Assembly: GCF_000385215.1 (NCBI RefSeq) | Contig: NZ_ARQK01000058.1 | Location: 62,001-126,000 of the forward strand | Source of the DNA: Thioalkalivibrio thiocyanoxidans ARh2 | Lineage (GTDB): Bacteria > Pseudomonadota > Gammaproteobacteria > Ectothiorhodospirales > Ectothiorhodospiraceae | Direction of reading: 5' to 3' | DNA: 64,000 nucleotides | Shown here: in pieces, positions 1-64,000 of the stretch | Position numbering within the stretch: position 1 is the stretch's first letter | Layout: each line of letters starts with the position of its first letter | The notes under the pieces: generated by a model | Told to the model about the DNA's origin: nothing | What the model saw: the letters and a program-made list of their open reading frames with translations, nothing else | Database searches by the model: none | Made by a program: the position numbers and the translations under genes

Positions 1-1015
1 GCTGGGCGAGCTCCTGGCCAACCAGCTCAAGACACTGGCCGGCCTGGACCCCATGCCAACCCTGAACTCCGCCGAAGGCAGCTTCGCCTGGCGCGGTGAA
101 GACACGGGGCACCTGGATCTTCGTGTCACCACGGTGCCCTGCATCAACGGCGACAAGCTCTCCGTGCGCATCCTGGCCGAGCCGGACGCCTTTCAGGACC
201 TGGGGGACCTGGGCCTGCCGGGGCGCGAGCTCGACGCGATCCGCCAATGGACACAAACGGCCGGCGGTGTGCTGCTGGTCACCGGCCCCACCGGCAGCGG
301 CAAAACGACGACGCTCTACGCCCTGCTGCACGAGATTGGTCAGACGCCGCAGCAAATCATTACCCTCGAGGACCCGGTGGAGTACGCCATCCCCGGGATC
401 AACCAGATCCAGATCAACAGCGAACAGGGGCTCGATTTCGAACAGGGTACCCAGACACTGCTCCGACTCGATCCGGACTACGTGCTCGTGGGCGAGGTCC
501 GCGATGGCGGTTCTGCGCGGGGGGCGATCAACATCGCCACCAGCGGGCGCTCCCTGATGGCCACCCTCCACAGTCGCGATGCGGTCGGTACCGTCGCCTC
601 CCTGCGCAATATGGGCCTGGAGGACTTCGAGATTGCACCGACGCTCGAACTGGTGATCGCGCAGCGCCTCGTCCGACGTCTGTGCCCCCATTGCCACGAA
701 CGCCGGGCACCGGACGACAGGGAGCGACAGTGGCTCGGTATCAGTGGGCGCGAAGCCCCCGAGACGATCTGGACCGCGCGCGGCTGCTCCGCATGCAACA
801 ATCTCGGCTACCATGGCCGAATCGGCATCTTCGAGGTCTGGCACCTGGACGACGATGACGCCGCGGCGATCCTCGATCACCGCGACGACCGCGGACTGCG
901 CCAGCGCCTGTCCGACAAGGGCCGGCGCATGCTCCTCGATGACGGCATGGACAAGGCCGAACAAGGCCTGACGACCTACGACGAACTCTTTCGCGCCGGC
1001 CTGCTGTCCCCGTAG
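1..1015 (+). CDS. GspE/PilB-type secretion or pilus ATPase, C-terminal part
   Basis: The frame is open from base 2, so the gene begins outside the window and only about the last 338 codons are seen. The product is a type II secretion / type IV pilus assembly ATPase, a cytoplasmic hexameric motor. Walker A is GPTGSGKTT, followed by the Asp box (LEDPVEY), a Walker B region ending GEVRD, a His-box-like TLHSRDA, and a zinc-type tetracysteine pattern (CPHC then CSAC) near the C terminus. The usual GEIRDxET is GEVRDGGSA here and the stretch after it is atypical, so this may be a divergent paralogue. No pilus or secretion gene follows within the window. GspE versus PilB cannot be settled without the N-terminal domain. 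Confidence 0.9.
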   Translation, partial: LGELLANQLKTLAGLDPMPTLNSAEGSFAWRGEDTGHLDLRVTTVPCINGDKLSVRILAEPDAFQDLGDLGLPGRELDAIRQWTQTAGGVLLVTGPTGSGKTTTLYALLHEIGQTPQQIITLEDPVEYAIPGINQIQINSEQGLDFEQGTQTLLRLDPDYVLVGEVRDGGSARGAINIATSGRSLMATLHSRDAVGTVASLRNMGLEDFEIAPTLELVIAQRLVRRLCPHCHERRAPDDRERQWLGISGREAPETIWTARGCSACNNLGYHGRIGIFEVWHLDDDDAAAILDHRDDRGLRQRLSDKGRRMLLDDGMDKAEQGLTTYDELFRAGLLSP

Positions 1016-1051
1016 CGGGCCATGCGGCCCATACCCGAATACAGACCCGCC

Positions 1052-2059
1052 ATGACCTCGACAGACACTTTCAGCGCACTGCGGCTGCAGACCGGCTACC
1101 CGCGACCGATCCCCGACGTATGCACCTTGAACCGGAGCGACCTCCCCGCCGGCGAGGTGCTGGTCGCCGTTGAACACTCCGGGCTGAACTACAAGGATGC
1201 GATGATCATCAACGGTCTCGGCCGCCTGGTGCAGGAATACCCCCATGTGCCGGGGATCGACCTGGCCGGCACGGTGCGAGAGTCCACCGATGACCGCTAC
1301 CGGCCGGGGGATCGCGTCCTGCTGACGGGCTGGCATGTCGGCGAGCGCCACTGGGGCGGCTTTGCACAGTACGCCCGCGTCCAGGGCGACTGGCTGACCC
1401 CGATCCCGGACACGCTGGATGCGCGTAGCGCGATGATCGTGGGCACGGCCGGGTTTACCGCCATGCTGGCGGTCGAGGCGCTGGAACAGGGCGGTATCAC
1501 CCCCGAGAGCGGCGAGATCCTGGTCACGGGCGCCTCCGGCGGCGTGGGCAACCTGGCGATCGCACTCCTTGCCGCGTTGGGCTATCGCGTCGCGGCCGCC
1601 ACTGGACGGCCGGAGAACACCGCCCATCTGGAGGCCCTGGGCGCCTGCTCGATCGTGCCCCGAACCGAGCTTGCCGAGCGACCCGACCGCCCGCTGCTGT
1701 CCGAACGCTGGGCGGGCGTGATCGACAGCGTAGGTGGCGATACCCTCGCCCACGCCCTCGCCGAGACGCAGGCGCGCGGCGTGGTGGCGGCCTGCGGGCT
1801 CGCGGGCGGTGCGGAGCTGACCACCACGGTCATCCCGTTTCTGCTGCGCGGCATTCGCCTGCAGGGCATCGACTCGGTTCAATATCCGGCGAACGACCGC
1901 GAACGGGTCTGGCAACGCATCGGCGAACTCCTGTCAGCGCAGACGCTGGAGCGTTGCCTGGCCGAAGAGACCGGTCTGTCCCGGCTTCCACAGCGTGCCG
2001 ACGCGTTGCTGGCCGGCCAGATCCGCGGACGCGTACTGGTCACCCCCGGGAGCCCCTGA
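1052..2059 (+). CDS. Zinc-less MDR oxidoreductase, AcuI/YhdH family (acrylyl-CoA reductase-like)
   Basis: Medium-chain dehydrogenase/reductase of about 335 residues. Family marks are the N-terminal GLNYKDAMI and PGIDLAG segments, HWGGFAQYA, and a Rossmann nucleotide site reading TGASGGVGNLA. The structural and catalytic zinc ligands of alcohol dehydrogenases are absent, as in AcuI/YhdH, which reduces acryloyl-CoA to propanoyl-CoA with NADPH in the cytoplasm. An earlier in-frame ATG at 1022 would add ten residues; 1052 is preferred because the protein then begins just before the conserved strand. It lies about 35 bp after the secretion ATPase, with no obvious functional link. The family is clear, the exact substrate is inferred. 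Confidence 0.85.
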   Translation: MTSTDTFSALRLQTGYPRPIPDVCTLNRSDLPAGEVLVAVEHSGLNYKDAMIINGLGRLVQEYPHVPGIDLAGTVRESTDDRYRPGDRVLLTGWHVGERHWGGFAQYARVQGDWLTPIPDTLDARSAMIVGTAGFTAMLAVEALEQGGITPESGEILVTGASGGVGNLAIALLAALGYRVAAATGRPENTAHLEALGACSIVPRTELAERPDRPLLSERWAGVIDSVGGDTLAHALAETQARGVVAACGLAGGAELTTTVIPFLLRGIRLQGIDSVQYPANDRERVWQRIGELLSAQTLERCLAEETGLSRLPQRADALLAGQIRGRVLVTPGSP

Positions 2060-2068
2060 CGGGGAATG

Positions 2069-3550
2069 TCACACACCCGCATCGGCAGTCGGGCGTCCTT
2101 CCCATTGTCGGCGCAGTTTCGCCACGTTGCCCGCGAAGGCCCGCGCATCATAGCCCGCGGCCCGCATGCGTTCGGCCAGCACCGCGGACTGCGTCCCGCG
2201 AAAGCAGTAAAGCACATACGAGCGGTCACGCGGCAGTCGCTCGAAGCTCGCGGCCAGTTCATCCGCCGGGTGGTTCACCGCGCCTGGAACATGCCAGTCG
2301 CGGTACAGATCCGGCGGCTGACAGTCGATTATCTCCGCCCTGTCGGGAATCCGGTCCACCAGTAGCGACCCCGTACGCTCGGTCGTTGCCGGCACCGCGC
2401 CCAGATCATGCATCCGGGCCTCGGCGACGGCGTGCTCCAGACAAGCGTCACTGAGTGCCGCTTCCAGCCGTTCGATCTGCGCACGCTCGCTTGTGACCAT
2501 CGGCCGCTGGTCCGCGATCGCGCAGAACTCGGGGACCTTTTCGCACAGCTCGAATGTGCCGATGGCCCGGGCACGGTTCATGATCTCGGCCTTGTCGAAT
2601 CCGATCAGCGGTCTCAGTACGGGAAGGCCGGCCACCGCATCGATGGTTTCCAGGTTCGACAGCGTCTGCGAAGAGACCTGACTGAGCGCCTCGCCGGTGA
2701 CCAGCGCCTCCGCGCCCCGCTTGCGCGCGATCGGCTCGGCCGCCCGATACATCAGCCGTTTCAGCACGATCTGCCAGGCATCGCCGGGCACCTTCGCCCG
2801 CAGATCCTCGACCACGCCGGAAAAGTCGACGCTGAACATCCTGGGCCGGATGCCGGCGCCCCAGTCGCTGACCAGGCGGCGACAGACTGCGAGCACCATC
2901 TCCTCGTGCACGGAACCACCGAGGTTGCAGAAGACGAAGTCCACGGCTGTCCCGCGGCGCATGATGTACCAGGCGGCGACCGCGGAATCGAACCCGCCCG
3001 AAATCAGCACCATGGCGCGCCCCTGCACACCCAGTGGCAATCCCCCTCCCCCCTGCTCGCGTCTGGAATAGATCCAGGCCTGCTCGCGATCCAGATCGAT
3101 GCGGACGACCACTTCCGGGTTGTCCAGGTCGACGCTGCCAGGCCCGTCCAGCACCGCGCCTACCCGCCGCTCGACCTCGGTCGCCGAGAGATCCTTGCGG
3201 CCATGCCGCTTGCAGCGAACGGCATACCGGCGCCCGCGCACCGCCTCCGTGAAATGCGCGCCCACGACCTCGCAAAGGCGTTCCACCGAGACCTCCTTGA
3301 GCACCACCTCGACCGGCGAAAAGGTACTGACCCCGAAGGCCTTGCGCAGGACCGATTGTGCCGCCTCCGGCTTCGGTGTATAGAGCACCAGCCGGCCCTG
3401 CTGGGTGCGCAGCTCATGCGGGATGCCGGTCAGCCCCCGCTTGAGGTTCCGCCGCAGGACCCGCGTGAAGTGCCTCCGGGTGCTGGGCGACTTCAGGTGA
3501 ATCTCCGGGGCCAGGCGTACGATGATCGGGGTGGCGGCGACGTCAGTCAT
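2069..3550 (-). CDS. thiI: tRNA sulfurtransferase ThiI with C-terminal rhodanese domain
   Basis: ThiI makes 4-thiouridine at position 8 of tRNA and, in bacteria with the rhodanese tail, supplies sulfur for the thiamine thiazole. Domains in order: NFLD/THUMP (about 1-165), the PP-loop adenylation motif SGGFDSAVAAW (about 184-194), a conserved Cys in EFCAIADQRP that forms the disulfide in the reaction cycle, and a rhodanese domain from about 385 whose active-site loop is CFRGTQS. Both catalytic cysteines are present. At 493 residues it is the length of the long enterobacterial form. Its start overlaps the end of the upstream DUF523 gene by 8 bp, so the pair is probably translationally coupled. 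Confidence 0.95.
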   Translation of the reverse strand: MTDVAATPIIVRLAPEIHLKSPSTRRHFTRVLRRNLKRGLTGIPHELRTQQGRLVLYTPKPEAAQSVLRKAFGVSTFSPVEVVLKEVSVERLCEVVGAHFTEAVRGRRYAVRCKRHGRKDLSATEVERRVGAVLDGPGSVDLDNPEVVVRIDLDREQAWIYSRREQGGGGLPLGVQGRAMVLISGGFDSAVAAWYIMRRGTAVDFVFCNLGGSVHEEMVLAVCRRLVSDWGAGIRPRMFSVDFSGVVEDLRAKVPGDAWQIVLKRLMYRAAEPIARKRGAEALVTGEALSQVSSQTLSNLETIDAVAGLPVLRPLIGFDKAEIMNRARAIGTFELCEKVPEFCAIADQRPMVTSERAQIERLEAALSDACLEHAVAEARMHDLGAVPATTERTGSLLVDRIPDRAEIIDCQPPDLYRDWHVPGAVNHPADELAASFERLPRDRSYVLYCFRGTQSAVLAERMRAAGYDARAFAGNVAKLRRQWEGRPTADAGV

Positions 3551-4481
3551 GAGTCTCTTCGGTCAGGAGTTCCTGGGGAAACGGGGTCAGGATGCTTTGC
3601 TCGCGCACCCACTGGATATCCAGCTCTTCTGCCAGGGCACGGATTTGCGCGTAGACATGCGGTCGCGGGCACTCGTCCCGGCGACAGGCGTCGATCGCAC
3701 GATGCAGGTCCGCGAGGCGGGAGCGGTCGAGGTGATCGCGAAAGTGCCCCGCCAAATGCTGTAGCACGTTCACATGCTGGCCGACCGAAGCGGGCTTGGC
3801 CAGCACCCGCATAAACCGCTGCGTGTATCCCCGCGTGACCTCGTCACGAGGTCGCGCGGATGCCTGTGCGACCAGGCGCCCCAGCTGGTCATAGCCGACA
3901 CGGTCATGGGCAAGCAGAAGCATCTTCTCGCGCGTATGGAAACGCACCAGGTCTTGCGGGGTCCAGCGCGCGGCGAACAACCCTCGGATCCGCGCATGGG
4001 CAAAAACGCGCTCGAGAAAGGCCTCGCGGGTATCCCGACCGACGAGCCCGGCCTCCTCGATCACGGGAAGATCGGGTAGCGCATCGGTCAGTGCGGCGGC
4101 GAACAAGCCCCCAGAGGGCTCGGCCTCGTTCGCCACACGAACCTGCAGCCCGCAACTGGGCGATCGTGCCTTGAATACATAGCCATCCAGGCCGGCATCC
4201 GCGAGGGCCGGCACGCGCGCTTGAACAAAGCCCTGCACGGGCCCCGTGCAGTCCCCACCCGACTCGTTCCCGCGCAGCGCCAGGCGTGCCCCTTCCCGCG
4301 CCAGGTGCATCGGCTCGCGCGGCGTGCCCAGCACCGCCTCCGGACAAACGGGTACCCACGCGACATGGCGTGCCAGGCGGTCGACCAGAAAGGCATCCCG
4401 CCGGTGACCACCGTCATAGCGCACCGGCTCGCCCAGCAGGCACTGCGACACGCCCAGGTTGGGGGTTGCTTGCGGATTCAT
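3543..4481 (-). CDS. DUF523 and DUF1722 (YbgA-like) two-domain protein
   Basis: The N-terminal half (about 1-150) has the DUF523 pattern: VSQCLLGEPVRYDGGH at the start, CPEAVLG, then KARSPSCG, giving several cysteines suited to a metal site. The C-terminal half (about 180-300) matches the YbgA-like DUF1722 family (FHTREKMLLLAHD). The fusion is common in Gammaproteobacteria and its biochemistry is not established. I start at the ATG at 4481, where the conserved region begins; an earlier ATG at 4526 would add 15 residues with no family match. No clear ribosome binding site is visible for either. It overlaps thiI by 8 bp and probably shares its mRNA. Confidence 0.85.
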   Translation of the reverse strand: MNPQATPNLGVSQCLLGEPVRYDGGHRRDAFLVDRLARHVAWVPVCPEAVLGTPREPMHLAREGARLALRGNESGGDCTGPVQGFVQARVPALADAGLDGYVFKARSPSCGLQVRVANEAEPSGGLFAAALTDALPDLPVIEEAGLVGRDTREAFLERVFAHARIRGLFAARWTPQDLVRFHTREKMLLLAHDRVGYDQLGRLVAQASARPRDEVTRGYTQRFMRVLAKPASVGQHVNVLQHLAGHFRDHLDRSRLADLHRAIDACRRDECPRPHVYAQIRALAEELDIQWVREQSILTPFPQELLTEETHD

Positions 4482-4578
4482 CTGTGATGCGGATCGGTAT
4501 GCAGGGGATTCAGGGTAGCAAGCCACGCCAAGCCAGACCGACCGCTATACTGCGGACAGTACCTGCCGGAGCATCCAC

Positions 4579-5568
4579 GTGTTCGCGATCAAGCCCCTCC
4601 AGCGCCAAACCTCGACGGCCCGTCCCGGGGCGGGGCTGCTGATCGCCGTGCTCCTGGCATTCCTGGCGATGCCCGCGACCGGCGACGATGCGGAACCGGC
4701 CACCGATCGGGGCCCGACGATTGGCCTGGCCCTGGGCTCCGGTGGCGCGGGTGGTCTGGCGCACATCGCGATACTGCAGGCCTTCGACGACCTCGGTCTG
4801 CAGCCGGACCATATCGCAGGCACCAGCATCGGCGCGATAATCGGCGGCCTGTATGCCGCCGGGCTCAGCGCGGAGGAAATCCTCGACATCTTCGACGATT
4901 TCGCCGGCTCGGAGATGGACGCCCTGTCCCGCCTGGCGCGTTCGGATCTCGAACTGTTCGAGCTGATACCCCTGCGCCTGGGCCGCAACGCCCTGCTGGA
5001 CGCGGATACCTTTCTGCGGTTTCTGGCCGAGCACACCCCTGCCCGCAGCTTCGACGAGCTGCGCATCCCGCTGACCGTGGTAGCAACCGACTACTGGACC
5101 AGCCAGACGGTCGCCCTCCAGGAGGGCGAGCTCTTTCCGGCGATCGCGGCAAGCATGGCGGTCCCTGGTCTGTTCGAACCCGTGCCTGCCGATGACGGAC
5201 GCCTGCTGATCGACGGCGGAGCCTCCAATCCGCTGCCCTACGACCTGCTGCAGGACAAGGCAGACATCGTCATCGCCGTCGACGTATCGGGTGCCTGGAA
5301 TGCCAGCGACCGGCCGCAGCCCGGACTCACCGATCTGCTGTTCAAGACCTTCAGCGTCATGCAGAAGTCGCTGATCCGGGAGATGATCAAACGTGAACGT
5401 CCGGATCTCTACCTGACACCGGACACGGGAGGCGCACAACTATTACATTTCAACCGAATACACCTGATTCTGGATGCGGCCCAGCCAAGCGCCGACGAGC
5501 TGCGCCACTACCTGAAGGACCGGCGACCGGACCATTCCGGCACGAGTGAACAAGGGGCGAGTCGGTGA
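4579..5568 (+). CDS. Exported patatin-like phospholipase (RssA/NTE type)
   Basis: Serine lipid acyl hydrolase with the Ser-Asp dyad of patatins. The oxyanion-hole glycines (GSGGAGGLAH, about residue 53), the nucleophile motif GTSIGA (Ser about 83) and the DGGASNPLP Asp motif are all present. A hydrophobic stretch at about 18-36 ending AMPATG looks like a Sec signal, so the enzyme is probably periplasmic. It starts at GTG after a CGGAGC element. The last four bases (GTGA) overlap the start of the following pentapeptide-repeat gene, so the two are co-translated. It is divergent from the DUF523/thiI pair with 97 bp between. The true lipid substrate is unknown. Confidence 0.88.
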   Translation: MFAIKPLQRQTSTARPGAGLLIAVLLAFLAMPATGDDAEPATDRGPTIGLALGSGGAGGLAHIAILQAFDDLGLQPDHIAGTSIGAIIGGLYAAGLSAEEILDIFDDFAGSEMDALSRLARSDLELFELIPLRLGRNALLDADTFLRFLAEHTPARSFDELRIPLTVVATDYWTSQTVALQEGELFPAIAASMAVPGLFEPVPADDGRLLIDGGASNPLPYDLLQDKADIVIAVDVSGAWNASDRPQPGLTDLLFKTFSVMQKSLIREMIKRERPDLYLTPDTGGAQLLHFNRIHLILDAAQPSADELRHYLKDRRPDHSGTSEQGASR

Positions 5569-6548
5569 CCACACGACCGTCCGATCCATCCGACTCGACC
5601 GACGAGGTGGTGGCCCCATCGCCCTCCTCGTCGGAGGCCGTACGTCATGAGCGCTGGTTCCTGCGGCGGCCGGACGGAGTCTGCGGGCCCTACCCCGCGC
5701 GCCAGATCGGGCGTTTCCTGATCCTGGGGCGCCTGACCGAACAGGACGAGGTCAGCCAGGACCGACAGTTCTGGGTTCGCATCGCCGAGCGCCCTCACCT
5801 GATCCCTGAGGAGGTCCGCCTGGCCGACACCCCCGGAGGCCGGGAACGTCTGGAACGCGCCCGGCTGCGCGAGGACGAACGCCTGCGGGAACGCCGTTCC
5901 CGAGCCTCGGAACCGATCTACCGCGAACAGCGCAAGGGGGACCGCCGCTGTCCCGAGAATCTGGAGACCTTGAGCCATCGCCAGCTATGGGCGGATCTCC
6001 TCGATCGCACGCCCTTTCCGTGGCGCCGATGGGTGCAGGGCCCGCGTCCCTGGGCCATATCCGGGGTTGCGCTGTTTCTGGTCGCCGGCCTGCTCGCCTG
6101 GTTCGCGCTGCATCAGGAGGCCACACCCACACCGGATTGCGATGCGCCCCCCGGCCCCTCGGTGAACTGGAACTACTGCAACAAGGCCGGGGCCGCGCTG
6201 CGAGGGGCCGACCTGACCGGGGCCAGCCTGTATGACGCCCGCCTGAGCAACGCGCGGCTGGAGCGCGCGCAACTCATGGATGCCGATCTGCGCTACACAG
6301 ACCTCGACGGGGCCCGCCTGGAAGGCGCTGATCTCTCGGACGCGCTGCTGACCGGCGCGAACCTGCGCGGAGCTCGACTCCGCGGCGCCCGGCTCATGGG
6401 CGCGGACCTGCGCCACGCCGACCTCACCGGTGCAGACGTGGCCGGGGTACAACTCGAGGGGGTCCGTCTGGACCGCGCCATCTGGATCGACGGGCGCATC
6501 TGTGCAGCCGACTCCATCGGCCATTGCGCCTCCAGCACGGCCGACTGA
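5565..6548 (+). CDS. Membrane-anchored pentapeptide-repeat protein with N-terminal GYF-like segment
   Basis: Residues about 30-85 (WFLRRPDGVCGPYPARQIG...) resemble the GYF_2-like domains seen in bacterial membrane proteins. A basic, charged linker follows, then one membrane span at about 163-184. About 100 residues of A(D/N)LxG-type pentapeptide repeats (about 209-305) form the C-terminal domain, a right-handed beta helix that by topology lies in the periplasm. It starts at GTG inside the stop of the patatin gene, so the two are made together. The repeat fold is certain from the pattern; the binding partner is not known. Two cysteines flank the repeat domain on each side and could form disulfides. 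Confidence 0.8.
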   Translation: MTTRPSDPSDSTDEVVAPSPSSSEAVRHERWFLRRPDGVCGPYPARQIGRFLILGRLTEQDEVSQDRQFWVRIAERPHLIPEEVRLADTPGGRERLERARLREDERLRERRSRASEPIYREQRKGDRRCPENLETLSHRQLWADLLDRTPFPWRRWVQGPRPWAISGVALFLVAGLLAWFALHQEATPTPDCDAPPGPSVNWNYCNKAGAALRGADLTGASLYDARLSNARLERAQLMDADLRYTDLDGARLEGADLSDALLTGANLRGARLRGARLMGADLRHADLTGADVAGVQLEGVRLDRAIWIDGRICAADSIGHCASSTAD

Positions 6549-6751
6549 ACCCGCCAATCCATAGTTTGATCGCAGTCCGGTTCCTGGCTCCCCCCAGGTG
6601 AAGCTGTTCGCACCTTTCCTGCGGCACCCTTTCGTTCGCCTGGCAGCGCACGCTAGACGTGTACACGCAGACCGGCACAAGCCGATGCCCGGCCGGTCGG
6701 TCATGACGCACGGAAGTAACGTTCACGAATCCGAAGCAGGAGGTTGTACTG

Positions 6752-7165
6752 ATGTTTAGCTATCGCAAGACTGCAATTGCCTTTGCCCTCGCCTCGATGT
6801 TTGCGCTGGGTGGTCTCGCCACCGCACAGGCGCAAAACCTGGGCGCAGCCGCCGAAGGTGCCGCCGAGACCGGTGCCGAAGCCAGTGGCGGTGCCGCCGG
6901 CGGTTCCGAAATGGGTGGCGAAGCCAGCGGCGGGACGGCCGGTGGCGCGGCGGCCGAAGGCCAGGCCCCGGGTGCCGAAGGCGGTGCTGGCGCAAGCGGC
7001 GATGCCGGAGCCAGCGGTGATGTCCGTCAGGACGACGATGCCCGTGGCGGCGCTGGCGCCGACGCAGGTGCCGGCGCTGGCGCTGGCGGTGAAGCCGGTG
7101 GTAGCGGTGCCGAAGCCGGTGCCGAAGGCGAAGGCGAGGCCGAGGGCTCCGTCGAGGTTGACTAA
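6752..7165 (+). CDS. Small exported Gly/Ala/Glu-rich low-complexity protein
   Basis: A strong ribosome binding site (AGGAGG, 7 bases before the ATG) and a textbook Sec signal peptide (residues 1-28, ending AQA-Q) support a real gene. The mature 110 residues are almost wholly Gly, Ala and Glu/Asp, in loose repeats such as GGAAGG and AGAGAG with no aromatic, cysteine or basic cluster, and the protein ends in an acidic tail. I recognise no family. It would be acidic and disordered, as is common for secreted or periplasmic proteins of haloalkaliphiles. The stop overlaps the stop of the convergent gene by three bases. Confidence 0.7.
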   Translation: MFSYRKTAIAFALASMFALGGLATAQAQNLGAAAEGAAETGAEASGGAAGGSEMGGEASGGTAGGAAAEGQAPGAEGGAGASGDAGASGDVRQDDDARGGAGADAGAGAGAGGEAGGSGAEAGAEGEGEAEGSVEVD

Positions 7166-7356
7166 CCTAGTTCCGGCCGGGTGGCCTGTGCCGCCCGGTC
7201 CGGTTTCTCGGACTCCGGATCGATCCCCATCTCTGCGGCAACACCCCACCAGTAAGGCTCCGCCTCGCACGAACAGCAGTCACACGCCACCGATACCCCA
7301 TCATGCTGGCTCAGCGACTGCGGCGACTTCTCCTGAAGCTCCCGCCTGGTATCCAT
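7162..7356 (-). CDS. Small Cys-cluster protein of unknown function
   Basis: A 64-residue ORF beginning MDTRRELQEKSPQSL, preceded by GGGAG seven bases before the ATG. Its middle carries a tight cysteine cluster (ACDCCSCEAEPYWWG) that could bind a metal or iron-sulfur cluster. The tail is acidic and hydrophilic, with no signal or membrane segment. A longer reading from 7416 exists but lacks a ribosome binding site. I recognise no family; the Cys/Trp-rich centre is unlikely to arise by chance in a shadow frame of this composition, but the call remains tentative. Confidence 0.5.
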   Translation of the reverse strand: MDTRRELQEKSPQSLSQHDGVSVACDCCSCEAEPYWWGVAAEMGIDPESEKPDRAAQATRPELG

Positions 7357-7476
7357 CGTCTCACTCCCGATGTGCAGCAGAACTATACGTTCGGACCAGA
7401 ATGCATGGGGCCGCAATAACCCCGTGCTACACTCCTGAAATCTTCCCTATCGGATCCCTTCGGAGGGCTGCCCGCG

Positions 7477-9045
7477 ATGGCCTCCCGGCGCGACAAAGTG
7501 CTGTTTGCCGTCTTCGGCGTAACGGTCCTGGGCTTGCTGTTCCCGCTGTTTTTGCTGGGCTGGTACCTGTGGCAGGGGTCAGTGGTCGCCGAGGAACAGC
7601 GCCTGGATGAACTGGCGCAGCGCCTTGGCAAGCAGACCGAATGGGCCATCATCGACGCACGCGACCTTCTGGACGAATTGAATGCGCTCGACGCAACGCC
7701 CTGCTCCACGGAACACCTGAACAAACTCCAGGACGCTGCGATGTCGCGACCCTATATTCGCGCCGTCGGCTACTGGCGGGCCGTCGAGCGCGTGTGTGGC
7801 GCCGGCTTCGTGCAGGGCGACGCCCTGACGCCACCCAAGGCCAGCCGGATCTACGACAGTGGTCTGGTCGCATGGTGGCCGAGCCCCAGCACGGCCGTGG
7901 GCGGCGTGGAGCTGTTCCTGATGCGCTATGGTCAGCACGATATCGCGATCGACCCCCGCTTGCTGGTCACGCCAGGCTTGCTGGAGGACCAGAAAGTGGG
8001 GCTGTGGGTCGAATCCATGCCCATGGTCACGCATCCCTCCGCGGCGATCCTGCCCGATCTCCACTCCTTCGAACCTGGCCTGACCGTAGACCGTGACGCA
8101 CAGCGGATGGTGAGTCGCTCGTCACTGGGCACGATCTTTCCAATTGACATCATCGCCGTGCAACCGATGGCGCAGTTCTGGCAACGCTATCTCCCGACAC
8201 TGGCTGGTGCCGGGGCCTTGGGGCTGCTGCTGATCGGTATGTGGCTGTTCCTGATTCTGCGCTATTTCCGCCACCATCTGAGCCTGGCTTCGGAACTGCG
8301 CGAGGCCATCGCGCATGACCAGTTGCAGGTGGTCTTCCAGCCCATCGTTGATCTGGAAACGGGCACCTGTCAGGGTGCCGAGGCCCTGGCGCGCTGGCGC
8401 CGGGAGAACCAGGAGACCATCGGCCCGGATGTCTTCGTGCCACTGGCCGAGGACACGGGACAGGGCACGAACCTGACGCTCGCCGTCCTGCGCTGCGTTC
8501 TCCGTGAACTGGGACCGCAACTCCGTGCCCGCCCGGATTGCCCGATCAATCTGAACATCACCGGCCAGGACCTCGCCTCCACCCACTTCAGCGAGGCGCT
8601 GGAGCGCGAGCTGGAGAAAGCCAGGGTCCCGGCCCGCGCCATCAAGCTCGAGATCACAGAGCGCTCGCTGCTCAACACGGATGACGTTCGCGCACGCATC
8701 ACGGCCCTTCGCGCGCGCGGCCACCGTATCGCCATTGACGACTTTGGTACCGGCTACTCCAGCCTGGCGTATCTCGAGAGCTTCGAACTGGATACACTCA
8801 AGATCGACAAGACGTTCGCCGACGCCATCGGCCATGAAGCGGTGACCAGTAACATCATCAGCCATATCATCATCATGGCGCGCTCGCTGAAACTGGATGT
8901 CGTGGCCGAAGGCATCGAGTCCCGACATCAGGTGGAATGGCTGCGCCAGCAAGGGGTCAGGTTTGGGCAGGGGTACCATTTCAGTCGCCCGATCACTGGG
9001 CCCGCGTTTCGCGACTGGTGCCATGACTCCGAGGAATCGAAGTGA
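7477..9045 (+). CDS. Membrane c-di-GMP phosphodiesterase, CSS-like sensor plus EAL domain
   Basis: Two membrane spans (about 9-31 and 241-262) frame a periplasmic domain of about 210 residues that carries Cys76 in a PCST motif and Cys107, resembling the redox-sensing CSS domain of PdeC-type enzymes; the motif is CST rather than CSS. The EAL domain (about 272-515) keeps the catalytic set: EALARW, the NLN metal ligand, EITER, DDFGTGYSSL and KIDK. It should therefore hydrolyse c-di-GMP to pGpG. A GGAGGG sits before the ATG. Its stop overlaps the GTG start of the OmpA-like lipoprotein (GTGA), suggesting the two proteins act together. Confidence 0.9.
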   Translation: MASRRDKVLFAVFGVTVLGLLFPLFLLGWYLWQGSVVAEEQRLDELAQRLGKQTEWAIIDARDLLDELNALDATPCSTEHLNKLQDAAMSRPYIRAVGYWRAVERVCGAGFVQGDALTPPKASRIYDSGLVAWWPSPSTAVGGVELFLMRYGQHDIAIDPRLLVTPGLLEDQKVGLWVESMPMVTHPSAAILPDLHSFEPGLTVDRDAQRMVSRSSLGTIFPIDIIAVQPMAQFWQRYLPTLAGAGALGLLLIGMWLFLILRYFRHHLSLASELREAIAHDQLQVVFQPIVDLETGTCQGAEALARWRRENQETIGPDVFVPLAEDTGQGTNLTLAVLRCVLRELGPQLRARPDCPINLNITGQDLASTHFSEALERELEKARVPARAIKLEITERSLLNTDDVRARITALRARGHRIAIDDFGTGYSSLAYLESFELDTLKIDKTFADAIGHEAVTSNIISHIIIMARSLKLDVVAEGIESRHQVEWLRQQGVRFGQGYHFSRPITGPAFRDWCHDSEESK

Positions 9046-9761
9046 GTACGATCTTTCGCCGCAATAGCCTTGCCGTGATCGTCGCGACGCTGCTGCTGAC
9101 CGGCTGCGAGCTCATGCCCACCCGCGATGCCGACACCGCCAGCGAGCCATCGGCAGAGCCGAGTCGGGAACGGGCTGCCGACAGCGATGATGGGGCCTCG
9201 CAGGATCAGTCTTACGGATACACCCGTAACGGACTCTATCTGGCGCGCAATGACCAGGACATCTCGGAACGCCGCCAGCGCTTGCTGGACGAGGGCCACG
9301 AATCCGTGGCCACGGACCGTGTGGGCTTCTATATGGACGTTCTGACCGCCCGATTGCGTCAGGATCTGGCCAACCAGGGCGTGGAGCTCTCCCGCGAGGA
9401 CCGCACGATCACCCTGACTTTCGCGGGTGACCTCGCCTTCGAGACCAACAGTGCAACGATTCACCCGGACATGGTGCCGATCCTCGACGCGCTGGGACAG
9501 GTCCTGGAGGAGTATCACGCGAGCATCATCACGGTTGCCGGCCACACGGACTCCGCCGGCGCGCGCCAATTCAATCAACACCTGTCGGAGCAACGGGCCC
9601 TGTCCGTCGCACAGCACCTCCATGCCAAAGGCATCGGGGACGCCCGCATCATGGCCATCGGTCATGGACCGGACCGCCCGATTGCGGACAATGACCACGG
9701 ACAGGGGCGGGCCCTGAACCGGCGTGTCGAACTGCGAATCGAGCCGCTGACCGCCTCCTGA
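9042..9761 (+). CDS. OmpA-family (YfiB/Pal-like) outer membrane lipoprotein
   Basis: Residues 1-24 are a lipoprotein signal with lipobox LLTGC, so the mature N terminus is lipidated. A charged, disordered linker follows, then an OmpA-type peptidoglycan-binding domain (about 120-235) with FETNSATI, AGHTDSAGAR, LSEQRALSVAQHL and GRALNRRVEL motifs. Such proteins tether the outer membrane to peptidoglycan. It is translated from a GTG overlapping the phosphodiesterase stop, and a diguanylate cyclase converges on it from the other side. That arrangement recalls the YfiBNR envelope-stress system, although no YfiR-like gene is present here. Confidence 0.87.
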   Translation: MSTIFRRNSLAVIVATLLLTGCELMPTRDADTASEPSAEPSRERAADSDDGASQDQSYGYTRNGLYLARNDQDISERRQRLLDEGHESVATDRVGFYMDVLTARLRQDLANQGVELSREDRTITLTFAGDLAFETNSATIHPDMVPILDALGQVLEEYHASIITVAGHTDSAGARQFNQHLSEQRALSVAQHLHAKGIGDARIMAIGHGPDRPIADNDHGQGRALNRRVELRIEPLTAS

Positions 9762-9762
9762 C

Positions 9763-10779
9763 TCAAGGCAGGCCAGACTGGTCGCCGGGATGGTAAACCT
9801 CCACGCGGTTCCGGCCGCGGGACTTGGCCCGGTACAGCGCCACGTCGGCCTTGCGCACAAGATCCTCCAGGGTGTCCCCGCTTTCGCGGGACACGACCCC
9901 AAGGCTAACGGACATGGGCTGTCCATGGGCGGCCGGGACATCGGCCACAGCGTGGCGCAGCTTCTCCGCCAGCAGCGTCGCACGGTCCAGATCCGCGTGG
10001 GGCACCAGAATCAGGAATTCCTCGCCGCCCCAGCGGCACAGATGGTCCGAGTCCCGCAAGCTGTCCTTTACCCGTTCGCACATCTCGCGCAGGATGGCAT
10101 CCCCCATCGCGTGCCCATAGCGGTCATTGACCTCCTTGAAGTGGTCAAGGTCCAGAAAGATCAGCGAAAGGGACAGATCGTAACGTTCGGCCCGGGCAAC
10201 CTCGTGCTTGGCCTCGCCCTCGAACTTCAAGCGATTCCAGACCCCGGTCAACGGGTCCGTGTTGGCCAGGCGCACAAGCTCGTCCTGCTGCTTGCGCAAC
10301 ACCGTCTCGACCTCCTGGTGCAGCCTGGCCTCGTGCCGCAGCCGACGGTTGAGCCAAATGTAGTGAGCCAGAAGCAGGCTGACCAGCAGCAACGTACCCA
10401 CCGCAATCATCGCAATGAGGTACCACCAGGTCTGGTCCGGTTCTCCGCGTCCTTCGTAGACCATGGCTTGAGCTCCGTGAGCGACCTCTCGGCTCAATCC
10501 GCAATGCACAACGTTCTCGCCCATGCACAGGCGACGGGACAACCCATTCGACGGTCCGAGCGAAGGGGATTCCTGGACAGACCCGTCTTTCCGCTCCTGT
10601 GATCCAGAATCCCGTCGGATCGTCTGCATGCCATGCACGATCCCGTCCTGGCTCAGGGCGGCTACGTCCTGCTGATCCAGTGTCGAGAAAACGGGCCCCG
10701 GAAAAAACAGAAACAACAGCGCCACCAGGCCAAGCCGAGGGCATTGGCTGACTACGCCCCTGAACTGGACAAACGTCAT
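9763..10779 (-). CDS. Membrane diguanylate cyclase (GGDEF), RxxD inhibitory site intact
   Basis: The start at 10779 (MTFVQF) has AAGGGG just upstream and a signal-like hydrophobic stretch immediately after; ATGs at 10794 and 10923 are less likely. An N-terminal exported region of about 90 residues is followed by a second membrane span (about 120-140) and a short coiled linker. The C-terminal GGDEF domain (about 170-330) has the GGEEF active site and, five residues earlier, RDSD, the RxxD product-inhibition site. It should make c-di-GMP and be feedback-inhibited. It ends one base from the stop of the OmpA-like lipoprotein, opposite a phosphodiesterase, so this locus both makes and degrades c-di-GMP. 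Confidence 0.88.
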   Translation of the reverse strand: MTFVQFRGVVSQCPRLGLVALLFLFFPGPVFSTLDQQDVAALSQDGIVHGMQTIRRDSGSQERKDGSVQESPSLGPSNGLSRRLCMGENVVHCGLSREVAHGAQAMVYEGRGEPDQTWWYLIAMIAVGTLLLVSLLLAHYIWLNRRLRHEARLHQEVETVLRKQQDELVRLANTDPLTGVWNRLKFEGEAKHEVARAERYDLSLSLIFLDLDHFKEVNDRYGHAMGDAILREMCERVKDSLRDSDHLCRWGGEEFLILVPHADLDRATLLAEKLRHAVADVPAAHGQPMSVSLGVVSRESGDTLEDLVRKADVALYRAKSRGRNRVEVYHPGDQSGLP

Positions 10780-11093
10780 CGGCGCCCCTTGCATCACCAG
10801 GCAATTGAGTGCCGGTCTTCGTCCTGAGACTAGCACTGCATTGCGAAAAAGATGTGAACAGGGATCGATCCTGTGGGAAAGGGTCGCGGAACACGCGCCC
10901 AGGTGGTCTCCACAGCGACACATAGGGGTCCTCGCACCACGCGTGCGAGCGTTTGTGGTTCAGCGTACAGACGCCGGTTGTCGGTGCACCCAGGATCAGC
11001 GATACGACTGCATCGTGCGGTATGCGCGCCCGTGCGATCAGCGTGACCTGTCGACCGCCGGCCCCAGGCCGGACACTTTTAAGGAGACAAGCC
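10780..11093. other. Divergent intergenic region with a short inverted repeat
   Basis: About 314 bases separate the diguanylate cyclase (minus) from the PRC-barrel gene (plus). I see no convincing ORF. At 10858-10874 there is an inverted repeat with perfect five-base arms, ACAGG and CCTGT, around GATCGAT, a candidate operator. The AAGGAGA ribosome binding site of the PRC gene is at the right-hand end. Confidence 0.4.
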
Positions 11094-11540
11094 ATGAACA
11101 GATTCACTTCACTGAAACTCGCCGCGGCCATGATCCCCGTGCTCGCCTTTGGCATCGGCGGCGCAATGGCGGACGAGCACGAGATGGACACCAATGACGG
11201 CAATGCGATGGAGGAACAGGATGCCAATGACCGTGACGATGCACCCCATATCGACCGGATGCCTGCGCAGGGACTGCATGCCTCCGACCTGATGGACAAG
11301 AAGGTCCATAGTCGAGACAGCGATGAAGAAGTCGGGGAGATCAGCGACCTGGTCATCGACCAGGACGGCCGTATTATCGCGGTTGTGATCGGCACCGGAG
11401 GCGTCCTCGGCATGGGCGAGAAGGACGTGGCCATCGCCTGGGACCGGATCGACCGCTCCACCGAGAACGACGAGGTCAAGCTCTACATTGACATGGATGA
11501 AGACACGCTCAAGGAGGCGCCGGAATACGAACGCGACTAG
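11094..11540 (+). CDS. Exported PRC-barrel domain protein
   Basis: A good AAGGAGA ribosome binding site fixes the start. Residues 1-25 are a Sec signal peptide (cleavage near GAMA-D), followed by an acidic spacer. A PRC-barrel domain of about 80 residues follows, with the family core EEVGEISDLVIDQDG and VVIGTGG. Exported PRC-barrel proteins of this size are common in Proteobacteria; their ligands are mostly unknown. The protein is strongly acidic. A perfect 10-bp hairpin lies 18 bases after the stop, suggesting a monocistronic transcript. Confidence 0.85.
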   Translation: MNRFTSLKLAAAMIPVLAFGIGGAMADEHEMDTNDGNAMEEQDANDRDDAPHIDRMPAQGLHASDLMDKKVHSRDSDEEVGEISDLVIDQDGRIIAVVIGTGGVLGMGEKDVAIAWDRIDRSTENDEVKLYIDMDEDTLKEAPEYERD

Positions 11541-11558
11541 GCAGGACCCTGCGTCCAG

Positions 11559-11585
11559 TCCCGAGGGGGCTTTCTCCCCTCGGGA
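11559..11585 (+). terminator. Terminator-like hairpin after the PRC-barrel gene
   Basis: Perfect 10-bp inverted repeat, TCCCGAGGGG and CCCCTCGGGA, with a 7-base loop. It is placed just after the PRC-barrel stop codon. The following bases are not a clean T run, so it may act as a 3' end stabiliser or a weak intrinsic terminator. Confidence 0.6.
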
Positions 11586-11723
11586 TTGCTTCCCACTCCG
11601 CATCGGGGCACGCCGGTTGCCACGACCGGACGCGGCTGAGCCAATCGGCTTAACAGCAAAATGGTGTCGGCGTCTGGAAGATTTCAGTCGCCACCGCGGG
11701 GGTTTGGCATTGCTCGAGCGGGT

Positions 11724-12533
11724 ATGCTGAAGCCATGCATCATCCGAAGCTTTCGGATCTTCGACTTCCCCGGAAACCAAACGGACCTGCCGGTGCCCTT
11801 GCCCCAATCGATCGGCCTGTCGCCCCGCGACAATGGATTGCTCGCGGCCTTGCCCGACAGCGAATACGACTACCTGCGCCCTCACCTCAAAGCAATCCTG
11901 CGACAGCAAGGGACCAGCCTCTACGAATCGCCCACGGACACCCATTACGTCTATTTCCCCACCGAGGCCATTGTCGCTCTGATGTGCGTAATGGAAGACG
12001 GAAAGTGTGGCGAGATTGCGGTGGCCGGCCGTGAGGGGGTCGTCGGAATTTCCTTGCTGATGGGCGGCTATACGACCCCCACCCGGGCCACGGTGCGCAT
12101 GCCGGGCCATGCCTACCGCATTCGCAGCGCCATCGTAAAAGAGGCATTTTCGCACGCTGGCGAACTGCAACGCCTGACATTGCACTACACACAGGCGCTG
12201 TTCACACAAATGGCGCAGACCTCCGCCTGCAACCGCCATCATTCGGTAGAGCGACAGCTTTGCCGATGGCTGTTGCTAAGTGATGACCGCGCGCCGCATC
12301 GCGAGCTCAGCATGACTCACGAACTCATCGCGAACATGCTGGGGGTTCGGCGCGAAGGCGTCACCGAGGCCGCGGGCAGACTGCAAAAGGCCGGCTTGAT
12401 CACCTACCATCGTGGGCGCCTGATCATCCTGGATCGTCCGGGACTCGAGGCGCGCAGCTGCGAGTGCTATCGGGTGATTGCCCGCGAGTACAGCCGCCTC
12501 CTGGGTGAACCCGCGACTACGCAACCTTACTGA
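11724..12533 (+). CDS. Crp/Fnr-family transcription regulator
   Basis: The first 25 residues are a non-conserved leader. A cyclic-nucleotide-binding fold (about 45-165) follows, with a typical beta-roll segment (YFPTEAIVALMCVMEDG) and AVAGREGVVG. The C-terminal winged helix contains MTHELIANMLGVRREGVTEAAGRLQ, the recognition-helix pattern of this family. No N-terminal iron-sulfur cysteine cluster of the FNR type is evident, so it is unlikely to be the oxygen sensor for the FNR-like box at 46.4 kb. An inverted repeat (ACTGAAC, 12529-12535, and GTTCAGT, 12567-12573) spans the gap to the convergent CsbD gene and could end both transcripts. The effector and targets are unknown. Confidence 0.85.
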   Translation: MLKPCIIRSFRIFDFPGNQTDLPVPLPQSIGLSPRDNGLLAALPDSEYDYLRPHLKAILRQQGTSLYESPTDTHYVYFPTEAIVALMCVMEDGKCGEIAVAGREGVVGISLLMGGYTTPTRATVRMPGHAYRIRSAIVKEAFSHAGELQRLTLHYTQALFTQMAQTSACNRHHSVERQLCRWLLLSDDRAPHRELSMTHELIANMLGVRREGVTEAAGRLQKAGLITYHRGRLIILDRPGLEARSCECYRVIAREYSRLLGEPATTQPY

Positions 12534-12568
12534 ACCGGGAGGGCGCGTTGCCCGCGCACTCTGGCTGT

Positions 12569-12781
12569 TCAGTGCTTCTCCCGATCCACCTTCTTCTCGA
12601 ACTCCTTGATCTGCTTTTCTGCCTCGTCCTTGGTGACACCGTATTGTTCCTGGATTCGTCCTGACAGTTCATCGCGTTTGCCCGCCACAGATTCGAGCTC
12701 GTCATCGGTAAACCTGCCCCAACGGGCCTTGACCTTGCCCTTGAACTGCTTCCAGTTGCCTTGAACCCTGTTCCAGTCCAT
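12569..12781 (-). CDS. CsbD-family small stress protein
   Basis: A 70-residue hydrophilic protein beginning MDWNRVQGNWKQFKGKVKAR, the characteristic opening of CsbD proteins, and continuing with KRDELSGRIQEQYG. A GGAGG lies eight bases before the ATG at 12781. CsbD proteins are small helical stress-response proteins of unknown biochemical role, induced by general stress in other bacteria. It is convergent to the Crp-type regulator, with only 35 bp between stops. Confidence 0.88.
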   Translation of the reverse strand: MDWNRVQGNWKQFKGKVKARWGRFTDDELESVAGKRDELSGRIQEQYGVTKDEAEKQIKEFEKKVDREKH

Positions 12782-13151
12782 GTCCTGCCCTCCCAAGTGG
12801 ATAATCGGCGGGATTGCCGGTCGTATTTCGAGTATAGGCATTCGCTACCGATGCAGTCGCACTCGCCCCTCCCTGAGTAGCGCCCCGGCCTCCATTCCCG
12901 GAATCAGGCCCTTTCTGATGTTGAACAACATCATCTGGCTCGTCGGTTTTAGTCTGATTGCGCGGGGCATACGGACCTTCTTCGGTTTGGGGCAAGCACT
13001 GGGGCGCGTTCTGTGTACGCCACCGTACAGAACCGCCCTCCCCCGCACTTGCAATCTGGCCTCAGGAGCTGGAGTCGGCATAGCCGAGCCTGGTCCTGGA
13101 ACATGACCCCGATCCATCCTGGACCCGGGTCTAACAAAGAGGCCCTGCAAC
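12782..13151. other. Intergenic region without a convincing gene
   Basis: About 370 bases between the CsbD gene (minus) and the outer membrane protein gene (plus). A 62-codon plus-strand frame from 12918 starts with a hydrophobic run but has no ribosome binding site and turns into arbitrary sequence, so I leave it out. An imperfect inverted repeat at 13009-13032 (outer arms TTCTG and CAGAA, inner GTAC pairs) lies about 120 bp before the outer membrane protein start and may be regulatory. Confidence 0.35.
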
Positions 13152-13700
13152 ATGAAAAAACTACTGGCGCTGACACTTTGTCTGGCCGGAGCCCTTCCCC
13201 TGGCCGCACAGGCTCAGCAAGGGTCCGCAGCGAATTTCGGTCCTTCCCAGGGCGACCGCGAATTCTCGCTGTCCGGCACCGGCAGCAGTGACCGAAAGTT
13301 CGACAATACGAGCTTTGGCATCTCCGGCGAGATGGGATGGTATCTGCGTGACCACTTCATTCTGGGGATTCGCCAAAGCGTCAACTACGCCAACATCGAG
13401 AGCGAGAGGCTGCGCGATGACTTCTGGAACGGATCGACCCGCGGTTATGCCAACCTGCAAACGCGGGACGGACGGCTGCGCCCGTTCGGTGGCGGCAGCC
13501 TGGGCGTCATCTACGGCGATGGCGTTCGTGACAGCGGCTTTGCCGGTCTGGAGGGTGGCCTGAAGTACTACGTTCTGGAAAACACCTACGTACTGGGCCG
13601 GGTGGAGTATCAGTGGTTCTTCCGGCGTTCGAGCGACGCGGAAGAAGCCTTCCGCGATGGCGCCTTTGCCTACACCGTGGGGCTTGGCTACAACTTCTAG
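13152..13700 (+). CDS. Small outer membrane beta-barrel protein (OmpW/OmpX-like size)
   Basis: Sec signal peptide (residues 1-21, cleavage after AQA), then about 160 residues of alternating hydrophobic and polar strands typical of an eight-stranded barrel (SFGISGEMGWYL, GYANLQ, VLGRVEYQWFF). The final residue is Phe in GLGYNF, the recognition signature for the BAM machinery. An AGAGG precedes the ATG. The ligand is unknown, and the family cannot be named beyond a small beta-barrel protein. The stop is 35 bp from the stop of the convergent permease. Confidence 0.75.
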   Translation: MKKLLALTLCLAGALPLAAQAQQGSAANFGPSQGDREFSLSGTGSSDRKFDNTSFGISGEMGWYLRDHFILGIRQSVNYANIESERLRDDFWNGSTRGYANLQTRDGRLRPFGGGSLGVIYGDGVRDSGFAGLEGGLKYYVLENTYVLGRVEYQWFFRRSSDAEEAFRDGAFAYTVGLGYNF

Positions 13701-13735
13701 CCACAATCGGGCAAATGATGTTCGGGGCCGGGTTC

Positions 13736-15271
13736 CTACCAGACGAACGCCAGCAGGCCGGCCCCGAGACACACCACAACGACCGGCACGATCGTCTCCC
13801 GCACCACCTGGCCTTCACGTGCCTTCAGACCGCAGGCTGCGGCCGCCATGGCGATGTTGTGCAGCGAGATCATGTTGCCCACGCCCGATCCGATCAGCTG
13901 CAGGGCGAGAATCGACGGCAGCGACAATGCCACCGCCTCCGCGGTATCGGCCTGCAGGCGGGCAAAGAGGAGATTGGAGACCGTGGCGCTTCCGGTCATG
14001 AACGACCCCAGCGCGCCCAGGAATCCGCTGAACAGCACGAACGTACCGCCCAGCCAGTCGGCCAGCCCCTGCCCCAGCACCTGCGGCATCGAGGGCAGCC
14101 CCGCCGCGTTCAGCTCGGACATCAGCAGGATCTGGGTGAGCGCGATGATGAAGATCAGCACAATCGCGGCCACGCGCAGCTTGCGTCCGGTGGCCACCAC
14201 GGCCTCGCCCAGCGTGGTGCGCCCCACGCGAAACAGGATCAGCGCGGTCACCAGCGCCAGGGCAAAGTAGAAATAAGGCGTGTACAGCGGGGCCAGGCTC
14301 TGCCCCAGTTCCACACCCCGGAACTCCCCCGGCGACCAGCGAACCGACTGCAGGGCCTCGCGCAGGGGCATCACCGTGCGCGAGGCAATCAAGGCCAAAG
14401 ACATCACGGCGAACGGCATGAAGGCGATCAGCACGCGCCTGATCGGGGCCGATTCGGTCTCGGTGTTGCGCAGGCTCGCCGGGAGCAGAAAACCCTTGTG
14501 CGCAGCCAGCGCGATGACCACCATCGCGACGACGCCGCCGACGATCGAGGGCAGTTCCGGCCCGATCAGCCACGCGACCAGCGCATACGGAATACCGAAC
14601 GCGAGTGCGGAGAGCACCGCGAACGGCACAAACTCGCGAAAGCGCCCCTTCTCTTCCCCCAGGGTCGCGACCCAGGTCATGAATATGGTGATAAACACGG
14701 CCAGCAGCGCGAGGATGAACGCCGTGCGTACCACCGCCTCCTGTACCACCGCATCGTCCAGCCCCAGCCCCGCGAAGCCGATCACCACAGGGGTGCCCGC
14801 CGCACCAAACGGGACGGCCGTGCTGTTGCCGATCAGGGCAATCGCCACGGCCTTGAGCGGCTTCATGCCGAAGTAGACGAGCAGCGGCGCCGCCAGCACG
14901 GCCGGGGTCCCGAACCCGGCGATGCCCTCCACGAACCCGACCAGGCCCCACCCCAGCAGCATCGCCAGCACGCGCTGGTCGCGCGACACGCTCGCGATCA
15001 CCGACTGAATCGCATCCATGTGACCGGTCGCGATCATCACGTTCAGCACCAGCAGCGCGACGGCCACAATCAACATGACCTCGACAAACACCACGCCCGC
15101 ATCCAGCAGACTCGCGCCCAGCACGGCCCCCGGCATCTGCCAGACCCAAAGGGCAATGATCAGTGTTGCCAGATAGGCCAGTGGCGCCGCCTCGTAGGCC
15201 GGCCGACGCAGTGGAACCAGCCAGACAAACAGCACCACGAACGGCACCAGGGCCACCCAGAAAAGCGTCAT
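13736..15271 (-). CDS. L-lactate permease family transporter (LctP-like)
   Basis: About 511 residues with some 12-14 hydrophobic segments across the whole length, as in LctP proton-coupled lactate/glycolate permeases. Family patterns visible include GFVEGIAGFGTPAVLAAPLL, GNSTAVPFGAAGTPV, the GSATVSNLLF segment and GSGVGNMISLHNIAMA, which are strongly conserved in this family. The ATG at 15271 has GAGGAG upstream; an ATG at 15334 would add a non-hydrophobic leader. No lactate dehydrogenase lies nearby. The substrate could be lactate or glycolate. Confidence 0.9.
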   Translation of the reverse strand: MTLFWVALVPFVVLFVWLVPLRRPAYEAAPLAYLATLIIALWVWQMPGAVLGASLLDAGVVFVEVMLIVAVALLVLNVMIATGHMDAIQSVIASVSRDQRVLAMLLGWGLVGFVEGIAGFGTPAVLAAPLLVYFGMKPLKAVAIALIGNSTAVPFGAAGTPVVIGFAGLGLDDAVVQEAVVRTAFILALLAVFITIFMTWVATLGEEKGRFREFVPFAVLSALAFGIPYALVAWLIGPELPSIVGGVVAMVVIALAAHKGFLLPASLRNTETESAPIRRVLIAFMPFAVMSLALIASRTVMPLREALQSVRWSPGEFRGVELGQSLAPLYTPYFYFALALVTALILFRVGRTTLGEAVVATGRKLRVAAIVLIFIIALTQILLMSELNAAGLPSMPQVLGQGLADWLGGTFVLFSGFLGALGSFMTGSATVSNLLFARLQADTAEAVALSLPSILALQLIGSGVGNMISLHNIAMAAAACGLKAREGQVVRETIVPVVVVCLGAGLLAFVW

Positions 15272-15343
15272 GTGCGCGCGCTCCTCGAAAAAGCGTTCCC
15301 GGGAGAGTATCGCCTGTCCCGGGCCGGGGCCCACTGCGTCAGA

Positions 15344-16024
15344 TCAACCGCGCTCGCCTTCCCGGCGCGGATGAACGTGCCCGAAGCGACCCATGCCCCA
15401 CCACAGCATGCGATGACTCAGCCACCAGACCAGGGCACAGCCGGCCATCAGGGCTGCGAGCCACACATAGGGATGCACCAGCTCCTGAGGGCGCGCCAAC
15501 GGCCCCAGCACCCAGTTCACGTTCGCCTCGGGTGTCGACAGCACATACGACAACAAGAGCACGGCCCAGCCCGCCAGCACCCACAAGCGGCCCGCCAGAG
15601 GGTCGTATCCCAGGCGCCAGACCATCCACAACAGCACAAACGGTAGCGGCAGGTGGTAGAGGGAGAACAGCCGCAGGTAGAGCGGGAGCTCCGGATCGAA
15701 CATGTAGCCGACAAAGCCGAATGGCGGATTGCCCAGCAGCATCAGGCCCAGCAGGAAGTCGATCACCCACCCCATTTCCAGCAGGACCACGCCCACAGCC
15801 AGCATGCTGGCCAGGCGCCGGCTCTCCAGCCAGGCCGCCGCACACCCGGCGATCAGCGCAAGATTGGACAGCCAGAGGAAGTTGAGCCAGCCGTAATGGA
15901 CCGCATAGACCGGTACCAGGACGCAGACAAACAGCAGGTAAGCAACCAGAAACCACCGCGGAAACAAAACGTAATCGCCTTTCGTGTCTTGGCTCCCACT
16001 ATAACGGCTCGAATCCCGCGTCAC
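15344..16024 (-). CDS. Integral membrane protein of unknown function
   Basis: 226 residues with six to seven hydrophobic helices, an aromatic-rich periplasm-facing region (LYLRLFSLYHLPLPFVLLWMVWR) and a basic C-terminal tail ending HPRREGERG. It has the look of a small polytopic inner membrane protein. I do not recognise a family and see no catalytic motif. It lies upstream of the lactate permease on the same strand, with about 70 bp between, and may be cotranscribed. It is divergent from the MliC-like lipoprotein gene. Confidence 0.65.
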   Translation of the reverse strand: MTRDSSRYSGSQDTKGDYVLFPRWFLVAYLLFVCVLVPVYAVHYGWLNFLWLSNLALIAGCAAAWLESRRLASMLAVGVVLLEMGWVIDFLLGLMLLGNPPFGFVGYMFDPELPLYLRLFSLYHLPLPFVLLWMVWRLGYDPLAGRLWVLAGWAVLLLSYVLSTPEANVNWVLGPLARPQELVHPYVWLAALMAGCALVWWLSHRMLWWGMGRFGHVHPRREGERG

Positions 16025-16062
16025 AGCGCTGCCTTCACGTGCAACACCCGGCTACGCGTATC

Positions 16063-16485
16063 ATGGATGGTCCACTTGAACCGCAGGAGAACCGGCGCGT
16101 GCGGACCTGGACTGTCATCGGCGCAACACTGGCCCTCGCGGCCTGCGGCACCCTGCCCCCGACCGCCGAGCAGGCACGCGATGTGCCCTACAGCTGTGAT
16201 CGCGGCCCGAACCTGATGGCAAGCTTCAGTGGCAACGAGGCCGAACTGCGCTTTGGGCGCTCCAGGGCCGTCTTGCAGGCGACCGACGTCGCCTCCGGGG
16301 CCCGCTACGCCAATCCCGACGAGCAGATCGTCTTCTGGACCAAGGGCGACGCCGCCATGCTCGAATTCCACGGCATCTACTGGACCTGCCGGGTGCGCCC
16401 GTCCAATGCCGATGCGGCTACTCCGGTTCCACCAGCTCGACCGGTGCCACGGCACTGGAGTGCCTCGGCTGGTGTTCCTGAATAA
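16063..16485 (+). CDS. MliC-type lysozyme inhibitor lipoprotein
   Basis: Lipoprotein signal with lipobox LAAC at about residue 29 (from the 16063 ATG; a GTG at 16099 is an equally plausible start). The mature domain fits the MliC family: a YSCDRGPNLMASF strand, a central AELRFGRSRAVLQ, and YxCR-like YWTCRV at the end, with the two conserved cysteines. MliC proteins sit in the periplasmic face of the membrane and block c-type lysozyme with an invariant Ser/Lys loop. After TCRV the frame runs about 25 residues beyond the usual family end, and 68 bp of it overlaps the convergent downstream gene. Confidence 0.7.
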   Translation: MDGPLEPQENRRVRTWTVIGATLALAACGTLPPTAEQARDVPYSCDRGPNLMASFSGNEAELRFGRSRAVLQATDVASGARYANPDEQIVFWTKGDAAMLEFHGIYWTCRVRPSNADAATPVPPARPVPRHWSASAGVPE

Positions 16486-17104
16486 ATGCCTCCAGGCGGC
16501 CCAGCACCTCCCCGGCACTGGAAAAGCCTTCCAGATCACACTCGACCGAGCTATCCAGATACGGTCGCATGCCCTCGCTGATACTCGGCGTGTAGCCCAC
16601 GCCCGTGGTCGCCAGCAATTCCGGGTCCAGTCGCCCGTCGGCACGAATGCGCTGGATCTGCAGGACCGCGATCTCTTCCGGGGTCAGTCGGTCCTTACGC
16701 ACCAGTAGCGTCTCGCCGTTGTCGCATTCGATTATCTGGCGGGCCCCTTCCCGTGCCGTTTGTGCCATCTGGTGTTCATAGCTCCGTGCCTCGGGATCCT
16801 GCAGCATCACGCGAACACCCTCGAAGACCAGAGCCACCAGCAGCAACAGCCCGGCCAGCCCGAACAACGCAGCCGCCAGCCGCGCCCGCCCCAGCGCAAA
16901 CCCGACGGCCCCGCCGAGCAGCAGGAGCGGCGTGCCCCACTCGAAGGTCCGGGCCAGCGGCACGGGCATGAAATCGATCCCGCCGCCAAGCCCGAGCAGG
17001 GCGGTCACATAAAGCCAGACGATCCCCAGCCCGACCCCTAGCAGGATCGCGATCACTATGCGCCAGAACCGCGAATACCGGTGTCCGGGTTGCGTATCGG
17101 CCAT
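16418..17104 (-). CDS. Membrane protein of unknown function with periplasmic C-terminal domain
   Basis: 228 residues. Three hydrophobic segments occupy about 15-38, 55-73 and 75-95. The remaining 130 residues are soluble, with a hydrophilic pattern (ECDNGETLLVRKDRLTPEEI) and two cysteines about 70 residues apart. I know no family. The end overlaps the end of the MliC-like gene by 68 bp tail to tail, so one of the two reading frames probably tolerates a non-essential tail. The flagellin remnant begins about 120 bp upstream on the opposite strand. Confidence 0.6.
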   Translation of the reverse strand: MADTQPGHRYSRFWRIVIAILLGVGLGIVWLYVTALLGLGGGIDFMPVPLARTFEWGTPLLLLGGAVGFALGRARLAAALFGLAGLLLLVALVFEGVRVMLQDPEARSYEHQMAQTAREGARQIIECDNGETLLVRKDRLTPEEIAVLQIQRIRADGRLDPELLATTGVGYTPSISEGMRPYLDSSVECDLEGFSSAGEVLGRLEAFIQEHQPRHSSAVAPVELVEPE

Positions 17105-17227
17105 GGCCCCCTCCCAATCCAGTCCAATTGGCGCAGCCTAAGGAAACATGCGCCGATGTGCACGCCTGCGCATCACCCCCTGCCCTGTGATCAGTATTCC
17201 CACGGGCCTCAAGTTCGCCCAACAGTG

Positions 17228-17888
17228 GCCGCGCAGACTCTCGCCATCGAGCTCGGCAACAGCCTGCGCAACCGCTTCGTGGGTGCCATTGCCAGCGCCT
17301 CTTCCGGCGAACTGGAGCCCCACTTCGCGGCCGAGCCGCTGGAGGTGGAGCAGGATTTCTTCATCCGTGTGGGCGAGCGCGAGCCGGTGGAGGTCCCTGC
17401 AGGCCGCTATCGCACGCCGCAGGAGCTGGCGACCGCGATCGACCGCGCCCTGGGATCAACCGGGCGCGCTCCTGACCGACGACGGCCGGCTGAACCTGAT
17501 CGCCCGCGAGACCCTGACGATCTTGGGTGAGACCGCCATCGACAAACTCGGGCTGCCGGCCACCACCCAGCCCGGGGGGAGCCTGAACGATGCCGACCTG
17601 ACCTCGCGCCAGGGGGCCAGCGACGCCCGTTGACGGCTGGATGCCGCGCTGGCTGCGGTCAACGCGCGGCGCAGCCAGTTCGGGGCCATCCAGAACCGCT
17701 TCGAGTCGACCATTGCCCACCTGGGCATTACCAGCGACAACCTGGCAGCGGCCCGCAGCCGCATCCTGGACACCGATTACGCGGCCGAGGTCACCCGCCT
17801 GGTGCGCGCCCGGATCCTGCAACAGGCCGGACTCGCCGTACTCGTTCAGGCCAACGCGCTACCACAGACCTTCCTGCGGCTGCTCCAG
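17228..17888 (+). pseudogene. Decayed flagellin (FliC) gene, 5' truncated, frameshifted, with an in-frame stop
   Basis: Three consecutive pieces read as flagellin. From 17228 to about 17455 one frame encodes an insert-domain segment (FFIRVGEREPVEVPAGRYRT then ELATAID). Near 17456 the reading moves to another frame (ALLTDDGRLNLIARETLTI) and stops at a TGA at 17631-17633. The same frame then continues with the highly conserved C-terminal D1/D0 helices: LDAALAAVNARRSQFGAIQN, RFESTIAHL, DTDYAAEVTRLVRARILQQA and LVQANALPQTFLRLLQ. The native stop after LLQ is missing and the conserved N-terminal D0/D1 half is absent. No flagellar gene is adjacent, so this is a dead copy that should make no functional filament. 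Confidence 0.88.
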
Positions 17889-17908
17889 TGGTCACGCAAG
17901 CGTCGCGC

Positions 17909-18811
17909 CTATTCTCCGGCCGGCCGCGCGGCCGCCCCGGTGAACTCCGGCCCCCGGACATCGTCGTCGGTCCAGCCACGATCCTGGTCACGACCGGTCA
18001 CCCACCACTCGTGCACGAACAGGCGGATCGGCCCGAGCACGCGCTCCTCGAAGCGCGAAGGAAGCGTGTACGGGCCGACGTCCTCGTAATCCAGGAAGGT
18101 TGTGTCGACGTGCGCATTCCGGGTCGGTTCGAAGCCTGTTAGGGTGATGTGCACCCGGTAGAGCCGATCGGTTTCGGGGTGGATCCACATCACCACCTGA
18201 TCTTCGTCCGCCTTGCCGAAGCCGGGCTGGATCGTCGCCAGCACACGACGATAGTCCACGCCATCCTCGCGGCGATCTTCCAGCCGCGTCATTGATATCG
18301 CGCGGTGCTTCACGAAGGTCGGTCCGTAGTGGAACAGCTTGCCGGCATCGGTGGTCATCGCAGTTGCGCGGATCCGATCCTCGTCATCGCTGCGCTCGCC
18401 GTTGTAGTACACGCGAATGTCGTCGCGCTGGCGGACTACCGTCTTGGTGCCCTCCGGACCCGTGTAATGAACCGCATAGAGCCCGTCCGCGGGGCGGTAG
18501 CGCTCCTCGCCCTGGCCGCGGTATCCACCATCCGCCACCAGTGGCTGAACCCGCTGCACCATCCGTCCCCACTCGCCATCAGTGGACTGGTTCAGGTCAC
18601 CGTCGTACTCGCGAAGATCCCCTCCATGGGCTGCCATGGCCCGGGCAAAGAGCTCCTCCGCTGTCAGCCCGTCAGCAAACTGCTTGGCGGGATCCGGGTC
18701 CGGGAAGGGCGTTGCACAACCCGCCAGCAGCGCAAGCGATGCCGCCAGGAACCACGGCCCCCGGCAGCAGATCCCGAACACCCGGAAAATCCGGTTGCTG
18801 GACGTTTTCAT
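17909..18811 (-). CDS. Outer-membrane-sorting-like (LolA/LolB fold) lipoprotein of unknown role
   Basis: Long N-terminal signal with lipobox LLAGC (Cys about 32). The mature 265 residues follow the pattern of LolA-like half-barrel proteins that bind acyl chains: AEELFARAMAAHGG near the start, strands such as RYRPADGLYAVHYTG and VYYNGERS, and a C-terminal LPSRFEERVLGPIRLFVHEW. No standard family name is certain. It stands alone between the flagellin remnant and the broken small gene. Location is probably the inner leaflet of the outer membrane, since the residue after Cys is Ala rather than Asp. Confidence 0.7.
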   Translation of the reverse strand: MKTSSNRIFRVFGICCRGPWFLAASLALLAGCATPFPDPDPAKQFADGLTAEELFARAMAAHGGDLREYDGDLNQSTDGEWGRMVQRVQPLVADGGYRGQGEERYRPADGLYAVHYTGPEGTKTVVRQRDDIRVYYNGERSDDEDRIRATAMTTDAGKLFHYGPTFVKHRAISMTRLEDRREDGVDYRRVLATIQPGFGKADEDQVVMWIHPETDRLYRVHITLTGFEPTRNAHVDTTFLDYEDVGPYTLPSRFEERVLGPIRLFVHEWWVTGRDQDRGWTDDDVRGPEFTGAAARPAGE

Positions 18812-19007
18812 GGTTCGGTCCTCGCGAATTCTGCATATCCTTTCTTATAGGGTGTCTGCATGGCGCATTCAACGCAGTCCGCATTGGCAATCCCTGGCGT
18901 GCACGAATTTGACGCGCCCCGGGGCAACATTCCTAACGTGGGTGTGTAGTGGTCAGGGAAGAAGCTGCACTTCCGAATCCACAGGGAAGGCAACAGGAGC
19001 ACGCCCA

Positions 19008-19325
19008 ATGCACCATTACGACAACGTCCCCACAGTGAACTGGGATGACGGACAGCACGCGATGTAGGCCAAGATGCAGGTCCTGAAAAAAGAACCCGTG
19101 GTACTCAATATGCCCGATGGCATGGACTGGACCGTCGACGACACCGCGTTCCATTGCCGCCAGGACGGCGAGGTGCTGATCGACTGCCAGGGCAGCGAAC
19201 TGCTGCGCCACCTTGCCCGGCGGAACGACCTGCCCGGACTGGAGCAGGTCGCGGAAGCCTGCGCCGAATCCAAGTCCCGCGTGGACCTGCACCCCACCCG
19301 CCAACGCATCGTGGTTCACGAGTAA
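19008..19325 (+). pseudogene. Small gene broken by an in-frame TAG; paralogue of the gene at 60105-60425
   Basis: A CAGGAG site precedes an ATG at 19008 that opens with MHHYDNVPTVNWDDGQHAM, then meets TAG at 19065-19067. The same frame continues (KMQVLKKEPVVLNMPDGMDWTV...) to a natural stop. The intact paralogue at 60 kb aligns on both sides of the stop: NIPTVDWQDGRNAG then VKFQVMHEEPVVLMMPSGMD. Hence the TAG is a nonsense change within one gene. Translation could restart at the ATG at 19074, giving 83 residues without the conserved N-terminal strand. The family has no function known to me; a pair of cysteines (HCRQ, DCQG) is shared with the paralogue. Confidence 0.75.
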
Positions 19326-19511
19326 TCCCCTTTCGCGCCCGAGGCCGTCGCCGCGCTTCGGGCGCTTCCACACCACCTGCTCGGACGGCCTCCATGCCTC
19401 CCTTGAACGTGTCAGCGTGCTGGACGGGCGGCCCCGCCCCCGCGCTCGGGCTTCCCGTCGGGTCAGCCGTCACCTATGCTTGAAGATTCATGAGGCAGGA
19501 AAGGGTGGGCC

Positions 19512-20189
19512 ATGGCCATCAGCAACCCGTTCCGCTACCCGCCAACCGACAACCGGCTTCCACGGCTCCTGCTTGCCGTTATTCTCGCCTGCCCCCCTGG
19601 GCTTGCCCTTGCCTCGGAACCGCGATTCACCCCCACCGACATCCTGAATTGGGAGAAAGAGGTGTTCGAGGGCGAGACGCAGTACGAGCCCGTCGAGATC
19701 GACGGGCGCGAGGCGCTCCACGCGCGTTGCGACAACAGCGCGTCCGGGCTGTACCTGAAAAAGACGATCGACCTCGAACGCACCCCCATCCTCGAGTGGA
19801 GCTGGCGCGTGGACGAGACATTCAGTGGCATTGACGAGACCACACGTGCCGGTGACGACTACCCGGCGCGCGTATACGTCGTGAAGGATGGCGGCCTCCT
19901 GCGCTGGCGCACCCGCGCGATCAACTACGTGTGGGCCAGCGAGAAACCGGAAGGTGCCGACTGGCCGAATGCCTACGCGAGCCAGGCCCGCATGCTCGCC
20001 GTGCGTTCCGGCGCGCCCGACGAAACCGGGCAATGGGTCACCGAGCGGCGCAATGTGCGCGAGGATTTCCGGCAGTTGCACGACCGCGAGATCGACACCA
20101 TCGATGCCGTCGCGATCATGACCGACTGCGACGACACCGAACGCACCATCGAGGCCTGGTACGGCAAGATTCGCTTCCTCCCGGAATAG
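19512..20189 (+). CDS. Exported DUF3047-family protein
   Basis: A Sec signal (residues 1-35, ending ALA-S) precedes about 190 residues with the DUF3047 pattern: ASGLYLKKTIDLERTPILEWSWRVD, the YPARVYVV strand, and IDAVAIMTDCDDTERTIEAWYGKI close to the end. DUF3047 proteins are periplasmic beta-sandwich proteins without an assigned activity. It is a single gene, followed by 265 bp before the EAL-domain gene on the same strand. Confidence 0.82.
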   Translation: MAISNPFRYPPTDNRLPRLLLAVILACPPGLALASEPRFTPTDILNWEKEVFEGETQYEPVEIDGREALHARCDNSASGLYLKKTIDLERTPILEWSWRVDETFSGIDETTRAGDDYPARVYVVKDGGLLRWRTRAINYVWASEKPEGADWPNAYASQARMLAVRSGAPDETGQWVTERRNVREDFRQLHDREIDTIDAVAIMTDCDDTERTIEAWYGKIRFLPE

Positions 20190-20454
20190 CCTCGCCCGCG
20201 ATGGCGCCGGTCCAGCAGATCGCCCGCATCCTGCAGACTCCGCGCCCCTGCCACGCCCATGTTCACAGCTCGGGACAGCACGTGATTTACATCTGCACCC
20301 GGCACAGGGACGCATGGCTCGCACTTGCTGTGGGCTGTACTAGACTCCAGACAACTCCGAGCGCGACATTATTTCAGAACCTCTGACTTCCTGAAGCCGC
20401 CGTGGCGGGCACCGCCCCATGGATGGGCCGGCGGCAACCAGCAAGGAGCTCCCG

Positions 20455-21738
20455 ATGTCCAGGTCCGACTCGGCACCTCTCCAGGCAAACGGGTCCTGGT
20501 ATTCCGAATACCTGGCGCGCACCACGCTCCGCTCCTGGGTCGGGATGTCCTTTGTCTCCGCGACGCTCATTATTGTCGGGGGCCTCCTGCTTTCCTGGCT
20601 GATCCCCTACCTGGCGGGCGGTGCCGACCGCATCGTGCCGCACCTCTACTACGTGCCGATCCTGTTTGCCGCCGCGCGCTTTGGCCCAGGCGCCGCCCTG
20701 ATCGTGGCGCTGGTAGCCGGTGTGCTGGCCGGCCCCCTGACCTACGTGGATGTCGCAACGGCCACCGCCCAGGAGACCGAACGCTGGCTGACGCGCACGG
20801 CATTCTTCGTTGGGATCGGGCAATTGATGGCCTGGCTGGTCATTCCCGCGCTGCGCCCGGTCACCGAGGAGCTGCGGCGCATGCGCCAGGAGTTCGACAT
20901 TCGGCGAGGTCTGAAGCACAACGAGTTCTTTCTGCGCTACCAGCCGATCTACTCGATCCGCCAGCGCCGTTTTGTCGGAGTCGAGGCACTGATCCGCTGG
21001 CAACACCCGGTACACGGGGAGCTCACCCCGGCGGACTTCCTCGACGTGGCTGAGGATTCTTCTCTGATACACGATATCGGGGAGTTGGTAGTCGCCGAGG
21101 CCTGTCGACAGACCGAAGAGTGGAAGAACCACGCTCAGGCGCAGGGCCGCGAGCCCTGGTATACCGCGATCAATCTCTCCGCCCGGGACCTGATCCGCCC
21201 CGAACTCGCATACGATGTCGCTCGCGCGCTCAAGCGACACCACTTGCCGCCCGACCTCCTGACCATCGAACTCACCGAGACCGTGCTCGTGCTCGAGGAC
21301 GCCAAACCCGCCCTCGCGGCCCTGAAGCATCTGGGAGTGCATCTCGCCATCGACGACTTCGGCACCGGGTATTCATCCCTCGCCTACCTCAACCGGTTTC
21401 CGATCGACACGCTCAAGCTCGACCGTCAGCTTGTTTCCAACCTTGGCCACGATCCCTCGGCCGCTGATCTCGCGCGAGGCATCGCACTGCTGGCCGGCTC
21501 ACTTGGCCTGACGACCGTGGCCGAGGGCATCGAGACACGGCACCAGATCGAACTGAGCCGGGAACTCGGGTTCGACCGCATCCAGGGGTTTTACTTCGCC
21601 CGACCCCTGCAAGCGGACGAGGTCCCATCCCTGCTGCTGCTCGAGGCGGTTGACCCTGATAACCCCCCGACGCCGCGCAGCAGCCCTCACACAATGAACC
21701 CCAGCGGGCAAAGCCTCCGCCGGGGTCCTGGGAGATAG
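20455..21738 (+). CDS. Integral-membrane c-di-GMP phosphodiesterase (EAL domain)
   Basis: AAGGAG stands six bases before the ATG. The N-terminal 140 residues carry about three to four membrane helices (GMSFVSATLIIVGGLLLSWL, LYYVPILFAAARFGPGAALI, VGIGQLMAWLVIPAL) resembling a DUF4118/MASE-like sensor. A short helix leads into an EAL domain (about 155-405) with all key residues: EALIRW, NLSARD, ELTET, DDFGTGYSSL, KLDR and EGIETRHQ. It should cleave c-di-GMP. It lacks a GGDEF partner domain and has no neighbour that names its signal. Confidence 0.9.
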   Translation: MSRSDSAPLQANGSWYSEYLARTTLRSWVGMSFVSATLIIVGGLLLSWLIPYLAGGADRIVPHLYYVPILFAAARFGPGAALIVALVAGVLAGPLTYVDVATATAQETERWLTRTAFFVGIGQLMAWLVIPALRPVTEELRRMRQEFDIRRGLKHNEFFLRYQPIYSIRQRRFVGVEALIRWQHPVHGELTPADFLDVAEDSSLIHDIGELVVAEACRQTEEWKNHAQAQGREPWYTAINLSARDLIRPELAYDVARALKRHHLPPDLLTIELTETVLVLEDAKPALAALKHLGVHLAIDDFGTGYSSLAYLNRFPIDTLKLDRQLVSNLGHDPSAADLARGIALLAGSLGLTTVAEGIETRHQIELSRELGFDRIQGFYFARPLQADEVPSLLLLEAVDPDNPPTPRSSPHTMNPSGQSLRRGPGR

Positions 21739-21759
21739 CAGGCGTAGTGCTTGTGCAGG

Positions 21760-22155
21760 TTACGAACCCTTCGCAATCTCGGCGAATTGCTCCCCGAGAT
21801 CGCTGTCGTTGTCGATCAGGTAGGCAATATCCTGGTATTCCTCGACCGTCAGGTCCTCATCCTCAATCGCTGCCACCATTTCGTCGTTGGCTTCGTCACG
21901 CAGTTCCTGGGCGTCCTCGCCCTCCGCCTCCGCGATGTCGTCCGCGTATTCAGCGCGGATGTCCTGAGCGGCATGCGCCGCAGCCAGGAAGCTCTCCAGA
22001 TCGCTTTCACTGACATCGTCGGCGAACATTTCGGGATCATCCGTCCATTCCTGCTCGAACACCGTCGGGTCCTCTGCGGCCGCCGTGCTCGCACCGCCCA
22101 GGGCAAGGCCCAGGGCCAGCGCGATCGAATATGCGGTACCGGTCTTGTGTCCCAT
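21760..22155 (-). CDS. Exported DUF4168-family protein
   Basis: AGGAGG six bases before the ATG, a Sec signal (residues 1-27, cleavage at AAA-E), then about 100 acidic residues predicted as helices: DVSESDLESFLAAAHAAQDI and LTVEEYQDIAYLIDNDSDL. This is the DUF4168 arrangement, in which a first helix with the SDxxLxSF pattern pairs with a C-terminal SVEEYNxI-like helix. The role in the periplasm is not established. It is tail to tail with the EAL-domain gene, with 21 bp between stops. Confidence 0.78.
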   Translation of the reverse strand: MGHKTGTAYSIALALGLALGGASTAAAEDPTVFEQEWTDDPEMFADDVSESDLESFLAAAHAAQDIRAEYADDIAEAEGEDAQELRDEANDEMVAAIEDEDLTVEEYQDIAYLIDNDSDLGEQFAEIAKGS

Positions 22156-22441
22156 CGTGCGCCTCCTGCTGCTTCAGATCGGTTGGCTTTTGATGGCCCG
22201 TCGCGATTGCTCGGGCCTTGGTCCAAAGCAAAGCAGGCTCCGTGCCAAAACGACCTGATCTCGGAAACTCGCGCCAGCAGGCGCTTTCAGCCTTAGGGCA
22301 CCGCGAGCAAGTTGAACACCATCACACTTGCAGATGCGTCATTTCGACACATGCATCGCCTCGACCCGTGTCGCCACGACCCAGACACGAGGCGCTTTCG
22401 ATACCGGTCTCATGGCGTCACAAACGCCGGTCATGCACGTG

Positions 22442-23173
22442 TCATGAGCCGAAATAGTCCCGCAGGAGTTGCGTCGTACGTGCAGCCGGGTCCTCGCGGA
22501 TGCGGCGTTCCTCGTCCGCCAGGATGGTAAACAGGCCATCCAGCGCGTGATCCGTCACATAGCGGTCGAGATCCACATCCAGATCGGCCAGGCCGGGGAT
22601 ACGGCTGGCTGCATCGCGCAGCGGCTGGTACACCCGGTACACCCCGGCACCTTCCATGTGCTCGCGCACCACGGGCGCATAGCGCTCGCGCAGATCCGAC
22701 TCGGACGCACCGCGCAGGTACTGGGTCGCGGCATCGTCATCACCGCGCAGAACCGCGTGAACGTCGGACGGGTGCATGTCGCGAATCGCATTCACGAACA
22801 CCGGAGTCGCCTCGCGTGCGGCGGCCTCTGCGGCCCGGTTCATGCGCCGTTCGAGATCATCGACCTGGTTGCCCAGTCCGGCGCTGCGCAGCACATCCCC
22901 TGCCTGCCGCAACTCCTGCGGCAGACCGATCCGTATGGCCTGGTTGCCCCAATAGCCGTCCTCCCGCCCCGTGCGTTCCACGGTTCGTTCGGTGCCGACT
23001 CGAAGGGCCTCGCGGATCGCCTCTTCCGCCCGGTCTCCTCCACTCCCCTCGCCATTCAAGCCGAAGTCGCGGACATCCAGGCCTGCGCAGGCCGAGAGGA
23101 GAAACGGCAGGCACAGCAACAACAAGAGCGGCGAATGACGCATGCGGAAGCTCCGGGAAAAGGGTACGGACAT
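22442..23173 (-). CDS. DUF4197-family lipoprotein
   Basis: GAGGTG lies five bases before the ATG at 23173 (a second ATG at 23143 is possible). The signal ends in lipobox LLSAC. The mature protein of about 215 residues is helical with DUF4197 landmarks: AIREALRVGTERTVE, a YWGNQAIRIGLPQELRQA segment, FVNAIRDM, and DHALDGLFTILADEERRIREDP near the C terminus. These are widespread periplasmic lipoproteins with no assigned role. It is divergent from the alpha/beta hydrolase gene with 78 bp between starts. Confidence 0.85.
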   Translation of the reverse strand: MSVPFSRSFRMRHSPLLLLLCLPFLLSACAGLDVRDFGLNGEGSGGDRAEEAIREALRVGTERTVERTGREDGYWGNQAIRIGLPQELRQAGDVLRSAGLGNQVDDLERRMNRAAEAAAREATPVFVNAIRDMHPSDVHAVLRGDDDAATQYLRGASESDLRERYAPVVREHMEGAGVYRVYQPLRDAASRIPGLADLDVDLDRYVTDHALDGLFTILADEERRIREDPAARTTQLLRDYFGS

Positions 23174-23251
23174 GATACACCTCGCCCCACGCACACTCCG
23201 TGGCCGGTCCACCACATCCGGCACCGGGCGGCCCTTGCGATCCGCGCGCGC

Positions 23252-24445
23252 ATGCCCAATCGTTACAATATGACCCGCCAATCGCGCCGCCGAACACGCT
23301 CCCGCAAGCGGCTGTACGCAGCCGCTCTGGTGATCGGCTTGCCGGTACTCGCGTTCCTCGCCTGGGTCACCTGGACCGAACAGCATCCGGAACAGGAGCG
23401 CGAACTGCGCCTGGAGGTCCAGGACCGCCTGCACGAATGGTTTCCGGAGATCATGGCGCTGCCCGATGACCTCCGCGGCTTTGTTCCGCGATCCTCGGTC
23501 TTCGATGATGACGTCCACCCCGAGGTCGTCATGCTGCACGGCCTCGACGAGCCCGGGGATATCTGGGACACGCTTGCACCTGCCCTCGACACGGCCGGCA
23601 TCAATGGCTGGGAGTTTCGGTATCCTAACGATCAGGCGATTGATCGAAGTGCCGACCTCCTGGCCGAATACTGGGAAACGCTGGATACCGACCAGCCGAT
23701 CATTCTGGTCGGGCACAGCATGGGCGGCCTGGTGATCCGCGACTTTGTCACCCGCTGGAGACACCCGGTCGACGAAGCTCCACGTGTCGAAGGACCGCCC
23801 ATTGCGGGCGTGATCCTGGTCGCCACACCCAACCAGGGCTCTGACTGGGCGCGCCTGCGGGTCTGGCTCGAGGTCCGCGAATGGCTCGCCGACATACGTG
23901 AGCAGCGCTTTTCGCTTTTCGCCGGGCTGCGCGACGGCACGGGAGCGGCCAAGATCGATCTGCGGCCCGACAGCGAATTTCTGGCGGATCTGAATCGGCG
24001 CCCCTGGCCGGAGGGTATCCTGGTACAGATCATCGGCGGCCTCGTGCCGGAACCGACACCGGCGATGGAGGCCAGCCTGCAGGCCCTGAGCGAGCAGTTC
24101 GGCATCGAAGACCTGCCCGAACGCATCGAAGACTGGTGGGAAGACACCAGCGAAGGCCTGGGCGACGGGGTCGTGCCGATCGAGTCCCTGTCACTGGAGG
24201 GCCACCCCGAACCCCTGATCCTGGAGGCCTCGCACCGCGGTCTCCTGGTTCCCGGTCCGCTGACGGAATACCCCCCGGCGATCGAACCGATCCTGCATAT
24301 CCTGTTCGACTGGCGGGGCGAAGAACCGCCAGTCGCACCCGTCTTCCCTGAGCGGACGTCAGATGCCCAGCTCCCGCAGGACCTGGTCGATCCGCGGCAC
24401 CAGATGCACATGCGGCGAGTCCTTGCGCACCAGAAGATGCATTGA
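23252..24445 (+). CDS. Membrane-anchored alpha/beta hydrolase (lipase-like)
   Basis: A basic N terminus and one membrane helix (about 25-45) anchor a periplasmic alpha/beta-hydrolase. HGLDEPGDIW holds the oxyanion-hole region, GHSMGG the nucleophile Ser, and ATPNQGSDWARL the segment typical of PGAP1/LipA-type lipases. A late Asp (GDGVVP) and His (ASHRGLL) complete a plausible triad. The start could be 23252 or 23270; neither has a good ribosome binding site. The last 28 codons overlap the end of the convergent binding-protein gene by 87 bp. Confidence 0.8.
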   Translation: MPNRYNMTRQSRRRTRSRKRLYAAALVIGLPVLAFLAWVTWTEQHPEQERELRLEVQDRLHEWFPEIMALPDDLRGFVPRSSVFDDDVHPEVVMLHGLDEPGDIWDTLAPALDTAGINGWEFRYPNDQAIDRSADLLAEYWETLDTDQPIILVGHSMGGLVIRDFVTRWRHPVDEAPRVEGPPIAGVILVATPNQGSDWARLRVWLEVREWLADIREQRFSLFAGLRDGTGAAKIDLRPDSEFLADLNRRPWPEGILVQIIGGLVPEPTPAMEASLQALSEQFGIEDLPERIEDWWEDTSEGLGDGVVPIESLSLEGHPEPLILEASHRGLLVPGPLTEYPPAIEPILHILFDWRGEEPPVAPVFPERTSDAQLPQDLVDPRHQMHMRRVLAHQKMH

Positions 24446-25096
24446 TGTCACATCCAGCACGTTCGACGAGGCCACCAGTCGCTCCAGCGAATCCGCCTCG
24501 TGGGGATAGGCCCGCTTCAGTTCCCGGATGGTGTGCTCGGTCACCTCGCTCATGTTGATCAGCACGTCGCCTTCGCCGGCCGCCAGACGCCGCAGGGTTT
24601 CCGAAAGCGTACCTTCGCGCTGCACGTCCAGGCCCTCCAGGTTGGCCTTGCCCCAGCCGTTGCCGGCGTAGTCCAGCACGCGGTAACCGGCAAAGTCCTC
24701 CAGGCGTTCCTTGGCCAGCAATTCATCGCGCTCGGGATGATCCTCACGCACGAAGGCCACCCATTCCGGCTCGGCCAGCGCAACTTCGCTCGCGACCAGG
24801 TATTCCTCGCGCTCCGGCGTCATGGTGGTGATGATCGCGTCGGCCTTGCCCTCCTTCACCAGGCGCTGCGCCTCTTCCCATTCGTGGGGCTCGTGGCGCA
24901 GCGGAACCCATAGATGGGCAAAGGCCTCCTGCATCAACTGGACATAGTGCCCGACGAAGCGCCCGTCGCGGTCAATCCAGCCATACGGCGCCTCATCCCG
25001 ATCGCCTGCGATATAAAACGCCTCACGGTCTTCCGCCAGGGCCGGCGTCGCCAACATGCCCAGCAGAACGAAACTCGACATCAGCCTTCCAAACAT
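24359..25096 (-). CDS. Periplasmic substrate-binding protein, family 3 (amino-acid type)
   Basis: GGGAGGGACGG precedes the ATG at 25096. A Sec signal (residues 1-22, ALA-E) is followed by the two-lobed family 3 fold: APYGWIDRDGRFVGHYVQLMQEAF is the opening motif, ADAIITTMTPEREEYLVAS is the classic ligand-site segment, then LLAKERLEDFAGYRVLDY. No ABC permease or ATPase is adjacent, so it may act with a sensor or as an orphan binding protein. The ligand is unknown. It lies directly downstream of the flavodoxin/UbiA fusion gene on the same strand. Confidence 0.85.
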   Translation of the reverse strand: MFGRLMSSFVLLGMLATPALAEDREAFYIAGDRDEAPYGWIDRDGRFVGHYVQLMQEAFAHLWVPLRHEPHEWEEAQRLVKEGKADAIITTMTPEREEYLVASEVALAEPEWVAFVREDHPERDELLAKERLEDFAGYRVLDYAGNGWGKANLEGLDVQREGTLSETLRRLAAGEGDVLINMSEVTEHTIRELKRAYPHEADSLERLVASSNVLDVTSMHLLVRKDSPHVHLVPRIDQVLRELGI

Positions 25097-25161
25097 CTTC
25101 CGTCCCTCCCCAGCACGAACACCCGTCTCCGCATCGGCCATGGCGCCGGCCTTCTGCTCAA

Positions 25162-26685
25162 TCAACCCGCCGCGAGATTCACCAGCGGCACCAGGCCAAA
25201 CCACAGCACATAGGCTAGCGATACCGCCATCAGTCCGTCGATGCGTCCGTCGGGCGCACCGCGCTGCCGCTCGCGCCACAGGAGCCACATCAGCCACGCC
25301 GCATGCGGAACCACGAAATAGGCAATGCCTTCATAGGCCCCCTGAGCCCAACCGGTCAGGTGGAATGTCGTTCCCGCAACCGCCGCCAGAACGGTGAACC
25401 CCATCGCCACACCGAGGGCACCACCATTCCCCAGCCGCACCGCCAGGGTACGTTTGGCCACGGCCGCGTCCGCCTCGCGATCGGGAATACCGGAAAGCGT
25501 AATCGACGGGATGATCGCCAGAAACAGCGGCAGACTCAGCCACCAGGGCAGGGGGTCCGTCCAGTCACCGCCCAGGAATACATAGCCACACAGCAGCACA
25601 CCCAGGCTGTGGGTCAGCGCGACATCCACCTCCCCAAGCCCGCGGTAGCTGAGCTTCAGAGGCGGCGCCGTGTAGCCGATCGCGAGCACCGCCAGCACGC
25701 CGGCCACCCACAGCATGGGACCGGCATCGCCGGGCGCCACCGCGAGCAGCGCGGCAAACGCCGCCGCGAAGCCCCCCAGCGCCACCACCGTACCGGTATT
25801 GATCTCGCGCAGGGACAGCCGACCCTCCACCAGCACCCGCGAGCCGCCGGTAAACGGACTGTAGAACCGGTTCTGGCGATCGGAGCTGTAATCCACTCGC
25901 TCATTGACCAGGACCGTCGCCACCTCGAGCAGGAACAGGCACAGATAGCCAAGCCAGAACACCGGGTTGCGCAGTACACCGTCGTCCGGGGCCGCTGCCA
26001 GGGCCCCTGCGGTGTAGGCGACGAAGGTCATCGGATAGAACTGCAGACGCAGCGCCTGCAGCCAGCCCCCCAGCTTGAAGCCGGCCCGTTCGCGCAGACT
26101 CTCGCGCCCATGCTGCAGGCGCAGCCCTTCCTCGCGTGCGCGTTCGAGCCATACCTCGCGCTTTCGGTCGTCGGCCTCGCGCACCGAACCCAGCATCAAC
26201 GACCGCACCGGGCGGATGCCGCAAAAACCCAGGGTCGCCCGCGCCATCGCGTTGATCCCCGGCTGGCGATACAGCAGCCGATGGATCAGTACCGGGGTAT
26301 CCATCGTGGTGATCAGTTGTGCGGAGCGGCCCTGCAGCAGCCCCTCGTATCCGGTGCCGCCCTCACAACTGCGAAAGGCGAACTCGGGCGTCATCACCCG
26401 ATCGAGAAAACCCTTGAGCAGCGCCGGCATGGTGCCCCACCAGGTGGGAAAGACGAATACGAGGTGATCGGCCCAGGCGACCAGTTCGCGCGCCGCGTCC
26501 AGGTCGTGTTCCAGCGCCTGCTGATTCGGCGAAGGCGTGTGGACATGCGGATCGAAGTCGAGATTCACCAGCTCCAGGGAGCGCACTTCCGCCCCGGCGG
26601 ACCGGGCCCCGTCACGGTAGGCCTCGGCCAGCGCGCCGCACAGGCTGTCGGTACGCGGGTGACCCAGGATCACGAGCACCTTCAT
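25162..26685 (-). CDS. Fusion of flavodoxin-fold NAD(P)H:quinone oxidoreductase and UbiA/MenA-type prenyltransferase
   Basis: Residues 1-190 form a flavodoxin-fold quinone reductase domain of the NQO/MdaB type: VLVILGHPRTDSLCGAL at the start, FPTWWGTMPALLKGFLDRV as the flavin-binding loop, and GINAMARATLGFCGI. After a linker, about 215-507 is an eight-to-nine helix UbiA-family membrane domain: first Asp-rich motif NERVDYSSD, YTAPPLKLSYRGLGEVD, and second motif DREADAAVAKRTLAVRLG, as in MenA-like enzymes. The first motif is degenerate at the usual NDxxD start. The fusion suggests that a prenylated or to-be-prenylated quinone is reduced on the same polypeptide; that is inference. Confidence 0.82.
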   Translation of the reverse strand: MKVLVILGHPRTDSLCGALAEAYRDGARSAGAEVRSLELVNLDFDPHVHTPSPNQQALEHDLDAARELVAWADHLVFVFPTWWGTMPALLKGFLDRVMTPEFAFRSCEGGTGYEGLLQGRSAQLITTMDTPVLIHRLLYRQPGINAMARATLGFCGIRPVRSLMLGSVREADDRKREVWLERAREEGLRLQHGRESLRERAGFKLGGWLQALRLQFYPMTFVAYTAGALAAAPDDGVLRNPVFWLGYLCLFLLEVATVLVNERVDYSSDRQNRFYSPFTGGSRVLVEGRLSLREINTGTVVALGGFAAAFAALLAVAPGDAGPMLWVAGVLAVLAIGYTAPPLKLSYRGLGEVDVALTHSLGVLLCGYVFLGGDWTDPLPWWLSLPLFLAIIPSITLSGIPDREADAAVAKRTLAVRLGNGGALGVAMGFTVLAAVAGTTFHLTGWAQGAYEGIAYFVVPHAAWLMWLLWRERQRGAPDGRIDGLMAVSLAYVLWFGLVPLVNLAAG

Positions 26686-26798
26686 CCACCGTCGCTCCCG
26701 TAAAGGGTGACGCGGCCGCTACATCCCGGAGCGGGGGTGTGATGCACACCGGGTTGCCTCCCTGCATACTCGAAGTCCTCCGAACCGCGTCGCTGAAC

Positions 26799-27290
26799 AT
26801 GCCCACGATCGAACACCAGGCCCACATCCGCGCGGCCCGAGCCGATGTATTCGCCCTGATCACGCGCGTCGAGGATTTCGTCCATTACAGCGAGGCCATC
26901 GAAACGATAACGCGCGTCGGGGAGGCCCGCTACCGATGGGTCGTCCGCATCGCCGGCATACCGCTGAATTTCGATGTCGAGATCACAGAATCGGACCCAC
27001 CGGAGCGCTTTTCCTGGCAATCGCTGGCCGGCGTGCAGAATCATGGCACCTACCACCTGACACCCGTGAAAGACGGCACGACGATCCACCTGCGTCTAGA
27101 GTACGAGCTCGACAATCCTGTGCTTGAAGAGACCGTCCGCCAGGCGGCCAAACCGCTGATCCAGACCCTGAGCCGGGAGATCATCGGCAACGTGGAGGCG
27201 GAGCTGCAGAAGGCGCCGGGAGAAGGCGCAGACCGCGAGGCTCCGGACCCGGATGCTCAGGCGCCGTTTACGGACAGGCCCAACAAGTAG
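26799..27290 (+). CDS. SRPBCC/START-fold protein, RatA/Coq10-like
   Basis: About 163 residues opening MPTIEHQAHIRAARADVFALITRVEDFVHY, the pattern of Coq10/RatA-type START proteins that bind a hydrophobic ligand such as ubiquinone. WVVRIAGIPLNFDVEI and the C-terminal helix TLSREIIGNVEAEL complete the domain; an acidic, disordered tail follows. The start at 26799 is favoured over 26739 because the leader is not conserved. It is divergent from the quinone reductase/UbiA fusion, which would fit a quinone-related role. The last 34 bp overlap the convergent phosphatase gene. Confidence 0.75.
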   Translation: MPTIEHQAHIRAARADVFALITRVEDFVHYSEAIETITRVGEARYRWVVRIAGIPLNFDVEITESDPPERFSWQSLAGVQNHGTYHLTPVKDGTTIHLRLEYELDNPVLEETVRQAAKPLIQTLSREIIGNVEAELQKAPGEGADREAPDPDAQAPFTDRPNK

Positions 27291-27805
27291 CGCTGCTGGT
27301 CCGGGCTCTCGATCGCGCCGGGGCGCGCCTTGCGCACCGTTGCGATGGCCTCCTCCGGGGCGAGGCCCCGTTCGATCAGCGTCAAGGCCGCAATCGTCCC
27401 CGCACGGCCAAACCCGCCACCGCAGTGAAACATCACCCCTTCGCCCGCACGCAGCCGCCGGTGCACCTCGGGGCGGACTTCGCGCCATCGCGACTCCCAT
27501 GGGCGATCCGGTGCCGCCATGTCACCGATCGGCAGGGGCAGCCACGCCAGCCCCGCCGCACGCACGGCCTCGCCCAGCTCGGGCACACCGAGCGCGTCCA
27601 GTTCATGCCCCTGGTTCAGCGTGACCACGGCCGTCGCCCCCCAGCCCCGGATCGCGGCCAGATCCGCCGCCAGGTCCCGCTGACCACCGGGCGTACCCGG
27701 CTCGCACTTGCCGGGGCAAAGCGTCATCCCGATGGCTCCGCCCTCGGGCAGGCGCACCGTGCCGATCTCCAGGGGGCAGGCCGGAATGTCGTTATTCTGC
27801 GTCAT
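27257..27805 (-). CDS. Dual-specificity/tyrosine phosphatase-like protein
   Basis: The catalytic P-loop reads HCGGGFGRAGT, fitting HCx2Gx2RxGT with Cys nucleophile and Arg. Upstream, VVTLNQGHEL and the LPIGDMAAPDRPW loop supply the general-acid Asp position of CDKN3-like phosphatases. Length is 182 residues and GGAGAGG precedes the ATG at 27805. It is cytoplasmic, with no signal. Substrates could be phosphoproteins or small phosphates and are not known. It converges on the SRPBCC gene with a 34-bp overlap. Confidence 0.85.
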   Translation of the reverse strand: MTQNNDIPACPLEIGTVRLPEGGAIGMTLCPGKCEPGTPGGQRDLAADLAAIRGWGATAVVTLNQGHELDALGVPELGEAVRAAGLAWLPLPIGDMAAPDRPWESRWREVRPEVHRRLRAGEGVMFHCGGGFGRAGTIAALTLIERGLAPEEAIATVRKARPGAIESPDQQRYLLGLSVNGA

Positions 27806-27907
27806 CAAGCCTCTCCCCATCGACGGGCGCGACGCCCCATCGTTCCGATCCCGGGTCCACAAAGGCCCGGTCTGCGAACCAACGGCGCATCCCCCAATCC
27901 TACCGGT

Positions 27908-28051
27908 ATGGACATCCCGCTACTCATCCTCGGCCTGCTGCTGGTCGCCAGCCTGGCCGCATTCTTCACCGGCGTACTGCCCTATCCCATCGGATGGATC
28001 ATCCTGACCATCGCGTTCATCGCACGCTTGCTCTTTCTGGCCGGCCGATAA
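27908..28051 (+). CDS. Small hydrophobic membrane protein (47 residues)
   Basis: Short ORF MDIPLLILGLLLVASLAAFF... with two close hydrophobic segments separated by GVLPYPIGW and a basic end, as in small integral membrane proteins. It is divergent from the phosphatase and 35 bp before the phosphoribosyltransferase gene, so it may lead that operon. No strong ribosome binding site is visible. The family is unknown to me. Confidence 0.45.
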   Translation: MDIPLLILGLLLVASLAAFFTGVLPYPIGWIILTIAFIARLLFLAGR

Positions 28052-28086
28052 CATCCTTGATGAAGCAGCGATGGAGAGCGCCAGCG

Positions 28087-28707
28087 ATGTCTGAAGCCCG
28101 CAAGATGCCGGTACAGCTGATCAGTGTGGACGAGGTGGTCGACGCCTCAGACACCCTTGCCCGCCAGATTTTGGACAGCGACTTCCGGCCCGACACGATC
28201 GTCGCCATTGCCCGTGGCGGCTTCATGCCGGCGCGATTCCTGTGCGACTTCCTGCAGGTGCACAAGCTGCTGAGCGTCAAAGTGGAGCACTACACCTCCG
28301 GCGCGCGCGAGAAACAGTCCGCGGCCGTGACGGTTCCCCTGAGTGGCGAGGTCCGCGGTGAGCGTGTGCTGGTGGTGGACGATGTCAACGACAGCGGCGA
28401 TACCCTGGCCGCGGCACGCCCGCATCTGGAGACCTTGTCGCCCGAGGCGGTGCGTACCGCCGTTCTGCACGAAAAGACCACGACCACCTGTCCGGCGGAC
28501 TTCCGCAGCCATACCGTTCGCGAATGGCGCTGGCTGCTCTACCCCTGGGCGGTCGTCGAGGACGTCGGCCAGTTCATCCAGCAGATGGACCCGTGCCCCC
28601 ATCACCGTGCGGACCTGATCGAACGCCTGCGCCTGGATTACAGCCTGGAGCTGCACCCCGGCGAGCTCGACCGCGTGATCCGCTACCACAATCTCGAGAT
28701 CCGCTAA
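28087..28707 (+). CDS. Phosphoribosyltransferase (xanthine/hypoxanthine type)
   Basis: 206 residues with a type I phosphoribosyltransferase fold. The PRPP-binding loop is VLVVDDVNDSGDTLAAA, and TIVAIARGGFMPARFL is the early PPi-binding loop. The hood region (VEHYTSG, EWRWLLYPWAVVEDV) resembles archaeal and proteobacterial xanthine/hypoxanthine or predicted nucleoside PRTases. The start at 28087 follows GGAGAG closely. A second PRTase of a different subfamily starts 90 bp downstream. Confidence 0.85.
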   Translation: MSEARKMPVQLISVDEVVDASDTLARQILDSDFRPDTIVAIARGGFMPARFLCDFLQVHKLLSVKVEHYTSGAREKQSAAVTVPLSGEVRGERVLVVDDVNDSGDTLAAARPHLETLSPEAVRTAVLHEKTTTTCPADFRSHTVREWRWLLYPWAVVEDVGQFIQQMDPCPHHRADLIERLRLDYSLELHPGELDRVIRYHNLEIR

Positions 28708-28796
28708 CTCAGATTTTGCCCAGCCCTTCGGTGTTTTCCGCTCCATACGGGCCTACACTCCAGGTCAGTTCAACTGCGTATCGCTCGGAGAGCCCC

Positions 28797-29450
28797 ATGC
28801 GTTTCCAGGACCGCACCGACGCCGGCCGACGACTCGCGCAAGCGCTGGACCGCTTCCGTGGCCAGCCCGGCGTGGTGTATGCCCTGCCGCGCGGCGGCGT
28901 CCCGCTCGGGGCCGTGGTCGCACGTCACCTGGATATGCCGCTGGATTTGCTGATCCCCCGCAAGATCGGCCACCCGTTTCACCCCGAATACGCGATCTGC
29001 GCGGTCCCGGAACAGGGCGAGCGCGTTTGCAACCCCCGCGAGGAAGAACGCGTCGACCCCGAATGGCTGGAACAGGCCGAGGCACGCGAACGCGCCGAGG
29101 CCCGTCGGCGGCGCGACTTGTACTGCACCACGCCCGCCCCGGACGTCGCCGGCAAACTGGCCATCATCGTCGATGACGGCATTGCCACCGGCCTGACCAT
29201 GCGCGCCGCCATCCGCGACGCCCGTCAACGCCGCCCCAGCCAGATCATCGTCGCGATCCCCGTGGCCCCGGCCGAAACGGCGGAACTGCTCGAGGCCGAG
29301 GTCGACCAGGTGGTGACCCTGGACAGCCCGGTGTACTACCTGGGTTCGGTCGGGTCCTACTACGAATCATTCGAGCAGACCTCCGACGACGAGGTGATCC
29401 ACCTGCTGGCGAGCGCCCATCATTCGCACAAACCCGATGTCTCGCGCTGA
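28797..29450 (+). CDS. Phosphoribosyltransferase of the hydrolase-linked subfamily
   Basis: 217 residues. YALPRGGVPLGAVVARHL is the pyrophosphate loop, LLIPRKIGHPFHPEYAICAV follows, and the PRPP loop is LAIIVDDGIATGLTMRAAI. This subfamily is often found fused or adjacent to a dienelactone-hydrolase-type domain, exactly as here: the next gene overlaps by 14 bp. CGGAGAG precedes the ATG. The nucleobase, if any, is unknown; some members are thought not to act on purines. Confidence 0.82.
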   Translation: MRFQDRTDAGRRLAQALDRFRGQPGVVYALPRGGVPLGAVVARHLDMPLDLLIPRKIGHPFHPEYAICAVPEQGERVCNPREEERVDPEWLEQAEARERAEARRRRDLYCTTPAPDVAGKLAIIVDDGIATGLTMRAAIRDARQRRPSQIIVAIPVAPAETAELLEAEVDQVVTLDSPVYYLGSVGSYYESFEQTSDDEVIHLLASAHHSHKPDVSR

Positions 29451-30084
29451 ACAACAGGATGTGACCCTCGCCCTGGACGGGCACCCCCATCAGGGGATAC
29501 TCGGCCTGCCCGAAGCACCCGCCGGTCTGGTCGTGTTCGCACATGGAAGCGGCAGCAGCCGCCTCAGCCCGCGCAACCACCAGGTGGCCCACGTGCTGCA
29601 GGCAGCCGGTCTCGCTACGCTGATGTTCGACCTCCTGACCGAGATGGAAGATCGCACCTACGAGAACCGGTTCGACATCCCGCTGCTGGCCCGGCGGCTC
29701 GTACAGGCCTGCGAATGGGCCGCTTCGCAACCCCGACTCGCAGGGCTCCCGATGGGCCTGTTTGGCGCCAGCACCGGGGCGGCGGCCGCATTACAGGCGG
29801 CAGCGGCGGCCCCCGATACCATCCGCGCCGTCGTCTCCCGCGGCGGCCGCCCGGATCTGGCGGGCGAGGCCCTGCCCCGGGTCGAATCGCCTACCCTGCT
29901 AATTGTCGGGGGCAACGACACCATGGTGATCCAGCTCAACCGCGAAGCGCAGGCCCGCATGCGTGCCACCTGCAAGCTCGCTATCGTGCCGGGCGCCACT
30001 CACCTGTTCGATGAACCGGGCACCCTGGAGCAGGCGGCCGATCTGGCAACGGACTGGTTTACGCGCTGGCTATGCTCGGCATAG
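29437..30084 (+). CDS. Dienelactone-hydrolase-like alpha/beta hydrolase
   Basis: 215 residues. VVFAHGSGSSRLSPRN gives the oxyanion region and GASTGAAAAL the nucleophile (Ser in GxSxG). PTLLIVGGNDTMV holds the Asp and GATHLFDEPG the His of the triad, so the catalytic set is complete. It begins inside the upstream PRTase gene with a 14-bp overlap, a split version of the PRTase-hydrolase fusions known from other bacteria. Substrate unknown. A short hairpin follows the stop. Confidence 0.85.
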   Translation: MSRAEQQDVTLALDGHPHQGILGLPEAPAGLVVFAHGSGSSRLSPRNHQVAHVLQAAGLATLMFDLLTEMEDRTYENRFDIPLLARRLVQACEWAASQPRLAGLPMGLFGASTGAAAALQAAAAAPDTIRAVVSRGGRPDLAGEALPRVESPTLLIVGGNDTMVIQLNREAQARMRATCKLAIVPGATHLFDEPGTLEQAADLATDWFTRWLCSA

Positions 30085-30090
30085 TGCTCG

Positions 30091-30108
30091 CACGGGCCAT
30101 GCCCCGTG
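30091..30108. terminator. Short hairpin between convergent genes
   Basis: CACGGG and CCCGTG arms around a six-base loop, in the 36-bp gap between the hydrolase stop and the stop of the small convergent gene. It has no T run and may be a weak bidirectional terminator. Confidence 0.3.
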
Positions 30109-30120
30109 TTATCCGCCCCG

Positions 30121-30330
30121 TTAGCGCGGCTTGCAGGCCAGGCCGAACTCGAAGGTGTGAATCTTGAAGCCCTCGGGGAACGCGGCCTTCAGTCGGCGCT
30201 CGAATTCGGCGTAGATCTCGGCCTTGTGCTGCTGGACGTCCCAGTCGCGGCTGTCGCAATCAACCCCCTCGACCTCCAGCTCCATGTTCAGCTCCAGATC
30301 CGGGGCCATTTGCAGTCGGATTGTCGGCAT
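30121..30330 (-). CDS. Small conserved-looking protein downstream of the pyrophosphatase
   Basis: A 69-residue soluble protein, MPTIRLQMAPDLELNMELEV..., with AAGGAGAA eight bases before the ATG. It starts 28 bp after the pyrophosphatase stop on the same strand, so it is probably cotranscribed. The pattern is a beta strand pair, then an amphipathic helix (AEIYAEFERRLKAAFPEG), then a strand ending FEFGLACKPR. Two cysteines are present. I do not recognise a family. Confidence 0.6.
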   Translation of the reverse strand: MPTIRLQMAPDLELNMELEVEGVDCDSRDWDVQQHKAEIYAEFERRLKAAFPEGFKIHTFEFGLACKPR

Positions 30331-30358
30331 GTCGGTTCTCCTTCCGTTTCGCTGGGCC

Positions 30359-32416
30359 CTAAAGGACGGGCACCAGCAGCAGCGCCATGATGTTGATGAC
30401 CTTGATCAGCGGGTTGATCGCGGGGCCCGAGGTGTCCTTGTACGGGTCGCCCACCGTGTCGCCGGTGACGGCCGCGTGATGGGCCTCGGAGCCCTTCCCG
30501 CCGTGGTGTCCGTCTTCAATGTACTTCTTCGCGTTATCCCACGCCCCGCCACCGGCGGTCTGGGAGATCGCCACGAACAGGCCGGTCACGATCGTCCCGA
30601 TCAGCAGGCCGCCCAGCGCCTCGGTGCCGAGGAACACGCCGACCAGCACCGGCACCAGCACCGGCAGCAACGAGGGCAGGATCATCTCGCGGATCGCCGA
30701 GCCGGTGAGCATGTCCACGGCTCGGGTGTAGTCCGGCTTGGTGGTGCCCTCCATGATCCCGCTGATCTCGCGGAACTGGCGCCGCACCTCGTTCACGATG
30801 CCCGAGGCCGCGCGTCCGACCGATTCCATTGTCATCGCGGCGAACAGGAATGGGACCAGGCCCCCGATAAACAGCCCGACAATCACGTTCGGATTGCTCA
30901 GTTCGAAGTTGTGGGTGGCATCGGAGTGACGCATCAGCTCGTGGGTGTAGTCGGCGAACAGCACCAGGGCCGCGAGCCCGGCCGAGCCGATCGCATAACC
31001 CTTGGTGACCGCCTTGGTCGTATTGCCCACCGCGTCCAGGGCATCGGTGGTGTCGCGCACCTCGGAGGGCAGATCGGCCATCTCCGCGATGCCGCCGGCG
31101 TTGTCCGTGATCGGCCCGTAGGCGTCCATGGCCACGATGATCCCGGTCATCGACAGCATCGTGGTCGCGCCGATGGCAATGCCGTACAGGCCGCCGAAGG
31201 CATAGGCGACCAGAATCGCCGCACAGACCGCCAGCACTGGCGCGGCGGTCGCCTTCATCGACAGCGCCAGGCCGGCGATGATGTTGGTCGCGTGCCCGGT
31301 GGTCGAGGCCTGTGCCAGATGGCGGACCGGGCGGAACACCGTGGAGGTGTAATAGTCCGTGGCGACCATGATCACCCCGGTCAGCACCAGGCCCACCAGC
31401 GCCGCGCCATACAGACGCAGGGCCGCGCCACTCTCGATGCCCATGCTGGTGGCCAGCGCGTTGTCCGGCACCAGCACCAGCGTAATCGGCAGGAAGGCCA
31501 CCGCGGCAAGCCCGCCGGACACCATCAGGCCCTTGTAGAGCCCCTTGATGATCTCCGAGCCATCGCGCGCCTTGACCGCGAAGGTGCCCACGATGGAGGC
31601 GAGGATCGCCCCGCCCCCCAGCACCAGCGGATACACCGAGGCCATCAGCCCCAGCTCGGGGATCAGCAAAGTACCCAGGATCATCGTCGCGATGATGGTC
31701 ACCGCGTAGGTCTCGAACAGGTCCGCGGCCATGCCGGCACAGTCCCCGACGTTGTCGCCCACGTTGTCGGCGATCACGGCCGGGTTGCGGGGGTCATCCT
31801 CGGGGATGCCCGCCTCGACCTTGCCCACCAGGTCCGCCCCGACATCCGCGCCCTTGGTGAAGATGCCACCGCCGACACGCGCGAAAATCGAGATCAGCGA
31901 GCCGCCCAGTGCCAGCCCCACCAGCGGCGAAAGCCCGACCTCGCCACCCTCGGGTGTGAGCCACCAGAGCACGGCAAAATAGCCTGCCACCCCCAGCAGC
32001 CCGAGCCCGACCACCAGCAGGCCGGTCACCGCGCCCCCGCGGAAGGCCACGTCCATCGCCGCTTCCAGCCCCGACTTGGCCGCCGCCGCGGTTCGCACGT
32101 TGGCCCGCACCGCCACATGCATGCCAATAAACCCCGCCGCACCCGAAAGCACTGCACCGATCAGAAACCCGATCGCGGAGCCCACGCCGATCACCAGCCA
32201 AAGCCCGACGAACAGCACCACCCCGACCACCGCAATGGTCGTGTACTGCCGCTTCATGTAGGCCGATGCACCTTCCTGCACAGCACGGGCAATGCGCTGC
32301 ATCTCCTGGCTCCCCTCTGACTTCGAGAGCACCCAGCGGATGGAAAACAGACCATAGGCCAGCGCGGCAACACCGCACAGCAGCGCAAACACAAGGCCAT
32401 AAAATGGCATGGACAT
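30359..32416 (-). CDS. hppA: Membrane-bound proton-translocating pyrophosphatase, K+-independent type
   Basis: 685 residues with about 16 membrane helices. The enzyme hydrolyses PPi and pumps protons across the inner membrane. The substrate site is intact: [20 protein letters not shown] and [20 protein letters not shown] in the first half, [16 protein letters not shown] and [15 protein letters not shown] in the second. The potassium-dependence position reads [10 protein letters not shown]; Lys in place of Ala marks the K+-independent, H+-pumping class. Met-1 at 32416 follows GGGGGAG. PPi energy recovery fits an autotroph making large amounts of biosynthetic PPi; the small gene behind it may be part of the same transcript. 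Confidence 0.95.
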
Positions 32417-32912
32417 GGACTCCCCCTTCGATACGTCGTGACACAAAACATCCGGGGCGTCGGGCACCCGCGGCGGCCGGCAGGCAGGCAGGCTGTCGAC
32501 GCGACGCGGCCGCCCGGCGCGAATCCGGGCATCCGGTTTGTGCTTCAGGCGCGCATCGGCGCGACCATCGAGGCGCGCGGCCACCGCGGACGCGGGGCGT
32601 ACAGCCTCGATCAACGTATCGGGGGATGGTGGGTCTGGCCGCAAAACGGCTCGAAGGAAGGACCGCAAAAACCCCTTGCAATGATGGGGAACTTACGTGT
32701 TGACCCGCGGGGCGTCAAGCGCGACTTGCGACACCACAAGCGAAGGGGTGGTCGAATCTTGCTGGCGTTCGCCCGGCAGCGCCCACGCACGCCCACGAGA
32801 TCGGGCGTACGGTCACACGAACTTCACCCGCCACTGCCCCACGAAGGATTGAAGATCCAGTAGAATTGCCGGTTTAGGTTCCGCAACCAATCGATCACCA
32901 CCAGGCATTTCG
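32417..32912. other. Long divergent intergenic region upstream of the pyrophosphatase
   Basis: About 496 bases between the pyrophosphatase (minus) and the HIT gene (plus). Frames crossing it are Arg/Pro/Gly-rich and lack ribosome binding sites, so I call no gene. It presumably carries both promoters and a long pyrophosphatase leader, but I see no clear riboswitch-like structure. A TAGAAT that could be a -10 element for the HIT gene lies about 50 bp before its start. Confidence 0.35.
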
Positions 32913-33458
32913 ATGACCCGTGCCACAGCCAGCAAGGATTGTTACTTCTGCCGCGTCGCGGCCGGACTGGCCGATCCCCTCATCTACGAAAACCGTTCGT
33001 TCGTCGCCCTGTTCGACACCAACCCGGTCAATCCGGGGCATGCCCTCGTGATCCCGCGGCGGCACGTGGTTTCCCTGTTCGAGCTCGACGAAACCGAGCA
33101 CGCCGACTACTTCGACGCCATTCATGGCGTGCGGCGGGTGATCGAAACGACCGACCGTGGCAGCCTGTACCGCAAGATGCTGCAGCGCGAGGATCTGCGC
33201 GAACGCCCCAAGGACCACATCGAAGCCGTACTGGAACTCCCCTTCCTGAACAGTCCGCCGGACGCCTATACCATTGGCAACAACGACGGCCGGGCCGCGG
33301 GACGAAGCATCGACCATCTGCACGTGATCCTGCTGCCCCGCTATCAGGGGGACGTCGAGGATCCGCGAGGCGGCATCCGCAACGTCATCCCGGACCGCGC
33401 GAAATACCACAGGCCCCCGCACGCTCGCACTGGCGCCGACCGCGTGGAATCACAATAA
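32913..33458 (+). CDS. HIT-family nucleotide hydrolase/transferase
   Basis: 181 residues. The catalytic histidine triad reads HLHVILLPR, with the upstream PVNPGHALVIPRRHVVSLFEL segment typical of HIT proteins. An N-terminal CYFC pair could be part of a zinc site. A charged insert (LYRKMLQREDLRERPKDHIE) lengthens it beyond the standard 110-140 residue HIT domain. Such proteins act on nucleotide-linked phosphoramidates or dinucleoside polyphosphates in the cytoplasm. It lies about 120 bp before the dihaem cytochrome, with no evident link. Confidence 0.85.
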   Translation: MTRATASKDCYFCRVAAGLADPLIYENRSFVALFDTNPVNPGHALVIPRRHVVSLFELDETEHADYFDAIHGVRRVIETTDRGSLYRKMLQREDLRERPKDHIEAVLELPFLNSPPDAYTIGNNDGRAAGRSIDHLHVILLPRYQGDVEDPRGGIRNVIPDRAKYHRPPHARTGADRVESQ

Positions 33459-33580
33459 ATTCACCGGCGTACTGGCGAGACCTGCCGCACATCCCTCGGG
33501 CCTTCAGCACTCCAGCTTCCTCGCACAGCGGCCCCATCCCGCTACAATGGGAGGTATCCCTTCCGCAAGCGGGGCTCTCG

Positions 33581-34249
33581 ATGACTGCAGCACGCACGCC
33601 CAGCCAGGCCGCTTTACGGTTGCTGATCCTGATTGCCCCGCTATGGCTCGCAGGTGGAGCGGCCAGCGCCGAGGAAGACCCCGGTGCACGCATTGCGCAA
33701 GAGGGCAATGACCGCGGTGCGACCGCCTGTATCCAGTGTCATGGCGAACAGGGCCAGGGCCAGTCGCAGCCCCCATTCCCGCGCCTGGCGGGACTGCCGG
33801 AGCAATACCTGATCGAACAGATGGAGGCCTACCGCGAAGGCCTGCGTCCGAACGCCACCATGGCGCAGATCGCGCAGAATCTGGACGACGACGAGATCGA
33901 AGCAATCAGCCGCTATTACGCCGAAATGAAACCGGCGGGCGGCCCGCACGACGTGCCGGACGATCTGGTCAACAGAGGGCGCGAGATCGCCCTTGAGGGG
34001 CTGCCAGAACGCAACATCCAGTCCTGCGCCTCCTGTCATGGCGACGAAGGGCGCGAGCGCAATCCCAGCCTGCCGCCGCTGGCCGGCCATCCCCCCCGCT
34101 ATCTCATGGCACAACTCCAGGCCTATGCCCACGGCGCCCGCGAAACCTCGCTCGCCGGACTGATGGAGGGCATTGCCAGCGAGCTGGAAGAAGAAGAAAT
34201 GGCGGCCCTGGCGGCCTACTACGCCTCCCTGCCCGCGCACCCGGACTGA
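33581..34249 (+). CDS. Dihaem cytochrome c (c4-like), periplasmic
   Basis: A Sec signal (about 1-29, ASA-E) and two class I c-type haem sites, CIQCH at about residue 50 and CASCH at about 150, in two homologous halves. Axial methionines are available in each half (NATMAQIAQ; SLAGLMEGI). This layout is that of cytochrome c4, an electron carrier between the bc1 complex and terminal oxidases or other periplasmic enzymes. It could carry electrons for sulfur oxidation or for the molybdoenzyme at 40-46 kb, but that is inference. Confidence 0.9.
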   Translation: MTAARTPSQAALRLLILIAPLWLAGGAASAEEDPGARIAQEGNDRGATACIQCHGEQGQGQSQPPFPRLAGLPEQYLIEQMEAYREGLRPNATMAQIAQNLDDDEIEAISRYYAEMKPAGGPHDVPDDLVNRGREIALEGLPERNIQSCASCHGDEGRERNPSLPPLAGHPPRYLMAQLQAYAHGARETSLAGLMEGIASELEEEEMAALAAYYASLPAHPD

Positions 34250-34327
34250 AAGCCGGTAGCCAGCGGGCAGACCCCGGCGCGCTGCAGGACCCGCCCAATT
34301 CGCCCGGGCCACAGGACGAACGGTCGC

Positions 34328-34705
34328 ATGGCCCGAGGGCCTGTGACACGAGAGCCCGAGCAGGTAACCGCCTGGTGTATCGATGACGCCCAGCGCCCTT
34401 TGCCCGGGCGTGCGGAGCTCGTGCGCCATCACCGCAAGTATGCCGAGGGCGACCTGCGCTGGCACAGTTTCTATTTTCGCGGGCCCGATGGGCGCCACAA
34501 CCTCAAGGCGCAGAACCTGGCCGTTTCACCTGCATCGCGGTGACAACTCGCGCTGGTTTCGTCACGCGGTCAGAGACGATTTCCTGGTAGAGGAAACACG
34601 CCGCGCCGAGCAGCGAACCGACCTGGCACCGGCACAGACGCGTCAAATGATCACCGAACTGGCACAAGCCCGCTACACCCTGCCGGAAGAAGTCGGCGGG
34701 GGCAG
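34328..34705 (+). pseudogene. Degraded ORF split over two frames
   Basis: One frame from 34328 reads a protein-like stretch (RHHRKYAEGDLRWHSFYF, then RGPDGRHNLKAQNL) and stops at 34543. From about 34520 a second frame continues in the same style (FHLHRGDNSRWFRHAVRDDF, then MITELAQARYTLPEE). The two fit a single ancestral C-terminal region with a frameshift and perhaps a small deletion near 34515. I cannot name the family with confidence. Everything between the cytochrome and the lipoprotein (34250-34928) is otherwise without a gene. Confidence 0.5.
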
Positions 34706-34928
34706 CCGACGCAATCGCGCCACCAATCACGTCGGGCACGGGGGCGTCAGGTTTCTTTCCAGAAAGGCGCTCGGGATCCGGGAGTACGGCCAACGAATTC
34801 GCGCAAGTGGCTGTTTATTTTTGGTGCCCCTTGGTTGGCCCGGGCTTCACTTGACTCGTGTCGTCGGGCGTTGGCGGCGGCTGTCTGAGCAGACGAAGGC
34901 TCGCCCAGTCGACGCAAGGGAGCTATTG

Positions 34929-35711
34929 ATGAAACGAATCCACAATCGCACCGGCTTTCTCGTCTTCCTTACCGGTATTGCGCTCGCCGCCTCCGGCTGC
35001 GACCAGCCAGATGAAGCCGATGCGGCCAATGCCGCGGCTCCGGTCGATGCAGAGGAAACCCGCAGTCTCGGTCCGCCCAACCCTTATCTGAAGAACCTGC
35101 CCGAACTCGAGCAGACGCGCTTCGATGAATCCGCGCAGTGGCAGCAGGAACTGCGGCAACTGCAGGCGACCGACTGGGAGCAGGCCGAAGCGTTCCGCGG
35201 GCACGTCGCTGAAAGAGAACGACAATGGGACGAGAAGATCTCCGAGTATGTCTTCACGAACCTGGTGGGACAAACCATCCCCTTGGTGCCGATGGAAGGC
35301 AGGCCATACAACGTTGACGATCTCAGGATCGAAGGAAGAAGGCCCATGCCGTTCAATCACCTGATCCTGACCGGCACTGCCACACTGACGGAGGACTTGA
35401 TCGAACCGGATCGCGACGACCCTGCCCCTCCCGCCTTCACCCTGAGAGGACCGCCGATCATCGGTGCGGGGGATTTCCTGGATCATCGAGGCCAGGCGCT
35501 TACCCTGTTCGTCCAGGCAGCGGACCTGGATGGCAACAAGATCCCCGGGATCAAGGCACGGCTGACATCGACCGGGACTGCACAGCGCGAAGAGCTCGTC
35601 ACAGGCAAGACGTTCGAACTGCAGATGAGCGTTGACCGGAGCGACGTCGCCCGACTGCACAGCTTCGGCCAGTTTGTGGAAATCACGCGAGCAGAATTCG
35701 ACGCCAGGTAG
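34929..35711 (+). CDS. Lipoprotein of unknown function
   Basis: AAGGGAG precedes the ATG. The signal ends in lipobox AASGC (Cys about 20), with Asp after the Cys, which by the Lol rule would keep it in the inner membrane. The mature 240 residues begin with an acidic linker and a helical region (QWQQELRQLQATDWEQAEAF), then a beta-rich part (FNHLILTGTATLTEDL, ALTLFVQAADLDGN). No known domain was recognised. The same frame is open upstream through the degraded ORF, but the ribosome binding site and signal peptide fix the start here. Confidence 0.7.
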   Translation: MKRIHNRTGFLVFLTGIALAASGCDQPDEADAANAAAPVDAEETRSLGPPNPYLKNLPELEQTRFDESAQWQQELRQLQATDWEQAEAFRGHVAERERQWDEKISEYVFTNLVGQTIPLVPMEGRPYNVDDLRIEGRRPMPFNHLILTGTATLTEDLIEPDRDDPAPPAFTLRGPPIIGAGDFLDHRGQALTLFVQAADLDGNKIPGIKARLTSTGTAQREELVTGKTFELQMSVDRSDVARLHSFGQFVEITRAEFDAR

Positions 35712-35816
35712 ACGCCCGCCCACAACACGGCGCCAACATCATGGGCACCCAGTTCCTCGACGCCTCGTAGATGGGTGCTGCACCTCCTCCCGCGCCGCGA
35801 ATCCATTCGTGCCCTC

Positions 35817-35864
35817 TTTCTTTCTTTCTTTCTTTCTTTCTTGCTTGCTTGCTTGCTTGCTTGC
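35817..35864. repeat. Compound tetranucleotide repeat, TTTC x6 then TTGC x6
   Basis: Twelve consecutive tetranucleotide units: six TTTC (35817-35840) directly followed by six TTGC (35841-35864). The tract ends 100 bp before the DsrE-like start codon and begins about 105 bp after the lipoprotein stop. Such tracts vary in length by slipped-strand mispairing. It lies in no convincing gene, so any effect would be on promoter spacing or RNA structure. Confidence 0.95.
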
Positions 35865-35964
35865 AGCCGCTGGTAGCCCCTCTGGACATCGGATAGAGTA
35901 CACGCGCCCGCTACAGGGGAATTGCGGGCGAATATGACAAGAAAACCATCAAAGGAGACCATCC

Positions 35965-36489
35965 ATGAAACACCCGAATCTGCTCGAATGCAGACGCTTG
36001 CACGCCGTCCGACCGGGTCTGGGCGCCGCGATTTTGCTGGCGATGCTGGCCTGGGCCGCACCGTCCCACGCGTTCGACCCGGAGGCGAAGGTTGTCTACC
36101 ACGTGGACTACGGGGACCCTCAGCGACTCTCGTCCATGCTGACCAGCATCAACAACATGATGACCTATTACCAGGATGCATTCATGGATGTCGACGTACG
36201 CGTCGTGTTCATGGCCGACGGCATCCGCTTCACCACCGATAACGATCTCGAAGGCACCCCATTCGAAGTGGATACGGAATTCCGGGAGGCACGCGGCGAC
36301 CTGCGGACCCGCATGTCCGGGCTGCAGCAGACGCACGGTATCCAGTACGAGCTCTGCGACATCACCCGGAGCCAGGTCCGGCTGGATGCCGATCAGGTCC
36401 ACGACAACGTGGAGCGAGTCCCGTCTGGCGTGGTCCGGCTTGCCGAACTACAAAACGAACAGGGGTTTGCCTACATCAAGATCGACTGA
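35965..36489 (+). CDS. Periplasmic DsrE/F-like sulfur-relay protein
   Basis: AAAGGAGA precedes the ATG. A Sec signal (about 1-36, SHA-F) is followed by a DsrE/F-like alpha/beta fold: KVVYHVDYGDPQRLSSMLTSI, a VDVRVVFMADGIRF strand, and GIQYELCDIT, which places a Cys where DsrE-type proteins carry the persulfide-bearing residue. Cytoplasmic DsrE passes sulfur in reverse sulfite reductase systems; the exported form here would act in the periplasm, for instance on sulfane sulfur. The neighbouring gene is a TauE-type permease. A strong hairpin follows the stop. Confidence 0.82.
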   Translation: MKHPNLLECRRLHAVRPGLGAAILLAMLAWAAPSHAFDPEAKVVYHVDYGDPQRLSSMLTSINNMMTYYQDAFMDVDVRVVFMADGIRFTTDNDLEGTPFEVDTEFREARGDLRTRMSGLQQTHGIQYELCDITRSQVRLDADQVHDNVERVPSGVVRLAELQNEQGFAYIKID

Positions 36490-36510
36490 CTCAAGGACAT
36501 ACCCGAAACA

Positions 36511-36543
36511 CCGTCAGGGGCGTCAGGGGGACGTCCTTGACGG
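36511..36543 (+). terminator. Long hairpin after the DsrE-like gene
   Basis: Arms CCGTCAGGGGCGTC (36511-36524) and GACGTCCTTGACGG (36530-36543) pair over 14 bases in RNA with two G-U pairs and a five-base loop, starting 22 bases after the stop. GTTTCC follows, a weak T run. Probable transcription terminator. Confidence 0.6.
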
Positions 36544-36686
36544 GTTTCCTCGACGCCCTGCAGATATTTCGTTGTACCGACGCTGCAGATACACTAGGCA
36601 AACACCTCTTGTACCGCATCTCCAACGCAGGCTGCGCCCGCCGGCGCCGGGCCTCTTCGCCGCCACACATGCGCTACCGCGGCCAC

Positions 36687-37601
36687 CTAGTCCATTGCGG
36701 TCGCCAGTGCCGACAGGTAATAGATCGCCAGCATCAGAATCACGACACCCAGCAGCACTGCCAGTGCCTCGCGAGGAACATAGCGCTGCAGCCGCGCGCC
36801 GACATACATGCCCAGGGCGCCTCCGATGCCGAACAGCACACCCAGCTCCCAGTCCGGCCGCGCAGCGACGCCCGGTGGCGCGGGCAACAGGCTGTACATC
36901 AAGACGCCCGCAATCGACGTGATGAACGTGGCCGCCAGCGCCGCGCCTGCCACCGTGTAGACCGGCAAGCGGAAGATGGCTACGCAAAACGGTGCAATGA
37001 GTGCACCGCCCCCGATGCCATAGATCCCACCGATGATGCCGACGACGAATGCGAGCAACGCCATCGCCGGGAGGCTGAACGAGTGTGTGTCTGCCCCGAA
37101 GGTGAAGGTAACCCTGAAGGGGTCGACCGTCCGGGTGCGTGCAACGAACCCCGCCTCCATCCCCGACGCGCCCCGGCGGGCCGTTCCCCGCCAGGGCGCG
37201 AAGTCGGCCAGCAAGCGCAGGGCGAGATACATGAGCACCATACCGATGAAGACCTTGAACAGCGCCGGCTCGTACAGGTGATAGACCCGAACGTAATAGC
37301 CGACGCCAACACCGGGCAGGGTTCCCGCGACGATCACCCAGTTCAGCGACCACAGCATTCGCCCTTCGCGGAAAAAGCGGTAGACGCCCGAGGGTATGGC
37401 AACAAGATTGAAGACCAGGTTGGTCGCGCTCACCGATGGAGCCGTGTAGTTCAGTACACTCATCTGAAACGGCAACAGCAGGAATGCCCCGGAGACACCC
37501 ACCATCGCCGTCACCAGCGAGATCAGAAACGCGATCAGCGGTGGCAGCCACAGGCTGGTTTCCACGCCCGATCGTGCAAACTCGTACTGGAGGAATTCCA
37601 A
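36687..37601 (-). CDS. TauE/SafE-family permease (sulfite/sulfonate export type)
   Basis: 304 residues with about eight helices in two halves, each carrying the family glycine motif: VTAMVGVSGAFLLLPF in the first and GIIGGIYGIGGGALIAP in the second. These permeases export sulfite, sulfoacetate or other sulfur anions. The start is TTG at 37601 with GAGGGGGA before it. Its position beside the periplasmic DsrE-like protein and the SLC13 symporter supports a sulfur-compound role. The central hydrophilic loop (about 130-175) is longer than usual. Confidence 0.9.
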   Translation of the reverse strand: MEFLQYEFARSGVETSLWLPPLIAFLISLVTAMVGVSGAFLLLPFQMSVLNYTAPSVSATNLVFNLVAIPSGVYRFFREGRMLWSLNWVIVAGTLPGVGVGYYVRVYHLYEPALFKVFIGMVLMYLALRLLADFAPWRGTARRGASGMEAGFVARTRTVDPFRVTFTFGADTHSFSLPAMALLAFVVGIIGGIYGIGGGALIAPFCVAIFRLPVYTVAGAALAATFITSIAGVLMYSLLPAPPGVAARPDWELGVLFGIGGALGMYVGARLQRYVPREALAVLLGVVILMLAIYYLSALATAMD

Positions 37602-37789
37602 GGCAATCCCCCTCGACCTGACACAGGTTCAGCGAGGGGAGACGAACCCCTGCCGGCGCCAGGTCACGTTCGTCGCGATCCTCTGCCATCATGCCCAGGC
37701 GGCATCCACCACAGCCGCCGGCTCCGCCCCCCTCAGCCACCCGCTACCGCTCGTTCATCACGGCCCCGACACTGCCGGACTTCAGGCGC

Positions 37790-39289
37790 TCAGCCAGCAA
37801 GGATGGGCATACCCAGCAGCGGCCAGATCACCAGCACCGAGAAGCCAATCACAACCGTAAGCACAATGCTGGCGGGAACACCGGTACGGAAGAACTCCCA
37901 GGTGGAGAACTGACCGGACTGGTAGGCGATGGCATTGGGCGCCGCACCCACCAGAAACAGGAAAGGCATGCCGGTGGCCACCAGCGCCACGAACAGCACG
38001 ACATGCGGACTCACTCCCATATAGCCGGCCATGACCAGCGCAACCGGCAGCACAATGGCAATGGCGGCGACATTCATGATGACGTTGGTCATCACCACGA
38101 AGAACAGGCCCAGCCCCAGGACGAACAGCAGCCAGTGGGCCCCCTCGAACATCCCGAGCCAGGTAATCGCCAGCCATTCGGCGGCCCCGGTCTGCCACAG
38201 GCAGAATCCGATGCTCATCGCACCGCCAAACAGCAGGATGATGTTCCAGGGGATCTCCTCGAGTTCCTTCAGCGTGAGCACGCCCAGCGCGAAGAACAAC
38301 AGCGTCGTGACCAGCAGGATCGCCGGGCGGGACACGGGCTCCAGCGCCGGGACCATGGCCTGCAACGCCAGCACCAGAACGGCGCCCACCACGATCAGGA
38401 TCGTGAGCCACTCGTCCCGCTTCATCGCGCCGAGTTCCCGGTAGCGGCGCTCGGCCACCTCCGTCAGCCCCTCGATGCGCTTTTTCTCCGGGGGGAAGAA
38501 GATCAGCATCATCCACCATATGAGTACCGTCATCAGCAGCCCCACCGGCGCCAGATAATAAGTGACCTCGAAAAAGCCGACGTCGATATCGGCCACGTCC
38601 CGCGCAAAGGAGATCCCCACGATCCCGCGCGCCGACCCCAGCAACGTGATGATCGAACCGGCCCCTGCCGCGAAGGCCATGCCGATGAACAGTCCCTTGC
38701 CGAATCGTGTCGGGCGGTCGCCCGCGTCGTACAACGAATAGATCGCCAGCAGCACCGGGAAGATGGTCGCCGCCACCGCGGTGTGGGCCATGACCAGGGT
38801 GAGCGCGACCGTCACCAGGAACGTGCCCAGATAGATGGTGCTGGTGCGTTCCCCCACCAGCATCAGCATGCGATAGGCCAGCCGCTGGGTGAGCCCCGAC
38901 TTGGTGAACGCGATGCCGATCACCAGCGAGGCGAAAATGAACCACACGGCCGGATCCATGAAATTCCCGAATGCCACCTCGGGCGGGCGAATCAGGAACA
39001 GGGCCTGGAAGACACCGATGGCAATCGCGGTGACACCGATCGGTATGGGGGTAAACACCCACCAGATGGCCGCCAGCAGGAACAGGCCCAGTGCGGCCTT
39101 GCCGGCATCGCTCAGCGGGAATTCCTCGCCGGCCGGGTCGACCGCCGGGGCCGGGGCGTCCATGAACCAGAAGAGGAAGAATACCGCCAGTCCGGCGGCC
39201 AGGATCGACCAGCGCCGCCAGTCCAGCGTGTTCGGTGCTGCGCTGTCTCCCGGGTCGTCTTTCGACTCCGATCTAGGCTCCTCGCTCAT
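37790..39289 (-). CDS. SLC13/DASS-family sodium:anion symporter
   Basis: 499 residues with about 12-13 helices in the DASS arrangement. A hydrophilic N terminus is followed by PIGVTAIAIGVFQAL, AHTAVAATIFPVLLAI and WNIILLFGGAMSIGF, and the FFVVMTNVIMNVAAIAIVLPV segment corresponds to the SNT-like substrate/sodium clamshell; the usual SNT is TNV here. Known substrates in the family are sulfate and dicarboxylates. It starts within the upstream CBS-domain gene (17-bp overlap) with GGGAGAAG before the ATG, so the two are coupled. The substrate is not determinable. Confidence 0.88.
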   Translation of the reverse strand: MSEEPRSESKDDPGDSAAPNTLDWRRWSILAAGLAVFFLFWFMDAPAPAVDPAGEEFPLSDAGKAALGLFLLAAIWWVFTPIPIGVTAIAIGVFQALFLIRPPEVAFGNFMDPAVWFIFASLVIGIAFTKSGLTQRLAYRMLMLVGERTSTIYLGTFLVTVALTLVMAHTAVAATIFPVLLAIYSLYDAGDRPTRFGKGLFIGMAFAAGAGSIITLLGSARGIVGISFARDVADIDVGFFEVTYYLAPVGLLMTVLIWWMMLIFFPPEKKRIEGLTEVAERRYRELGAMKRDEWLTILIVVGAVLVLALQAMVPALEPVSRPAILLVTTLLFFALGVLTLKELEEIPWNIILLFGGAMSIGFCLWQTGAAEWLAITWLGMFEGAHWLLFVLGLGLFFVVMTNVIMNVAAIAIVLPVALVMAGYMGVSPHVVLFVALVATGMPFLFLVGAAPNAIAYQSGQFSTWEFFRTGVPASIVLTVVIGFSVLVIWPLLGMPILAG

Positions 39290-39842
39290 GGACTTCTCCC
39301 AGTACGTGCTTGACTACCAGGTCGAAGATATCGGCCAGCCGCAACGCCCCGACCACCTTGTCGTCCTTGACGACCGGAAGCACGAAGGCACCGCACGCGA
39401 CCATTTCCTCGAGCCCGTGCGCCAGCATGTCGTCGCGGGAGAGCACTTTCCTCACTGGTTCCGCCAGGTCGCCCGCGGTGCGCGAAGCCAGATCGAGCCT
39501 GGTCTCCAGCCGGTCCGCCAGCAACCGCTCCCAGAAGACCTGCATGGCCACGTTCTCGCCGGAATCGGCCCGACCCCAGTACCCCTGGGCGGCACCACGG
39601 GCTTCCCGCTTGAGCAGCGAGGGCTCGATCGCCTTGAGCAGTGTGTGGATCGACAGGATCCCTTCCAGGCCGCCATCCTCCTTCAGGACCAGAAGGTGGC
39701 GGAAATAGGGAGTCCCGTCCTTGCAGGGCTGGTGCCCCAGGGCCGTGAGTGCATCTTGTATGGTCGCGGAGGAAGGCAGGTGTGGATAAAGTTCGAGGGG
39801 AATCATGAACTCCCCGATCAGGAGTCGGTTCGGATCGGCCAT
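39273..39842 (-). CDS. CBS-pair regulatory protein coupled to the SLC13 symporter
   Basis: 189 residues with two CBS motifs: GTPYFRHLLVLKEDGGLEGILSIHTLLKA (about 45-75) and ACGAFVLPVVKDDKVVGALRLADIFDL (about 150-178), separated by a charged helical insert. CBS pairs bind adenine nucleotides and gate partner proteins. Its end overlaps the symporter start by 17 bp, so it probably regulates that transporter or the operon. A perfect 17-bp palindrome sits 66 bp upstream of its start. Confidence 0.82.
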   Translation of the reverse strand: MADPNRLLIGEFMIPLELYPHLPSSATIQDALTALGHQPCKDGTPYFRHLLVLKEDGGLEGILSIHTLLKAIEPSLLKREARGAAQGYWGRADSGENVAMQVFWERLLADRLETRLDLASRTAGDLAEPVRKVLSRDDMLAHGLEEMVACGAFVLPVVKDDKVVGALRLADIFDLVVKHVLGEVHERGA

Positions 39843-39907
39843 CCCCTGCCCCCTTTAAGTAAGGCGTTCGCGCCGAATACCGAGCGGTCGGCGCTCCGTC
39901 TCTCAAC

Positions 39908-39924
39908 TCAACACACTGTGTTGA
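39908..39924. promoter_or_regulatory. Perfect palindrome, candidate operator of the CBS-SLC13 operon
   Basis: TCAACACA-C-TGTGTTGA: eight-base arms without mismatch around one central base. It lies 66 bp upstream of the CBS gene start in the 253-bp gap after the molybdoenzyme chaperone gene. No T run follows, so a dimeric regulator site is more likely than a terminator. The regulator is unknown. Confidence 0.5.
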
Positions 39925-40095
39925 ACAATAGACCGTAGACAAGCATGCAGCCAGCAGAGGGGCAACGGGCCAAGGATGGCCCGGCAATTGTTGGCGGTCA
40001 GTACGTGGCGTGGTGCCTCACACTGACCGCAACCTGGCGTGCAGTCCCTGTCGTGCCCCCAGGCCCCCTGTTGCCTTGACCCGTATGGTGCATGC

Positions 40096-40881
40096 TCAGT
40101 GCTGAGCGCCCTCCCGGTGCTCGAAGTGAACCGGCTGCTCGGCAGGTACCCTGGCGCTTCCGCCCGCACCGTGCGGACAGATGAACTCGTCGGCCTGGAG
40201 GGGGTCTTCGAGCGGGCGCTTGAAGGGCGTTGGGTCAACGCCCAGCCGGGCGCACTCGTCGGCGAGTCCCTCGTCCAGCCATGCCGCGGTCTCCGGATAG
40301 GGGGAGGCGGCATTCTGCTCCCGCAGCCGCGGCAGCAAGACGCCCTGCCATCCCCCCAGATGGTCCGTCAGGAATCGGGCCACAGCCTTATGGGTAACCT
40401 CCGCGTGTCCGCCCCACCCCTCGGAAATGGCGTAGGCCTCCTTGACCAGCAGGATCCCGTAGAACCCCAGCTGAACGGCCAGGTGATCGGGTCGCTCGGC
40501 GTCCTCATCCGACGTGTCGAGGCCAAAGGCCTGGTAGAAGCCGCTGATATCCGCCAGCAGCGGACCCGGCCCGGCCAGTTGGGTACTGCCGGCATAGGTG
40601 GCCGCGTGGAGAGAACAGGGCGTGCGGCCCATGAACAAGCGCGTGTATTCCGCCCTGAGGGTTTCGTCGTCAAGCGCCGCCCAGGCCTCCAGCACCGCGG
40701 ACCCCGACGGGAGCACGGCGAGGGTTTGGGGACAAACGGCCGCTTCCAGGGCCTGGTGGATCCTCGCGCCGTCCCCGAGTCCGGGATAGGCGAAGCAGGT
40801 GCCCAGGATCCGAAAACGGTAGGCCCGGGCGAGGAGATCGGAGATCTGCAGCTCCGGTGACTGGGTTTGCGCGGTGCTCAT
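40096..40881 (-). CDS. TorD/NarJ-like molybdoenzyme chaperone (delta subunit)
   Basis: 261 residues, helical, of the TorD family: LRAEYTRLFMGRTPCSLHAATYAG is the hallmark EYxRLF...PC segment, then DHLAVQLGFYGILLVKEA. Such chaperones bind the Tat signal of the catalytic subunit and guard cofactor insertion before export; they are not part of the final enzyme. GAGGAG lies at the end of the gamma gene, four bases upstream. As the last gene of the operon it completes the set alpha, beta, gamma, delta. Confidence 0.88.
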   Translation of the reverse strand: MSTAQTQSPELQISDLLARAYRFRILGTCFAYPGLGDGARIHQALEAAVCPQTLAVLPSGSAVLEAWAALDDETLRAEYTRLFMGRTPCSLHAATYAGSTQLAGPGPLLADISGFYQAFGLDTSDEDAERPDHLAVQLGFYGILLVKEAYAISEGWGGHAEVTHKAVARFLTDHLGGWQGVLLPRLREQNAASPYPETAAWLDEGLADECARLGVDPTPFKRPLEDPLQADEFICPHGAGGSARVPAEQPVHFEHREGAQH

Positions 40882-40885
40882 GGGC

Positions 40886-41725
40886 TTACTCCTCGACTTT
40901 GAGGTCGATCCAGCCGGACCAGGACTTGCGGCCACCCACTTCCCGGTTGCCCCCGTCCCAGACGGCAAAAGCGGCCTGGGTTTCGGTTCCCCGAGAGAGG
41001 TCGGGATCGCCCGGCATTATCTGATTGGCGGGACGCGTGATGGCCACGCGCCAGGTCCCGTCCTCCCAGACACCCCAGCCGTCGGCATGTTGCATCGGCT
41101 TGACAGTGAGGCTGCTCCACCCCTCCGCCATCTGCTCCAGCACGGGGCTTTCGAATGGGCGGGCCACCGGGTTGTCCACCCCCATGGCCCCGGCAAAGGC
41201 CCGGGCGTCGGTGACCCTCAGGACCTCGTCCGGATAAACGTCGACCAGGGCATAGGGATAGAGATCCCGAATGTCCGGCTCTCCATCGACCAGATCGCGC
41301 TGAAAAGCGGCCCGCCACTGGAGGATGTTCACCTTGCCCCCGGGGTTCCCCATCATCGGACTGGCGGGCCCCTCCACGGGGAACTGGACCGCCACCTGAT
41401 CGCCGAACGCGTCCGTCACAAACCAGTCGTCACGGGTGTCGTCGTCCCATTCGATCAGGATCCCGACCCAGTTCCCGTTGTTGACAGCCCGGACCGTCAG
41501 CTCGGTCACCGCAATGTCCGCGTGATGGGGCCGCGTGACCTGCTGGGGATTCAGGCTCACGGTCACGGCTGGCGCCTGATCCCACACCTCCGACTCCGGA
41601 TCATTGAAGGGCCCGGTGGCATCCACCGGGACGGCGCGCAGCGTATCGGCCGCGGCCACGGGTGCCGCGGCCATGCCCACCACCAGGGCGGCGGCAAGGC
41701 TGCAGTGAAATGCGGTCTTGTTCAT
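40886..41725 (-). CDS. Haem-b gamma subunit of a type II DMSO-reductase-family enzyme
   Basis: 279 residues with a Sec signal (about 1-25, AAA-A), as in SerC, DdhC, EbdC and NxrC/PcrC-type gamma subunits. In the haem b group (SerC, DdhC, EbdC) the ligands are one Met and one Lys. Here PMMGNPGGKVNILQWRA in the middle offers the Met, and GGRKSWSGWIDLKV at the C terminus carries the expected Lys region. No CxxCH is present, so a c-type haem is excluded. The protein takes electrons to or from the beta subunit in the periplasm. AGGAGG precedes the ATG, 14 bp after the beta gene. Confidence 0.86.
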   Translation of the reverse strand: MNKTAFHCSLAAALVVGMAAAPVAAADTLRAVPVDATGPFNDPESEVWDQAPAVTVSLNPQQVTRPHHADIAVTELTVRAVNNGNWVGILIEWDDDTRDDWFVTDAFGDQVAVQFPVEGPASPMMGNPGGKVNILQWRAAFQRDLVDGEPDIRDLYPYALVDVYPDEVLRVTDARAFAGAMGVDNPVARPFESPVLEQMAEGWSSLTVKPMQHADGWGVWEDGTWRVAITRPANQIMPGDPDLSRGTETQAAFAVWDGGNREVGGRKSWSGWIDLKVEE

Positions 41726-41739
41726 GACGGGCCCTCCTG

Positions 41740-42867
41740 TCAGGTGACGTTGGTCCGGTGCACGTCCAGATCCGAGTCGTACTCGACCCGCATGTAGATG
41801 GGCTCGCGCATCGGCACCCGCACCACCTCGGCACGCTTGTCGTCGTAGCCGATCACGTTCCTTCCCTCGACCTTGAAGTGGTGGATGATCTCGGGGGTGG
41901 CGCCGAACAGGAGCATCGCACCCAGCAGCTGGGGGTCTTCACTCGCACGCTTGTAGGTGTCGATGGCGTCCTCGACGCCCCAGCCGAACATCTGCCGCAG
42001 GTACTGCGGCGGGACGTGGATCGGCGGGATGTAGAAGGTGTTCGGCTCCAGGCCAAACTGGGGGTAGAGCGGCTTGCCGATCTTGGCCACATGGATCAGG
42101 TAATCCATGGGGTTGTCCTCGCGGATCTCGTCGGGCCGGGAAATGAAGCCCTGGAGCCGGATCTTGCCGATGCAGGTGATCGTGCACTGGGTCTGCCGGT
42201 TGTTCTCGATGGCCGGGTAGCAGCCGATGCACTTCTCCGACACACGCGTGACCGAGTTGAACATCACCTTCTTGTAGGGGCATCCCTTGACGCATTCCCG
42301 ATAGCCCCGGCAGCGCTGCTGGTCCAGGAGAACGATCCCGTCTTCCGGCCGCTTGTAGATGGACTGCCGTGGGCAGGCGGACAGGCAGGCGGGATAGGTG
42401 CAGTGATTGCAGATGCGGGGCAGATAGTACATCCACTGCATGTGCGGCATGGTCAGCAGTGCCCCCTGCTCCATGGAGCCCGTGCAGTCGTCTTCCCCTA
42501 TATTGGGATAGGCCCAGTCCTCGTCATCGGGTGTGTAGCCCAGGACAATCTCGCCATCGGGGGCCGCCTCGAACAGGGTCTTGCCCTGGTATTCGGGGCC
42601 ATCCATCTCCTGCACCCCGTGCTGGTCCAGGATGTTCACATCCCAGCCCAGCGGGTAGTAGCCGTAGGGCTTGGTTTCGACGTTGTTCCAGAGCATATGC
42701 TCCTGGCCGCGGCCCGAGGTCCAGGTCGTCTTGCAGGCGACCGTGCAGGTCTGGCAGGCGATGCACTTGTTGGTATCGAAGATCATGGCGAATTGTTTCT
42801 CGGGCCGGACCCCCTCGAAGGGGTAGTCCATCTCGCGACCGAGTTGCCAGTTGTAGACGCGGGACAT
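41740..42867 (-). CDS. Iron-sulfur beta subunit of a type II DMSO-reductase-family enzyme
   Basis: 375 residues with four cluster-binding cysteine groups as in NarH: CIACQTCTVACK, CNHCTYPACLSACP, CRGYRECVKGCPYKK and CIGCYP...CTITC. In the third group the second position is Tyr (CRGY), where NarH has Trp, so that cluster is expected to be [3Fe-4S] and the other three [4Fe-4S]. There is no signal peptide, so the protein is exported bound to the Tat-bearing alpha subunit. AAGGAG precedes the ATG; 19 bp separate it from alpha. Confidence 0.93.
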   Translation of the reverse strand: MSRVYNWQLGREMDYPFEGVRPEKQFAMIFDTNKCIACQTCTVACKTTWTSGRGQEHMLWNNVETKPYGYYPLGWDVNILDQHGVQEMDGPEYQGKTLFEAAPDGEIVLGYTPDDEDWAYPNIGEDDCTGSMEQGALLTMPHMQWMYYLPRICNHCTYPACLSACPRQSIYKRPEDGIVLLDQQRCRGYRECVKGCPYKKVMFNSVTRVSEKCIGCYPAIENNRQTQCTITCIGKIRLQGFISRPDEIREDNPMDYLIHVAKIGKPLYPQFGLEPNTFYIPPIHVPPQYLRQMFGWGVEDAIDTYKRASEDPQLLGAMLLFGATPEIIHHFKVEGRNVIGYDDKRAEVVRVPMREPIYMRVEYDSDLDVHRTNVT

Positions 42868-42886
42868 GGCGAGTCTCCTTGAGCCG

Positions 42887-45800
42887 TTATTCGTCGGTAT
42901 CGCGGATGAAGTCGCCCGCGAGATAGCGTTTCATGGCGTCGCTTTCGGACGTGGGCCGCAGCCCCAGGGTCACGGGGCGCCAGGCACCCTCGCCCCCGAT
43001 GCCGCCCGGTTCGGCCTTGGTGATCTTGGCCATGGCCTCGCGGGGGGCACCCGTCACGCAGTGGACATCCGCGGCGAAACCGCGGCCCTGGACATGGCTG
43101 AACAGGCTCCTCCAGACCAGACTGTTGGTCTGATGGGTGGGCTTGAGCCAGGAGCGGGTCAGGCTCTGGTGGCCGCCGTAGCGGAACATGGACTGGTAGT
43201 TGGTCTCGGGATTCTTGGCGAGACCGTCATCCCGCTCCTCGTGCCCCTTCACCGAGCCCGGGGTGGCCATGTAGCCGTTGAACCACATCCGTGTGACCCC
43301 CGGCGGCGTGCCGGGGTAGTACCGCGCCCGGGCCATGAGGCGGGCCACCTTGTAGGCCTCCTCCTTGCCCTCTTCCTGCCAGCCGCGGAACGGCAGCTCC
43401 TTGGGATCCCCGTCGATCCAGACATAGTCCCCGTCCTCGACACCCAGCTCGCGGGCATCGTCGGGGTGGATATCCACATACAGTTCGCTGGAGCCGGGTA
43501 TCCGCTTGTCACGCCGGTAGATGTCGCCGAAGGGCCCGAACAGCACCATCATGTAGTCGGTGTCGATGGGCGTCGTGTGGGCGCCATGCCGATACTTCGG
43601 CGTATGGAAGATGTACCGGTAGCCGTCCCCCAGCAGCGGGTGCGTGCTTTCCAGGATCTCTTCCCCGGTGCGTACCACGTTTCGCATCTGGCGGGGCTGG
43701 TGGCCCAGATCATCCGGGTCCATGCCCCAGTCCTCCGGCACTTTGGGGCGGATCGCCGGATGGTCCTTGGCCAGGATCACGCAGGGCTCGTGGAAGGTGG
43801 AGTCCGAGGGCTCGCGATAGACGACCAGGTTCTCGCCCGCCTCGATGAACTCCTGCTCCGGACGGTAGAACTCCAGTCGCCCGGTCCTGGTGTACCAGGG
43901 CTTGGACTCGTGCACCTGCTCGTAGCTGAAGATCCGCGGGTAGGTCCGGGTATTCATCAGGGCGGGTACGCCCCGGCGGGCCAGCCCGTTGATGGTCTCG
44001 AACCGGTAGCCGCGCGTGGCCGCCGAGTAATCCAGAATCCGCTGCAGGTAGATATCCACCCTGTTGTCGGCGACGAATTTCCAGTAGTCCTCGAACCGCT
44101 GGTCCCCCGTCTCCTCGGCCAGGGCCCGGGACACCAGGAGATAGGTCTCCATGTCGTGGACGGTGCCGTAGGTGCGCCGCAGCGGCGTGGAGGGGAAGAC
44201 CTGGAGGAATGGGTTGGTGTTCGAGGCGGTCATGTCCGGGTACTTGAACTCCATCCAGGAGTCCACCCCGTAGACGATGTCGCTGTACTCGCAGGACCCG
44301 GTCCACCACCAGTCGTTGTAGACCACCAGTTCCGTGTTGGGCAGCGTGTTGTTGACCACGTCATAGTGGCCCTTGGTGTTGCCCAGGCTGGAGTTGGAGT
44401 TGGCCTGCCAGATCGCCTTGGTCGGCGTGGGCACATGGTTGCCGGTGGTGATGACCTTGTCCCCGGCCTGCATGATCCGCTCGCCGTTCGACCAGTAGTG
44501 CATGGACTCGTAACGGATGGTGGAACGCCGCTTCACTTCCCCGTTCGGATCCAGCTGGATGTCGAACGGGTCCTCGGAAGTCCACTCACCGGCGCCGGAG
44601 AACAGCGTCACCCGGTAGTTGCCGGCGTAGCTGCCGATATTGCCCCCGTGGCGACCCACGCTGCCGGTCAGCGCCACCAGCATGAAGATCGCGCGGTCCT
44701 TGTTGTCGTTGTTCCAGAACTGATTCGGGCCCATGCCGCAGGCGATCAGCGTCTTGCCCGGGTGATCGGCAATATCGTTGGCCAGCCGGGTCACGGCCTC
44801 GGCGGGTGCCCAGGTGATCTTGCTGACCTGCTCGGGCTGGAGGTTCTCGTCGATGTACTGCCGGGTCAGGTCGAAGACCGGCCGCACCTGGACGGTCTCG
44901 CCGTTGGCCAGCGGCACCTCGAACTCGCCCTCCAGGGCCGGATCCATCCCCAGCTTGTCGAAGTGGTCGCCCACCTGGTCGGTGGCCACGGCGGCCGGCT
45001 TGTCCGCGTTCCGATCCCAGACCACGTAGTCCGCGAAATCACCTTTCAGGTGCGCCGGGATGTAGCGGCCTTCCTGCTGGTGGGTGAGCGGGGCCTCTTC
45101 CCCTTCCGCCAGCACATGGGTCCAGTTGTCGGGCTCCGCGTCCTGATGGTCGGGGAACACATCGGTGGCCTTCAGACGCTCCAGGGTGTCCATCCTGACG
45201 AGCGCCGGAAGATCGGTGTACCGCTTGACGAAGGACTCGTCATAACGGCCCTCCCGCATGATCACGCCGGCCGCACCCAGCGCCAGGGCCGGGTCGGTGC
45301 CGGGACGGATCACGATCACGTCATCGCACTTGTTGGCGGTGGCCGAATACTCGACGGTAACGCCGATGGTCTTGGCCCCCTTCAGCCGCGCCTCGGTCAG
45401 CCAGTGGCTGTCGGGCATCTTGGTGCAGATCCAGTTCATGCCCCAGGCGATGACCACCTCGGCGTTCTCGCAGTCATGAAACTCGAAGTCGTTAGTCTGG
45501 TCGCCGCACACCATGGTGTGCCCCGGGGGCAGGTCGGTATGCCAGGAGTACGAGTCCCAGGCACCGCTGCCCTTGGCCTCGTCGGGGTCCACGCCGCGGA
45601 CGTGGTGGTCCAGCAGCGCCATGGAATTGCCCATCCGGAAGTTGCCCAGAATGCGGGTAGCGCCAAGCTTGGCCATGCCACCCCGGTACTTCATGGTCCG
45701 GGTGCCGGCGCCCTCCATCGCATCGATCATGGACGACTCGTATCCCTGGGCCTCCAGATACTGGCGGCCCTGGTCGCCGGAGTAGGTTTCCGCGATGTTC

Positions 45801-46369
45801 TTCAGGGCCTTCGCGTGATACTGGGCCGCCTCCTCGAAGTCGACCTTGATCCAGCCGTCCCATCCCCGGTTCAGCAACTCGCCGGGCGGTTTCCCGGTCT
45901 CCGCATCACGCGGAAAGCCCCGGTCCACCCAGTCCTTGAAGCCCTTGCGCAGGAAGGCGCCCTTCACCCGCCGGTCGCCGTACAGGCGCCGGGTCAGCAC
46001 CAGGCCCTTCTGGCAGCAGCGGGGATCCCAGCGGTGGGAGGCCTGGTTGCCGTACAGGTCCGTGGCCTTGCCGTAGCCATAGGTCGGCTCGATCCGCACC
46101 AGGACCTTGTTCTTGTAATAGGCCCGGAGCAGACAGTTGTGGGTATCGTTGGGCGCGCAGGTGAAGACAAAGGAGCCGTCGGTCCGATACAGATCCCGGT
46201 ACATCTGCTCCCAGTCGCGATCCGGATAATCGGCAAGCGGGTTCTCGACGCTGACCGGCGAGAGGAACCGGAACTGCGCCAGCAGCGCACCCGGGTAAGT
46301 GGCGGCACCGAAGCCGGCCAAACCGGCCAGTTGCAGAAAGCGCCGACGAGAGAGGGGGATGTCTGCCAT
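42887..46369 (-). CDS. Molybdopterin catalytic alpha subunit, type II DMSO reductase family (pNar/Nxr/Pcr-like)
   Basis: 1160 residues, starting at 46369 after GGAGGTGAG. A Tat signal (SRRRFLQLAG, residues 7-16) sends it to the periplasm. The first cluster site reads Cys71-x3-Asp75-x3-Cys79 with Cys118/Cys119 later, in place of the NarG His-x3-Cys-x3-Cys. The molybdenum ligand of the type II group, Asp, is found in WHTDLPPGH (Asp279), the counterpart of the NarG WYCDLPP segment. Further bis-MGD regions follow, such as NKCDDVIVIRPGTDPALALG. As recalled, the C/D/C pattern belongs to the periplasmic nitrate reductase, nitrite oxidoreductase and perchlorate reductase side rather than NarG or ethylbenzene dehydrogenase. 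Nitrate, nitrite, (per)chlorate or selenate are possible substrates. Confidence 0.9.
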   Translation of the reverse strand: MADIPLSRRRFLQLAGLAGFGAATYPGALLAQFRFLSPVSVENPLADYPDRDWEQMYRDLYRTDGSFVFTCAPNDTHNCLLRAYYKNKVLVRIEPTYGYGKATDLYGNQASHRWDPRCCQKGLVLTRRLYGDRRVKGAFLRKGFKDWVDRGFPRDAETGKPPGELLNRGWDGWIKVDFEEAAQYHAKALKNIAETYSGDQGRQYLEAQGYESSMIDAMEGAGTRTMKYRGGMAKLGATRILGNFRMGNSMALLDHHVRGVDPDEAKGSGAWDSYSWHTDLPPGHTMVCGDQTNDFEFHDCENAEVVIAWGMNWICTKMPDSHWLTEARLKGAKTIGVTVEYSATANKCDDVIVIRPGTDPALALGAAGVIMREGRYDESFVKRYTDLPALVRMDTLERLKATDVFPDHQDAEPDNWTHVLAEGEEAPLTHQQEGRYIPAHLKGDFADYVVWDRNADKPAAVATDQVGDHFDKLGMDPALEGEFEVPLANGETVQVRPVFDLTRQYIDENLQPEQVSKITWAPAEAVTRLANDIADHPGKTLIACGMGPNQFWNNDNKDRAIFMLVALTGSVGRHGGNIGSYAGNYRVTLFSGAGEWTSEDPFDIQLDPNGEVKRRSTIRYESMHYWSNGERIMQAGDKVITTGNHVPTPTKAIWQANSNSSLGNTKGHYDVVNNTLPNTELVVYNDWWWTGSCEYSDIVYGVDSWMEFKYPDMTASNTNPFLQVFPSTPLRRTYGTVHDMETYLLVSRALAEETGDQRFEDYWKFVADNRVDIYLQRILDYSAATRGYRFETINGLARRGVPALMNTRTYPRIFSYEQVHESKPWYTRTGRLEFYRPEQEFIEAGENLVVYREPSDSTFHEPCVILAKDHPAIRPKVPEDWGMDPDDLGHQPRQMRNVVRTGEEILESTHPLLGDGYRYIFHTPKYRHGAHTTPIDTDYMMVLFGPFGDIYRRDKRIPGSSELYVDIHPDDARELGVEDGDYVWIDGDPKELPFRGWQEEGKEEAYKVARLMARARYYPGTPPGVTRMWFNGYMATPGSVKGHEERDDGLAKNPETNYQSMFRYGGHQSLTRSWLKPTHQTNSLVWRSLFSHVQGRGFAADVHCVTGAPREAMAKITKAEPGGIGGEGAWRPVTLGLRPTSESDAMKRYLAGDFIRDTDE

Positions 46370-46437
46370 GGTCTCACCTCCGGTCCCAAATCCGAGCCTG
46401 GTGACAACCACGATCCTCCTCGACCGCAAAACTTTTA

Positions 46438-46451
46438 TTGATCTATCTCAA
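46438..46451 (-). promoter_or_regulatory. FNR-like box upstream of the molybdoenzyme operon
   Basis: TTGAGATAGATCAA on the minus strand: TTGA-N6-TCAA with only one mismatch to the FNR consensus TTGAT-N4-ATCAA. It lies 69 bp upstream of the alpha-subunit ATG inside an unusually AT-rich stretch (46430-46470), where a promoter is expected. It suggests control by FNR or a nitric-oxide-responsive Crp/Fnr protein, i.e. expression without oxygen. Confidence 0.65.
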
Positions 46452-46522
46452 ATAAAGCTTTAAATCCTTACGCGGGTCGTGGAGTAAGCGGCAAGCGCCG
46501 GATGGCCTGAAGCAGCCGGGTA

Positions 46523-47272
46523 TTATTCCGACTTCACATCCCTGCTGGCCGGATCAAACACCCCCTGCTCCCCTCCAACGCGGAACAACAGCCTTCCATT
46601 GGCCCAGCCCAGCGCCTCGTAGCGCTGGGCCTGCGAATCCAGGTCTCCGTGAGAATCGCCCCGCACCGGAATCGCACTCGCTTCTACGGATGCTCCCAGC
46701 GCATCTCGATCCACGACGGTCAGCGTACGGTTCCCGGCAGGCCCTTCCTGAGCGAACACCACATGGCGCCCGTCTGCACTCCAGGGGCCGATCGTGACGC
46801 TGCCCCCGTATTGAAACGCGGCCGGACTTGCCTTGCTGCCGTCCGCCCGCACCAGCCAGCCGGCGCTGTGGGCCGCGCCGGTGGTGACGACGGCCACCCA
46901 GGCATCGTCCGGGGATACCTTCGCCTCCCGGAAACGTGCCGTCGCACCGAAGGCGTTCTGCTCGTCCACCTGGATGTCGCGAGGCAGGTCATCGATGCGG
47001 AGTAAGCTGGTGCCATCCGCTTTCCGGATATGCTCGTCGCCAGTCTCCAGCGAAGCCACCGTCGCAATATTGCCTCTCTTCGACGCCTGGGACGGCTCAC
47101 CCTCTTCCCACGGCGCACAGCCAGCGGCAGCCGCGGTCGTGATCACAATGGCGCTGGCAACCAGCCGCACCCCCCATTGCGACCGGCGGCCCCCGCTGTA
47201 CTCTCCCCCAACATGCGCGGGCGACCCGGCTCCCGCACTGCCCCCTTTTCCACTTCTCGATCGGACCGTCAT
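46523..47272 (-). CDS. Lipoprotein with WD40/beta-propeller-like repeats
   Basis: The N terminus is basic, then a hydrophobic segment ends in lipobox AAAGC at about residue 52 from the 47272 ATG; the signal is unusually long, so a later start is possible. The mature part has repeated strands of the TolB/propeller kind: AKVSPDDAWVAVVTTG, IGPWSADGRHVVFAQEG and LGWANGRLLFRVGG. About 250 residues suggest an incomplete propeller. Function unknown. It is upstream of the molybdoenzyme operon on the same strand, but the FNR box and AT-rich promoter lie between. Confidence 0.65.
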   Translation of the reverse strand: MTVRSRSGKGGSAGAGSPAHVGGEYSGGRRSQWGVRLVASAIVITTAAAAGCAPWEEGEPSQASKRGNIATVASLETGDEHIRKADGTSLLRIDDLPRDIQVDEQNAFGATARFREAKVSPDDAWVAVVTTGAAHSAGWLVRADGSKASPAAFQYGGSVTIGPWSADGRHVVFAQEGPAGNRTLTVVDRDALGASVEASAIPVRGDSHGDLDSQAQRYEALGWANGRLLFRVGGEQGVFDPASRDVKSE

Positions 47273-47502
47273 CGCCCCACCCTCGGCGCACGCCTCCACC
47301 GCAGTCAACTCGCGCGCTTTCTGCACGCTGCCCCCGACCCATGGGCCCGCCGGACCCTTTGCAGGATCCGTTGGCGCTCATGGTCTCCTTCCAGGGTGCG
47401 GAAATCGCTGGACCCGGCTATCTTGTAGCGGTGGGACAGGAGCGTCCCGCCATCCGGACCCTGCAGCGTACGATCCGGATGGGCCGAAAAAAGGGAGGAA
47501 AC

Positions 47503-48771
47503 ATGCCAGGGAAATGGATCGTTGGCGGCCTTGCCGTGGTTGCCGCGGGTATCGGCTACTACCACTACGAGATTCGCCAGGTCGAGCAGAGACTCGACGA
47601 TATGGTGGCAATGCTGGAGCCGGTCGGGACACTGCACTACAGCGGGGTCAATGTCGGCCTGCGCGGGGAGCTGCACGTGAACGGTCTGCTGTTCGAACCG
47701 CGCAACACCGCCATCGGGCGCACACGGGCCGACCGCGTCACGCTGGAAGCCGGCAGCCTGTGGCGGCTCGCCCGCCTGCGGCACACACTGGATGCCCGTC
47801 GCGTGCCCCACCAGATGGGCTTTTCGATCGATGGCCTGACCCTGCCGCCCGGCCTCGCCACTGGCGCGCAGGGCGACATCCCGGCCCTATGGCTCGACAC
47901 CGCCGGCTGCGGCCCCTACCAGGGGGCTGCGCCGGACGCCCTGCTGTCCGCGCTCGGCTATCGCGACATCCCGCTGGACATGAGCATCCGCTACCGCCTC
48001 GAGGAGGATCGCAACCGCTTCACCGTGCACAGCAGCCTCGGCATGGGTCCGCTGGGGCTGGGCACGTCCACCGGACACTTCGAGGTCCAGGCCGCCTCGA
48101 ACCGGACGCGCGATCTCGCGCCTGCCCTGATGACCGCCTCGCTCCAGTCGCTAACCGTGGATTACGAGGACCGCGGGTACTATCCGGCCCTTATGGACCT
48201 CTGTGCGGCCGAGATGGACATGGAGCGCGAGGACTATCTGGAGCACCACAAGGCCGCCTGGGTCGAGGCCTGGCGTCCGTTCGGTGTGCAGCCGGGTCCC
48301 GGCATGGTCGAGGCCTATGGCCACTTCATCCAGGAACCTCGGGGCTACTCCCTGCACATCGGCCCGATCGACAACCCCGCCCTGCTCTGGGCCAGCCTCG
48401 ATTCCCCAAACCAGCTGCTGCGACGGATCGAGTCCAGCCTGAGCGTGGGGGAACGGCACTTCGGCCCGCTGGATCTCCGCCCGGTCGCGCCGCGTCCAGC
48501 CGGAACGCCCGCGGTGCCCGACAGGCACACGCCACGAATCGACTCGGCCGGGGCCGGCGAGCCTTCGCTGGCCTCGACCATCGCGCTAAACGCGCTGGGC
48601 GACCACGTCGGCCGGAATCTCCGGATCACCCTCGCCGACGGGCGTGCCCGCAATGGCGAACTGCTCGCCGTCGAGAACGCTCACATTCGCATACGCAGAC
48701 GCTTCGGCAGCGGCTACATGGTGGTGCCGATCGCGCTGTCCGACATCGCGGAGGTACGCCCGTTGCACTAA
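47503..48771 (+). CDS. Membrane-anchored periplasmic protein of unknown function
   Basis: GGGAGG four bases before the ATG fixes the start, although the frame is open further upstream. A single N-terminal helix (GKWIVGGLAVVAAGIGYYHY) anchors about 390 periplasmic residues rich in beta strands (LHYSGVNVGLRGELHVNGLLF), resembling the DUF945-type or AsmA-like style of long strands. The last 60 residues (NLRITLADGRARNGELLAVE, then a Val/Ile strand) look like a small beta domain. No catalytic motif is seen. Family uncertain. Confidence 0.65.
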   Translation: MPGKWIVGGLAVVAAGIGYYHYEIRQVEQRLDDMVAMLEPVGTLHYSGVNVGLRGELHVNGLLFEPRNTAIGRTRADRVTLEAGSLWRLARLRHTLDARRVPHQMGFSIDGLTLPPGLATGAQGDIPALWLDTAGCGPYQGAAPDALLSALGYRDIPLDMSIRYRLEEDRNRFTVHSSLGMGPLGLGTSTGHFEVQAASNRTRDLAPALMTASLQSLTVDYEDRGYYPALMDLCAAEMDMEREDYLEHHKAAWVEAWRPFGVQPGPGMVEAYGHFIQEPRGYSLHIGPIDNPALLWASLDSPNQLLRRIESSLSVGERHFGPLDLRPVAPRPAGTPAVPDRHTPRIDSAGAGEPSLASTIALNALGDHVGRNLRITLADGRARNGELLAVENAHIRIRRRFGSGYMVVPIALSDIAEVRPLH

Positions 48772-48848
48772 AGCCTCGGGCGCAGACCCGCGCAAGCCCG
48801 GGTGGAAGCTGAAACGCCACGGTGATTCTTGACGTCCCGGCACCGGGG

Positions 48849-49268
48849 TCATCCAGTAGATGTGCCCCCGCCGCGGACGATCTCGATCAGCGCATTCAGG
48901 GCGTCGCTGGCTGTGAAGATCCCCAGAAACCGACCGTCTTCATCATTGACGATGACACTGCCAATCTTCTTGTCGGACATGGCGTATGCGACCTCGTCCA
49001 GGGGAGTAGACGCCACCACCGTCAGCGGATCGTCCGCCATGATGTCGGACACCCTGACCTGGTTGATTTCCGTGACCGGCAAACCCAGCACAATGCGGAC
49101 ATCCCGGTCACTGACTACCCCCACTACCGCATCGCCACGCACGACCGGAAGATGCCGGACGCCATGCTGTTCCATCAACGCCCGAAGATCGCCGATGGTC
49201 ATGTCTTCGTTCGCGGTGATCGGGTCGGGGGTGGTGAACTCCTCCACCGGTACACTCGTCGGCACCAT
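48849..49268 (-). CDS. CBS-pair protein, stand-alone
   Basis: 139 residues, essentially one CBS pair: MTIGDLRALMEQHGVRHLPVVRGDAVVGVVSDRDV and TPLDEVAYAMSDKKIGSVIVNDEDGRFLGIFTASDAL. The SDRDV ends of each motif are the usual phosphate-binding positions for adenosine ligands. AGGAGACC precedes the ATG. Stand-alone CBS proteins sense the energy state and bind other enzymes; no partner gene is adjacent. Confidence 0.87.
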   Translation of the reverse strand: MVPTSVPVEEFTTPDPITANEDMTIGDLRALMEQHGVRHLPVVRGDAVVGVVSDRDVRIVLGLPVTEINQVRVSDIMADDPLTVVASTPLDEVAYAMSDKKIGSVIVNDEDGRFLGIFTASDALNALIEIVRGGGTSTG

Positions 49269-49713
49269 CTTCAGGTCTCCTGTAATCATCGGCGGGCAAC
49301 GGGTCCGGCCAGCCTTCGAACCCAATCTACCAGATACCGGCGAGGCCATCGGAACAGGCCCCACCGAGGTGGTTACACAGCACCCTGCAACGTCCCGGTG
49401 CACCGACGCCGCAACCCAGTGCACATCCCGGACCGCTGGGCGGCAACACGGGCTGCTGGACTGACCAGATCCCCACACTTGAAGGGACGGATGCCCGATC
49501 CACATACACCGGCTGTGCCGGGGAACCCTGTACCGATTCTTCACTGTGCCAGCAGAGCAGCTTGTGCAGCCCGATGCCGCCTCTCGCAGCCCCCCGCAGC
49601 CCTGCCACTCCGGCAGGCCCGCCGCCTGCCCGGTATCCAGCCGATTTGACTAGCGCCCTGTCCCGCGCCAACCCTTGTCTGAGTGCTTCCGGAAAACTTG
49701 CCAGGCGGCCCTC
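49269..49713. other. Intergenic region without a convincing gene
   Basis: About 445 bases upstream of the MFS carrier gene. The frames are Gly/Pro/Ala-rich and carry no plausible start signal. A hairpin GGCAGGC-CCGCC-GCCTGCC at 49612-49630, about 85 bp before the carrier start, has a seven-base perfect stem and might be a terminator or leader structure. Confidence 0.35.
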
Positions 49714-50952
49714 ATGACCGAGACCTCAGACATACGCAGAAAGGGCTTCATCGCCCACATGGCGACCGTCTTCATCAATGCCCTCAACGACAACTTCTTC
49801 CGGCTGGTGGTCATTTTCATCGCCATCCGCCAGTTCGTCGCCGAGGGGGAAGGCACCTTCTACTACAGTCTCGTCGGTTTCGTCTTCCTGCTGCCCTTCG
49901 TGCTGTTCTCGCCCTGGGCAGGCTACATCTCGGACCGCTACAGCAAGAAAGTCGTGATCGTCACCACGCGTCTGGCCGAGGCCGCGGTACTACTGGCCGC
50001 CGCGCTGATGCTGATCACCGAAAACTTCATCGGCTTGTTGGTGACCACGTTCCTGATGGGCCTGCAGAGCACGTTCTTCAGCCCGTCCAAATTCGGCATC
50101 CTGCCGGAGATCGTGCGCTACCAGCAGCTCTCGCGCGCCAACGGGCACATACAGTTGTGGACGTTCCTGGCCATCATCCTCGGGACAGCACTGGCCGGCT
50201 TCGTGATGGAGTTCGCTGGCGAGGACCTGTGGATACCGGCTGCACTCATCGTGGCACTGTCCCTCACTGGCCTGGTGACGAGCTTCTTCATCACCCCGAC
50301 CGGGGCCACCGACAACCCCGCACCGTTCCGAATCAACCCGCTTGCGACGATCGTGCAGTCCATCAACGAGATTCGCCCGCATCGAGTCCTGTTCCTGGTG
50401 ATTCTCGGCATCGCGTGGTTCTGGACGCTGGGCACGCTGTACCAGCTGAACGTCCCCCTGTTCGCAGAAATCCACCTGGAGCTCGGCGAGCTTGCAACCG
50501 GCATCATCCTGACCACGCTGGCGCTCGGCATCGGTGCCGGCAGCATCCTGGCCGGCTATCTCTCGCGCGGGACCATCGCCATGCACCATGCCCCGGCCGG
50601 AATGATCGCCGCAGCCCTGTTCAGCGCACTGCTGTACTTCGCCGCCGACAGTTACCAGGCAACCCTGGTGCTCATGGCCCTGCTGGGTGTCGCCTCCGGA
50701 TTTTTCATCGTGCCGATCACGGCCTACCTGCAGGGCCACAGCCCCGCCGAGCGACGCGGCCGGTTCATCGCCGCCAGCAATTTCCTGGCGTTCGCCGCGA
50801 TGCTGGTGGCCCCGGTACTGTTCTGGCTGCTCACCGGCCCGGCAGGCATAACACCGGCACTGGTCTTCGTGACTGGCGGGCTGGCTTCGCTACTCGTCGG
50901 ACTGGCGTCCTGGCGGCTTTATCGCCGGCACCACGCAGAAGCGAATACCTGA
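49714..50952 (+). CDS. MFS transporter, LplT-like (lysophospholipid carrier type)
   Basis: 412 residues with 12 helices. The N-terminal FINALNDNFFRLVVIF segment and SPWAGYISDRYSKK between helices 2 and 3 match the LplT/Aas-type MFS group, which flips lysophosphatidylethanolamine inward for reacylation. The acyltransferase side of that pathway, a synthetase-ACP-acyltransferase fusion, lies 6 kb downstream on the other strand. An in-frame ATG at 49675 is also possible; neither start has a strong ribosome binding site. Confidence 0.8.
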   Translation: MTETSDIRRKGFIAHMATVFINALNDNFFRLVVIFIAIRQFVAEGEGTFYYSLVGFVFLLPFVLFSPWAGYISDRYSKKVVIVTTRLAEAAVLLAAALMLITENFIGLLVTTFLMGLQSTFFSPSKFGILPEIVRYQQLSRANGHIQLWTFLAIILGTALAGFVMEFAGEDLWIPAALIVALSLTGLVTSFFITPTGATDNPAPFRINPLATIVQSINEIRPHRVLFLVILGIAWFWTLGTLYQLNVPLFAEIHLELGELATGIILTTLALGIGAGSILAGYLSRGTIAMHHAPAGMIAAALFSALLYFAADSYQATLVLMALLGVASGFFIVPITAYLQGHSPAERRGRFIAASNFLAFAAMLVAPVLFWLLTGPAGITPALVFVTGGLASLLVGLASWRLYRRHHAEANT

Positions 50953-51117
50953 CACCGCCAGACATCGGCAACGTACTTCGAATCCGGGCCGCTCGAGCGA
51001 ACTTCGAACATCCGGGCCTGCCGGTTCTTCCAGTCAGCGTGACCGGACCTCGTTCGTGCTTACCGCGTCGCACAGCAGGTACTGGCACTTTCCGCCGGCC
51101 TTGACCAATCTCACCGT

Positions 51118-52074
51118 ATGGACACGGAACAACCCTTGTGCCTCCACCTGCCGCCGGGACGGTCACCCCCGCGGCGTAGCCGCCTGATTTCGGCCGTGCT
51201 GGCCCTGGCGGTATTCGGCGGCGCGTGGGTCCCGGCGTCTGCCCTCGAGTACGGACCACTCCCGGAGCGAATCGAAGACGCAACCGCAGGCATCGAGCGC
51301 ACGCCTCTGGATGCCGAACCCATACGGCTGGACTCCGATCAGGATAACGACACCGTCATGGTCCGGGTGGACGCCATCCTCGAGCATCCCTTCCATCAGG
51401 TGTCCCAGGAATTCCGGTCCGCGGCCGTATGGTGCGAATCCCTCTTCCTGCATATCAATGTGAAGGCCTGCGTCCACCACGGGGACGGCGAGCGGTCCGG
51501 CATCGAACTCTACATCAGCAGAAAGCGCTTCCAGCGCCCGGAAAACGCCTATCGGATGGACCTGGACTTCCGGGTCCAGATCGCCGAGGAGGACTATCTG
51601 GCCGTGAAACTCGCAGGGGACCGGGGGCCCTACGGCACCCGGGACTACCGCATGACCCTGGAGGCCGTGCCTCTGGATGCCGAGCGGACCCTGATCCACG
51701 TTCGGCATGCCGTTGATTACGGAGCCCTGGCCCGGGGTTTCCTGAACCTCTATCTCCGCTTCGGCGGCGGGGATCGGGTCGGCTTCACCGTGGTGGGGGA
51801 GGATGACGCCGGGAGGCCGATTTACGTCGACGGTCTGCAAGGTGTCATCGAGCGCAACGTGATGCGCTTCTACCTGGCATTCCAGGCCTATCTGGAGAGC
51901 CTTGAGTTCGCGGAAGAGGACCGTCTGGCGTTCCGCATGGCGCGCTGGTTCGAACTGACCGAGCGCTATCCCGAACAGCTGCGGGAGCTGGACGAGAACA
52001 CCTACCTCCGGCAGAAGGAGATGGAATGGCGCGAACAGCAAAGCCTGCAAGTACAGCGCGACGACCGCAATTGA
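51118..52074 (+). CDS. Exported protein of unknown function
   Basis: 318 residues. A basic N-terminal leader and hydrophobic segment (about 22-42, ending ASA-L) give a Sec signal. The mature part is a mix of strands and helices: MVRVDAILEHPFHQVSQEF, a CVHH region, YRMTLEAVPLDAERTLIHVRHAVDYG, and a helical C terminus. The pattern of a helix then long strands recalls START-fold proteins but is not decisive. Two cysteines (WCES, ACVHH) are 15 residues apart. I do not recognise a family. Confidence 0.65.
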   Translation: MDTEQPLCLHLPPGRSPPRRSRLISAVLALAVFGGAWVPASALEYGPLPERIEDATAGIERTPLDAEPIRLDSDQDNDTVMVRVDAILEHPFHQVSQEFRSAAVWCESLFLHINVKACVHHGDGERSGIELYISRKRFQRPENAYRMDLDFRVQIAEEDYLAVKLAGDRGPYGTRDYRMTLEAVPLDAERTLIHVRHAVDYGALARGFLNLYLRFGGGDRVGFTVVGEDDAGRPIYVDGLQGVIERNVMRFYLAFQAYLESLEFAEEDRLAFRMARWFELTERYPEQLRELDENTYLRQKEMEWREQQSLQVQRDDRN

Positions 52075-52128
52075 TCCTCTATCCGCCTCCTCGGTCTCTC
52101 CGAGGGAAACCTCAAACCAACGGCCTCC

Positions 52129-53253
52129 CTAGCGGTGGAGCTCCATGTGCATCTCGATACTGCGCAGGAGCTGCTGGCGATCGATCCAGCCGATGGCCCG
52201 GCCGGATTCCTCCATCACCGGGATCTGGTTGAGATTGCGTTCGCTCATAACCTGCAGGACTTCCTCAGCCTTCGCATCCGGCGCAACACGGCGCAGTGAA
52301 TCCTCCGGAGTCATGATCTCGGTGACCCGGGTATCCGCCCATCGGTCCCGCGGCACCTTGCGGCTGTCGCTCAGGGTCACCAGCCCCAGGACCCGCTCCG
52401 GCCTGCCGACCAGAAACGAGCGGCGGCCGCCCGGGAGGACGAACCGGTTGATCCACTCCTCAATGGACGCATCCGGGTTCACGAAAGGCGGCTCCGGATT
52501 GGCCAGATCCCGCGCCCGCACATCCGCCAGTCGCTCTCGCATGTCATACATCCGGCCCTGCGCCTCGGCCATGTTCAGCAGGAACCAGGCAATCAGCATG
52601 ATCCAGAGGCCTCCGATCAGGTTGCCGATCACGACGAGATTCCAGAAGGCGAAGGCAAACAGGAGAAATGCCACCATCCGCCCACCCCAGACCGCAGCCT
52701 CTATGGCTCTACGCGCATCACCGGTGAGCTTCCATATCACCGCCCGGAACACCCGCCCCCCGTCGAGCGGGAACCCGGGTATCAGATTGAACACCGCCAC
52801 GATCATGTTGATCAGCGCGAGCCAGCCCAGCGCCACCGGCACCGGTTCGTACCAGTCAGCAGTCGCCGATGCGAGGGCCCAGAAGGCCACTGCCAGGGCG
52901 GCACTCACCGCCGGGCCGGCAATAGCAATCCAGAACTCGTCTTCTGCCCGCTCGGTATCCCGCGTCATCTGGGCCAGGCCGCCGAAGATGAACAGGGTGA
53001 TGGATTCCACCGGTACACCCCGACGGAGGGCCACCACGCTGTGGCCCAGCTCATGGGCAAGGATCGATGCAAAGAACATCAGGGCCGTTACCACTGCAGT
53101 GCCGATCACCATCGACAGGGTCCACGCTGGATAGTGGTAGTGGAAGCCCGTGCTCATGGTCACCAGCAACAGGATCAGGATAAATACCCAGCTGATGTGG
53201 ATCTGGATGCGGATGCCGCTAATGTGGCCAAGAACCAGGACCGCTTTGAACAT
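52129..53253 (-). CDS. Site-2 protease (M50) with C-terminal CBS domains
   Basis: AAGGAGCGG precedes the ATG at 53253. The intramembrane zinc metalloprotease core is complete: HELGH in the second-to-third helix and the third ligand in FNLIPGFPLDGGR. About six helices are followed by a pair of CBS motifs (RVLGLVTLSDSRKVPRD; LNQIPVMEESGRAIGWIDRQ). This is the M50 group 3 architecture, in which CBS binding of adenine nucleotides may gate substrate entry. The substrate (often an anti-sigma factor or SpoIVFB-type target) is not apparent nearby. Confidence 0.93.
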   Translation of the reverse strand: MFKAVLVLGHISGIRIQIHISWVFILILLLVTMSTGFHYHYPAWTLSMVIGTAVVTALMFFASILAHELGHSVVALRRGVPVESITLFIFGGLAQMTRDTERAEDEFWIAIAGPAVSAALAVAFWALASATADWYEPVPVALGWLALINMIVAVFNLIPGFPLDGGRVFRAVIWKLTGDARRAIEAAVWGGRMVAFLLFAFAFWNLVVIGNLIGGLWIMLIAWFLLNMAEAQGRMYDMRERLADVRARDLANPEPPFVNPDASIEEWINRFVLPGGRRSFLVGRPERVLGLVTLSDSRKVPRDRWADTRVTEIMTPEDSLRRVAPDAKAEEVLQVMSERNLNQIPVMEESGRAIGWIDRQQLLRSIEMHMELHR

Positions 53254-53477
53254 TCTTCCGCTCCTTGGGAAACACTGATCAATGTACACGCTCGCGCTCG
53301 AGTCGCTCTTGCGTGCGAACAAGGCGCGGTGACGGCCGTGCAGTCATTCTGCACGAGGGAGCCGGACCACCCGGCCCGCCACCCGCCAGACGGCGCCTTT
53401 CCTGACCTCTCCCGCCAATCGGCCTGGGCCGAGACTCCACCCCGAGTTCCGGTTTCGGCGGGCCAGTGGTTCGGTTC

Positions 53478-54933
53478 CTAGTCGGGCCCCTTCGGCGACC
53501 CGCTTGCGGTACTCCCCGCCGCCTCTGGCCTGGAGGCATTGATCGCTCGCTGGAACACCCAGCTCTTGATCTCGCGGATCTGCTCCACCATGGTCCGCGA
53601 CAGGGGCACTGTGTTGATCACGTTGCGGATTACGTCGCGCTGATTGAACAGCCGCCCTTCCCGGTAGGCATCGATGCGCGCCGACTTTACCGCCTGTTCA
53701 ATCTCGGCCCCGCTCCAGTCCTCGGTACTGGCCGCCATGTAATTCAGGTTGAAGTCCTCGATGTTTCCGCCATAGCGCTCGACGTGGATGCGCAGGATCT
53801 CCTTGCGCTCCTCCGCCTGCGGCAGGTCGAGGAAGAACAGCTGGTCGAACCGACCCTTGCGCATCAGTTCCGCCGGGAGCTGCTGGATGCGGTTCGCGGT
53901 GGCCGCCACGAACACCCGGGGCGACTTCTCCTGCAGCCAGGTCAGAAAACTGGAGAAGATGTTCACATTGCCGGTCCGCGATCCGCGTGGCCCTTGCAAA
54001 GGCATATTCCGGCGTGCCGAAACTGCCCGACAGCACCAGGCTCATGTCCAGCCGTACCAGCGGCAGCCCCCAGGCGGTCGCGATCGCCTTGGCCGCCATG
54101 CTCTTGCCGCAGCCGCTCACCCCCATAAACAGCACACCGGCCGGAAGCGGCACGTCGTCGCGCCAGGCCTTCTCGGTAAACAGATCCGCACGGGTGCGCA
54201 CCCAATCCTTCAGGTTCTCCAGGCCACCAATATCGTCCAACGAACGCTGCGGCGGGTAGAACTGCAGGCAGCTCTCCTTGCGCAGTATCTGGCCCTTCTC
54301 CTCCTGGATCTCCGCCAGCATCTCGGCCTCGGGCATGGGCTTGCCGCGGAACAGCCGTGCACTCAGGTGCCCGACCTCGTTCAGCGACAGCCCGCGCATG
54401 CCCGCCGCCAGGCGGAACAACTGCTCGCGCGAAACCTCGGAGGCGCCAGTCACGACCTCCAGCTGTTCCAGGACCTCTTCCTCCGACGGCAGATCCACCT
54501 CGATCAGGAAGACCTCCTTCTTCAGGATCTCCGGCAGCTTCAGCAAAGGACAGCTGAGAAACACCACATCCCGGCCGTTCTTCAGTCGGTAGTACAGGTC
54601 ACGCACCCCGCGTACCAGCGCCGGATTGCCCTCGAACCAGGTGGGCAGGTCCTTCAGCAACACCATCCGCGGGCCCTCGGCACGCCCCGTTGCGGCGCGG
54701 GCAACCGCCTGCAGCGGATCGGTCGTCGGCGCATCCGGGGCGTCGCCATCAAATCCGGTACTCGCCGACCAGACCTCGAGGTGTCCCTCCTCGCCGTAAT
54801 ACGAGCGTGCAACCGCCCCCAGCAGCCGCTCCATGCGGTCCTCGTCCCAGCCCTGGAGGTAGAACACCGGGTAGCGCGACTTGAGTCCGCGCAGGATCTT
54901 GCGCACCGTGCGATCTTGAAGCGCTGTTGCCAT
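53478..54933 (-). pseudogene. AAA+ ATPase (Ycf46-like) with the Walker B region deleted and a frameshift
   Basis: The first part, 54933 to about 53990, has a Ycf46-like N-terminal domain, then DDIGGLENLKDWVRTRADLF and an intact Walker A (GVSGCGKSMAAKAIA) up to YAFARATRIAD. The reading then jumps frame to SRTGNVNIFSSFLTWLQEKS, ATANRIQQLP and the sensor/arginine region (RKGRFDQLFFLDLP), ending at 53478. The hydrophobic-DE Walker B and its flanks, normally between these two pieces, are missing. The join reads CGGATCGCGGACCGGC: one GGATCGCGGA could have served both flanks, as expected after deletion between short direct repeats. Without Walker B the product cannot hydrolyse ATP. Confidence 0.85.
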
Positions 54934-55161
54934 TCACTTCCCCCGTTACGGCACCCGCTTGTGCCGGCTGCATGTGTGACAGACCCGTGATGGCCTTGGT
55001 GTCGCCCTCCCCGCATCAGGTCCGCGGAAATGTGCCTCGCCTGTGCTATTACTTATACAAGTAGCACCCAGCGATTGTCGCATCTCATGCTTGCCCCGAC
55101 CGGGGGTTCAGGCATGCTGGAAAAAACGGGCGCGGTTGTTCGCCCGACCAGGGGGGTATAG

Positions 55162-56604
55162 ATGGCGTTGGAAGACCAGGACCACTTCAACGCATTGATC
55201 GTCGACAATGCAGCGGTCTGGATCAATTCTCTGGATGTAGAGGGTCGTATCACCTTCTGGAACCGTGCAGCCGAGCGCATCAGTGGCTATTCCCGCGAAG
55301 AGGTCCTCGGGCACGCCATGATCTGGGAGTGGCTGTACCCGGACCCCTACTACCGCGAGGCGGTGTTTGCCCGCGCCCGCCAGATGATGCAGCAGGGCGA
55401 AGGCCTGCAGGGATTCGAGACCACCATCCGCACGCGCTCGGGCGACGAGCGTACGCTGGAGTGGCACTCCGAACAGCTGTTCGACGCGAACGGACGGTTG
55501 CTCGGGGCCAGCTCTGTGGCGCACGACATCACTGCTCGTCGGCGTCTGGAGGCCGCGCATGACCGGCAGCATCGCTTGCAGCGCCTGATCGCCGAGATTT
55601 CCGCCGAACTGATCAACATCACGGCCGACCGGATCGACACCGTTGTCGAAGAAAGTCTCGCCCGGCTGGGCATGTTCTTCGCCCTTGGGCGAGCTTACGT
55701 GTTTCGCTTCGATGTCCGCGCCGGGCAGATGAGTCTGGTGAGCGAATGGTGCGCGGATGACGTCCAGGCCTACCGGGACCACCTTCAGGCGATTCCGCTG
55801 GAGACACACAGCTGGGTCACCTCGCAGGTGCTCGCAGGAAAGGTGGTCCACATACCCGACGTCGACCAATTGCCGCCAGAGGCCAAAGTAGAGCAGGCCG
55901 AATTCCGTCGCGAGCATATCCGGTCTCTCCTGCTGATCCCGCTGATCAGTGACCAGAAGGCCTTCGGAATGGTCGGGTACGATGCTGTGGAACAGCCTTA
56001 CCGCTGGGCCGAGGAGCAGATTACCGCGCTGCGGCTCGTCGCGGACATGATCGCCGGCACCCTGGCGCGCAAGCAGGTGGAACAGGAACTGGCCCGTCAG
56101 GCACGAATCGACGGGCTCACTGGCCTGGCCAATCGGCGCGAGCTTGATGACCTGCTGGAGCGCGAGTGCGCGGCACGGCGCGAACGTTCGCTCTCGCTGC
56201 TGATGATCGATATCGACCATTTCAAGCCGTACAACGACGCCTTCGGGCACCAGGCGGGGGATGACTGCCTGCGCGCGGTTGCGGACGCCATTCGCTCCGT
56301 ACTGAACCGCCCCTCGGATCTGGGCGCCCGCTACGGCGGCGAGGAATTCGCCTGCGTGCTCGCCGATACCGACCCCGAAGGCGGGCTGCAGGTAGCCGAA
56401 CGCATCCGCGAGGCAGTCTCCGCGCTCGAGCTGAAACACCCGGAGAGCGCCGAACCACACGTCACGATCAGTATCGGCATATGCAGCGTGCACACCCGCT
56501 GGCCGATCGAACCCAGGGCCCTGATCCGCCAGGCGGACGAAGCGCTGTACCACGCGAAACGGGCCGGCCGAAATCGAGTCGAGGCGCAGACACTACGACG
56601 CTAG
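55162..56604 (+). CDS. PAS-GAF-GGDEF diguanylate cyclase, soluble
   Basis: 480 residues without membrane spans. A PAS domain (about 10-128; FWNRAAERISGYSREEVLG), a GAF domain (about 145-305) and a GGDEF domain (about 320-478) with active site GGEEF and, five residues before, RPSD as the inhibitory RxxD site. FKPYNDAFGHQAGDDCL and DIDHFK metal-binding positions are intact, so it should make c-di-GMP in response to a cytoplasmic signal bound by PAS or GAF. It stands alone between the broken AAA+ gene and the acyltransferase fusion. Confidence 0.93.
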   Translation: MALEDQDHFNALIVDNAAVWINSLDVEGRITFWNRAAERISGYSREEVLGHAMIWEWLYPDPYYREAVFARARQMMQQGEGLQGFETTIRTRSGDERTLEWHSEQLFDANGRLLGASSVAHDITARRRLEAAHDRQHRLQRLIAEISAELINITADRIDTVVEESLARLGMFFALGRAYVFRFDVRAGQMSLVSEWCADDVQAYRDHLQAIPLETHSWVTSQVLAGKVVHIPDVDQLPPEAKVEQAEFRREHIRSLLLIPLISDQKAFGMVGYDAVEQPYRWAEEQITALRLVADMIAGTLARKQVEQELARQARIDGLTGLANRRELDDLLERECAARRERSLSLLMIDIDHFKPYNDAFGHQAGDDCLRAVADAIRSVLNRPSDLGARYGGEEFACVLADTDPEGGLQVAERIREAVSALELKHPESAEPHVTISIGICSVHTRWPIEPRALIRQADEALYHAKRAGRNRVEAQTLRR

Positions 56605-56700
56605 ATGTGATCTCTCAATAGGTTGTCCACGGGGCGCCTCCGATGAACGGCCCGCAAGCGCGATATGCCCCCATGGCGCCGCCTCGCCTCGTATGAGCCA

Positions 56701-59373
56701 CTACCGCTCGTCTTCGGCCGCGGGCTCCCCTCCCAGGTCCCCGAGTGCGGCCTGAAGGGTCTGCACGATCTCGCGCTCATCCTGGCCGCAGGCATCGACC
56801 GAAATCGGCTCGCCAATGATCACGCGCACCTTCTTGCCAGGCCGCGGGAAGATCCGACCCGGGGCCATCACCTCGCGGGTCCCCTCGATCCATATCGGCA
56901 CCACCGGCACGGGCTGCGCTGCGAGCACCAGCCCGATGCCGGGCCGCAGGCGCTGGAGACTGCCGTCCGGGGAACGCTGCCCTTCCGGAAACCAGACCAG
57001 GCTATGGCCACGCTGCACCGTAGCGGCAGCCTGCAGGAGACTGCGCCGCGGTGCCGCGGCGGGATCCACCGGCAGAATGCGCGCGATGCGGCTGAACGCG
57101 CGGGAGAACCGGTTGGAAAACAGATAGGCCTCCAGACCCGCCCAGTACAGCGCCTCCAGCTGCCGCGTGCTGAACGCCGGCAGCAACGCCAGCGGGTCCA
57201 CGAAGCTCAGATGGCGCGGCGCAAGGATATGGGGACCCGCGTCCGGATCGGGGAGACGGCCCTGCACCTCCACCCGCATCAACAATCGGGCCAGCAGCCG
57301 CGCACCCCCGAGGAGCAGACGCCCGGCCACCCGGCCGGCCGTCCCTGGTGGCTCCAGAGCACGCTGCTGGACGGAGTCGAGGGAAGCCTCGGGATCCTGG
57401 AGCTGCTGCTTGAGCTCCCCTCGCCCTTCCTTCGCCTCCGCGGCTCCGGCCGCCTCCTTCAGCAGGTCACGCACCGTTTCCACACGCTCGATCGCCGAAT
57501 CGTCGAGGTCGATGGCGGCGCGGTCCTCCAGCGCAAGCGTCAGATCCACCCAGTTGAGCGAATCGATCCCGAGTTCGTCTGCCAGCATGCTGTCCGGCGT
57601 CAGACGCAGGTCATGAAACCGTTCGGCGAGATAGGTCCATGTCTGCTCCGCTGCAGGATCCGACAGCAGCTGCTGGTCTTCCGGCGCCCAGGATTCCGGC
57701 GAAACCGGCTCCGGCCGCGCCTCGGAGACGGTGTCCTCCCGGCCCAGCTCCTCGAACAGCTCTTCCAGCTTGTGCCGACGCAACTTGCCCAGGCGCGTGC
57801 GCGGCAACGGGTCGAGCGCAACGCGCACCGTGCCCGGGCGATGATGGCTTGGCAGTTCCTTCGCCGCCCGGTTCACCGCCTCCTTCAGGCGCTTCTCGAG
57901 ATCGTCGCCGGTCACCTCGCGCAGCAGACCCGATTCGGGCACAACGACAGCGGCCAGGCGATCTTCGTGCGCCAGAACCCCGGCCTCGCGTACGTCGTCG
58001 ATCGTCTTCAATGCATCTTCCACCCGTTCCGGGTCAACGTTCTCGCCGCCCGAGAGGACGATCATCGAAGATTCCCGCCCGTGCAGGTGCAGATAACCGT
58101 CATCGTCGATCTCGCCGGTATCGCCGGTGCGGTACCAGCCGTCTTCGTCCAGGGCTTCCTTGGTCTTGTCCGGCAGGTTCAGGTAGCCGGAGAACACGTT
58201 CGGCCCGCGCGCCATCACCTCGCCACGCCCGTCGCCAGACTGCGAATCGTCGATCTTGAGCTCGACTCCGGGCAACGGCAGACCGGCGGCCTCGATCTTG
58301 AGCCGATCCGGCGGGTTGTAGGTCAGGATCGGGGAGGTCTCGCTGAGGCCGTAGCCGGTCGCCACGTCCCAGCCCAGCGCCTGCAGGTTGCGCGCCAGCT
58401 CCGGATCGAGCGCCGACCCGCCAGCGACGACCAGCCGCAGGCGCGGGGCCAGGCGACTGTGCAGGCCCTTCAGCAGCCTCCGGCCGAGGTTGAGACCGAG
58501 CCGGCGGCGCGCCAGCCTGGAGACACCGATGATCCGCCGGAACACGAACGCCGCCAGCCCGCCGCGCCCCGCGACCCGATCTTCCAGGGCCTGCCACACA
58601 GCCTCGTACAACCGCGGCACCCCAAGCATCACCGTGGCCTCGCCCTCGCGAAGCGCGCGCACGATCTGCGGACCCACCAGCGAGAACGGCACGATGATCG
58701 TCGCGCCCAGGGTCAGCGGAATCAGGATGCCCACGGTAAACGGATACACATGGTGAAACGGCAGGGGCACCAGCACCCGATCGCGATCGTCCGCGAGCTC
58801 CTGGTCGCACAACGCCTCCACGTTGCTGCTCAGATTGGCATGCGTCAGCGGGACCCCCTTCGGCGGCCCCGTAGTACCAGAGGTATAGAAGATCGCCGCG
58901 ATATCATCCGGGCCCGCAACCGGGTCTGCCGGCTCCTTCGCGAGAAGCCCCTCCCAGGTATCCGCGGCAGCGGCGTCCGCATCGAACAGGTAGGTGCGTA
59001 CCTCGCCAAGTGCCTCGGGGAGCCGGTCCCTGAGCTTCGTGGTGGTAAAGATGAAACGCGGTGCGGAATCCGAAATCGCGTGGTCCAGGTCCTCGCGCGG
59101 CATCTGGGTATCCAGGGGCACCAGGACCGCACCGGCATTCATCACGCCCAGGGCCGACACCACCCACTCGGCGCTGTTGGGAGCCAGGATCAGGACCCGG
59201 TCGCCCTGCTCGACTCCGGCCTGCTGCAGCCCGGCGGCCAGGCGCCCCGCCCGTTCGAGCAGTTCCCCCCGCGAGAGGGCATCGGAGCCATCGCGGCTCA
59301 TGGAGACGACCGCGTCCTGGTCCTCGCGAACGGAACGGGAAGACAGCAGTTCCCCGATGGTTTGCGCGCTCAT
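56701..59373 (-). CDS. Acyl-CoA/ACP synthetase - ACP - 1-acyltransferase fusion
   Basis: About 890 residues in three parts. An AMP-forming synthetase (about 1-525) shows YTSGTTGPPKGVPLTH and GYGLSETSP, with WYRTGDTGEIDDDGYL near its end. A phosphopantetheine carrier segment holds ELGIDSLNWVDL, its Ser the attachment site. A C-terminal PlsC-type acyltransferase has PRHLSFVD (HxxxxD) and VWFPEGQRS (the EGTRS-like glycerol-phosphate site). It recalls the Aas protein with an inserted carrier domain, and could load and pass a fatty acid to a lysophospholipid. The start at 59373 follows GGAGAT; an upstream start at 59430 is less likely. Confidence 0.9.
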   Translation of the reverse strand: MSAQTIGELLSSRSVREDQDAVVSMSRDGSDALSRGELLERAGRLAAGLQQAGVEQGDRVLILAPNSAEWVVSALGVMNAGAVLVPLDTQMPREDLDHAISDSAPRFIFTTTKLRDRLPEALGEVRTYLFDADAAAADTWEGLLAKEPADPVAGPDDIAAIFYTSGTTGPPKGVPLTHANLSSNVEALCDQELADDRDRVLVPLPFHHVYPFTVGILIPLTLGATIIVPFSLVGPQIVRALREGEATVMLGVPRLYEAVWQALEDRVAGRGGLAAFVFRRIIGVSRLARRRLGLNLGRRLLKGLHSRLAPRLRLVVAGGSALDPELARNLQALGWDVATGYGLSETSPILTYNPPDRLKIEAAGLPLPGVELKIDDSQSGDGRGEVMARGPNVFSGYLNLPDKTKEALDEDGWYRTGDTGEIDDDGYLHLHGRESSMIVLSGGENVDPERVEDALKTIDDVREAGVLAHEDRLAAVVVPESGLLREVTGDDLEKRLKEAVNRAAKELPSHHRPGTVRVALDPLPRTRLGKLRRHKLEELFEELGREDTVSEARPEPVSPESWAPEDQQLLSDPAAEQTWTYLAERFHDLRLTPDSMLADELGIDSLNWVDLTLALEDRAAIDLDDSAIERVETVRDLLKEAAGAAEAKEGRGELKQQLQDPEASLDSVQQRALEPPGTAGRVAGRLLLGGARLLARLLMRVEVQGRLPDPDAGPHILAPRHLSFVDPLALLPAFSTRQLEALYWAGLEAYLFSNRFSRAFSRIARILPVDPAAAPRRSLLQAAATVQRGHSLVWFPEGQRSPDGSLQRLRPGIGLVLAAQPVPVVPIWIEGTREVMAPGRIFPRPGKKVRVIIGEPISVDACGQDEREIVQTLQAALGDLGGEPAAEDER

Positions 59374-59715
59374 CCTGAAATCTCCCGTACCAGAGCCTGC
59401 TCGCCCCGTCAGGCCGTGAGGCGGCGGCACAGCAGATTCGCCAGCAGCGCCTCGCGGCGTTCAGCACTGTATCGAGGAATGATTCGCCGTCTCTGTCATC
59501 CCCTCGAGTCTGGGAGCATAGAACACAGAGGAGGATCTCGAGTTTCACAATCCCCGTTCTGGCCGGACTGGCGAGGGCGCCAGGCCCTCAAAGCCCCGCG
59601 CCTTGAGGGCCTGACAGAACAAGAAATCACGGGTGTCCTCTTCCCCTCGGGGTTAGCGGGCATCCCGACCGATCTCCATCGGGCCCAGACCTGAGGCTTC
59701 CCCACGACCGAAGCG
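59374..59715. other. Intergenic region with an 11-bp perfect hairpin
   Basis: About 342 bases with no convincing gene. CAGGCCCTCAA (59581-59591) and TTGAGGGCCTG (59603-59613) form a perfect 11-bp stem with an 11-base loop, on the downstream side of the ABM gene. It could end that minus-strand transcript. A T run is lacking on the minus strand. Confidence 0.5.
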
Positions 59716-60048
59716 TCAGGGAATACTTGTGTCGTCCGTTCCGGGTGGGTCGACGCGCCATTCGGCGTCCGCGAATTCGCCAATGACCCGCACGTCCACG
59801 CACGCCGCCTGCTCTGCGATGATGCGGCGCACATTCTCCGGCTGGTCCGCCTCCATCGCATCGCGCTGATCCTTCGATTCCCAGTGCGCGATGGCCAGAA
59901 GTACATGCGGGTCGCCAATCTTCCGGTGCAGCCGGGTGCCACGGGCGCCGGGGGCCTGCTGGATGATGCGGCTGGCCCGCACCCAGGCATCGGCGTACTG
60001 CTCGGCGGAACAGCCCGGCCGGAGGTGGATCTCGAACACGAAGATCAT
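59716..60048 (-). CDS. ABM-type (antibiotic biosynthesis monooxygenase fold) small protein
   Basis: 110 residues, MIFVFEIHLRPGCSAEQYADAW, with the dimeric alpha-beta barrel pattern: PGARGTRLHRKIGDPHVLLAIAHWESKDQRDAM, then a helix. This fold is used by haem-degrading and quinone monooxygenases and by many uncharacterised proteins. No active-site residue is diagnostic. AAGGGAAG precedes the ATG. It lies just after the small gene at 60105-60425 on the same strand, so both may be in one transcript. Confidence 0.7.
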   Translation of the reverse strand: MIFVFEIHLRPGCSAEQYADAWVRASRIIQQAPGARGTRLHRKIGDPHVLLAIAHWESKDQRDAMEADQPENVRRIIAEQAACVDVRVIGEFADAEWRVDPPGTDDTSIP

Positions 60049-60104
60049 CCGCTTCCCTTCACTGCGGCGGGCCCTGCCGGTACCCGCCCTGCGCCCTGCA
60101 GCGC

Positions 60105-60425
60105 TCAGTCGTGGAAGATGATGCGGGCGCCGGAGGGGTCAATATCAATACGAGAGCTGGAATACTCGCAGGCGTCCGCGATGTCCTTCAGCTTTGGCAT
60201 GTCGTTGAGCTCGGCCAGTTTCCGCAGCAGGCCACCACCTTCGCAGTTACGCTGCATCCCGCTGTCCGGCTCAGCTGTGCACCCGAACTCGCTTCCATCC
60301 ACCGACCAGTCCATACCCGATGGCATCATCAAAACCACCGGCTCCTCGTGCATCACCTGGAATTTCACTCGTCCCGCGTTTCGTCCGTCCTGCCAGTCCA
60401 CGGTCGGGATGTTATCGCTGGCCAT
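60105..60425 (-). CDS. Intact paralogue of the broken small gene at 19 kb
   Basis: 106 residues, starting MASDNIPTVDWQDGRNAG after GGAGTGACC. It aligns along its whole length with the reading at 19008-19325: EEPVVLMMPSGMDWSVDGSEFGCTA against EPVVLNMPDGMDWTVDDTAFHCRQ, then ELNDMPKLKDIADACEYSSSRIDIDPSGARIIFHD against the same region. Two cysteines bracket a variable loop and the C-terminal strand is conserved. I know no family; it is soluble, acidic and probably cytoplasmic. Confidence 0.7.
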   Translation of the reverse strand: MASDNIPTVDWQDGRNAGRVKFQVMHEEPVVLMMPSGMDWSVDGSEFGCTAEPDSGMQRNCEGGGLLRKLAELNDMPKLKDIADACEYSSSRIDIDPSGARIIFHD

Positions 60426-60626
60426 GAGGTCACTCCTTCCCGGTATCCCGGGCAGTCTCACGAGGCCGTTATGGATCGCGTGTGACATTCCCCGGTCTTC
60501 CCTCTGACGCTAGACCGCCTTCCGACAGTCCACAAGCAGCGCCACCCCGTTGTCGGGCCTCGCGAGCTCATTTCGAGACGCAATAATCATGTCTGTCGCC
60601 TTTCTATCCCCTGGCTACGGCAACGT

Positions 60627-61202
60627 TTACGACCGCATTGCGTTTTCAATCAGCGCTGCCATCTCGTTGCCAACGTCTGCGATGGTGGTGGTGTTCCGTT
60701 CGCTGCGGGCAAGGATCAAAGCCCCTTCCAGACTGGAGATGATGGTCCGGGCCAGGGTGACGGCTCGCGCCGGCCTGATACCCGCCGCTACGAGCGCATC
60801 CCGATACATCGCCATCCATTCCTCGAAGCTGGCCTGACAGGCTTCCGCGAGCGCGGACTCCTCCTCCGGCATATCCAGCACGATGGGCGCTACCGGACAT
60901 CCGAACGCGTAGCCGGACTCGCTCATCTCGCCCGCCGCCGCCTGAAAGAACCTGCGAATACCCTCAGCCGGGCCATCGGCGGCTTCCAGACAGCCCCGCA
61001 GGACCCGGCTGGCCTCCTCTACGCCGGCGCGCACCGCTTCCAGAACAAGGTCCGTCTTCCCACCGGGAAAGTGAAAATAGAGCGATCCACGCGGCGCGCC
61101 ACTGGCCTCGAGGATATCGTTCAGGCTCACACCATGGAGGCCGCGCGCCTGGATCAGGCGGGCGGTTGTCTCAATCATCCGCGTACGCGTGTCGGTTGCC
61201 AT
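60627..61202 (-). CDS. TetR-family repressor (YxaF/LmrA type)
   Basis: 191 residues. The N-terminal helix-turn-helix reads VSLNDILEASGAPRGSLYFHFPGGKTDL, typical of the LmrA/YxaF subgroup, whose C-terminal ligand domain is shorter than in TetR itself. GCPVAPIVLDMPEE includes a Cys in the pocket region. It is divergent from a methyltransferase gene with 163 bp between starts and probably represses that gene and itself. The inducer is unknown. Confidence 0.9.
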   Translation of the reverse strand: MATDTRTRMIETTARLIQARGLHGVSLNDILEASGAPRGSLYFHFPGGKTDLVLEAVRAGVEEASRVLRGCLEAADGPAEGIRRFFQAAAGEMSESGYAFGCPVAPIVLDMPEEESALAEACQASFEEWMAMYRDALVAAGIRPARAVTLARTIISSLEGALILARSERNTTTIADVGNEMAALIENAMRS

Positions 61203-61229
61203 GCCGTTTTTCTACCATCCTTGACGAAC

Positions 61230-61249
61230 TATGACGATCGGTCTACATA
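61230..61249. promoter_or_regulatory. Candidate TetR operator over the methyltransferase promoter
   Basis: A partly palindromic sequence centred on GATC, TATGACGATCGGTCTACATA, in which the right half-site (CGGTCTA) is matched by a weaker left half. It overlaps a possible promoter: TTGACG at 61221-61226 and, 19 bases later, CATACT at 61246-61251. Its place between the divergent genes suits a repressor site. Confidence 0.4.
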
Positions 61250-61365
61250 CTCATACGAGCGCTCGCGTCACCGATCGGCCGAGGGGCAGGGATCATCCCG
61301 CCATGCGGCCAACCGATCTCGGTGGACCGATACCACCGGCATGCCCACGAATCCGGGAGGCCACC

Positions 61366-62190
61366 ATGAACGAACAGGCCACTCAGCCCGCCGCCATCAA
61401 GCCGCATCACGAATTCGCCGCCCAGATATGGGATCGCGGCGGACCGGACTACGACAACATCAGCTTCGGTGTCTCGGATGCCCTCGCCCATGCCGCCCAG
61501 CGGCTCAACCCGCAGCCCGGCGACGAGGTTCTGGATGTGGCCACCGGCACCGGCTGGACAGCCCGCAATGTGGCGCGCTCCGGTGCTCACGTCACCGGGA
61601 CCGACATCGCCTCAAACCTGTTACGGGCCGCTGACGCGTTGTCCGGGCACTTGCAGCCGGCCATCAGCTTCCAGCGAGCCGACGCCGAGGACCTCCCCTT
61701 CTCGGACGCCAGCTTCGACGGCGTGATCTCGACCTTCGGGGTCATGTTTGCGAGTGATCAGGCGCGGGCCGCCCGTGAACTGGGGCGCGTTTGCCGCAAG
61801 GGAGGCCGTCTGTCGCTGGCCGTCTGGGCCGCCGGCGGAACGGTTCAGGATTTCCTGGGGATCATTGGCCAGCACAGTGGCGCGCCTCCACCCGATCCGT
61901 CACCGCTGGCCTGGGGGGACCCCGACCATGTCCGAGACCTGCTGGGCGAGGACTTCGAGCTGTCGTTCGAGGAGGGCGTCAACCATCACTACTTCGACTC
62001 TGTCGACGATGCCTGGGCTTGGTATGCGCGTGGATTCGGGCCAATGAAGCAGGTCATCCATGACCTGCCCGCGGACCGCCAGGCCGCGTTCCGCAGAGAT
62101 ATCGATCGTTATCACGGCAAGTTTGCAGGTGATACCGGCCTGCACATCCGCCGCGAGTACCTGGTCATCATCGGCAGGCGCAAAGGCTGA
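61366..62190 (+). CDS. SAM-dependent methyltransferase (class I, UbiE/type 11-like)
   Basis: 274 residues. The SAM motif I is VLDVATGTGWTARNVARSG, followed by GTDIASNLL (acidic loop) and RADAEDLPFSDASFDGVIS, as in the methyltransferase 11 family. The N-terminal 40 residues and C-terminal region (AWYARGFGPMKQVIHDLP) likely form the substrate cap. GGGAGG precedes the ATG at 61366. It is divergent from the TetR gene, which suggests that it modifies or detoxifies a compound sensed by that repressor. Confidence 0.86.
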   Translation: MNEQATQPAAIKPHHEFAAQIWDRGGPDYDNISFGVSDALAHAAQRLNPQPGDEVLDVATGTGWTARNVARSGAHVTGTDIASNLLRAADALSGHLQPAISFQRADAEDLPFSDASFDGVISTFGVMFASDQARAARELGRVCRKGGRLSLAVWAAGGTVQDFLGIIGQHSGAPPPDPSPLAWGDPDHVRDLLGEDFELSFEEGVNHHYFDSVDDAWAWYARGFGPMKQVIHDLPADRQAAFRRDIDRYHGKFAGDTGLHIRREYLVIIGRRKG

Positions 62191-62542
62191 AATACGGCCG
62201 CCCCAACCCGTGCAATCGGTCCCTCGGTACCGCCCGGCAGCCGGGACATCGGGCTCAGACTCGGACTTTTGATCCCCACGCCGCGCCCGGCGAGCAATTG
62301 GCAGGGCATGACCGCGCTATCCCTTTTGCATTCGGCCCCTTGCACTTGCTTTTCTCCGCTATTGCAGGTGGTCAGGGTGACCAAGCCCCCAATTGTATTC
62401 GTCGAAAGCCCAGTAGTATCGTCACCTTATAGGCATCCCACCGAGCGGCGCGGTGTGCGCGGTGCAGGCGAACGCCAGGGCGTTTCGGATCGTGGGACCG
62501 GTTGGAGTTCGTGATCCCTCGGGCGGGATGAGGAGCAGGACA
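62191..62542. other. Intergenic region with a small inverted repeat
   Basis: About 352 bases upstream of the cupin gene, no convincing ORF. TGGTCA-GGG-TGACCA at 62369-62383 has perfect six-base arms and may be an operator. The ribosome binding site of the next gene (GAGGAGCAGG) is at the right edge. Confidence 0.4.
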
Positions 62543-63073
62543 ATGCGGCACAAGACCTCACATTGTTCGATGGTCGGTCTCGCTGCGCTGGCCTGTTTCG
62601 CCATGCCCGTCGTGGCCTCCGGGGACGGCCCGCCGCCGATTCAGGTCAACCCGATAGGCGTCGAGCGCGGTGCGTTCACCGATGACGTCTCGATCACGCT
62701 CGAGATGAAGGCCGAAGGCGAAGATGACACGCAGGTGATGCACCTTGAGGATGTCTCACATCTCGTCCTGGCCGAAGTGGTTGTGCAGCCGGGCGCTATA
62801 TTCCCCTGGCACACTCACCCTGCGACCACCATCTCCATCATTGAGGAAGGCGAACTCATTTACGTGACGGAGGAGTGCACCGAGCGCCACTACCCGGCCG
62901 GGACGGCGAACGTCGACAGCGGCGAGCTGCACACCGCATACAATCCGAGCGATACCGAGGAGTTGGTCCTGCTCGCGGCGATGATGGGCGCGCCCGCCAG
63001 CGGCCCCCTCACTGTTCCCGTCAGCCAGGAAAAGTCAGATGCGCTCGACGACAAGTGCGGCATCGAGCGCTGA
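62543..63073 (+). CDS. Exported cupin-domain protein
   Basis: GAGGAGC precedes the ATG at 62543. A Sec signal (about 1-26, VVASG) is followed by a single cupin barrel: PGAIFPWHTHPATTISIIEEGELIYV is cupin motif 1 with HxH, and the second motif is HYPAGTANVDSGELHTAYN with the late His. These residues can hold one divalent metal. A conserved Cys near the end of motif 1 (EECTERH) is noted. The activity is unknown; exported single-domain cupins include small dioxygenase-like and binding proteins. Confidence 0.8.
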   Translation: MRHKTSHCSMVGLAALACFAMPVVASGDGPPPIQVNPIGVERGAFTDDVSITLEMKAEGEDDTQVMHLEDVSHLVLAEVVVQPGAIFPWHTHPATTISIIEEGELIYVTEECTERHYPAGTANVDSGELHTAYNPSDTEELVLLAAMMGAPASGPLTVPVSQEKSDALDDKCGIER

Positions 63074-63223
63074 TCTTCGGGGGGGCGCCCTGCTCGGCGT
63101 AGATCCGCAAAGATCCGGGGCAGACTACGCTAAGAACGGATCCACCGGGTAACTCCCCCAAATCGCCGCGAACCCCCGATATCCTCCCGGGGACGGGTAC
63201 AGCCCATCGGACAGGAGAAGCGC

Positions 63224-64000
63224 ATGCTTCGCATCGCGGCTGTGTTGTTGCTGGGCCTCGTGCTGATTGCCGGCTACATCGGCATCCAAGGCTGGGAGGC
63301 AACGCGCGTGCTCCAGGACATCGAGGCTGGCGCGGGGCCGAGCGCGCTGAAGGACCGCACGCCCGAACCCACACGCGAAGCGCTTACGCTCGCGACCGAC
63401 GAAGGGGACATCGCAGCCGACCTCTATCATCCCCGGCAGGACGTGGGGGCCCGCATTGTCCTCGTGCCGGGCTTCACGCCGCAGGGCAAGGACGACCGCC
63501 GGCTGGTGCAACTCGCCCATACGCTGGCGCGGGCGCGCTTCCTGGTGCTGGTGCCCGACCTGCAAGGCACGAAAGACCTCAGCGTGCGGACCGAGGATGC
63601 CGCTGCCATCGGTGATGCCGCGGCCCTCCTGTCCCGCCTGGAGGTGGACGGCGCACCGGATCAACAGGACGTGGGGGTCGCGGCGATCTCCTATGCCGTG
63701 GGCCTGGCGGTGCTCGCGACACTGACACCGGAGGGCGAACAAGCCATCGACTTCCTGGTCGGGATTGGCGGCTATTACGACACGGAAAACGTCATTACCT
63801 TCGCCACCACCGGGGCCTTCCAGGACCCCGCAACGGGCCGCTGGAAGACGCGGACACCCGACCCGCAGGCAAAGTGGTTCTTCCTGCACGGCAATCTGCA
63901 CATGCTCGACAGGCGCGAAGACCGCGCCATACTCGAAGAGATCGCCCGCCGGCGCATCACCGACCCGGAGGCCCCCATCGACGACCTGGCTGACGCACTC
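63224..64000 (+). CDS. Membrane-anchored alpha/beta hydrolase, 3' end outside window
   Basis: AGGAGAAG precedes the ATG. A hydrophobic N-terminal helix (LRIAAVLLLGLVLIAGYIGI) anchors the protein. The alpha/beta hydrolase pattern follows: RIVLVPGFTPQGKDD (oxyanion region), RFLVLVPDLQGT, then AAISYAVGLAVL at the nucleophile position, where the usual GxSxG is AxSxA, and KWFFLHGNLHMLD. The frame is open to the last base, so 259 codons are seen and the rest is missing. The unusual nucleophile surroundings leave catalytic activity open. Confidence 0.75.
   Translation, partial: MLRIAAVLLLGLVLIAGYIGIQGWEATRVLQDIEAGAGPSALKDRTPEPTREALTLATDEGDIAADLYHPRQDVGARIVLVPGFTPQGKDDRRLVQLAHTLARARFLVLVPDLQGTKDLSVRTEDAAAIGDAAALLSRLEVDGAPDQQDVGVAAISYAVGLAVLATLTPEGEQAIDFLVGIGGYYDTENVITFATTGAFQDPATGRWKTRTPDPQAKWFFLHGNLHMLDRREDRAILEEIARRRITDPEAPIDDLADAL

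What the first reader, a model, noticed from the sequence alone, without database searches (positions are those of the whole stretch)
40096..46369. Complete four-gene periplasmic molybdoenzyme of unassigned substrate
Seen: Tat-bearing molybdopterin subunit, NarH-like four-cluster subunit, Sec-exported gamma subunit without CxxCH, and TorD-like chaperone, with gaps of 19, 14 and 4 bp. The order alpha-beta-gamma-delta matches the ebd type of arrangement, but the N-terminal cluster site does not match ethylbenzene dehydrogenase (His-x3-Cys). It therefore could be a new branch between Nxr/pNar and Ser/Ddh/Ebd enzymes. A sulfur-oxidising host using it for nitrate, selenate or (per)chlorate respiration, or for nitrite oxidation, would be notable.
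Basis: partly seen in the sequence, partly recalled or inferred. Interest (0 to 1): 0.72.

Follow-up and report, generated by a model that had tools for sequence, protein, structure and literature searches.

The report
Periplasmic nitrate reductase in sulfur oxidiser
This is a complete operon for a periplasmic molybdenum enzyme from a known but little-studied branch of the nitrite-oxidase/nitrate-reductase family, and an oxygen-sensing control site in front of it suggests that here it reduces nitrate when oxygen runs low.

Summary
The four genes, coordinates and gaps are real. Alpha is not a new branch between nitrate enzymes and Ser/Ddh/Ebd: it is colinear with Kuenenia nitrite oxidoreductase NXR-A (880 bits; next, PcrA, 184) and falls in the sister clade of the Nitrospira/anammox NXRs. 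That clade, already in print, also holds a sequence with the Nitrotoga NXR signature. Ligands of molybdenum, Fe-S clusters and haem b are conserved. At least 80 named loci are 55-73% identical (capped list), many from uncultured lineages.

New is a hint about direction. A near-perfect FNR box (9 of 10 bases) lies about 70 bp upstream of alpha. Such boxes precede alpha in 13 of 22 pseudomonadotal relatives (window included), but in at most 1 of 22 for each of 19 permuted motifs, 1 of 72 relatives elsewhere and 0 of 23 canonical NXRs. The host has a four-cysteine Fnr, Sat and AprB (sulfur oxidation), and no NarG or NapA over cut-off.

Best reading: an FNR-induced, probably cytochrome-c-linked periplasmic nitrate reductase. 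Nitrite oxidation remains possible, since such enzymes are reversible. Substrate, activity and host name are untested. New member of a known kind.

The parts
42887..46369 (-). alpha subunit (NxrA/NarG-type molybdopterin subunit, Tat signal)
   Evidence: (880 bits to Kuenenia NXR-A over 5-1156)
41740..42867 (-). beta subunit, 15 conserved cysteines (three 4Fe-4S and one 3Fe-4S cluster inferred)
   Evidence: (390 bits to Kuenenia NXR-B)
40886..41725 (-). gamma subunit, EB_dh family, predicted haem b with Met125 and Lys267, Sec-type leader
40096..40881 (-). delta, NarJ/TorD-type assembly chaperone
   Evidence: PF02613, TIGR03482 below cut-off
46438..46451 (-). FNR-type box TTGAGATAGATCAA (9 of 10 consensus bases), about 70 bp upstream of the alpha ATG

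Best explanation
A soluble periplasmic nitrate reductase of the NXR/NAR sister clade. Tat exports folded alpha with beta attached; gamma goes by Sec and takes up one haem b; delta helps insert the molybdenum cofactor. When oxygen falls, Fnr binds the upstream box and switches the operon on. Electrons from sulfur oxidation would reach a periplasmic cytochrome c through quinol and a bc complex, enter at the gamma haem, pass the Fe-S clusters and reduce nitrate to nitrite at molybdenum. Shown: gene set, clade, conserved cofactor ligands, the FNR-type box and its enrichment before relatives' genes, a host Fnr, no NarG or NapA over cut-off in the host. Inferred: substrate, direction, electron route, and that Fnr acts on this box.
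For: Full-length match to Kuenenia NXR-A, an enzyme reported to work in both directions (PMC8387239, abstract and passages); ligand conservation; clade with support 100. FNR-type box: 13 of 22 window-type Pseudomonadota, 1 of 72 window-type others, 0 of 23 canonical NXRs; 19 permuted half-sites give 0 or 1 of 22. Host Fnr 256 bits, cut-off 228, with CxxCxxxxxC near the N-terminus and a further Cys. A perfect box also lies before the host's ccoN. Host without NarG and NapA over cut-off; 32 of 39 window-type genomes tested have neither. The Natronococcus relative lies near a NO reductase gene.
Against: The single box in the window is by itself not significant (0.68 expected). 9 of 22 pseudomonadotal relatives lack it, and it is nearly absent in other phyla, so it says nothing direct there. 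Boxes were not corrected for shared ancestry. Other genes in 17 pseudomonadotal loci have such a box in 9 of 129 cases (some may share alpha's box). No box was found near the host's NirK-like and third oxidase-like genes, and the host has no cd1 NirS; NirK over cut-off in 1 of 42 genomes, so no fixed denitrification partner. The host also has aa3 and cbb3 oxidases, which nitrite oxidation would need. Nitrotoga, a nitrite oxidiser, has an enzyme of this clade.
Confidence: 0.72

Rival explanations
1. It is a nitrite oxidoreductase run forwards: nitrite is oxidised to nitrate in the periplasm and electrons pass through the gamma haem and cytochrome c to an oxidase, for energy or to remove nitrite.
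For: Clade shared with the Nitrotoga-type sequence L153; host aa3 and cbb3 oxidases over cut-off; related NXRs are reversible (PMC8387239, passages). A planctomycete study could not assign direction and leaned to nitrite oxidation (PMC10732223, passages).
Against: FNR-type boxes occur before the genes of 13 of 22 pseudomonadotal relatives and of 0 of 23 canonical NXRs; the Nitrotoga-type L153 reaches only 8 of 10 in an AT-rich stretch. Most window-type genomes tested lack other nitrate reductases.
Confidence: 0.18
2. It reduces another oxyanion (chlorate, perchlorate, selenate) as its main role.
For: Type II DMSO reductase family; TIGR03479 is the best NCBIfam hit.
Against: 297 bits against a cut-off of 985 for that subfamily; PcrA 184 bits against 880 for NXR-A; the ClrA-like L117, beside a chlorite dismutase gene, lies far outside.
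Confidence: 0.05
3. The operon was acquired recently and is silent or decaying in this host.
For: The one genus mate and two family mates searched lack it; relatives lie in distant lineages.
Against: All four genes are open with all cofactor ligands, and a site matching a host regulator lies upstream. The comparison with the genus mate at this site was uninformative (one 94-base match).
Confidence: 0.05

Closest known systems
Ca. Nitrotoga NXR and the putative nitrate reductases of its clade, with the periplasmic NAR of Hydrogenobacter thermophilus (as described in PMC6050957, section 9)
   Same: Clade (the Nitrotoga-type L153, recognised by its QM motif, groups here at 47-48% identity); Tat alpha, Sec gamma without a membrane helix, chaperone; order A-B-C-chaperone
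   Different: QT instead of QM at the Mo site; FNR-type box upstream.
Kuenenia/Nitrospira-type periplasmic NXR
   Same: Whole alpha colinear (40% identity over 1126 columns), FS0 with Asp, Mo Asp, substrate Asn, gamma Met/Lys haem b
   Different: Separate clade with support 100; no FNR-type box before any of 23 canonical genes
Ethylbenzene dehydrogenase EbdABCD
   Same: Order alpha-beta-gamma-delta (recalled), gamma fold and haem b ligand type (PMC8387239, passages)
   Different: FS0 with Cys71/Asp75, not His; alpha 106 bits; EbdA model 122 bits against a cut-off of 2000
Chlorate/perchlorate reductases (ClrA, PcrA)
   Same: Type II family, three subunits plus chaperone
   Different: Far lower scores; the ClrA-like L117 is an outgroup, 27% identity

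Membership tests
NXR/NAR sister clade (Nitrotoga type) | Alpha groups with the Nitrotoga-type sequence and apart from Nitrospira/anammox NXRs | tested here: met
   Clade of 37 rows, SH-aLRT 100, against 8 canonical rows, 100 (quick search). Nitrotoga identified only by its QM motif
NXR/NAR sister clade (Nitrotoga type) | FS0 with three Cys and Asp, Mo Asp, substrate Asn | tested here: met
   Cys71, Asn74, Asp75, Cys79, Cys119, Asp279; numbering from PMC8387239 passages
NXR/NAR sister clade (Nitrotoga type) | Gamma with Met/Lys haem b and Sec leader, no membrane helix | tested here: met
   Met125/Lys267 align with Met155/Lys305; Met in 64 of 65 rows, Lys in 60 of 61 with a letter. Leader read by eye; no helix predictor run
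NXR/NAR sister clade (Nitrotoga type) | Nitrate reduction or nitrite oxidation activity | not testable with these tools
   needs enzyme assay
Nitrospira/anammox-type NXR | Alpha within that clade | tested here: not met
NarG (TIGR01580) | Score over 1084 bits | tested here: not met
   160.5 bits
Ethylbenzene dehydrogenase | His in FS0; NF042978 over 2000 bits | tested here: not met
   Cys71/Asp75; 122 bits
ClrA/PcrA/SerA/DdhA subfamily (TIGR03479) | Score over 984.75 bits | tested here: not met
   297 bits
SerA, DdhA, PcrA | Clade membership in a tree with these sequences | not tested
   No such rows at hand; only a ClrA-like row (L117) was in the tree

The most novel reading that the evidence does not exclude
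The sister clade is at root a very widespread, oxygen-regulated family of periplasmic nitrate reductases, the only recognisable respiratory nitrate reductase in many sulfur oxidisers and uncultured phyla and missed by NarG and NapA models. Nitrite oxidation in Nitrotoga would then be a secondary reversal with loss of FNR control.
Probability: 0.45. Interest if true: 0.62.

Novelty: new member of a known kind. Interest (0 to 1): 0.42.

Why it matters
The Nitrotoga paper says functional data are too sparse to tell whether nitrite oxidation is ancestral in this clade or a late adaptation among strict nitrate reductases (PMC6050957, section 9 read). A planctomycete study could not assign a direction to related genes and leaned to nitrite oxidation (PMC10732223, passages). 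If a regulatory mark separates the two uses, metagenome genes called nxrA can be re-read, at least in Pseudomonadota, and there is a direct prediction to test: low-oxygen, Fnr-dependent expression with nitrate as substrate. No curated NCBIfam model names the enzyme, so it is easily overlooked.

Tried and rejected
New branch between Nxr/pNar and Ser/Ddh/Ebd: rejected by scores and trees.

Gene neighbourhood as a guide to substrate: my crude motif patterns found no NirK, NosZ, NrfA or NO reductase near the relatives; they also missed the NO reductase on L013 that Pfam later found, so this is weak. In 14 to 21 of the 89 stretches examined a Rieske protein, cytochrome b, multihaem cytochrome and FAD protein lie near alpha (for example L040, L046, L052, L058), which fits electron exchange with quinol and cytochrome c in either direction. 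The window has no such neighbours.

NirK as partner: 1 of 42 genomes over cut-off; no support. Empty-site comparison with the genus mate: uninformative.

The first box count (11 of 82 loci at 9 or more, 1.4 expected from random stretches of the same loci) was replaced. One search sorted types by a motif and put two canonical genes among the others (1 of 74, 0 of 21); sorted by score they are 1 of 72 and 0 of 23. The 13 of 22 did not change.

No structure was predicted.

Full report
Observation. Alpha has the Tat motif SRRRFLQ, beta no signal, gamma a Sec-type leader and no CxxCH, delta is a NarJ/TorD-type chaperone.

Identity. Among solved structures alpha matches Kuenenia NXR-A over its whole length (880 bits, residues 5-1156 on 2-1145); PcrA follows with 184, NarG with up to 138 and EbdA with 106 bits. 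Beta gives NXR-B 390 and the perchlorate reductase beta 202 bits; gamma gives NXR-C 58 and EbdC 53 bits. The NCBIfam hits of all four proteins are below the curated cut-offs.

Cofactors. The Kuenenia structure paper (PMC8387239; abstract and passages seen) gives Mo ligand Asp275, substrate residue Asn70, FS0 held by three cysteines and Asp71, haem b by Met155 and Lys305. The window has Asp279, Asn74 and Cys71/Asp75/Cys79/Cys119 and gamma Met125/Lys267. In relatives the gamma Met is kept in 64 of 65 rows and the Lys in 60 of 61 rows with a letter (4 gaps); 15 beta cysteines are kept in 73 or 74 of 74 rows. The motif CxPNDTHNC is in 83 of 93 alpha rows, two of which lack the region; L017 has Cys for the Asp.

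Phylogeny. In a 48-row IQ-TREE (LG+C20, quick search, SH-aLRT only) Kuenenia NXR-A, L018, L020, L156 and four Nitrospirota sequences form one clade (100) and the window with 36 other rows the other (100). A 93-row FastTree has the same split; there the branch uniting the 86 window-type rows bears only 0.316, perhaps misplaced by re-rooting. L153, from an unnamed 2.7 Mb genome in the order of G373 (L025, titled Burkholderiales), carries the QM variant of the Y-x4-D-x11-Q motif reported for Nitrotoga (PMC6050957, section 9 read; motif found) and falls in the window's clade on a long branch. Outgroup branches are long, so their order is unsure.

Distribution. The best 80 were kept, 55-73% identical, from Magnetococcales, Thiomargarita, Thioploca, Burkholderiales, Rokubacteria, Acidobacteria, Planctomycetes, Myxococcota and others, nearly all metagenome bins by title. 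In the host's class 8 of 369 genomes match (host included): four others at 53-68% and three at 39-41%; the genus mate and two family mates do not. In the order of G373 8 of 399 match. In the phylum of G389 91 of 295 match, with a gap between 53-57% and 39-44% identity.

Direction. The only FNR-type site in the window (at most one mismatch) lies before this operon; alone that is not significant (0.68 expected). Within 250 bp before alpha, boxes of at least 9 of 10 bases occur in 13 of 22 window-type sequences of Pseudomonadota (window included, 5 perfect), 1 of 72 window-type sequences of other phyla and 0 of 23 canonical NXRs. The 19 permuted half-sites give 0 or 1 of 22. Of 130 rows, 9 were dropped by name (four references, the fragments L047 and L157, N-terminally truncated L013, duplicates L120 and L151) and 4 for a short upstream stretch (L056, L081, L092, L135). 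Pseudomonadota were recognised by record title or by search group. Shared ancestry is not corrected for; 11 of the 13 carriers, compared, are 52-87% identical to each other, and they fall in two subclades of the tree (L015/L016/L061 and the window's). L153 reaches 8 of 10. Other genes in 17 pseudomonadotal loci have a box in 9 of 129 cases. In 185,348 bases of the host (window plus seven stretches) four sites reach 9: this one, a perfect one before ccoN, a perfect one with no predicted start within 350 bp, and one inside a gene. The host Fnr scores 256 bits (cut-off 228) and keeps its cysteines.

Genome content. I chose 43 handles; 42 genomes were held, 39 with the window-type enzyme and 3 with canonical-like alpha. 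NapA is over cut-off in 7 of 42, NarG in 6 of 42. Of the 39, 32 have neither, the host among them; Stieleria's NapA is just below cut-off (829 against 931). All three canonical-like genomes have NarG. Bins may be incomplete, and the set is not a random draw. The host has three other Molydop_binding proteins: one probably assimilatory nitrate reductase and two Soe-like, all my inference, no model over cut-off. It has aa3 and cbb3 oxidases over cut-off, a third oxidase-like gene with CoxB-like, SCO-like and flavohaemoprotein neighbours that may be a NorS-type NO reductase (name recalled), a NirK-like protein below cut-off, no cd1 protein, and Sat and AprB over cut-off.

Comparison. The clade is in print as the Nitrotoga NXR with putative nitrate reductases, and that paper reports Hydrogenobacter thermophilus as a characterised periplasmic NAR (PMC6050957, section 9). 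The Nitrospina paper noted bacterial and archaeal nitrate reductases as the branch nearest to periplasmic NXR (PMC3578206, passages). So this is a new member of a known kind. I saw no paper that ties FNR boxes to the clade: none of the 10 papers listed (of 126 holding at least 3 of nitrite oxidoreductase, FNR box, nitrate reductase, NxrA) held 'FNR box'. That is one narrow search of open papers.

Verdict. Most likely an FNR-controlled periplasmic nitrate reductase fed from cytochrome c; nitrite oxidation is the main rival. Expression and activity would settle it.

Noticed in passing
L108:4532-9287 (host contig C26): A third, divergent haem-copper oxidase-like gene with CoxB-like, SCO-like, membrane-protein and flavohaemoprotein (Hmp over cut-off) neighbours; it resembles a NorS-type NO reductase cluster (recalled).
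   Followed up: partly
L105:1201-2757 (host contig C44): NirK-like protein fused to a C-terminal cupredoxin (137 bits, cut-off 296); by eye the type 1 copper axial Met looks replaced.
   Followed up: partly
L017 (genome G061): Alpha of the same clade with Cys in place of the FS0 Asp (CTPNCTHNC); groups with L126 and the haloarchaeal L013.
   Followed up: partly
L013:12001-21666 (Natronococcus occultus plasmid): A haloarchaeal relative (49% identity) without an annotated alpha gene and starting late in the alignment, followed by beta and chaperone but no annotated gamma, with a NorB-type NO reductase gene nearby.
   Followed up: partly
Possible nitrite oxidisers or bifunctional species.
   Followed up: partly
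L030:9466-10233 and L025:21574-22461: FNR-type regulators with an N-terminal CxxC...CxP motif encoded near the enzyme genes in two relatives.
   Followed up: partly
window 36687-39842 (minus strand): TauE/SafE-type exporter, DASS-type anion symporter and a small protein downstream of the operon; no evidence ties them to it.
   Followed up: no
L110:14607 (host contig C53): A second perfect FNR-type box, between SoeC-like and dihaem cytochrome genes, with no predicted start within 350 bp.
   Followed up: no
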